NCBI GenBank assembly: GCA_030141605.1
Contig: JAQGDQ010000086.1
Location: 367,418 to 431,417, forward strand
Source: Tubiluchus corallicola
Taxonomy: Eukaryota > Priapulida > Priapulimorpha > Priapulimorphida > Tubiluchidae
Reading direction: 5' to 3'
Length of the DNA stretch: 64,000 bases
Under the pieces are notes generated by a model. That model was not told the DNA's origin and ran no database searches. It was given only the letters and a program-made list of their open reading frames with translations. The position numbers and the translations under genes were made by a program. The stretch's first letter is position 1, and the number at the start of each line of letters is the position of its first letter. Positions 1 to 64,000 of this stretch are shown here, one piece after another.

Positions 1-18589
<18,589 letters not shown>

Positions 18590-20370
18590 ATGGGACGTGG
18601 ATTGTAAAGTTTAATGCTTGATCAAACTCTGTCTTTGCAGCTATAGCTACGTATATTATTTTTAGGTTGTGTATATGAAACTCAAGCTGTTGTACTCTGT
18701 GGTCATTCATCATGCAATAATTTGATCACTTTTTTCTAAATTATAGTTCTATAATTACATTGTAAACTGTAATTTCTGCTCAAATTTGTAAATGTAAGTC
18801 AAGTTGTAGCACGAGTGCCACATTTTATTTCTCGTAGAAAAATAGTTTACTGCAGTGCAGACATGTATTTTTAAGCAGTACATTAAAAACACTAGTTTGC
18901 CAAAGGTGATCATTTTCAACACTTTTAAAGCCTTACAAACAAATTTATAATTATAATTTATAATAGTGAGATCAGTATATGGGGAAGGCAAAAACACCTA
19001 CCGTTTGAAGTGAAGAATTTAAATATTGGTGAAGGATCTGTGTTTTTATAGTGATACTTATCGGGAACTGTACATTTAATACAAAGAACAGAGCAATTTA
19101 ATACTGGCCAAGCCATTATTAATCTGCTTTTAGGTGTTTGTGTTATGTCCTGTATCTAAAAATTGTAACCAGTACATTGATTGTATTAAATAATCATGCT
19201 GAATGAACCTGATTATAGCATAGCAAGCTTAATGTTGTCTACATAAACTGATACACTCTGCATTAAAGAAACTCAGCATGCTTTCCTGGACATTTTTCAA
19301 ATTATTTGTATCAGTAAATACGTTAAATCACCTATATAGGCGTGGTACATCTATAAAAATATGACCTAGCTGTTTGTGATTTTCCCAGTGATTAAGTTTT
19401 ACTTGTGTATGTCTGCTATTAATAATTTGTGATGTATCTGAAAATGGTTATGACTGCTAAAGATATTTATATCGGTATAATTATAGGGATGTAATGAAAA
19501 TATTTATATAATTATTATTTGAATAATAATAATAATAATGTTGATACAGAAATTTTGTTTTGGCAGCTAATGACTTGATGACTAGTAGAACCGTAGTGGA
19601 AATAAGATCAATATGATTCTTTCATCATTTTGCTTTAATTTACTTTTTAAGTGAATCTGCTCAGTTCTGATTTTCTGTGTTAACTTGTATCCAGCGTTGG
19701 AATAATTAAGTCTACATACAAAGTAGCTACTTAGCTCATATTTCATTTAATATATAGGAATTTGTTTGATCCCCAGTTGTAACTTAAATGCAGTTTTTGC
19801 TCTTAAAGTACATATGCTGATCTAGAAATAGCTAGGCGTCGATATGGCCACACATCTTAGGACAATTTGTGAGCACCTGAACAATAATGTATGTACAAAG
19901 CTTTGATGTTACTAAAAAAGTTAACCATGTCTTCTGCTAAACTGTTACTTCGTGAAAACTATAGATCACATAAAAGTTTATATATCTAGAAAACTCGAGA
20001 GTCTACTTTCCTTGCACATTTTATGATGTTTACATGAAACATTAAGATCGCACCTATAGGAATTTAAAAAAAAATTGCAAATTGCCTGAACACTGGTGTT
20101 TATATGGGATCATATAATAAGCGAATCATTTGGTGGACAGAACTGCTCATGATTCAACTGCTTTATGTGGTATGTAGTTTGAAATTCAATTTGTAAAGCT
20201 GTATTTTTATATGTAGTGGTGACAAAATCATTTATACTGCATTACTCTGCAATGCCAGACACACAATCACACCTTCTGACGTGAACATGCACTCAATTTA
20301 TCACACCTTTTGATGTGTACATGAACTAATATTATGGTATAATTTAGTCAGAAACTGTGCAAACAAAGCT
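18590..20370 (+). other. 3' untranslated region and convergent intergenic DNA
   Basis: This stretch separates the kinase stop codon from the TBL3 stop codon of the opposite strand. It is AT-rich with a short AAT run near 19520-19545. I found no canonical AATAAA that clearly ends either gene. ATTAAA near 19262 is a possible signal for the plus-strand gene. Confidence 0.45.
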
Positions 20371-22863
20371 TCATTTGTTCTCAGCTACCATTCTCATACA
20401 CTGCCATGTGTAATCAACAAACATTGCCTGCTGAGTAAGTTTGTCAAGCCTTTGAAAATGTTTTTCAGAGTAGGGCAACAGCGCTTCAACTACAGATTTC
20501 ATATTTGGCATCTGCATTAGTTCATCAGTACTTAAAGTTGACAGTAGAATTGCTAAAACAGTCTGTGCTACGTTACAGTGCCTGCTGTTTGTATTCCATT
20601 CAACACTAAATCTCAGTAAGGCATCCATTTGGTCCATTCTCAGTTTCTTCACTATTTCTGCCAACTGTACCTTACCATCCTTTTGGTTCAAAATATCTTT
20701 CATTATTGTTAGCACTTGAAATGGCTGTTCCAAAGATATAGCAAGCCCGATCGCTTTGGAATATTTCTTTTCACGGAGAAGATTTGAAAGCCTTTGCTTT
20801 TGCTGTATAAGATCATCTTGCTTGGCTTGTAGCTCAACAGCTGCAGATTCGGTAACATCTTCCCAAACAATAATATTGGAGTCGTCTGCTCCAGTGACAA
20901 TAACTGATTCACCTTTACAGACACATATTGACCACAGCTTACCATCATGTTCATCAAATGTTTTAGTGCACTCATTGTATTTGATTGTCCAAAGCTTTAG
21001 CAAACCATCAGACCCAGAAGAAAGTAATTGCATTCCTTTGCTAATGAAGTGCACTTTAAGAACAGAAGCCTCGTGGCCTTCAAATGTCTTAACACACGAA
21101 AAATCAGACAATGCCCAGATTTTGACAGTACCGTCACCTGATCCTGTTGCAACAACTTGATCTACACTAGAGAAACACACTGACCAAATGCCACGGCGAT
21201 GACCATTACACACTCCAAGAAGAGAACCATCACTGCCAGCCCAGATTTTAGCAGTTTTATCATGTGAACCAGTTGCGATGAGTTTATCATTCGGTGAAAC
21301 TGCGACGGAGTTGATCATTTTTTCATGGGCGCGAACTGTGACGTGAGCATGTAACTGCTGAACTGTGCTTCCAAAACTAGTGGGAAGCTTCCAGATCTTG
21401 TACGTGTTATCCTCGCTTCCAGAAACAACAAAATTTGTTGCTAACTTAGAACTAGCTACACAGTTGATGGCATGTGTATGGCCATACCCTATTGCAACAC
21501 AAGTAATCTGACATGTGGAAGTGATATCAAGTACCTGCCAAACTCGTATGGTATTGTCTTTAGATGAGCTTACAAGTATAGAGCGGCTTTTAAAAACATC
21601 TAACGATAAAACCACATCCATGTGACCCTTTAAGAGATGAGAACTAAATGTGCTTAGTTCCACAATCTTGATGTGTGGGCTATTTGTCGCCACTGCTATA
21701 TGGCTTTCGCTCTCACCTAAAAATTTTACATCTAAAATGTCATCATTAAACCCAATAAACTGTTTGGATTGTTGCATGTTTTCAATCTTATAAGCTGTTA
21801 TGGTATGGTCAAAAGAAACAGCTATCAATAAAGATAATTGGCTATTATAAAATAACTGTGTCACAGACTGTGGTGCGGCTTCAGAATCCTTTTCTTTTGC
21901 TATCTGGTTATTTTCTAAATGTTCATCTTTTGTCTGGCTAAACACACAAGTTGAATGGACAGAGTTCCAAACTTTCAAGACACCTTTTTCACCAGCAGTT
22001 ATGAAATGAATATCATTGTTTGCTTCTGGTATATTTAATTCTTTAAATGTTTTATTCTTTTGCAGTAACACAATTCCTTCAAGACTCTCATATATAGGAA
22101 TGGTCTTCAGAGACACGAATGATTGCAAATCCCATAAAATAACCACTTTATCTCGAGAACAACTTAATAAGGTATTACCATCATCACTAAACTCCATACC
22201 AGTTGGTGAAGAAAAATGTCCTTCCAAAGTGGTTCTTGACTTGCTCTCTTTCAAATCCCACACATGTATTTTACCATCTGCAGCACCTGTCAGCAATAAC
22301 AAGCGAGTAATATCGGGATGGAATTTTGCTATTCCAACAACTCCTTGATGATTTTTAAAATTGTGTGTACAATATTGTTTCTGAAGATCCCAAACCTTTA
22401 CAGTACTGTCAGCACTTCCTGTAGCTAACAGGGTAGATGTGATATCAAAACACATGCATAAAACTGGCGCGGTATGAATTGCTCTCCAGCTGCGCATACA
22501 TGACGCGTCTTGCCATTTCCACTGCTTCAGCAAAAGATTCTTTGTGGCAATTACAAGATGTTTATCATCTGGAGTAAGGCCAAAACAAGTAACATCAGCT
22601 TCATCGTCGTCGCCTATGGTATTTACAATTTCACCACTGTGAAATTGAAGTACTTTTATCTTATTTCCGCACGTGGTAAATAATACATCACCCTTACTGT
22701 CAATTATAACGCGCCCACCTGTATAAAAAGCTCCGTATTTTCTTTTAACCACAAAATTCTCTTTCAAAACAGGTTTCAGTGTGCTTGCAAAGGAAGCAGC
22801 CATATCTGCAAAAGTGGTCGCAATAAAGAATACAAGCGGAAATGTGAAAGTGTCGCTTTGCAT
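20371..22863 (-). CDS. TBL3: TBL3/UTP13, U3 snoRNP WD40 protein of the small-subunit processome
   Basis: Intronless frame of 830 codons. Sequence follows human TBL3 end to end: an AIHTAPV segment, many WD units (VRVWD/VKIWAL type), GHTHAINCV, NDKLIATGSHDKTAKIW, GHRRGIWSVCFS, FEGHEASVLKV and LLSSGSDGLLKLWTIK. The C-terminal Utp13 domain follows (KYSKAIGLAISLEQP, EWNTNSRHC, EALLPYSEKHFQRL). The protein belongs to the UTP-B complex that acts with U3 snoRNP in nucleolar 18S rRNA processing. The more likely start is the methionine at 22803 (MAASFAST), which matches the human N terminus; the 20 residues before it have no counterpart. The lack of introns is notable in a region of intron-rich genes and could reflect retroposition or intron loss. 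Confidence 0.95.
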   Translation of the reverse strand: MQSDTFTFPLVFFIATTFADMAASFASTLKPVLKENFVVKRKYGAFYTGGRVIIDSKGDVLFTTCGNKIKVLQFHSGEIVNTIGDDDEADVTCFGLTPDDKHLVIATKNLLLKQWKWQDASCMRSWRAIHTAPVLCMCFDITSTLLATGSADSTVKVWDLQKQYCTHNFKNHQGVVGIAKFHPDITRLLLLTGAADGKIHVWDLKESKSRTTLEGHFSSPTGMEFSDDGNTLLSCSRDKVVILWDLQSFVSLKTIPIYESLEGIVLLQKNKTFKELNIPEANNDIHFITAGEKGVLKVWNSVHSTCVFSQTKDEHLENNQIAKEKDSEAAPQSVTQLFYNSQLSLLIAVSFDHTITAYKIENMQQSKQFIGFNDDILDVKFLGESESHIAVATNSPHIKIVELSTFSSHLLKGHMDVVLSLDVFKSRSILVSSSKDNTIRVWQVLDITSTCQITCVAIGYGHTHAINCVASSKLATNFVVSGSEDNTYKIWKLPTSFGSTVQQLHAHVTVRAHEKMINSVAVSPNDKLIATGSHDKTAKIWAGSDGSLLGVCNGHRRGIWSVCFSSVDQVVATGSGDGTVKIWALSDFSCVKTFEGHEASVLKVHFISKGMQLLSSGSDGLLKLWTIKYNECTKTFDEHDGKLWSICVCKGESVIVTGADDSNIIVWEDVTESAAVELQAKQDDLIQQKQRLSNLLREKKYSKAIGLAISLEQPFQVLTIMKDILNQKDGKVQLAEIVKKLRMDQMDALLRFSVEWNTNSRHCNVAQTVLAILLSTLSTDELMQMPNMKSVVEALLPYSEKHFQRLDKLTQQAMFVDYTWQCMRMVAENK

Positions 22864-22974
22864 TCAGGCTCGTTTTATTTATATTATTGCTGTTCAACGA
22901 TTCAGTGGCTCCGCCTCACCTTTTCCAAGATGAGCACCAACCTATTTAGTGTGCAAGAGCAGATTATTTTCTTC

Positions 22975-22982
22975 TGACGTCA
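22975..22982 (-). promoter_or_regulatory. Palindromic CRE-like site upstream of TBL3
   Basis: A perfect tgacgtca lies about 110 bp before the first TBL3 ATG and about 170 bp before the preferred start. A short GC-rich block (ggctccgcct near 22907) sits between. This fits a CREB/ATF-type proximal promoter, but one 8-bp match is weak evidence. Confidence 0.3.
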
Positions 22983-24481
22983 TTATATGGTCATTCCCAG
23001 TTCTGCATGCGAGTGTCACCTCACTTATCTTTGTAACAGCTATATATTTTCTTTGATTCCATAATTTCTCTAAATGCTTTTACTAATCATTGAAGGATAT
23101 ATATGTATGTTGTTTAGTCTCTATCCTTACATTATACTTACTTATTATTCTTTTCGACTTCTCACAACTTAATGCATGTTCTGTTGCATCTTCCTGAATC
23201 CTGCAGTTAGGATACAGTAAATCTTCCCATTTGTTTCCTTTGTAGTTGCATTTCAATTCTTTCACATTTAGTTAATTTCGTTATATTTATTATATCTGCA
23301 AGACCACACTCTCTGATATATCGGTGTTTCTCATATTTCTCACCATCAACCCATACTATTGGTGAGCGTAGGCCGCATAGCACCTAGATGATGTTATAGT
23401 TTCTGGTAAACGACAATGAACTGAAATAAGTGTGTCAGTTCTTTAGGCACGCACGCAACTCAAACCGCAAAAATGAAGATATGGATAATTATCATAAAAA
23501 TTATGATACTTAGCAGCTTATCAATAAATTAGTATATACGATTACGCAAGTGTACGACAGATTAAGCTACTTAGTAGGCTAAGTTGGAGTGCCTGTAAAG
23601 GGCACGTTTTCCTTAATTTTATCAAATTAAATCACTTTTTAAAATTTATAGATATTTTTCATTATAATATTCATTCAAATAGCGATTTGAATAGTTATGT
23701 TGTTTCAATATAGAATATGAATCAAATAGTTGATTCAAATAATGATTCGATTTGAATAGAAAAGTACCTAATTTGTAATCATTTAATTATGTCTGTGCTC
23801 ATACAGTAGTAGAAAATCATAGGCCTTATACGACCTATTTTGAATGGTGTGGTCCTGAAGGAGTTAATTATGCCAGATACTTATTTTTTCCGTTTTTTCT
23901 TAACTTAAAGCAACATACCCGTGATAGTTTATGAATGATAAAAATTGCTAATATTGACAGATATTGGTAGAGTTATTATTTTATCATCTTAATAATCATA
24001 CTGTTATTTATGAAGGCCTTCTTATCTTTTGTAAAAATAAAACAGCTTGCCACTGTCGCAGTTGTTGTAGTTCTTTACTTATCAAGCCTTTTCAAGATCA
24101 CTCTCTCTTAGTCGAGATGCTGATAGTTTGCCTATAGGTTACATTATTTTCGCCTTTTTGCTGGCTTTGATATTTTTGCTTATAGAAAACGTCGACCAAG
24201 TAATCTTTTAAAACTGAATAATTTATTTGACTACTGCAATTGTGATAAGTATAATTTTATTATTTTCGTTAATACTGTATGATGTTATACAAATAGAAGG
24301 ACCCCGACGTCAACGTTTTGTGTTAAACTAATCAGTCACTTAGCGGCCATTTTAAATTGTCGAACTTTTTCAAGGTCGAGCTTTTTTGGTTGCCTCGTTC
24401 ACACTGTAGTGCTAAAACAATAACATAAATTTTTAATCATAAAAATTCAGGTGTCAGGCTCAACTACATAAGCGATTACAG
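22983..24481. other. Intergenic DNA, no gene recognised
   Basis: AT-rich region upstream of TBL3. It includes a low-complexity stretch near 23650-23760 with repeated gatttgaat/attcaaat words. No exon, RNA gene or clear mobile element was seen. Confidence 0.5.
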
Positions 24482-24759
24482 GACGTGAAATTATCAATCC
24501 ATCCCGACGTGTAAATGATGATAATGGCGTTTATACGTTGACTAGTAAAATTGCAAAAGATTTGACGCCGCGTTCCGTAATTGAACCGCACTTTCAGACA
24601 GTTGAAGACACAATTCATTCCTCAGTTTCCAGACAGTTTCTCCGACTTGTACAGAAAGGCTGTCATTGGGCATTAAACGAAGAACTGTACCCACTTTTCC
24701 GACAATCTAAGAAAAGTAAGGTTAAAAAGATTACGTTGCAAAGCACACCAATTAAATAA
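24482..24759 (+). CDS. Unassigned open frame, possible isolated exon or gene remnant
   Basis: An open frame of about 92 codons follows a gattacag acceptor-like site and ends at TAA. The residues look protein-like and helical (KIAKDLTPRSVIEPHFQTVE, then SRQFLRLVQKG and ELYPLF). The pattern weakly recalls the last helices of an RGS domain, but the key motif is not clear enough to name it. No partner exon was found on either side. It could be a terminal exon of an unseen gene, a decayed duplicate or chance. Confidence 0.3.
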
Positions 24760-26600
24760 AAGCGCCCAGATGAGTAGTTGCACGACAACTGGTTGACTTA
24801 TTAACAGTTTTCCTTTGTTACGTAGTACTTGCAAAACGTTCGAAGTTATTTTAATGTTGATCATTGTGATTTTCATGTGCATTCGTTTGAAATAATGCTA
24901 CTATAATTTACCATTTTCATAGATTCGGTCCAGATGCCATTTTTCGCTTGAACGCTTCTTACTGTTTCTAAATTGTCACAAATGTGTACCATGTCGCCTA
25001 CTTGTAGCATCTAGGAATAAACAAGGTATTGTTTGTTTAAGAGTCTAATAGAGTCAGTAACAGAGTATATTACGCCAATAATATAATATATATTTGTGAT
25101 TTTACGTATGACGTTGAATGTCTGACTCAAGGTTGTTAAAAGCCAAAAGTATATAGACGGATAAGTCAAACTACATGACATATGTGAATGAAATTAACCC
25201 GAATTTGGTGCAGGCCATTTGGAGGGTATTTCATAATCGCTTTCACAATGCGTTTGTCAGCCGACAGGTTACGGAAAGAAATAGGCTGGTGATCTCAGTC
25301 CGCCCCGGGAAGCCAGATTATAGATACCTGGTAACTTAGTAACATGCAGACTGAATCTTGTAGGATTTGGTGCTGTTGTTATAAACAACTTGTTGATTGG
25401 GACTGAGCCAGAAACCAGAGACTTGAATTTTGCATCTCTGGTAGACAAAATTATTCAACTGCAATGCTATACGAATTATATCGTGTAATCTTTTGTATGT
25501 TAAACGCAGCAGAGGCTGATTTGAATGCAACTTTTTAAATTGTGTAATAATTATTTTTTTGCTAGAAGTATGTTGTATTATTGTCTACAACTTTTTGTTT
25601 TGTTTTTTCAATATTGCCTAGAGTAGTGTTGGATTGTAATCTTCATGTACTTTAACTCACTGTAAAATCGTTTATTAAAATTTTATTATATAATTATATT
25701 ATATTATGAAATAAAATAATTAATTAACCAGCTACACATTCACAACAGCGATAAAAACATGTTCTAATGCCATTCAATACCAGTGTGAACATTAAAACGG
25801 TAGGCTAAAACTCGTAAATACGGCAGTTGTAATAGCGATGAAGCCAGTTATGGCAGCAACTGTAGCAGAAACAGCGTCAACAATAGCAAAAGTAGCAGCA
25901 GCAGCAGCTTGAGCGACTATCAATATCATCAACGTCACAATTTCGCATTGTGTGTGTTTAGCAGTAACGATGCAGTACCAATAGTACCAACAGTGACGGC
26001 AGTGGCGCTGTTGCTATTACAGTGCAGCAGCACGTTACATTACACGTTTGCATTTACCTTCACAAAATTACTTTTTCAACAAAAAACTACTTACTGTTTT
26101 TTTATGTTTAACTTTTAATACTGAGTTTTGATCTACCATGGTCATAAAACTGTAGTTTCTTCGGAACTTGAGTGCATCTTGTTGCGTTGCTGGAAATATT
26201 GACAATAAGTCATCAAATTGATGATATTTTGGTATTCTTGTCAACAGGCAAGTCAACCATACCAAACAATAGCCAGGAAAACATATTAAACAGTTTTTAT
26301 AATGTAAGTAAAACAAAACATAAAAAACTATATTTTTTCTTTCTTTCTTTGGAGAATTTGAACTTTTTTAAGCCGCATTGAAATCTTCAAATATTGCACT
26401 GTTTATTTTAAATTTGGCATTATTCAGAATATATGCATCTAATTTCATGGAAAAATTATTCTAAGTTGAAGGGAAATAAATTTTTCAAGACTTTTTTAAG
26501 AATTTAAAGAAGGGGTTTGCCTTTTTGTGTCCACCTGTTAAATTTTTACTAAGTGATTTCGGTGACGAAGATGTTGGAACTTCATGGCAGTACTGGGTAG
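24760..26600. other. Intergenic DNA with degenerate triplet repeat
   Basis: No gene recognised. Bases 25825-26035 are rich in imperfect (RNY) triplets such as agcagc, caacaa and gtaaca, similar to the tract at 33810-34010. A possible polyadenylation signal for the mind bomb-like gene (aataaa on the minus strand) is at 26402-26407. Confidence 0.45.
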
Positions 26601-26639
26601 AATGAAGCTGGTACTTGATGGGATGAGTACCATAATGAT

Positions 26640-27076
26640 AGTGATTGTAATGGCACACATAGTTGCACACCTGACCCGTGATGAAAGGCATAACAGTGAT
26701 AATGGGAATTGTGATGAACACGCTGACGTGTAGAGATTGACAGTGACACCGTGTTGGTGTTGCAAAACCTGTTTCTCCATAATAACGGCAATGACAATGA
26801 CACAGTAGTGGTGATGTGAATTGCCTGTCCCTATTAATGACACAGTGTTGTTGTTGTGAAATTTACCTCTCTCTAATAGTGACAGTGATAATGACACAGT
26901 GTTGGTGTTGTGAAACCTGACTCTGCCTAATGATGACAGTGACAATGACACAGTGTTGGTGCTGTGAAACCTGACTTTACCTAATAATGACAGTGACAAT
27001 GACGTAGTATTGATGTTGTGAAGCCTGCCTCTCCCTAATGACACATTATTGGTGTCGTGAAACCTGCCTCCGCCTA
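26640..27076 (-). repeat. 54-bp minisatellite just downstream of the mind bomb-like stop codon
   Basis: Several imperfect tandem copies of a 54-bp unit (for example taatgatgacagtgacaatg... followed by acacagtgttggtg...). The best-preserved copies run from about 26860 to 27070. Because 54 is a multiple of three, a minus-strand frame stays open for 168 codons and repeats a SLSLLGRVRFHNTNTV-like unit. With no homology or conserved start, I treat that frame as a by-product of the repeat, lying in 3' flanking or 3' UTR sequence. Confidence 0.65.
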
Positions 27077-30000
27077 CTAATAAAGTGATAAATGATAAAT
27101 GTTGATCAAACGCCCGTATTGATTCATGTTTTTTGCTAACACTAAGACTGGGTTACCTAATTCTTCCCACTGTGGCAATGCGGCTGGATAAATCAAGCAA
27201 TCTGGATTAAAAGTCCAACTTCTTTTCCCAAATCTGACTTGAACGTCTCCATTCTTGTCTGTGCTTTGGATTTCAACCGTTTGTCCCAGTATCTTTAAGA
27301 GAAACAACATGTTAGCTTTGTGTAGGGCGTATTTTCACTGTTAACTATTTATTACCGTGTTTTAAACAACACAGGTTTGACATTTGGCGGCGTTTTTTGA
27401 ATCCACAATTGCGTCTAGTGCCTCATAGTACAACGTCTTAAACTTACTGATAAACCTTTGAGAAACTGACTTATCATAAAGTGAAAATGTCAACATTCCT
27501 GGGCAGGATATGCATGGACGGTGGCTCAAGCATTTACTTTCGTTGCTAACCTGTCGGTTTAACAAAGCTGTCACTAAGTTAACGATGTCGTTATTATATT
27601 CACTTACTTATTAACAACGACGTCGTTAAGTTAATGACGGCTTCCTGAAACTGGGACCTGTTTAATAACTACATTCTATACCACATTATACTGTATCGTA
27701 CCGTATGGCGCTGTGTCGCACCATACCGTACCGCATGGTATGGCAGTCACTATACCATGTCCTATCTTGCCGGCACTTACCTCTGACATACCATCCTGCC
27801 AGCCTCCATGACCATATTGTAATCTCCTAACCCTTTCTTCCCTGTTGATAACTAACACGATATCGTTTTCATCAAATATCTACAAATGAATGAGTTTGTG
27901 AATACATGGACATAATTACGTGGCATGCAGGTATGCCAGTGTGTTGTCATAAAATTAAAGTTTTTTATGAAGTTGATGTCGGTGGGATGGTGATATTTAC
28001 CGGTGTTAAGGCAGCTGGATTTATTGAGTAAGTCTTCCTTAGACCAGAAAATTCGACCCAGACGTTTCCTGTCTGATTTTGGGCCACCACTGTGCCTTTT
28101 CTCCCTAAAAAGTACCTCGTTTGCTCATACCATGCGCCATGTCCTCCCTGAAGCATTCTGAATACAACTGGGTGACTGATGCACTGAACTTTACTATAGT
28201 CAGTCAATATTCGTTCTCCAACTTCTTTACTAAGATGAACGCCTGAAATTAATAACTGAATTTCAACAAATCGCGAAACAAGTAATTAATTGCTTTGATG
28301 GGCGAAGGCGTGTACTAGCTCAATCATTGGGCTTTTTTGGTCTGTTACTTTGTTTGTTGTTGCCGTACATCAACTTTTCCGTAATTTGTAACGGTTGCTG
28401 AAAATTATGCTGCCTGTCTTCTTTGACACACGCGTTTCAAATAATTATGAAGAAATAATAGGAAAAGGAGGTGTTAACACAGTCAAGTTTTGAGTCTTTT
28501 TTTAACCACACATGTAGGCCTTGCATGAAACATAGGTATGTATGATAAACAGCTCCGTACATACATGATACATATTTTCAATGCACAAGAGTCACATTTC
28601 GTTAACAAACTTATCTCATTGTATTTATACAAACGCATTTTCTTTTTATAATGCATTTTAGCCTATGAAGTGCTTCATAAGTAAACCAATTTTAGTAAGA
28701 GTAAAAGTTAAAGTATTCCTAAGAGTAATTCTTATTATTGCAGTTTCAAACGTGACGTCTGTAATAATAGTTTTTAAGTTTAATCTACCCAGTATTGCTA
28801 GGTGGTCAGGATAGTAATTCCAACCAAACGTTGCCGTCTTGAATTTGAGATCCACTTTTCCTTGAAGACCTACTCGACTGCTGGAAATCTTGCCGGATGA
28901 CTTCCAAATTACCATTACCTTGCTGCGTGCGGTATGGATGTGGTACTTCTGGCTCTGAATAAAGTCGTGTGGTTCGATTGACTTTACAAGACCACCATCG
29001 GACGCTACAAATAATTAAGAACTGAAGTCTACTAAAAAAACTTGAATTCGACAGCCGCAACAATTTTCACTCTTGTTTTAATTTGTATTCTCCTATAATG
29101 GAAAGGAATTGCAGATAAAGTTCATCAATGCAGCTGTAACTAAGCTAAATCAAACCCTTCGTTATTTTTCGTCATATCTGGACCAATTATGCTTTGCACC
29201 GTTTGACAGAGAGAACATACAACAGAGCTTACTTTAGCTGGAAACTTGATATTTGTTATGTTTATTTTGTAGACCGATCTGAGCTGTCACACATTCTATA
29301 CTGCTGCCTTCGAAATCTAGTATTGTGCACTTTGATCTCTGTTTGCATATTGAACCATAAAGAGAATTGTGCAACTATGCGAATACAAAATGATTGTCTT
29401 ATATTCATAGTCTACTAATATGAAGTATTTTTTTGGTTTTAGTTAACAGTTAGTTAGTCTTATTGTCTTAGAGTCTTATTTAGAGCATATGTGGATTAAA
29501 TAGTTTGAAGTTAGAGATTTATAAATATTTTATTAATTTCAACTTTTATAGTTAATTGTTGTGAACTTATGCACTAAACTTTTTATTAGTAGAGAGCAGT
29601 ACTGTGTGGTTTTTTGTCGGGATTAGCATTTTGCATTTCGTAATGGTGACTTGTTGTAGTTATACGATGTAGTAGCTATTATACACGATTCTTTGCTACT
29701 AGATAGCAGCACTGCAAATGTTTAGACTTTAGATCATTCACGTTTGAGTTTTGACTGGGTTTTCACACCTCATTGCAGTTGTCTTTTTATTGTAGCTGTA
29801 CACTTTCATGCCCCGAAAGGTGTTTATGAAGTGAAATAAATTCGTGTTCGTAGATGTCTATGCAATTATTTAGAAAAAAAACAATATCCGGCGATATTTT
29901 ACCGTCGGAATAGTCGCCTTCCCAATCTAGACCAGGAACCACTCCTGCTCCTAGGAAAATTCCTTTTGCTCGGATAGTAGCACTGTTTCTTCTTCTGGGA

Positions 30001-31295
30001 ACTTGTACTCTGCATTTAAACAGCAAAGTAAACATTTATGTTAAAGTGCTGGCAATTTATGCAGTCTTCCTTTTTGTGCAAAGCTGGCGCTAATAGATAC
30101 TAGTGAAATCTTAACAGTCTATGAATACAATTAGGAGCATTAAAGTACACCTCCTGGTATGGGCGATCGGTGTCTCTTTTCTGCTAAAAAGATAATTTCT
30201 AACTTATGCGTTCTTCGAAAATGATACTGTTTGTGCTCTATATATGCATTTTTACCTCATGGCGTATTGATGATCAATTCTAAAAAATGCGTGGTCAACA
30301 AAGTGTTGATTTGACATATAGCACGGCGTACAAAGGTCGTAGTTCGGACATTCCACACAAGTCCATCTTGTACCTTTTACCCCTATTTCCTGACAAGCGG
30401 CGCAATTTACGCCAGTATGTTCGACACCTGGAAAATGACGTTTGATTTAATGGTATAGCGCAATTAAGAAAAATTAGTGCATTTAAAATTTTTTAACAAG
30501 ACGCAAGGAAATGCGCAAGTCATACCCGAGGCAATTGCACAGGTGTTGTGTGGTTTTGGGTTCCCAGTAGTTTGTTTTTCAACAAAACAGCATATTACAC
30601 GGTATCAGTTTGTCACTTTAAATGCCACTAAGGTGTATTATGTGTAAATAAAGCAATTTGAATTTGACTCGGTAGTAAGTTCAATTTCGTCATTATAGTT
30701 TATATTGCGTCATTAAAAATCTTATATTATAGGTTTGAGGTGACCACATATGAGAACACAAATTGAAAAACAAAGTTGCTGTATTAACAATGTTGATTCA
30801 CAATACCAAACTGAAGTTCCTTTCTTAAACAATTTTTATTTACTTTTAAGCCCCAAAGCATGTCTGACCAGAGGTCTGTCGGGGGCTGGTCTGTGTGAGA
30901 TCTAATCCATCAAAGATCTGAATGGGCTGGATTTAGTCTTCCAGACTCAACCACAGACTATTTTTTTTATAATGCAGCATTTTCTGTGACATAACATTGC
31001 ATTGCTACACGACAACCGGTTTGTTACGTAATGAATTTAACGGTTTTCTACCTTTCTGCGCCGAGTCATAAAGCATCAAGTCATACTTTCCATCCGCACC
31101 AATTCTGTACTTTCCAGTAGTTCCAGAATCCCACAGGACATTGACCACACCTGATCGATCGTCTGGGTGAGATTCCTGCCCTGTTAAATAAATGGTTGTT
31201 CCCACAAAGCCTTCACCACCATCCTGGTTGTCATAATTCCAATCCGGACCACGAACAACTCGAATTCCTGCTGGAATCGCGTGTATGGTTCCCAT
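27077..31295 (-). CDS. Mind bomb-like protein without ankyrin repeats or RING fingers
   Basis: Eight exons (31052-31295, 30256-30427, 30151-30180, 29903-30009, 28789-29004, 28001-28242, 27781-27879, 27077-27292) join into 441 codons plus stop. Domain order equals the N half of MIB1. MIB/HERC2 unit 1 has RVVRGPDWNYDNQDGGEGF, then comes a ZZ finger (CAAC, CVEC, CTPC, then H and H). MIB/HERC2 unit 2 is diverged (GAGVVPGLDW; RVGLQGKVDLKF aligns with RVGFEGMSDLKC). REP 1 has GGHGAWYEQ and SINPAAL; REP 2 has YGHGGWQDGM and SWTFNPDCL. In MIB1 this half binds Delta/Jagged tails, while the missing half carries E3 ligase activity. A stop follows REP 2, and no ankyrin or RING sequence was seen down to the TBL3 gene. 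The ATG at 31295 sits eight codons before the first domain, as expected. Function as a ligand-binding decoy or modulator is inference. A missed downstream exon after a possible donor (gtaacc in exon 8) is the main alternative. Confidence 0.82.
30151..30180 (-). CDS. 30/33-nt microexon with NAGNAG acceptor in the mind bomb-like gene
   Basis: The exon lies between the ZZ exon and the second MIB/HERC2 exon, phase 2 at both ends. The acceptor reads ttttttagcag, so splicing at either AG gives 30 or 33 nt, both in frame, and differs by one serine codon. The donor is gtgtac. It encodes a short basic linker (KETPIAHTRR). Skipping it keeps the frame, so the linker length may vary. Confidence 0.55.
30256..30427 (-). 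CDS. ZZ-type zinc finger exon of the mind bomb-like gene
   Basis: The exon encodes paired C-x-x-C motifs (CAAC, CVEC, CTPC) and histidines (QHFVDH) typical of ZZ fingers. WTCVECPNYDLCTPCY lines up closely with the WKCAECTNYDLCTVCY segment of MIB1. All zinc ligands appear intact, so the domain is probably folded. Confidence 0.85.
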
Positions 31296-33019
31296 GTTCG
31301 CTTATATAGCATATCGGTTAACTGTCTTGACAATCACATCAGATCGTGTTGAAAATTGTCTTACCGCAATGTGTAGCCTAAATAACTTTTATCAGAGGTT
31401 CACTGTGTGTATATCTCATGCAATCAAATATAAAATGTAGACGACGGTCTACAGAGATTAATTCTTCGCGGCCAGATGTTTTGAGCTTTTTTAAAACTCA
31501 ACTGTTATCTGTTAATAATAAGCTTGACAGAAGCAAAAATAAATGCTTTTGCAGGCTGCATGTGAGACATTTTTATCGAACATTTATTGATTTTTGAAAA
31601 GCTCCTTTCAAATTGGCAAAAATGAATAATCGCTGGATTTTAGAAGTCTCATAATGTGAACTCACTTGCACGACTTTTCATATCATGTGCTGAAAAGCAT
31701 TAAGTTTTTGTAGCGCTCACAGCTTTAGCAATTTACACAAGTATCTTACAAGTAAGTATAACGTGTTACCACAGTACTCAAAAATTGCGGATTTGTGCAT
31801 TCATGTATCATTTCGCCTTTGATCACGAAGCTTGACACACCTGTAACATGAATATAAACGCAAACAACATTACTTTCGACAGCTAGGATTTTAAGCGATA
31901 ATGGTTTCAAAGTACGTGCCAGTATCAGCAGAAATGATTTTAGTACAAGTACTGTCAATCATTTATCTTGAAATGCCCATTTATATGGCAATAGTTTATC
32001 TTTTTTCAAGGTTATTCGGCAAAACTCGGCATACATGCCATTGAAAGTGAAACAGTTAATTTATGGACAAAACTGATAATTAGTTGCTAAATGAACTATA
32101 AACAATGCTGAACAATTCAAATAAATGAAACTGGCTGCTGTCGCGCACATGTTTCATAGAGAATAGCGCTAATAATTGCTATGTACATATATGTTACAAA
32201 TGTTGAAAATAATATTTTTTACATATTATATGTGAATGCTCATCAGATTTTAATAAAATTTATAATATTAGATCAAGGTGGCTGCCTTTTGGTTTTCTTT
32301 TTAAATTTTTATTACTACTTACAAGTGACAATAAAAAATTGTAACGTTGCTTAATTACTTGTGGTGCCTAACTTAACCTCTGAAGTGCAACAAATTGTCG
32401 ACAGATGGCGAAGCTATCCAATGACTGATTGATCATTAATCTACTTCGTCTGCTTGAGTCCAAGAAGCCCGGAATCTGGTTTTGAGCTCTTGCGGTTTGC
32501 CGACATTTGACCCCATTACAAAGTTGATGATTTGGACCGATTATGGATATTGCCCTCTTTGAAGTTCAGAGCTGTTACTGACGTTGCAGTAATAAAAACT
32601 GCTGTACAGTTTAGACATCAGCGCGTTTTAGCAGAAACAGAAATATGTCAATAAAAACTCTTCGAAAGAGAAACTATAGTGAAGCAAGCTGATACTGGAC
32701 TTTTACTAGTCACTTTCAAAAGTGCTTTATTTTTTTATTACAAGAATTGTCGATCTAGCTCATAATGTAGGTGTTTGTGTAATATGATATCTTTTGCTTT
32801 AAAAAATATTATATCATTTTATTTTGTTTAAAAAATTCGTATGACCCGAAAAAATTATTTGGGTATTTTTCTGAGCACTTAACAAGTTGTATATTCACGA
32901 AATCCAAGATAATCCATTGGATTGGACCATGCATTAAGATTACGTCAAAAGTCTCTTCTTCCCATATAATTACGTAAAACTCTTGAAACGACAAAAAAGC
33001 CGAGGCGGGGGGGGGGGTT
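31296..33019. other. Intergenic DNA, no gene recognised
   Basis: AT-rich sequence upstream of the mind bomb-like gene. I found no exon encoding a known domain on either strand. A cttatata block at 31301-31308 looks like a TATA element on the minus strand, but it is only five bases from the ATG, too close to act as its promoter. Confidence 0.45.
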
Positions 33020-33150
33020 CCTGCGTATATAGAGACACCGCAAAAACATTTAGCAAATACAACTCCAGATTTGCAGGTGATGTATCGTGGGCAGTGGACA
33101 GGAGTGCGTAACATCAGCACTTAGGGCGTACCATGTTTTAGAACATATAA
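33020..33150. repeat. Dispersed repeat family B, copy 1
   Basis: Shares a block with 39480-39635: gcaaaaacattt followed by gcaaatac, then tgtatcg and gggcag, and a ccatgtttta/gaac/tataa end. A run of ten G lies just before it at about 33007. Family B is otherwise unidentified. Confidence 0.5.
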
Positions 33151-33154
33151 GCAC

Positions 33155-33195
33155 GCATATGATGATGATGACGATGATGATGATGATGACGATGC
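33155..33195 (+). repeat. (GAT)n microsatellite
   Basis: A short run of gatgat/gacgat triplets. Confidence 0.85.
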
Positions 33196-33809
33196 TCAAA
33201 TTAAACAACGATTACATTATATTCGACAGTTAACTGCAATACTTGCAATTGCTAAGGCTTCCGTAATTTAAAATGACAAGAAAGGTTAAACAGAACTGTC
33301 TTTTCGGTGTAACATTTGGCATGAACAAAATGCTATATTAACGTAACCATTATAACTGTCCAGTGATTTTAATCTGTGGTCAGAAAAACAAACTAGTTTC
33401 ATGAATGATTTATCATTTTAGCTTGGAGATTATTTATTTAAGAAGCAAAGTAAATAAACTCGAAATTATTAAATTTATGAGATCAATGTTGCGATTTCAG
33501 TTCATTCAGCTGCTGCGGTCTAAGAATTAGCCTATAAAAGGAGGCGACATTGAACTCGTTTTTCTTGAAAATTCGACACGTTTTGTGACGGTCTTGTCAA
33601 CAGGCAACACGAAATGTCTTCGGGTTGTTCTAAAAATAACAAACGAGCCCTATGCCTTATGGGACCCCAGCGTTTTTATATTGTCTATTACGTTAAACCT
33701 ACTCATTAACAACGAAACCCATTGAGCAGCTTTTACTATTCCATTCATACAGACTTGGTTTACTCAAATTTGTTTCTTTATTTAAACTCATACAGATTAC
33801 TGACTACTT

Positions 33810-34010
33810 GAGTTGCACAGCAGCAATAGCAGTAGCAGTGACAACAACTATAATGACAATGACAGCAGTGACAACAACAGCAGCAACAGTAACAAATAAC
33901 AGCAACAGCGACAACAACAACAGCAACAGCAGCAACAACAACAACAACAAACAGCAGTAACAATGTCAACAACTACAATGACAACGACGACGACGATTAC
34001 AACAACGACA
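33810..34010 (+). repeat. Degenerate CAA/CAG-rich triplet tract
   Basis: About 200 bp of mixed caa, cag, aca and gac triplets, ending about 20 bp before the cysteine-rich exon candidate. Open frames on either strand here reflect composition. The position just before a splice acceptor suggests intronic or upstream sequence, not coding polyQ. Confidence 0.7.
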
Positions 34011-34031
34011 TCGATTTATTGATTTCAACAG

Positions 34032-34194
34032 CTGTTGTATGTTCCAGGTTCATGCGTATTGTGTACAAGATGCGCTGGTACACTAGAAAATCTGGAAACA
34101 ATGAGGATTTGTGACGAAGATCCACCCACGCCTGTACCCTGCAACCAAACTAGAAATGAAAGATATTGCATGACCGTCCGCATTTACCATAATG
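34032..34194 (+). CDS. Cysteine-rich exon candidate, possibly three-finger/Ly6-like
   Basis: Flanked by a gatttcaacag acceptor and a perfect gtaagt donor, the exon is open for 54 codons in phase 0 and leaves one base over. It encodes clustered cysteines (CVLCTRC, MRICDED, PVPCNQT, ERYCMTV). The spacing and the YC-M-T run recall the middle of secreted or GPI-anchored Ly6/three-finger proteins. A possible next exon at about 35336-35407 starts with GCLSC in phase, but meets a stop soon after. No signal peptide exon or CC-x-x-DxCN end was found. Family assignment is tentative. Confidence 0.4.
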
Positions 34195-34974
34195 GTAAGT
34201 ACATAACCAGCCGACGGAAACGGCAAGATGTGATTATTAGCTGACAACTCATTCAACGGCCTAATGCTATAAATTATGCAGGGACATTAATGCTTCACAC
34301 CTTTAAGTGCTTTTTTCTTTCTCAACATTACCTTTCTGAATTAATTATGCTCTATATTGGAGTTCATATGCCCAAGTAGTCGTTTGCGACGTGCCTAGTA
34401 AACTATGAATACCTCAATTATCTTTGTAAATAATTTTAATAGTATGTTTTAATTTGTTAATATCTGCTAATAGTATTTTAAACCAGACATTGCATCTCTG
34501 CTCCACATTTAGGCTTACTGCTATTAATGATAATTTCGTTTAGGACATAGTGCAGTGATAACGCTTTAAGTAATTCGATACTTATTTCTAAGGTGGTTCC
34601 GATTATTATTACCCGAATGTTACTTCAATAAATCTGCGTGCTTAGTCGAAGAACCAGCGGCACCATTGATTCCACAAATATTTCATAATTGATTCACCAA
34701 CCGCAATTAATTAGCACTAATACATAATTAAGTTTAACCAATAACCATTAAACTTCCTATCTTACATATAAAAATAATTTGCTTGTAGTGAGGCTGAGCC
34801 CATTTTCGAAATATTTATATTTAGCCAGGAAACGTTGTGTTGACTTTCTTTGTCATGATTTTTCTTTATTGCCTCATGTGGCAGACATGAGAAGCCTTTG
34901 ATTGTTGGACCTCTGCTAGTTGATCACACCGCTAATCTTTTGCTTCTAATGGAGCTGACCCTTTAAAGTAAAAC

Positions 34975-35270
34975 CGGATCCAATCTTAAACTGTAGGTCA
35001 TAACAATCTACTCTTTAAAATATTGGATGGAAACATGTTATTTTTTCAAGAATGGCTTAAGTGAAAGAATTATTACTACACTAACACAATGTGCTGTGCT
35101 CAAGCATGATCTGTCGAACGTATGTATTTCATCACAAACTAACATATCTGAACTGAGAGGTACAGCACATGTTTTGTGTGCAATGCGTTTCCGAAATGCA
35201 GGCCCTAGTGCCCGTCTAATTAGCGAATGGCGAAATGCATGAAACAGTGAAGAACTAGTGCGTTAGTGTA
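34975..35270 (+). repeat. Dispersed repeat family A, copy 2 (short)
   Basis: The opening block (ccaatcttaaactg, then acaatctactcttta) matches copy 3 at 44110-44160 in the same orientation. The following 150 bp (about 35105-35265, from atctgtcgaacg to gaagaactagtg) matches copy 3 at 44238-44390 only as the reverse complement. The ORF-bearing part of copies 1 and 3 is absent. Confidence 0.65.
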
Positions 35271-38200
35271 GAGTTCTGATTAATCCATGTGTCTGAAGCA
35301 TTTGTTTTCGCCTGTCTGCGTTTATTATTTGCAGGTTGTCTGTCTTGTTTGAAACGAGCGCTCACTCAGATATCAGTGGGGTGATGCCCATTTCCCCTCT
35401 TGCAAAGGTAAAGTTTTGACCAATGGCAGAAGAACGTAAAAATGGGGCATCTTCTATAGGGGAAGCACCAGCACTGCCAAGCGGATAAATGATGATACAA
35501 AAAAGGGCATTAAGTGTCAGAAAATCATGAGCATGAAAGGAAAAACAGGAAATTAATACGACATGAGCACTTTATCCAAGTAAAAACCAGAAAACATTAA
35601 CAAAACTCAAGAACATTTGAATGATATTAAAAATTGAAAACCTAAGAACAATTTATTTACAAATTATTTAACACAATTTTTGACTAGCAGTTACTATAAT
35701 TTCTGGTGAACAAAAACATTAAACGCGATCTTCAATCATTTGTTGGCTTAAATCTATGCACAGTTCTAAACTCTGGTATCAGTAAGGTTATTCATAGTCA
35801 AGCGATATTTTTAAAAGTCGATGATGTTGAATAAAACACGTTCATTAGGCAAATGTTTATACTGTGAAAAAACAATATTACACCGATTATTAAAAAATTT
35901 CGGTGGAGGCATTTAAAAGTATACAATGCAGTTTTTTATCACTATAATCCCTTTCGTTTGAGCATCAATGCAAGATTATTACACCTCTTTTTCATTAGCA
36001 ATTTTTGCAAAATAGGATAAGAGTGGTTTCACAGATGCCAACATAAAGCCCATTAAAAACAGTTAACTAGGAACCAATATTTATGGCATGTCATTTTTGA
36101 ACAAAAGCTTGGTAAAGCAAATAAGGGGTCACCAGTAGGAGTGACAATTAAGGCAAATGTACAAATTATACCAAAGTTTAATAAACGTAAAAGCCAAGCT
36201 TAACAACCCATGCTTTGTTTTAACATTTATGGGTAGCATTGAGTGATTTTGCAAATGGAGGATCAACAAATCAGCGACATTTATATAGTCATTTGGAAAA
36301 GTTTTGCACAATCTCTGACTACTCTATGACCACTAGAAGAACAACATATTAGATAACTACAATGCATAGAGTACAATAATACCATCAACTTAATGACACA
36401 GACATTCTATAACAGCAACGAATTTAAATTCTAGGCAGCCAATAATAAATTACATTGAATAATAAAATCTTTTCATCACACAGGCACCACATCACATATT
36501 CATCTATAAGGTATAAAAAAATCTATCATATAATTATAACGCCATAATTCAACAATTTATCTTCTATAAATATGGTGCTTGGTGCATTTATAATATAAAC
36601 AAGTGCGGAAGTCAAACGTTCATTCCGAAATGACTGCACAATACAGCACATTGACAATGATTATGTACATCTCTCATGCATGATTATTACTTACAATCCG
36701 TAGCAAGAATATGAATGCAAACAAGATACTGATAAAACACGATCATCAGCATAGAATAGATGACTTAGAAACAGCACTTATTAGAGTGGAATAAAACACC
36801 ATGTACTTTAAATTAAAATGAAAAGACTAGAGATTAATAGATAAAAGTTGTTAGGCATACACAAACTTCAGAGTAGAGTCATATGAACCTTCATTTGGTA
36901 TGAGTTGTGGCTCATCATACAAGGTTCATAAAGTCACCAAATTTTATTACTAAAAATTTTTTCGTGTTTCAGCACAAGTGTCTATCTTCAGCACAAAGTA
37001 ACACTTTGAATTAGTGTATTCCACTACTACAGAGAAAATTTGTTTCTAAAAACTGTCAAACAAACATGTATGATTGGACTAATAAGACAATGTTATACAT
37101 GTAGTACACAGCCTTTTTCTAGGGGTGTAGAGAAACAATGAAAAACTGCATAGAATAATTAGTACATCATAGGCCTGCTGAAATAATAGAGAATCTGTCA
37201 TGGCCGCACAGTTTAGTATGAAAGTCTCATACACCACAGCCTGCAGTCTGGAAGCAGTGAGCTGAAAATTCTGTGATTAATTTATTCAATTGAACTAAAT
37301 AACCTGGAAACTGACCAGACCTCAACCCCTCTAAACACATTTGAGCTATCCGGAAAAACAGACCGGAAGGTAAGACGATAAAAAACATACCATTAATCAC
37401 TACTCAACAGATAAGCTTGAGGTATCGCTAACTTGAGGGAGGACATTCAAGTCGCTGCTCCAGCCACATCCTCAAGATTGGTGGCTGTGCGAAACATACG
37501 AGGCTTCCATGCCAAATTTTGCGGGTGTGATAGATTCGCTACTCTTTGGGCAATCCTTTGATGTAATAAATTGTTTTACTTGTTGTTTTTGTACTCCATC
37601 AGCAAGAGCTTATGAACCACCCTGTATATGATGTTTAAACCTTTCTTGTGTTGCTGCAGTGACTAGATATTCCACTACAGGAAAAACTTAACCAACTACA
37701 AAAAATGGAGGATTTAAAGAAAAGTATGAGTTTTTACATCGAGATAAAGCATTATAGTTGCTAGGGAGAAGTGAATAAATAACACTGCTTTATTTACAAA
37801 TGAAATTAGCGATAAATAACAATAGCTCACAACAGACAAAATGACACAACGTACATTATTAAAAAGAATAAAAACAGGTTATTTTACAGGATTATTCACT
37901 CATTGACTGGTCAAAGTTTTTCAGTTCTGCGAGTTGTTGCTCCTTCTTTCAGAACTAAAGGAAACATTGCAATACTTTGGAATTTAATGAAACGTAAATC
38001 AACCGACGGAACTGAAATTTATGGGGCACTTGAAGACACAGTAAATCTAGCTGAAGCCCATTTCACTAAATCTGGCACAAGTTCAATTATGGTAAACTGT
38101 TCAAAACTTCTCACACAGAGTTGAAAGTTTGCAGTACAAGCATTGTTTGCAATTTGAGTTTAACGTAATTTATGTTACATTTCTGTGAAATGCAACCGTA

Positions 38201-38480
38201 CTGCAAAATGATTGCTGACAAACTGTATTACAGAAGAATTGCTGACAAAATAAGTGCGAGAACTAGTATTTCCAATTTGCTGATGGAGGCAGGAAGCCCG
38301 CAGTACTGACAAACTCAACAAGCATTTCAACAATACAATAACAATGCATTTTAACAGGATAAATTTAAATGTAGCAACCTTAACCATACCAACCTAGATG
38401 CCCCAACTTTTGTTATAGTATTTAGACAAAATCTAGTAAGCATGCTAGGCAATAAGTATCGCTGTACCCTATAGAATATC
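35271..38480. other. Intergenic DNA, no gene recognised
   Basis: AT-rich sequence. A 73-codon open frame at 37903-38124 on the plus strand follows an acceptor-like ttttacag but matches no family I know. The minus strand at about 37437-37545 is open in more than one frame and could be a tail exon. Neither is supported enough to call. Confidence 0.4.
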
Positions 38481-38489
38481 AAGTAACTC

Positions 38490-38615
38490 CCAGCATTTAT
38501 CATGCTACTCACAGCATTTATCATGTACTTGCAGCATTTATCATGTACTCACAGCATTTATCATGTACTCACAGCATTTACCATGCTACGTACAGCATTT
38601 ATCATGCTACTTCTC
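38490..38615. repeat. About 20-bp tandem repeat
   Basis: Roughly six imperfect copies of an actcacagcatttatcatgt-like unit. Confidence 0.75.
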
Positions 38616-38719
38616 AGCTGATTGAAAGTCATTAAGCTTGCGTAAGAAGAATATGTAATTACATAATTAGTGCACTTTGTTCAAATAAAAGTCATTTCAT
38701 AGGGCACCGCGATACTTAC

Positions 38720-38768
38720 ATTTAGATGGACCCCAGTTTCTCATCTTCACCGACACCAAATCAAAAAT
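38720..38768 (-). CDS. Candidate alternative C-terminal exon of the BK channel gene
   Basis: Downstream of the normal last exon, a phase-0 exon starts after a tatgttttag acceptor and opens with IFDLVSV. This could follow the preceding exon's YPTDL in place of VFVLQQFDP. It has a gtaagt donor after 49 nt. If that is not used, the frame ends seven codons later at a TGA (38697). Preservation of an I-F start at a phase-0 junction is the only sequence argument. Confidence 0.28.
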
Positions 38769-39479
38769 CTAAAACATAAAGAACAAAACAACGAACAAAC
38801 CAAATAGACTTGCCAGACATCAAAAAGAAACAAACACAAACAATTGCAGAGCTGGCGCATGTATGCTGCTCCCAGGTTTCGAAAAGTTGGCAGCAAATTC
38901 TCTTAATTTAGTATGTTACAAAGATAATTTTCCAACTTATTTATCAAGAAACGATCAAGAGCTGCAGTATTATTATGACTGACGGTGTTGCTGCAATTGC
39001 TGAAAGAAATTTGATGGTTTTTGCTATTAAATGCAGATTGATGAGATGCAGCACAAAAATGCGTAAACGTAACACAGTTCATTAAGAACAAAGCAAAACA
39101 AAGAAATTTAATACTGATAAGGCGAACAAAAAAAGGGGGGGGGGAGAAATAACCACAAAAGAACACAGCCTACCGTGTCGTGATCATTCTTAAATACACA
39201 AAGAACACGTGCAGTTTGTACAGCACAGACAATAGATTTCCAACGCAATGAGGCAAAAATTTCAAATTTTGACGTTAATTTCGCACGTGATACGCTGCAT
39301 TTCAAGGATCAAATAAGTATTAGATGAAGAAAGACCCTTGGAGTAAGCTAATCCATCACTGCACTGGATTGGGAGTTATGAATGTACTGTAATTGTTTCA
39401 TTAATTTCACAATTACATTACGCAATGTTCTTAAACCAACAAAGAAGCCAAGAAATGATTCAGCTACGAGGCCAGCTAT

Positions 39480-39635
39480 GACATATACACAGATACACTG
39501 CAAAAACATTTTGCAAATACAGAATTTTAGCATTTGAACGACAGTGTATCGCGGGCAGCAGCAGCAGATAGGAAGGCATCCAGCATCAACAGATGAGTCA
39601 TGCCATGTTTAAGAACGTATAAATATAAAAACGAA
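39480..39635. repeat. Dispersed repeat family B, copy 2
   Basis: Second copy of the block at 33020-33150: gcaaaaacatttt, gcaaatac, tgtatcg, gggcag and a catgttt end. It lies downstream of the BK stop codon. Confidence 0.5.
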
Positions 39636-39875
39636 GATGGCTGCACTTTTTTTTAATTGAGTTAATTTTTTCGAGGTTCCAGAAACCGAAATCTAGATAA
39701 GCTTAACAAACAAAAACGATAACAGCCATGTCTTAACAAAGGAAGCTGTGCCCATGGCACAATTTTTCTTCGAATAAAAGTAGGTTTGGTGCATACTGCA
39801 TTTATCGTAGGCACAAAAATTAATACATTATGTTCAATACTTGGCACTCAATTTTTTGAAAAATCCAAAAAGGCA

Positions 39876-39881
39876 TTTATT
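39876..39881 (-). terminator. Candidate polyadenylation signal of the BK gene
   Basis: AATAAA on the minus strand about 440 bp after the BK stop codon at 40319. It is the nearest one seen and gives a plausible 3' UTR. Confidence 0.4.
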
Positions 39882-40318
39882 TACTACCTAGAGGTATGAA
39901 CAGGTACCAATTTTCTACAAGTATGTTAAAGAAAAGCACACGGTACAGCGAAAACGTGAGAAATTTGTGCTATGCGTGTTCAAAAATTTACAACGAACAT
40001 GATAGGATAGCATAAGATGAACAAAAAATAAGTTTCAAGAAGGTAAAAACCTTTTTTTCTTAGGCACATTGCACTTTAATTAATTTCTCTTTCTATCGTG
40101 TGAAAGAGAAAAAAATTATTGAGCAAAAATTTTGCAGGCTTGATAAGATTTCTTACTGCCAGTCTATCTTCAAAATGAAAAAATCAATTCATACAAGGTA
40201 ATGGTACGCAGATTTAGATATGATTACACAGCAGTCAGAAACCATTGCCTGTGCTGCATGCTGCACGGGTCTATATGTACGTATAGGGGCCATCGGTTAA
40301 GGTGCTACAATGCAATAG

Positions 40319-40417
40319 TCAGGCATCCGTCTCGCGATTCACGGCACTCCAGCGTGTCTTCTGTTTATTGTGCTTCTCTAAGCATCCCTTTGGATCAAAC
40401 TGCTGCAAAACAAACAC
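40319..40417 (-). CDS. KCNMA1: Terminal exon of the BK channel gene
   Basis: The exon starts after a cgttccag acceptor. It encodes VFVLQQFDP, which completes the last RCK2 strand (PTDL-V/I-F-x-L-x-QFD in Slo1), followed by a 23-residue basic tail ending RETDA. A second AG inside the exon (ttttgcag) would drop VFVLQ and break the strand, so the upstream site is preferred. The tail is much shorter than in vertebrate or fly channels. Confidence 0.85.
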   Translation of the reverse strand: MFVLQQFDPKGCLEKHNKQKTRWSAVNRETDA

Positions 40418-43400
40418 CTGGAACGGAATACAAAGTGTGACTACTATAGATAACATTATTATAAAGTGTGACTAGCACAGTTAACATTAAACAAACACAC
40501 AAAAAAAACAAACACAAAAAAAACAACACAGATAACATAACAAAAGTTGACTACCACAGATAACAAAACAAACACTAACATTAATACAAGGTGTGACTAC
40601 TACAAAAAATATTAATACAAGGTGTGATTGCTACAGATAATATTAATACCAAGTGTGACTACAGATAACATGAATACAAAGTGCGACTGCCACGGATAAC
40701 ATTAACACAAAGTGTGACTGCTACAGATAACATTAATATAATGGGAGTACTACAGATAACATTAATACAAAGTGTGACTACCACAGATAACATTAATACA
40801 AAGTGTGACTACCACAGATAACATTAACATAAAGTGTGACTACCACAGATAAGATTAATACAAAGCGTGACTACTACAGATAACATTAATACAAGGTGTG
40901 ACTACTACAGGTAACATTAATACAAGGTGTGACTACTGATAACATTAATACAAGGTGTGAATACTACAGAAAATATTAATACAAATTTGACTACTATACA
41001 CTCCCTTTATTATGCCAACCACGCTATCGCCGAAATTTCTAGCAAAACAAAATGTCTATATTTGCATAGTATATGTATGTATTAATGCATCCGTTATTAT
41101 GCCGATCTCGCTATAACGGTAACTTTTATGCAGTCCCTAAGTGGGAGGTATAAAGACCTTTAACTGTATCTGAACATGGCAACAATACTCCTGACATTTC
41201 CAATGTGTCTCTATGAGGATAACCTATGATGGTTAGCTAGTTTCCCGTTCTGCCACACACATAGGTATCACAAGCAAGCAGGGTCGGATGAATGCTGAAA
41301 CTCGTTTAACATGCGTGTAATTTGCCCACTTATTTGCCTAAAGATTATATAGTAACATTGAAAATGACAAAAGTAGCCGTTTTTAGACCATCCAGTTCAC
41401 GAAAAGAGAAATATGACACCATTTACTTACTAGGTCAGTAGGATACAAAGGAAAGTCTTCGGCAGGGTTGGTGATCACATAGCGCTTTGTGCAAGTCGTA
41501 ACCTGTCCATTATTCTCGTGGGCGTCACGAAACCGATATAGGCCTATACACAGCATGCCCATGTTCTTTAGAGCGTACACAAACAGGTCTCCATAGCGAC
41601 CACCGTTCTGCAAAACAAAAAGGAAAAAATGCAAACTATTATTCTTCGATTGCTATTAAATGGCATTGCCATACTGCAAATGATTTAATACCCGGGGAAG
41701 AGTAAACAATTTTCAGTTTGGACTGCCCCAACTTTTAACTAGGCACAGCTGCCTGGAAAATAGAATGCCTCGGTTCCGACTTCCAGGTGACGTGCGAAAC
41801 ATTTTCAGATGTCGTCGCGATTGTCGCCATATTTTTTATGCGAATTTCGGGTTTTTACTTGGGCGCAAAATTCCTTGCGAACTTTTAGTGACTTCTACGA
41901 CAAGGTGAACATTGCACATATTACTGTGATCATTTTGCGACAATCTTATGGAATTTTTGAAGAGAAAGTGCGGGACCTACGTGGTTCGCCAAAATGTGGA
42001 AAAATAGTCACAAAAGGTTCCTCAAGATTTCATGGATTCTGAATTGCTGCGAAAGTTTGCCGACAAATTTGCAAATGTTTAGCACATGTTATGACAGTTT
42101 AGCGAAGTTTTGGCAAAGTGGCAAGTTTTGCGTCTCGGGCGACAAAGTTTAAACATTTTAAAAAAATTTTCTAAAACTGGCAACAACAGCAAACACCGGC
42201 GAATGTTTTGTGAACTTTTGGCATGTTTGGCGACTGTTGGATAAGTCAACTGTGAACTTTTTATATTTTCCTTTCAGTCAAAACTGATTTCAAAAAATCA
42301 ATAACCATGGATCCATTTTGTTGCCAAGTTAAGTTTAGGGATATTCGGGAAAAATGAGAAGGGTTGAATAAATCGATCATTTTGTGTAGTCGTTTATTTT
42401 AATATATTAATTTGTGTTTTTTTTGCTTTTGTTATGGACACCTATATATCTCACTAGATGTTATGTTTATTATGCTGTATTGTTATGTTTTTTCATATGC
42501 AAATAAATCTCTAAACCTGTGAGTAATTTAACCCAAAATATAATATCTATAGTATTAAATAACACAAAAAGACAAACCCCAAACTGAGCAATAGGCCCGT
42601 CGCACAAGGTGATTTGAGCCACTTTAGGTCGATCTCGATTAGCTAAAGTTTCGGGAGTGCTGTAGCCTCCCCGTAGACCCGCCCCTTCAGCTAGTATCAA
42701 TTCAAGCTCAGGGGTGGCGCCACCAGTAATTAGAGTCCTGATTAGCGTTAATGCATTGTCATTGAAGTACGTCTGCAAAAAAAGTTGTTGAATTACCGTG
42801 GTTGTAAATATCTAAACACGCTTAAGAAGCATAAAAATCAACTTTTTTATTAAACATAAATTTAATATAACATATTATTAATACTAAAGTGGAACTTTTT
42901 TTGGACAAATAATTGTTTATATTTTTTTATTTGACAAAAAATTACAATCACAAATGCATTTATAATAACTATAATGGGCAATTAATCAAACACTGACTGG
43001 CTAACGAGGATTTTCTATGTAAAAGCCTTGTTCTGGATTGATTACTTTAAATTTTCAATTAGTTATGCCAATTCGGTTGGTTGTATCTGGCTTCCTGCAT
43101 GATAAGCGTACTGCTGGATATGTACGGACGAAATGATCTGTGTGCGTAATTTCGAAAATAAAACACAAAAATTCCTTCTTTCTTAAGAACAAATATTTTA
43201 ATCTCTGTGCTTGTACGTACATCATTTCAGAGAGTAGAAAGATCACTTATAAGTTTCACAGACACACAACTGCAACTATTGCTAGTTATTCTACCGGTAA
43301 GAATGACGTTAAGAAAGTTATGTAACTTATTTGCTGCATAGCGGCTGTGGGAAAGGCCGGGACAAGTTGGTTATGATGTGTTTGATGTTGAGATAAAACT

Positions 43401-46400
43401 GCAAGAACAGAATGAGCGATGATGAACCTAATGAAAGAAAGATGAAACAAGGCGTTGGGACCACACATTAACACAAGAGTATAAATAATTTGTTTTGTAA
43501 AGTAGAAATCAGAGATTTTAACGTACTATAGATTTAATGTTATTAATTTAAGTCCCCACTTTGTGTAATAAACGAAATGACAGCAGATACTACAGCATTG
43601 TTAGAATCAGAAAAAAATGAGATATCGCCACATTTGGATATTATTCCGAGAGAGCGAGTGCATTTATAGGATAGATATACTGTGTACAGATTTGTCGGTA
43701 AAGTTTATAGTGCAGAAGAAAATGGTTAGTATCTTCATAGGGAGCGCCACAGGATCACTGAAGAGGAAAGGAAATGAAATTACAATGCATATGTGCTTCT
43801 AGTAAACTGTAATTCATTCTCATTCTTGCCATGTAAACCTGGCCAACAAAGCACTAGCAGCAAAATGAGATGGTGGCTTAGCAAACTCATTCTAACTTGT
43901 CCAGCTTACGTTTGAACTGAATAAGAATAGGCATAGAATAGTTGAGTTCTGTATGTTTTGCCCACCCTGTAATTCAAATATTCTACAGACCACAATGCAC
44001 TATCACTAGTTTCAGCTAGTTTCATCACTTGAGCAACTGTTATTTGAATAATATGGATTAAATGTTCATTCTTGCTCCAGTTGATGCCCATTCTTGCTTT
44101 TCAAAGCAAAGCCGAACCCAATCTTAAACTGCAGGTCAAAACAATCTACTCTTTAGAATATTGAAAGGAAACATGCTATTTTTTTTAAAAATGACGTGCG
44201 AAAGAATTATTACCACACAAACACAATTTCACGTTCACGCCACTAGTTCTTCGCTGTTACATGTATTTTGCCATTTGCTAGTTAGGCGGGCATAAGCGCC
44301 TCAGTTTGGAAAGCGTTGTGCAAAAAATAGATGCTATACCTCTTAGTTCAGATGTGTTAGTTTGTGACAAACTACACACGTTCGACAGCTCATGGGTGAG
44401 CACAGCGGTAAATTTGAAATATGAATTTTTATCTTAAAACTTGTCGAGTTTTAGTACAACCTACTGAATATCGTACAGTAGTACTGCACTTCAACTTTCG
44501 CTTTCGCGAACACGTGCAACACGCTTGTGGAATATTTTTGCTGCTGAAAATTATGTTAGTTTGTGATGTCATCAATAGTTGGGCTTGCCCGCCGTTAATT
44601 AGGTTTTTAATCTATAATTTAATTATCAGAAATGCTTTTGCAGTATTAATTGTGTTAAGATGTATACTTTTTATCGGACTTGGAAATGGGGTAGTGTATG
44701 AAAAATACAGTCTTTTTTAAACTTTTTTAAGTGAAAACATTTGTGCATTATATTACTATAGGGATCACATTCTGACAAATGGTAATGAATAATATTTCAA
44801 ATGCTAGCTGGCATAATGAATCTTTTCTGCATTTGCATTAATCTCCCATCTTCATGAAGAACCTAGCAATCCATTTTACAGGAAAATTAAGATTGGCATC
44901 AGGGAATTCTTAATATCCTGCTACATCTTACCACCAAGCGATATGATGATTTGAAGGTTACTAAGCAAGCGAACTTAGTAAGTCGACTGGAGAGTCTGTT
45001 TCAGCCAATCACCAAGCGAGTGGCAGTTATGCTGCTATACAGACAGTTCAACCCTTTACAGGTGAAGTAGTAATATGACCCTATAATTGAAGTGTGCACT
45101 GTTCCTGCACATATGAGGGTTAAGCATAAGTTTAAATAGCAGCTTGCACTGTTCCTGCATATACGAGGGTTAAGTAGAAGTTTAAAATTGTTTTGCATAT
45201 AAGAGGGTTAAGCAGAAGTTTAATTGGCATCTCTGCCTCAGTTCAGAGCAAGCAGGAACAAGGTAAGCCCCGTTTTTTGAAAGCCGCCCACATGCACAGG
45301 CTTGGCATTTTCAGTTCTGCTTCAGCGCAAGCTACTAAGTCCGCTAATTTAAAAACTGCCTTAAAAAGATAATCATAAATTTACAGACAAAAAGCGCATT
45401 ACAATGAATTTCTTTACTAATCCGGAATGACACATTTTCACAGGAAAACCCACATTTACATTTATAAATGTTCTAGTGGGACTTTGTGTAAAAGAAAAGC
45501 ACAATGGAATGGACTACTATATGCACATACCGTACTCATGATTGAGTCTAACACACTAACAGCAAAAGCTGTACCACAGGCAAACGGCTGAGTTAAATAC
45601 AGTTCCGTATCCGGATCGTCATCATCATCCTGGTCCAGGAATTGTACGTTTGAGTCATTCACTGTAAATGAAAAAATGAAATCACTGTGAGTAAATGTCG
45701 AAGAGTTATTTGGTTTACATGACAAAATGACATTTTCTGCCTTTATATTTTAGGATCATCAATGTACTAATTATTCCTTCATTTGCTTGACTCGTAGTAT
45801 TGAAAAAGTCTATGACAAAATGACATTTTGTGCCTTTATATCTTAGTATCATCAATGTACTAATCATTCCTTTTTTCGCTTGATTCGTAGTATTGAAAAT
45901 GGCTATGACAGTCGAAACGATCATCTACGCTCAAAAAACATGTTAATATACACAAAGATAGTAAGTAATTTTTTGTGAGTTCCTTGTTTCCATTGTTAAC
46001 TCTTGAAAAAACAATACAAGCATATAGGAAAAATAACACAGAAGGACAGCAAATAAAAAACAAGGGAGGAACACAGAGGTATAAAATTTAGATTTAGATT
46101 TAATATTACATTCTTTAAAACTTCATAAAGTCCATATACACATCAGTGACACAATAGAAACGAAGTTTGTGCTCTTTCTAGATGCTTGTATTATTTTTAG
46201 GGTGATATCTTTTTTGTGTGTTAATAATATAAGCAAAAAGGCAGAATCACAAAGACCCACCTAACTCGGTGATCATCGGCACATTAGCACCATGAACAGA
46301 TCCTTTACGTTGTAAAACCAACGGCGATCCGAGCTGCACGGCTGATTCTTTACCTTCACCTGAAAAGAAATTAGTCAATGCTAATTGGAACTTTTACCTG

Positions 46401-49400
46401 GTAAGATCTTTATCAAGGAAGGTATTTGTATAATGAATCTGTATAATTATTTGTATAATTGACTTTCCACAGACAGGTTAACTAACATACTTTTTACACA
46501 ACAAGTGTAAAAAGTTTTACAAGACATTGTGAATGAAGCATCTGATCACGGTGACACTGAAACAATTGAACTGACACATGAGTCACATCTCCAACCAGAA
46601 ATTGTTATCAGAGGCAGAAAATGAGACAGGGACGAGCTGTTGAAATAAACGAAATAAAGACATTCATTAGACTTAGTATTTTAACAAGACTTCATACATC
46701 TTGTCGTGAGCCTGTTGCATCACTGTTGTCACATAAAGAAGTCAAACCAATCTTTACTGCAACCATACCTAGAAGTAGACTCAGCAGTATTTTGAAGCAC
46801 CTCAGATTTGATGTGTTCATGGGGCAACCTAAAATGTTTTAAAAACATTTTCACCAAAGCATTTCCAAGCTGCCCGAAAAGGTTCAATCATTTTAAAACC
46901 GTTTTGCACCAAAATCCTTCGAGGGGTCAGACATCAACCATGCACACAATGTGTCTTCTGTTTGTTTTGAAAATTGTTTGTCCAGTGACCATGTGAAACT
47001 GTCTGGCCAATTGAAAATGCTTATACATAGACAAGCAATCTTGATTTTTAGAATGAAATAATTCAGAAAACATCATAAATATCACAATGTCAATGTAAGT
47101 GGTATGATCGAAAATGTCAAATATGGGTCCCAATGCTGCCATTTTTCACAAAATGCAGCCAAGGCCAGAATTTTTTATAGACATGTGTTATAGTGCAGAT
47201 TATAGTAGTTTATGCTAACAGGTCAAAGCCAAGCAATATTTAACTATCAGAATTCGATACTGTAGGATGCATACTATTTTCGCAAGTTGCGTTACAAACT
47301 TTTTAAAGGTCAACGCTAAGAACATTTAGCCTTTAGAAAGGACCATTGGTACTTTTGCTGAAGATCAGAGATCCAACTAATGACAATAGTGAAAGATGGT
47401 GCTTGCAGCAAAAGGAAATTAAATTAACACCAAGCTTGAGGTGTCAAACACTGGTACAATTAGTTCAGCGTGGGAATGGTAAGTGTCTGGGAAGTGGTAA
47501 CACTATAACTCATTAAGATGAAATTTAGAATACCCAGAAGCTTAAAAACAGTACAGAAACGAACTCGTCCAAAACTCAACTTTGTAATACACACTTTCAC
47601 AAGAAGAAATGACAACAGAAAACAACAACAAAAAAAAAACAAGTACAAATCATCTCAACTAACTAAAGCAGGATAGCAACAGCTAAACTGTATACACGAG
47701 TTTCCATAGCAACATGTTATCAGATTCATAACAACCGACAGACAAGTAAGTATGCTGCATGATGCCATAGTCCGCAGATGCTTCATTAAATTTTCAGTAA
47801 AGTTTTTTATTGCAAACGGCTTAGTACTGGCAGCCTGTGAAGCACTGTCGATATGCAGAGATTACCCAAATGTCTCTATACCAGAGACAGCAGAAAAACA
47901 TTACTGGTACAAATTACCAACACCGAAAGAGAATGAAGCATTCTTTGGCAAATGGCTAACTAATTATCCAACGGTTTTTTCTATTAGCAAAAAAACTAAT
48001 GGCATATATGTTGTTGTACAAAGAGACATCAGAACATGGCTTACAGAAATGTCCGAAGTTTTTGACCCAGGAACAAAACTTAAAGAAAAGCCAATCAAAG
48101 TAAGTGGCAGATGCCGTTCGGGACAATTGAATGATGACCACATTGAAAGAACCATAGAAATCGAAATAGTGATAGTAAGCTATAACTTCTTTCCGCCACA
48201 GTTTTTAGATGATACGCCAGACGTGATCATTGTACCTGAATTCACCTCGATTGGAACCACTCTGCAAGTAGTAGAAGCAAAAGACTCCGACCTTTTGCCA
48301 CCGAGTAACGAGATCATCTTCACTATGGGTATTCAAAAATCTTTTTACTTTGACGTTGTTCAAACAGGAGCTTCTCAAGCCAAGGTTATCCTGAAGAGAG
48401 AAGTAGACTATGAAAATCATGCCAACGGTACGCTGCATCTGTTTGTTCAACTTAATGACAAAGGCGTAACTCCAAATTCAAAACAGAATTCAGAGCGGTT
48501 CACGATCAAGCTCATAGACGAGTCACTAAACCCAAAGTTCACAAGTGTTTGGTATCACACAACAGTAAACAATGATGCACATACATCAACAGAACTTGAC
48601 ACCTACCCAACACCAGTGAGAGCGGTCGATGGAGAGACAATGAAATACGATGGCCGTTTGACGTACTCTTTAGTAAACACATCCCAACACTTCACAATGG
48701 AGCAAAAAGGTGAAGGAGCAATAGTGAAGGTTGGCCCAAATGGTCTGCCTGAGTCGGAATACACATTAACAATTCGAGCACAGGTGGACGAGTACCATTT
48801 CACTGATGCATTCTTGACAGTAATAGTGAAGCAACCGAGCAAACCACCAATATTTCTACTGAAATTTTACAAGTTTAATGTTTTGGAGAGCATGCCAGTA
48901 GGGAGGTGGCTCTCGACAATTCCCATCATTAACCAGGGACCTGACACCATTGCGTTTACTCTTATCACACGTGATATAAATGCAACAAATAAGTTTATGA
49001 TTACACCAAAAGGGTTTCTACTTGTAGCAGCTAAGCTGATTCCTGGCGTGTTCAACCTAGCCGTAAGAGCAGATGTTGGCCAACATTCGGGGTTTGTGAA
49101 CATTACACTTACTGTACTAGAAGGATTCGATAAAAATCCAAAGTTTTGGAAACCTGAATATAATTTCGTATACAAGAGATCACTTCCATCAACTTTAAAG
49201 GTAAACGCAACTTGCGCAGGGACAAAAAGTGCTTTGGATTACTCAATACTTGGCTACAGTAACCGTTTTAACATCAACAAACATGGAGAAATTCTAGTAA
49301 AGGTTGAGGATTTGAGCAACACGGCAGACCATTATTTTGAGTTCAGCGTAATTGCGTGCTGCACCCGTGGGGTGCTGTCCGCAGGGGAAGACCAACGCTG

Positions 49401-52400
49401 TAATTCAACTCTGGCAAAGCTTCTCATTGCATCAGGAGGATCGATTAGAAGAGGTCACACACGGCAACAGAATGAGCAAAAAGTGAAAAGGACCAAGAAG
49501 GAAATTACAATTACAGTATATACTTTTATTGCAGTAATGATAGTTGTCATAGTTCTTAACACTGTATATTTATTATACTTAAGAAGAAAGAAGCACAGTC
49601 AGCTGGAATAATCATCAGTTAACACTTGGATAAAACTATCTGAAAAAAATAATGTTCCAGAGCAAAATTATGGTATATATAATCAGCTGTATCTCTGAAA
49701 TGTTGGGCCTTCATGATGGAAATCATGAGAATTGTAACATTAGCAGACTTTGTAGTCTTATACTGCAATTAGGGGAAAAAACGGTTTATTTTTTATTTTT
49801 GGCATCAAGACAAATCGAACTGAATAAGCCTTTTCACAGTTCCAGCGATTGATGATGATCGTTAAAAGGTCAAAGGTTAAGTGTACCAGACAACATATTT
49901 GTGATCACTTAACAAAGCCTTGCAGCCCATGCTACGGTAATAGTAATAGTTTTAACAGCTAACTAGAACCTTACCTAGTTCATTTTTTCTTGATCCCAAG
50001 TAAGATCCCATAGTAAATCACTCTATGCAGAGACTAATGCATAATTAAGTAAAGTTTATATAAAAAACTGACGGTTGCTGAACTGATGTGGCAGACGGCC
50101 TTGGTTTACCCACACATCACATGACCATTGTAGTTAAGACGCATTGCTGTGGTGCACTTAACCTTTCACCTGCAGCAAATGTGCATGCGCACAGCAGAAC
50201 TGTGAAAAGGCTTGTTGCAACAAACACACATTTTGGCCAGATCTATTGTAGCAGACCAATAAAAAGCCGAGACTGAACACAGAACATTTCAAGTTAACAA
50301 CAGTGTTAACAGTTAGGCTAGTTGAATTTACTAAAACGAAGAAAAAATTAATGCTTGTAATACTGCACAGCCACCAGAATTTTTATTACATTAAATCAAA
50401 CATTCGCTTCATCCCAAGGTGCAAATAGAACACACTGTCTTCCTGAAGTTGATTGTAATTGTTCATACTTGTTCAATACAGGAATGCGTAACCTTGAAAC
50501 ATCACGTTAATTGAATATCACATGACACTGACGATAGTCACACACACTTACTTAATATAAAATATTCAATTGTTCCCAAACTTATAAGGGGTTTGCTTAA
50601 ACTATAATGCTTTTCTTGGAATGAAATACAATCATATTTGCTTTGCCGGAAATCGCATTTATGGATGTTGGAAAATTCGGACAAAATCTGGTCCGAGGAA
50701 AGTCCCGCGTACTACAGACATAGTCCATTATTTCGCGAGTTACCGCTAGTTGGCGGGCTGTCACTTTGATTACATCAAAACAGCATGTAACGACACGTGT
50801 AGCTTGTATGTCAGCGTGTTTAGAAATTTTAATCAGCATTTGTAAGTGCTTTAGAGTCAATTATGCGGAGTTATTTGAGCCAATTGCCGACAGTTTTTAT
50901 ATACTTTTGTATAGGAGCGGTCCATACTAGGCGGTTTTGAGTCAATTAGACAATTGATTCTACATTACCGCGAGTCTAATACACGGCAGCTAATATATTA
51001 GCTTAGTATCGGAAAATACGAACAATCGGCAAATTCGGACAGACATTTCATCACTTTTGTTCGGCAAACCTAAATATGTATGTATTACAACAGTTAAGTT
51101 TCTGCTTTACAAAGTTCGTGAAGAGGCTTGGTTTCGTACCTTGACCCTGTAGTAGTCCCAACGTGTCATCAAAATGCATAGCTTTAATATTCAATGATGC
51201 CAATATAGCTTCCTTATCTGCAAGTGTTGGGTCTTCTATTCCAGCAACTTTTGCAGACAGAATCACACACATATCACATAGGTTAACATTTACTGCACGC
51301 AGATCAGCCCTGCTCAGTGGCGAACCCTACAAACAAACGAACATTCGTCAGAAATCAGAAATTTAAGTGGTGAATTTGAAACGAATTTACAGTGAACACC
51401 CAACTTACGAATAACGGTAGCACTTTAAAGTGTTTGCAATCAATAGTACAGAGCAGTACTTGAGATTATCACAAACAAATAATTACATTTTTGGTACTGT
51501 AGTGCTACCGGGTGGCATAGTTACCGTCTGTCTGCTTCCATGTTGGGAACTCGGAGTATTTTGCACATGTATAATGTACAAAAGAGTTGCACAACACATA
51601 AACAATATTCTGTATTACCAACAGTTCAACATGCAAAAGCTCATCAGACAAGTTAGTGCAGTAGCTACTGTATCATTTACTAGTAAATACAGGCACAGGC
51701 AACCCATAATGCTTTTCGGACAATCCTGCCGCGACGTCATTCGCAATATGCAGCCGAGGTCTGGCAAGTGCAGATACAGAACCGCAAATGTTCAAAATGA
51801 GATGAGATCTAACACGTTTTATTAATTCATATAGTTGAGCGCATAAAAACTGGGATATTCGATTTCATTGTTTCTTTTCTGCTTACGTTGTTGATTTTCA
51901 TAATTATAAAAAATGACTGGGCATTTACTTAAAAATGTTTAAGCAAACACATACCTTGGTGTTTAAAGTAGTTTACCCACATTATTTATTACCCAGGTCT
52001 AATATTTTTATCAGTTAAAACAGAGAATTTAAATTTTCTATGCCATCAATGAAGCATGCAAAAGAAACAGCAAGCAGGGAAATAATCAGGGAGATGACAG
52101 ATCAAATCACTTTTGTTGTCGGGTTGACTTACAATAAACAAAGTATGATTTCTTTACCGTGAGGTTAATTACCCAATTAATTGTTTATTAACAATTAGAA
52201 ATATATTTCAGGCCACTAACAAAGATATGAATGAACGGACTGATAAATTTAACAGCACACAAAAAGATAATGTATATTATTATATTCCCGTAATCACTAC
52301 GTTGTACTGGTAGTGCCAGGCGTAGTACCTAGGCCGGCGTAGCTGACTCATTGATAAAGCATGCAATTAAATAATTAAGAAGCTTGTTAGATAAAAACTC

Positions 52401-55400
52401 AGATAAATGCCTTGTGTGGGGAAAACACTAACTTTTGTGACTCACAGTTCGTGTGATCAGGCTTTCAGTATGTAATAACCGATTGTAGTAACAGCGCAGT
52501 TAATTAAAAAATACCAGTGCTTGCTTTTATTTGTGAACACAAGTGGTTACAGTTTCTTCACTACTGCTGAATCTTAGCATTCGGGTACCCGGACACCCAA
52601 TGGATCAGGAATGGGGTGCCCAAGTCTGATTTTAGCTGCCTGTGTAAACACTAACGTACACAAACACTATTAAAATGTAACTAAAATACCTCCAATATGG
52701 AGATCTTAGGTAAATTGTGCAGGTTTTTCCATTCACGTTTCACATATTCAAGATTGCCAAGGATGACTACGTGCTTTAGCTCATGGTAATGAAAGTTCGA
52801 GGCTCGCAGCGGCATGACTAGATTGCGCAAACCGATCAGCGGCGAGTCCTCGTCCGCAAACAGGCAACAAACGACGTGGCCGTTTAATACTGTCATGGCA
52901 GCCTGGTTTCGATCCTGAAATAATTGCAATAAAAGCTGTATGATAATCCACCATTAGCTCATGAAAACTTAAGCCGAAGCCGTATTACAGTCAGTTTGCT
53001 TTAATTCGTGGTAGTGCTCATGTATGTTCACTGCTGCAATGATATAAGATTTTTATCTTTTTGATTGTCGATTACAGTAGCTGGTCATAGTATGCGTACT
53101 GAACTTTGTTATTTAACATTCAATATTTCTGGGCATTTCTTTTGTCATCATCGGAAAGTTGGTAGTTTTAACGACATTTTGAAAAGCAGAACAAATGAAA
53201 ACAAGCCAATCTCAATTTTCTTTTATGCGGTTCCCAAAAGAGTTTTTATTATTATGACCTAGTCAGTTATTATGTGTTAAAGCACTTGATTACGGTGCTC
53301 ATAGTTCATCTATCAATCAATCAATCAGTGTTAATACATCTCGTACTGACTGATTGAAAATAATAATGATAATACTAATTATATAATATGCCGATGTCTC
53401 ATTGTTATCAGCGCATGAGATAAAGACAGACCACCAGTGAAACATACAGAACAAAAACAAGTTGAGTTGATAAAACCGCTAGTATTGCACAGTGGTACAA
53501 ATTTTTAGGTCTCTAGATGATAAAAAACCTGCCCTTTTATCCCTTCACAGTCACTAAACAAAGAACCGAAGATGTGTAAACAGTGGATTTCAACTCACTG
53601 CCAGTCCTTTCAGCGCTTGCCACACCAAATGCAATGCGAGTAAAAGGAGTTCGACACTTGGTTTGTGTACAAAAACGTAAAAGAACATGAGTTCTAAAGC
53701 CGAAATCAGCTTTCCAGACTTTCTAAACTTATTAACTCTTAATTACATTATTTCTACATTAATCTAAGGTACGTTTGCAGAAAATATTTCAGTCACGCCT
53801 ACATGGCTTCATTACAGATTCTCATCTTAAAAAATATGTTTACGAAATGAGATATGCTGGCATGAAACAGGCATAAAAATTATCTTCCTACATTGGCAAC
53901 AGCTAGGCCATAAAGTTTTTTTTAAGTTATCAAATCATGACATGATATGCATAGAAAATCATAGTATTAAATACACAAAAGAGCCAGCTTCTAGGAATCT
54001 ATTTAAATTAAATTAACAAGTTAAATTCTAATCTGTTGTTTTGTAGTTTCAGTTTGTATACATCCTTTGTATTATTAATGTATTATTTATTCTTTTTTGG
54101 CTTGATTTATAGTTTGATAATGGCTTCAGCAACCGAAATGATCGTCACTCAATAAACATCTTAAATCAAAGTATTGATAAGGAGAATGCATTAGTACCAA
54201 AATGCATTCTTCTATCGGCCGGTCAGGGCACCAGTGAAACATGCCCGTCGAGTCGAACCTCTTCTGTTGCTGTTCGACTTCTACGATTGGTATGGAAGTG
54301 TCGCCGAGTGGCGGTAAAAGTTGCACAGATTTGTCATTAGATGGCATCACACTGTTGTTTCGACTAGGTGTCCTGCAAGCATAGAAGAAACAAAATTTGA
54401 AATTCATGTATTCATGTTTGCATATTGAAACATTGAATAAATACACTTCTAAAAAGATACATAATTTATTAAATGTATTGTTTGGTGTCAACATTTAAAT
54501 TTTCACAGGGAACTTGACATTTTTACAAAGCAGCATATACAAAACTCAAATTGATATTGAATTGCTAAAATCAAAATCAAAATAATTTTTTGGTTTGGAA
54601 AGATGCGTCATTACATTCAATAAACAAACAGAATGAGTAGACTTTGAATTCGATAAAACTTCTTTAAAAAATAATATTAGCAAACAATTTGGGTAAGAAT
54701 GATATTTTATGTAGTCCGTACTGCCAAAATTCTGGCAAAACTTTGCAGCCCAACGTGGTAAATAAACTGGCCAACTGGGCCAACAGGACCGGTAGCACTG
54801 CTAACTGTGAACTAACACCACAATCTTATATAAAGGCAAAGCTACTACTTTCAGTCGTGCAGTTTTATGCTAACAAAAATTATTAAGAAACACTATATTG
54901 ATTTCATTCCCCAGAATTAAGACAGCCACAAGAAAGAATATTAAAATATTTATATGTAATAATGTATCTAGACACTACAAAATTTCATCTGACTAAAATA
55001 AAATAATATATAAATCTTAAGACTAGCTAAATAATTAAAGAAGTGCAGCTAATTACTAATATAAATGTATTCAATAATTTTTTCGGCTGATGTAAAATAA
55101 ATAATTACATCACTATAAAACTATAATTATGATATTTACAGAAGAAAAACCTGACTATAATCCTATTAAACAAATGGAGAAAAAACATGTAATTTGAAGG
55201 TTGACAATAGAGTACTAACATTTTAAAATCTACCTCTGCTCTATTTCAAGTGAACAAACATCAAAAACAGCATGAATTAACATATTCTGCACCTGTATTA
55301 TGGTAGGCTACAGGAAAAGGAAAACTAATTTCGCAGGAACTAGAGCTTTTCAAAGTTGTAATTCCTTACTTTTTCTTAATACAGCTTTAAAGAAGTGAAT

Positions 55401-58400
55401 TTATTAGCAAGTTTGCAATACTAATCAGATCTGCCAACAACTGTGAATCATGGAAAAATACGACATTTAACAAAGAGATGAGTGAAACAATTAAAAAGAT
55501 GATAAGTGTAAAATGTTCATTTGCACAAGTTAATCTGCAATATCAATTTTGCAATGAACTTTAAAGCAGATGACATAGCTAACAAGCAGTTAGTTTAGTT
55601 GTGCATTACTGATCAAAGTTAAAAAGCGAAAAACCCATGGCATTTTGTGCACAGCATATTTAACAAAACATCAAAAATACAGTTTTGATTGCAATAGTTA
55701 GAAGATGGCAACAACATGCACGGATAATGGAAGCACCTAGGTGGATTCATAAGCACGGATGGCAACTAGTGCCCTCTATGTAGATCCGGCGCAGTAAAAA
55801 CAGCAGTTTCGAAAAGAAATTTAGGCACAAACAAGGGCATTTAGCAAGCAAATTGTGTCAGCTGAATATATGTGTGGACAGTTCTGTTTTCTAATTATTT
55901 TAGTATCAAAATCAATCGTTCCATCAATTTGATGTTAATATTTACCTCATGCCAGAGAATGCAGTTTATTTCAAATATACAACAAAAATTGCATAATTAG
56001 TGTATGCCAATCCAAAAATGCTCAAGAATAATCTATAACTTTTTAATCACTTTAACTGTGCCATTTCAAGCGGTTAATCATAGCAACGCAAGCAGTGCAT
56101 ATTTAATTTACTACAGCACGACTAAGGCTGCAGTGCCATCTATGGTGTAAATAAGAAACATTTTTACATTGCAGTGCCATCTATCAATGTTCATGTGAAG
56201 TGTTATATCAACACATGCTGCCATCTATCTACCACTATGGTTTATTTAAGCGTGCAGTGTTGTTACTCGTACGTGTTTCCGCTGTTTCCACCAGCACGAT
56301 TTTTCTCTCTGTCTCTATTCTTGCGATGACCAGGAGCAATGGGAGGACTAAAAAACGACACATCACTTTGAACAGAAACTTCTACAATTTTGCCTAGAAA
56401 TTTCAGTAGAAGTTTCCTGCCATGCAGTATTAATAAAGGCTTCATTAATACACAAGAAAACACTCATCAGAAATAAAGCTTAAAAAATTTGTCTTGAAAT
56501 TTTATATCACTTAAGTTCTGTCTTATCACACACCAGCAACACTGTATAAAACTCGTAAATTTAAATTCTAACGAAGATCTTTAGGTGCAGCCATTTTAAC
56601 GGAAAGTTGTTTGAAACACAGCTTTGAAAAAATAATCAGAGTATTGGTAGCACACTCTTTGCTAACTAAGCAAAAGTATAAATTACTTTATATTGTCAAT
56701 AAAAGCGACAATGTGTTTTTGTGAATCAGTGTTGCATACTGGGATGGTGATGTAGACTTATTAAGAATTTCCATTTTCAGAGTCTTTCTAGCAGGTAAGC
56801 GTAATGCTAAGTAGTATAACTTTGTATGGAAAGTTCTTTGGGATACACATTAAAATTCCCTTTTCATCCGAATTAAGTAGGTGCACATGATCTATGGTAA
56901 GTAAAAAAGGGCAGCAGGTAAACTTTTAATGTAATCAAGAACAAACATTGAACTGAATTATCTAGCATTTGGCAAAAGCCCTGAAGTTACATTGCAATTA
57001 TAATCTGATTTTATGTTGTATTTAAAAATTGGCAGAGCAGATGGCCAAAATGATTCTACTCTACATTAACCAATGGACGATGAAAAAACTAGAATACCAT
57101 TAATAGAATAAAGCTAACAGTATTAATTAAATATTTATTAATTACACCCAATTTTGAAAAGCAGTAATTATAAAAAAATTTAATAAACTGAAAGCAAAGA
57201 AGTAAATTACGCAACACAAAAAGAAGTTTGTTAAAAAAGGAAACATTTTGGTTTTATAAGTTTTCAAAAAGTATAATCAATTGTTAAAAGCGTTAGCCAA
57301 AATTATCAATTAAATATTAATCAGATTTAATAAAAAATAGGTCAGATAAGGTAACTGAGATCATAGTTTATAATTTTATAGAAGATCTGGCCTATTTAGA
57401 AACGTTTATGCAAATAAAAATGCATCAAGAGCAACTAAATTAGAACGATGAGCATGTTAAATTAGGAACAGACTTTGACTCAGCACTAAAATAATTAAAA
57501 TTAGCATTAAGCAAAATGCACAAAAATTAATCTATCTATTATTAGAAAGTTAATGTAAAAATAAGCAATCTAAATAGAACTATTTTGGAATTAGTCAGAA
57601 TTATTAGACGATGAATTAAAATACGATGCTGAAGTGCTAGGAATGCAACTAGTGAATGATGATTTAAACGGTGATATTTATTACCCTTTATCGGTTAAAA
57701 ACGAATAAGAATGGAGAAATGGTAAATAAAACATTAATGTATAAAATGAATTAAAAATACAAAACGAAGGAGCATCTGTATAGTTTAGATAAAAAAAAAG
57801 GCAAAATGCTTCTAGAATAAGTTAATGTGCCAAAAGTTTCAACTAAAAAACATGACTTTTTTAACCTTAAAACTTAGCTAAACAGTTGGCATTAGTTTTC
57901 TTAAACTTACGTCTAGTTTTCTTTGCAAAACACAGTAAGGCCACTTCTTACAAAAGTAGACAGGTAAACTTTTCATAAAAATTCGCTTAATCTGCAGGAG
58001 ATATACAACAACTACATCAATGTTACCTACTTCACTTTAAAAGACCTGCAGAATTACAGTAGACATGTACACGGAGTGTTGACATTCATTTAAAATCTTA
58101 TACCACCGTATAAATAACAAATATATGGCAATGGTTTTTCTAACCAGAGCTAAATATCTGCACTTAACGAAATCTGTATTTAGCAATTATTTACTTCTTC
58201 AAATATCGTTTATTCTGCAGTAAAGCGCCTCTTACCTGGCCCCACCGGAGCCGACTCGCCCCGGTTTCTTGTTAGGAGTTGACGGGCTGTTCTTGCCATC
58301 CTTCTGCAGAGATTTGAGGGTGTTCATCAGGGTTGGAGTGCCAACTGTAACACAGAAATGAGCCTGATTTCGACAGAAATCAAATTTGCATTGCCATAAA

Positions 58401-59319
58401 TTTGAGCTATATTATCTACACTACAAACTAATTTAATTTCATAGTTGCACACTTGCTAGGATTAATATAACAAACAGGTTCTTGTGGCACAGGATTTCAA
58501 TAATGCTTTAAAATACTCAGACCATGATGGTAAGGTTTCAGCATTTACTGCACATTGTCTGACATAAGACTTTTCAGCAAAGCTCTTCAGTGTCTACTTC
58601 TACAGTCATTTGTAAAAGTATCGGACCACCTCCAGAAATATGCCAATTTGGCAACCCTGTCTATTCATTGCATCAGCCGTGATCCCAGCACTAGTTGCCG
58701 CACACAAAGATGTGTGGGTGGAAGAAATCAAGAAAGACTATTGCACATCACTTGTAGCTAGTATGCCTCACTCACTGATGCTCATGGAGGGCACACAAAA
58801 CACTGAAATATCTTCAACATTACTCTTAAATATAATATGAATATGAATTTGAACATGCTGCGTTAATTTTTTTAAGATTTGATAACAATAAAGAATTTTA
58901 TGTTTCCATAAAATCATGTTTTCCTAATAAATGCCATTTTCTGAGGTGTGGTCCGATACTTTTGCAAATGAATTTACAATTATAGCAAAATATTAAGCGA
59001 AAGCACAAAACTAAAATTGTTGCTGAAAGCAACCATGTTTGTTACTGAATCAAATTAATAATATTTTGATATAATTGCAGAAGTAGACACTGAAGAGCTC
59101 TGCTGAAAAGTCTTACGTCTTTCAATTTAGATACTGAATGGCTGCATATACCTGTGCACTGTGCAATAAATGCTAAAACTTTACCATCATGGTCTTAGTA
59201 TTATATAAAGCATTGTTAATATAACAAAGTTAAAAATTAACTTGATTAAAAGTGATAGTATTACTCCAAAACAGAGGCAATAAGAATCAGTGCAGTATTA
59301 ATAATAATAATAATAATAT

Positions 59320-59352
<33 letters not shown>

Positions 59353-61906
59353 TTTATTATTATTATTATTATTTTTATTATTATACGTCAATTTCGAAAA
59401 TTCGGCCTGATAAAGGCCCATTTTATAATTAAGTTCATGAATAATTACTAAATAAACTGTCTAGCATAAGAAAGATAACTGAACTTATTGGGAATTAAGA
59501 AAAAATTCGTTAAATAAACTTGTTAAAAATGATAAAGCAGAAAAACCCAGAAAAACAATAATTTCCACAATTGGGGTAGCACAGAAAAAATGTGTCGAAG
59601 TTTAGATTATAATAATCTTAGAAGCAAGTACCCAACAACGTTAAATTTCATTACAATACAGTTAAGTCCTCGCTTAACGACTCCCTGTTTAGCGACATTT
59701 CGTTTTAACGATGCTGAACATTGGATACCTTTTTTTCACTTAATGACGTACCGTTTCATTTTAACGATGACTTTTTTGCTTTGCTATTTTTTTTTACTTA
59801 ATGTGATGCCTTAAAACAGTACATATTGCAATATTCTAAAAGACATTAGTAATATAAACACTGCAATTCTTATATAAGTACATACGTTTTTGCTTCCCGA
59901 CTGACCACTAAATGCTAGCTGTTTGTATCAAGCGAGATCTGGGAGCAAACTTTATGGGAAGGAATTTTGCCTACAACCTGTTGTTATAGCAACCAGACTA
60001 GTGCGTACTAAGTCTCTATATAAAATTCCCAAGGCAGCCCCAGGGCTTGGCTTTGACTATGCTGCAGTGTTTATTGTTTAACCGCTACCTAGACTTAAAT
60101 AGTTAAATGTCAACTAAAGAGAAAAAGCTAGCTAGGTAAGTAAGATATATAGGTGGTTTCAAGCAAACAGAAAGAAATTAATAAGTTGAAATATGAGTAA
60201 AATTCATAAAACATTTAATTCATACGATTAAGCAGCATTGATTATTGCCTCTAGAACGTATCCCAATTCTTTTACATTACATTTTTATGCAAATCTTGGC
60301 TTCGTTTAATGACGTTTCACTTAACGTCGCATTTTGCTGGAACACATTAGGGTCGTTAAGTGAGGGACTTAGTATACATTGTTTTTTGGCTGCCAAAGTT
60401 ACAAGATTGTAGCTCTAATGGTTTTTAAATTACGACCAAAAACTCTTTCACGTATTAAAAATTTAAATGCCAGAACAATGTCGCCAATCGTCAACTGAAA
60501 AACAGCTTTTTTCTGACTTGTTGATTTAGAACTTTTGTAGGAATGGACAAACAAAAGGGAATCTCCTAAAATTTTTGCTGTTTATATCTAATCGGCTGTA
60601 ACATCAGCATGATAATTTTCCATTATTTTCTTCATATAATATCATTACCAAATCTTTGGTTGGCACATTTCTTGCACCACCTAATATATTATATTCCAAC
60701 TTACCTTGCTTTACTGTGGCAGCACAAGTCAGTCGGCAGGAGAAACCAAGAAAATGAAAAGAAAAACAAATGCAAAATAAGAAATATTCTATTAACAACA
60801 AAATGGAAAACTTAATGTATTACTAAGATAATGGTATGTCTAGGCAACAATAAATCTTGTAGATCTGGTTTCTAATCTAATTTATTTGCAAATATAATAT
60901 ACTTAAATAAATACTTTCAGCCAGAGAGAAAAAAACCATAAAGTTTACAATTCCCCACACACAGGAAATTAGTTCGTAAAGCAGATTAGGGGTAGGGTTA
61001 GGATTAGGGTTAGGGTATAAGGATCAGGGTTTGGCTAGGGTTAGGGTATTTAAACTGTGTGGGGAATTGTAAACGCCTTCAAATCATGTACATGGGTAAT
61101 TGTTGAAAAGAGCACTAGAATTACGGATGTGAGATGGTAAAATGCCACAAATGAAACAAAACAAAACGATAAAAGAAAACGAAAACAAGATGAAAACCTT
61201 TACAAGAAAAGTTAGAAATAAAAATGCAAACGAAGACTAAGATGTGCGCAAATTTGCGTACAGTAAATTTTGCCTTATACTGATTTACCAATCACTTCAA
61301 GATAGAAAAAATGATGCGTTTATTGTAAGGTAAATTATGTTGGTTAATTGTACTGTTACCTTGTAAATCTAGAACCAACTAAAGTATAAGGTGCCAACAT
61401 TAAGGTGTTTTAAGTGGAATTTGCATCGAACATGCAATATGATGAATAAAATGCACAATTTTATCACCTAAATTGAGTTTAAAATGGGCTGGAAACTTGA
61501 AATTCAAACAGTAATGTTTTGAAATAAAAGAAAATAGACAGAAATAAATAAACAGAAGCTTAGAAAAATGGGAAATAATAGGAAAGCAGAATATATCATA
61601 ACTGTATGTGTAATATTATAGTAATAATTAAATTCTCATGTGCAAAAAACTATTTTCTAACTGGAATACAATATCCATATACACTATTATACAGACTAAA
61701 AGTCTGATGTAAGATACATCCAAAATGCACAAAATAAATAAACAAACAAATAAATAAACTAATTTTTCAACACTGTTAATAAAATTGCAACCTAAAGAAT
61801 CACTAAAAGAATAAAGTATTATCATTATTATTATAACTAACTAACATAAAACTTCTATATAAAATTGTTAGTTACTTACATTGTACTGTGTCCTTATGCA
61901 TGGCAT
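40319..61906 (-). CDS. KCNMA1: BK (Slo1) large-conductance Ca2+-activated K+ channel, 3' half of gene
   Basis: Exons in transcript order: 61880-61906, (60705-60713 optional), 58236-58344, 54198-54372, 52690-52914, 51140-51326, 46261-46359, 45531-45661, 42578-42772, 41431-41607, 40319-40417. Without the optional exon they give 473 in-frame codons and a stop. Matches to Slo1: [46 protein letters not shown]; the calcium bowl [63 protein letters not shown]; and [14 protein letters not shown]. This is the cytoplasmic gating ring from the RCK1-RCK2 linker through RCK2 to a short tail. The pore, voltage sensor and RCK1 lie beyond the right edge. The channel opens with depolarisation and Ca2+ in neurons and muscle. 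A cadherin-like gene sits antisense in the intron between 46359 and 51140. Confidence 0.95.
40440..40990. repeat. About 30-bp minisatellite in the last BK intron
   Basis: Around 15 to 18 imperfect tandem copies of a unit built from acaaagtgtgactac, cacagataacattaat and variants, with some copies shortened. It fills about half of the intron between exons 41431-41607 and 40319-40417. Confidence 0.85.
44100..44725 (+). repeat. Dispersed repeat family A, copy 3 (longest)
   Basis: This intronic copy (BK gene) begins with the block shared with copy 2, continues with a segment inverted relative to copy 2, and ends with a 99-codon open frame (44421-44720) matching copy 1. It is therefore the most complete copy. 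Nucleotide identity to copy 1 across the frame is roughly 80 percent by eye. Confidence 0.7.
45040..45225. repeat. About 60-bp tandem repeat in a BK intron
   Basis: Three decaying copies of a unit containing gcactgttcctgcatata, gagggttaag and agaagttta. Confidence 0.7.
45531..45661 (-). CDS. KCNMA1: Calcium-bowl exon of the BK channel gene
   Basis: The 131-nt exon encodes [11 protein letters not shown], five aspartates, then [20 protein letters not shown]. This is the Slo1 calcium bowl in RCK2, with every acidic residue of the core present. High-affinity Ca2+ sensing at this site is therefore expected. Donor gtatgt; the next exon begins TYFNDN. Confidence 0.95.
45718..45945. repeat. 93-bp tandem duplication beside the calcium-bowl exon
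   Basis: gacaaaatgacatttt recurs with a 93-bp period (45721 and 45814). The second unit's tail extends into a block that recurs again near 54060-54165. It lies within the intron upstream of the calcium-bowl exon. Confidence 0.7.
46591..46842 (+). pseudogene. piggyBac-like transposase fragment
   Basis: The frame contains [18 protein letters not shown], then [22 protein letters not shown]. This follows the N-terminal DDE_Tnp_1_7 pattern of piggyBac transposases (EI-x-x-F-I-x-L-x-IL, then P-F-x-x-x-x-R-x-R-x-x-x-IL-x-x-L-x-F). It stops soon after. No catalytic aspartates or terminal inverted repeats were seen, so this is a dead fragment inside a BK intron. Confidence 0.55.
47752..49611 (+). CDS. 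Cadherin-like single-pass membrane protein, intronless, nested in a BK intron
   Basis: 619 codons in one exon, antisense to the BK channel. An N-terminal hydrophobic segment (about residues 11-29) can serve as signal peptide. Four to five diverged cadherin-type repeats follow: unit 1 ends NFFPPQF (about 145-151); unit 2 (about 152-263) has [22 protein letters not shown] and ends DESLNPKF; unit 3 runs about 264-365; unit 4 begins [20 protein letters not shown]; the last unit holds several cysteines. Seven N-glycosylation sequons are visible. A basic stretch (about 566-583), one transmembrane helix (about 584-610) and a nine-residue tail end the protein. That tail is too short for catenin binding. 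Classical Ca2+ ligands are only partly kept. I cannot name an orthologue. The gene may be retroposed or lineage-specific. Confidence 0.75.
   Translation: MLHDAIVRRCFIKFSVKFFIANGLVLAACEALSICRDYPNVSIPETAEKHYWYKLPTPKENEAFFGKWLTNYPTVFSISKKTNGIYVVVQRDIRTWLTEMSEVFDPGTKLKEKPIKVSGRCRSGQLNDDHIERTIEIEIVIVSYNFFPPQFLDDTPDVIIVPEFTSIGTTLQVVEAKDSDLLPPSNEIIFTMGIQKSFYFDVVQTGASQAKVILKREVDYENHANGTLHLFVQLNDKGVTPNSKQNSERFTIKLIDESLNPKFTSVWYHTTVNNDAHTSTELDTYPTPVRAVDGETMKYDGRLTYSLVNTSQHFTMEQKGEGAIVKVGPNGLPESEYTLTIRAQVDEYHFTDAFLTVIVKQPSKPPIFLLKFYKFNVLESMPVGRWLSTIPIINQGPDTIAFTLITRDINATNKFMITPKGFLLVAAKLIPGVFNLAVRADVGQHSGFVNITLTVLEGFDKNPKFWKPEYNFVYKRSLPSTLKVNATCAGTKSALDYSILGYSNRFNINKHGEILVKVEDLSNTADHYFEFSVIACCTRGVLSAGEDQRCNSTLAKLLIASGGSIRRGHTRQQNEQKVKRTKKEITITVYTFIAVMIVVIVLNTVYLLYLRRKKHSQLE
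50258..50263 (+). terminator. Candidate polyadenylation signal of the cadherin-like gene
   Basis: AATAAA about 650 bp after the stop codon, the first one seen downstream on the plus strand. Confidence 0.35.
54040..54165. repeat. Third copy of the 45.8-kb intronic repeat block
   Basis: gtattattaatgtattat, cttgattt, agtttgataatggct and cgaaatgatcgtc match the block at 45849-45945 in order and orientation. It lies about 30 bp downstream (in transcript sense) of the RCK2 exon 54198-54372. Confidence 0.55.
54198..54372 (-). CDS. KCNMA1: BK exon joining the linker to RCK2
   Basis: Begins after a tgcttgcag acceptor with a serine- and proline-rich linker ([13 protein letters not shown]), then [18 protein letters not shown], the conserved start of RCK2. 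In Slo1 this reads [18 protein letters not shown]. Donor gtacta, phase 0. Confidence 0.9.
54700..58235 (-). other. BK intron, nothing recognised
   Basis: Very AT-rich intron sequence between exons 58236-58344 and 54198-54372. No coding exon with acceptable phase and splice sites was found. One acceptor/donor pair near 57910 was tested and gives a stop. Confidence 0.5.
58236..58344 (-). CDS. KCNMA1: BK linker exon between RCK1 and RCK2
   Basis: The exon encodes [19 protein letters not shown] and [17 protein letters not shown], equivalent to the low-complexity RCK1-RCK2 linker of Slo1 (SPKKK...NSPNTSP). Entry phase 1 and exit phase 2 agree with its neighbours. It is notably GC-rich compared with the introns. 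Confidence 0.82.
58486..59215. mobile_element. Decayed Tc1/mariner element inside a longer inverted repeat
   Basis: Inner element, about 58600-58975: ends contain aaaagtatcggaccac in opposite orientation. The plus-strand frame between them carries [19 protein letters not shown], resembling the C-terminal end of Tc1 transposases; the catalytic part is deleted. Outer arms, about 58494-58598 and 59075-59215, are also inverted copies of each other (accatgatggtaa, cttttcagc, cttcagtgtctacttct), with about 40 bp missing from the left arm. The whole sits in a BK intron. Confidence 0.65.
59297..59388. repeat. (AAT)n/(ATT)n palindromic microsatellite
   Basis: A run of aat triplets turns into a run of att triplets, so the tract can form a hairpin. 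Confidence 0.9.
59659..60374. mobile_element. MITE with terminal inverted repeats (pogo/Tigger-like ends)
   Basis: The left end reads cagttaagtcctcgcttaac. The right end complements to actaagtccctcacttaac. Further inverted words (gcgacatt, aacgatg, aatgacgt) occur inside the ends. TA-rich flanks are consistent with TA target duplication. There is no transposase frame. Confidence 0.6.
60705..60713 (-). CDS. KCNMA1: Probable 9-nt optional microexon in the BK linker
   Basis: Nine bases (taaagcaag) lie between a strong pyrimidine-rich acceptor region ending gctgccacag and a gtaagttgg donor. Between the 27-nt exon (exit phase 1) and exon 58236-58344 (entry phase 1) it keeps frame and adds three residues, changing VQ-FGT to VQ-LKQ-VGT. 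Small inserts at this linker are known from alternative splicing of vertebrate BK channels. Recognition rests on splice signals and phase only. Confidence 0.42.
60943..61074. repeat. Telomere-like tract enclosed by a perfect 19-bp inverted repeat
   Basis: gtttacaattccccacaca at 60943-60961 is repeated as its exact reverse complement at 61056-61074. Between them lies about 65 bp of degenerate ttaggg repeats (ggttaggattagggttaggg and relatives). Total size is 132 bp. Confidence 0.85.
61880..61906 (-). CDS. KCNMA1: 27-nt microexon in the BK linker
   Basis: The exon follows a tttcaacatag acceptor and ends at a gtaagt donor. It enters and leaves in phase 1 and encodes AMHKDTVQ plus split codons, joining in frame to GTPTLMN of exon 58236-58344. 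It is the most upstream BK exon found in the window. The exon before it lies beyond the right edge or was not recognised in 61907-64000. It may be constitutive or a cassette. Confidence 0.55.
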
Positions 61907-62737
61907 CTATGTTGAAAGTATAAAACACAAAGTACAGTGTTATTCATGCGTATATAATACCGATTATCATTTTCTTTTAACAGTCTAACAGCACCAAAGA
62001 GTACTAATTATAATAAAAAAGGACTGACTATGCAATTAATGATTATTCAACATTTTTTCAAAATGCACAAATCATGTGACAATCAACGAACTACCAAGCA
62101 TGAGACATGGACAAAAACATCTAAGTTATAGCCAGATTAAACCTCTTAGTTTTTAATACAAAATGTACGCTGGAAAACACATTTTTTGTCTTGGTATTTT
62201 CACAAAAATTGTTGCTAAAAAGTTAGCTAAATAAAAGTATATTTTGTATAACGCAAAAATAATATTATAAAAATAGACTGATTAGAATTAGAGCAAAATA
62301 TGTTAAAATACTTAAATAGCACCAAAGTCTAAAAGCAGCTGCTACATAAGAAAAGCTGTTATCGTGCTAAGAGCAAAAAAATCAGAAATATTTCAAAACA
62401 AGCACAGCACTGTAATTAAAAGAACACACATTAACAACTGCAAAATCTCCAACAGCAAAATGCTGTTGTTTTTTGAAAAAAGAACAGCTTAAAGAATTGC
62501 AAAAAGGAAGGGGAAAAAGTCGTATCCTATCTTACATTTTTTATAAATTCTCTAACTTCTATTGCGCACTAATAATTAAGCATTATGGATATGTAAGAAT
62601 TCAAAGACTTATTATCGCTATATATTCTTAATAGTATTTCGTACATATGGTAGATTTTTGTAGTTAATTTATATGTATGTCACCGCTTTCTTGGCAATAA
62701 AAAAATCCATGTAAACTATTTAAATTTTTTGAACTTA

Positions 62738-62772
62738 TATATACATATATATATATATATGTATATATATAA
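62738..62772. repeat. (TA)n microsatellite
   Basis: A short alternating ta/at run with palindromic symmetry (atatacatatatata...tatgtatatat). Confidence 0.85.
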
Positions 62773-63566
62773 ATTTACAATTCAAGACTTGAAAATACTA
62801 GTAATCATAAACGATACTAAATTAAGAAGCCTGAAAAAAGCATGTCACTTTCAAAATGTCTTAAATTCTATAAAAAAATAAATTAATAAATGACAGGACG
62901 AAGTTTTTCCTGTTTAAATAACGACGTGATGAACCACCACAAATGTAAGTGACATTGGTAACTTACTTTAATTATGTGAAAAAATTTTCTAAAAAGTTAA
63001 ACAGACCATTTCTGAAGGATACTAATGCAAAAAATTAGATCAAAGCTAAAAATCAGCAAATTAATTAATTAGAGAATAGGTTTACTTATTATGCAGATAT
63101 AAAACATGTTTTTAATGACGGAGGTTGCAAAGCTGTGCAAAATACCATCACAGTAAATGAACTGCGATTACAAAAAAAGTTTTATATAAAAATAAATAAA
63201 AAAAAGTAAATAAAGTTTTTATTTTCCAGTCTCATATTTACGTACTTTGAAATATCTATGCCATCTATAACATTTCATTGGTCTCTTGTTATGTATAATG
63301 ATAATTTGCTTTCGCACAACTTCAAATCATATAATTGTTTATCTTTTCAAAATTAACAATTACATTATCAGTCATCTAAGTAGTAAGTACGAATTTCTCT
63401 TTATTGTCCAAAATTTTTCCAAAACTGTGTCAAAAGATTTACCAAAATGCCAAAACACAGTCACTACTATGTACAAAAACATTCTCAGAAAGCATAACTT
63501 TAGAAAAATTTGTAAATAATATGCCATGTTAAAATTTATATGTGGATGAATTATAAGAAAGACGTA

Positions 63567-63849
63567 CAGGTAGTCGTCAACTTAACACCACACTCGGTTC
63601 CGGGTGATTAGTTGTAAAATGAATTGAACATAAGTTGGACCCCTACACATACGAGGTTGTGTGTGAAGTAAGTATGGCGGCACCTACTTATGAATTTATC
63701 GAAAGAGATAAGGAGTTAAGATGAGCTTGCTCAAACCAGAAAGAAATTTTAATTACTATTATTTTTGTGGGATAAATTAACCGCTGTGCGTTTAGTTCGT
63801 AAAGTCGTGTGGTCGTAAGTTGCACAGATCTTAAGTCGAAGACTACCTG
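63567..63849. mobile_element. MITE with 18-bp imperfect terminal inverted repeats
   Basis: The left end is caggtagtcgtcaactta. The right end is taagtcgaagactacctg, the reverse complement with one mismatch. The interior shows further inverted words (cgtaagttg near the right end). At about 283 bp with no transposase frame, it is a non-autonomous element of the same type as 8466-8777. The 90-codon minus-strand frame starting at 63960 is incidental. Confidence 0.7.
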
Positions 63850-64000
63850 CTCAGTAAAATGGCATAGAGACGTGATGCACAAAAATATGATAAACCAAAT
63901 AAAATCATGTTTTATATCTAATCTTCCTGCAGTTTCAGTTATTCCACCACTGCTGGTCAAGCCATAAAAAGCATTAAAAGGTATAACAGCAAGGTTAAAG

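Follow-up and report, generated by a model that had tools for sequence, protein, structure and literature searches.

Mind bomb proteins couple recognition of the Notch-ligand tail to a ligase. The window analyzed here, a 64,000-nucleotide stretch of DNA from Tubiluchus corallicola, raises the question of whether one natural gene can carry the recognition half only: an earlier note described at this locus a mind bomb-type gene of eight exons, with the domain order HERC2-ZZ-HERC2-REP-REP followed by a stop, and suggested that its product could act as a decoy or scaffold.

This minus-strand gene begins with the ATG at 31295, which a TAA in the same frame precedes by 9 bases. Ten proposed exons, running from 31295 to 24542 and joined throughout by GT-AG splice sites, form a single frame of 524 codons that ends in TAG:

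Exon 1, 31052..31295, minus strand: start codon and first MIB_HERC2 (aa 10-76); Pfam, upstream stop, residue conservation.
Exon 2, 30256..30427, minus strand: ZZ zinc finger; Pfam; length (172 nt) and phases as in the MIB2 exon.
Exon 3, 29903..30009, minus strand: beginning of the second MIB_HERC2; length (107 nt) and phases as in the MIB2 exon.
Exon 4, 28789..29004, minus strand: remainder of the second, diverged MIB_HERC2; Pfam.
Exon 5, 28001..28242, minus strand: REP1 (SH3_15), without the mid-repeat intron of MIB2; Pfam.
Exon 6, 27781..27879, minus strand: first half of REP2; Pfam; boundaries as in MIB2.
Exon 7, 27157..27292, minus strand: second half of REP2; Pfam; GT donor at 27156.
Exon 8, 26095..26189, minus strand: proposed linker exon, uncertain; splice signals.
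Exon 9, 24912..25010, minus strand: first half of REP3; Pfam SH3_15, 4tse alignment, codon usage.
Exon 10, 24542..24706, minus strand: second half of REP3, with the TAG stop at 24542; Pfam SH3_15, codon usage.

Exons 1-7 are supported by domain matches and by comparison with MIB2, and exons 9 and 10 by the SH3_15 match, the alignment to 4tse, and codon usage. Exon 8 encodes no domain and has slightly negative codon usage; its splice signals are the best among the phase-compatible candidates, and its inclusion is a weak guess. Skipping it (exon 7 to the acceptor just before 25000) keeps the frame and gives a protein of 489 aa, and the domain architecture is unchanged with or without it. The split between exons 9 and 10 falls at a repeat-internal phase-0 site that is also used in REP2 of this gene and in both repeats of MIB2.

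The coding sequence had previously been taken to stop at 27077. We rejected this end in favor of splicing at the GT donor at 27156 (GTAACC); reading through that donor gives a protein of 431 aa, which could at most represent an intron-retention isoform. Onward splicing from this site into exons for ankyrin or RING domains had been raised as a possibility: in the model, exon 7, which ends at 27157, is spliced further, but toward a third REP. A 54-bp minisatellite (window 26836-27039, 3.8 copies, 84% matches) lies in intron 7, just beyond the 27077 stop.

In the predicted protein, Pfam identifies two MIB_HERC2 domains, one ZZ domain, and three SH3_15 domains (mind bomb repeats), in the order HERC2-ZZ-HERC2-REP-REP-REP, vs. 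two SH3_15 repeats in MIB1 and MIB2. The MIB_HERC2-ZZ-MIB_HERC2 order of the mind bomb recognition module (MZM-REP) is present according to both Pfam and the alignment to 4xi6, as originally read; exons 9 and 10 add the third REP. The best match among solved structures is the MZM-REP of human MIB1 (4xi6; E = 1.2e-67, residues 9-392), and residues 437-499, comprising the third repeat, also match a MIB1 entry (4tse), aligned to MIB1 REP2. The claim of intact ZZ ligands and REP signatures is borne out: all eight zinc ligands (C90, C93, C105, C108, C114, C117, H123, and H127) are in place, and SH3_15 is recovered three times.

Conservation within these domains is uneven, when measured as the residues identical in MIB1 and MIB2 that the gene retains. 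The first HERC2 retains 29 of 38 such residues and the ZZ domain 18 of 23 (76-78%). The second HERC2 retains 22/38 (42% lost), REP1 14/29, and REP2 18/36, so that 42-52% of the shared residues are lost across the second HERC2 and the repeats; for this reason, the binding partners may have changed. In the second HERC2, the arginine of VVRG and one conserved tryptophan are replaced. The loss of this arginine agrees with the earlier description of the domain as diverged, but the QDGG motif that was described as missing is not simply gone: the exon 3/4 junction reads SDASDGG. Collinearity favors REP3 as a candidate for the extra repeat, while a tree of the seven repeats groups them otherwise, placing REP3 with MIB REP2, and REP1 and REP2 with MIB REP1 (support 0.77-0.92).

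The ligase half was sought downstream and across the window. Pfam and tblastn detect no ankyrin or RING sequence in the 1.7 kb between the gene and the neighboring UTP13 gene, nor elsewhere in the window, in agreement with the earlier report of none downstream; ankyrin and RING pieces of MIB1 and MIB2 give no significant tblastn match in the window, and Pfam searches of the minus-strand frames of 18001-27150 return, apart from a trace of REP3, only the WD40 gene UTP13. Coding ends before the point at which the ankyrin and RING portions of MIB1 and MIB2 start. Because ankyrin and RING sequences were looked for and not found, the window gene does not qualify as an E3 ligase of the mind bomb type.

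This conclusion would fail if ankyrin and RING exons were hidden, either by lying far away or through a gap or misassembly. Introns of several kilobases do occur in this genome (MIB2 intron 1 is ~6 kb), but the last exon carries a stop codon (TAG, 24542) that is followed by poly(A)-type AATAAA signals at 24261 and 24227, and UTP13 begins ~1.7 kb downstream of the stop on the same strand. An assembly gap combined with the absence of any other MIB gene had been named as something that could undo the claim; there is no N within the window, and complete MIB1 and MIB2 genes lie elsewhere. When the ankyrin-RING end of MIB1 was searched against the genome, no orphan third MIB-type RING set appeared, although a missing match of this kind is not proof. 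A hidden ligase half is therefore considered quite improbable.

The neighborhood of the gene contains several other features. The UTP13/TBL3-type WD40 gene directly downstream is intronless (window 20371-22863, minus strand; Utp13 domain E = 9.6e-45). Between it and the window gene, short frames at 23083-23380 (minus strand) resemble retroelement debris by eye; they have no Pfam match. Further away, at 47710-49611 (plus strand), lies a single 633-aa open frame that encodes one cadherin domain (E = 2.5e-8); close to the end of this frame, visual inspection suggests a transmembrane segment. Glutamine-rich, low-complexity frames at 4259-18589 (plus strand) look by eye like the tail of an AAK1/BMP2K-type kinase; this resemblance has no Pfam support.

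Complete mind bomb genes are encoded elsewhere in the genome, as the proposed search for separate MIB genes reveals. MIB1 (C1949) is 981 aa long, with ankyrins, three RINGs, and two REPs, and includes one open frame of 888 codons; it is nearly without introns past the ZZ domain, unlike the many-exon MIB2. MIB2 (C1744) comprises the MZM, two REPs, ankyrins, and RINGs across ~22 kb. Because both are complete and no orphan RING set was seen, the window gene comes on top of a full complement of mind bomb genes. Its descent and its recognition module place it in the mind bomb family: it is a diverged, intron-bearing third paralogue consisting of the recognition half only.

Its introns bear on its origin. 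Up to the end of REP2 the gene has six introns, and each falls at the position and in the phase of a MIB2 intron: three in phase 1 (after the first HERC2, within the second HERC2, and after the second HERC2), one in phase 2 (after ZZ), and two in phase 0 (at the REP1/REP2 boundary and within REP2). This exceeds chance. In addition, exons 2 (172 nt) and 3 (107 nt) are equal in length to their MIB2 counterparts. The window gene lacks the intron that MIB2 has in mid-REP1, and the two 5′ introns of MIB1 are at sites other than those of the window gene. A retrocopy was considered and rejected because of the six coincident introns. Amino acid identity over the MZM-REP region is 142/367 with MIB1 and 144/378 with MIB2 (~38-39%), vs. 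188/366 (51%) between MIB1 and MIB2, and this measure favors neither MIB1 nor MIB2 over the other as the parent. The intron layout suggests a gene structure of the MIB2 type, a pattern that could also be ancestral. The gene most likely arose through DNA-level duplication of a gene that had introns and the exon pattern of MIB2; the 3′ half is missing from the window gene, and one repeat is additional. It is either old or fast-evolving, and no relatives were found among viral contigs and bacterial and archaeal genome contigs.

Such divergence might also be expected of a decaying or unexpressed duplicate, and the gene is indeed shorter than MIB1 and MIB2, more diverged, and burdened with one weak exon. 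However, 1575 nt remain free of stops and frameshifts at ~38% protein identity to the paralogues, every splice site is GT-AG, the ZZ domain has kept its ligands, and the three repeats have kept their SH3_15 signatures. Because the frame, splice sites, zinc ligands, and repeat signatures survive such divergence, neutral decay is not expected, and we regard a pseudogene as very improbable. The earlier observation is partly confirmed: the gene exists and most of its description holds, but the 3′ end given for it was wrong.

What the protein may do is suggested by its relatives. Notch ligands are bound at their N-box by the MZM of MIB1 and at their C-box by its REP (PMC11887331); MIB1 without its RINGs (aa 1-767) still binds ligand and is dominant negative (PMC5945229); and the MZM plus REP of MIB2 suffices to bind FAT1 (PMC10082778). 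From these precedents, a natural MZM-REP protein is expected to bind without ubiquitinating. The genome contains five DSL-domain (Notch-ligand) matches, and Notch ligands are therefore available for binding. Two of these matches lie ~19 kb apart on one contig (C1377, 1584-20893) and are perhaps tandem Notch-ligand genes.

The demonstrated anatomy, intron homology, absent ligase half, and complete MIB1 and MIB2 elsewhere are best explained, in our view with moderate confidence, by a real, intact recognition-only paralogue with three repeats that would bind without ubiquitination and compete on shared partners. We infer that its product is expressed, binds, and competes as follows. The protein would recognize a short peptide within the cytoplasmic tail of its partner, a membrane protein that could be a Delta/Jagged ligand, a FAT-like cadherin, or one specific to the lineage; the bound partner would not be ubiquitinated by it; and where that partner is common to MIB1 or MIB2, competition would dampen endocytosis. 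Non-catalytic competition with MIB1/MIB2 is plausible; however, the dominant-negative MIB1 construct still had its ankyrin repeats. A more specific form of this proposal, in which the genome encodes a non-catalytic competitor for Delta/Jagged tails as a natural counterpart of the dominant negative, giving the lineage a further inhibitor in the cell that sends the signal, is offered only tentatively and is rather doubtful.

Ligand binding may instead be lost or altered, given the divergence of the second HERC2, REP1, and REP2. The gene might then encode a neofunctionalized peptide-binding scaffold unrelated to Notch, a plain adaptor with another partner. The third repeat is compatible with this alternative, as is the uneven loss of residues shared by MIB1 and MIB2: about half are gone from REP1 and REP2 and 42% from the second HERC2, against retention of 76-78% in the first HERC2 and ZZ. 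MIB2 already has a REP-dependent non-Notch partner (PMC10082778). Against it, the architecture and zinc ligands are intact, and divergence by itself does not demonstrate a new partner; we consider it possible, yet the less likely account. A non-catalytic binder is favored, with competitor and re-targeted adaptor both live. The earlier interpretation is partly supported, in that its core claim of a recognition half only survives and the decoy function stays conjectural.

In the literature searched, no study emerged that had tried an isolated MZM-REP protein as a Notch-ligand decoy, and none that described a RING-less or third mind bomb gene occurring in nature, which does not show that there is no such report; similar short MIB-like predictions may exist in large annotation databases. 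A natural recognition-only gene with a third repeat would separate by evolution two functions that are otherwise joined. It could reveal a regulator of ligand endocytosis, and with it one could ask directly whether Notch ligand activity is dampened when binding is not followed by ubiquitination. Should its partner prove to be a different one, the MZM-REP module would be reusable as a plain peptide adaptor.

Among known systems, HECTD1-type genes (the HECTD1-like C1209 and probably C215, a related ligase) share the MIB_HERC2 domain with the window gene, but have one MIB_HERC2 per site, where neither a ZZ nor an SH3_15 match was found. Engineered RING-deleted MIB1 (PMC5945229) likewise has the recognition domains without RING; unlike the window gene, it is a laboratory construct (aa 1-767) that keeps the ankyrins, judging by its length, and has two REPs and an undiverged sequence. 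MIB1 (C1949; human 4xi6/4tse) shares the order HERC2-ZZ-HERC2-REP-REP, at 39% identity, and differs in having ankyrins and three RINGs, two REPs, and 5′ introns placed elsewhere. MIB2 (C1744) differs in its ankyrin repeats, RINGs, and two REPs, with 38% identity over MZM-REP, and shares with the window gene the order of MZM and REP, six intron positions and phases, and the lengths of exons 2 and 3.
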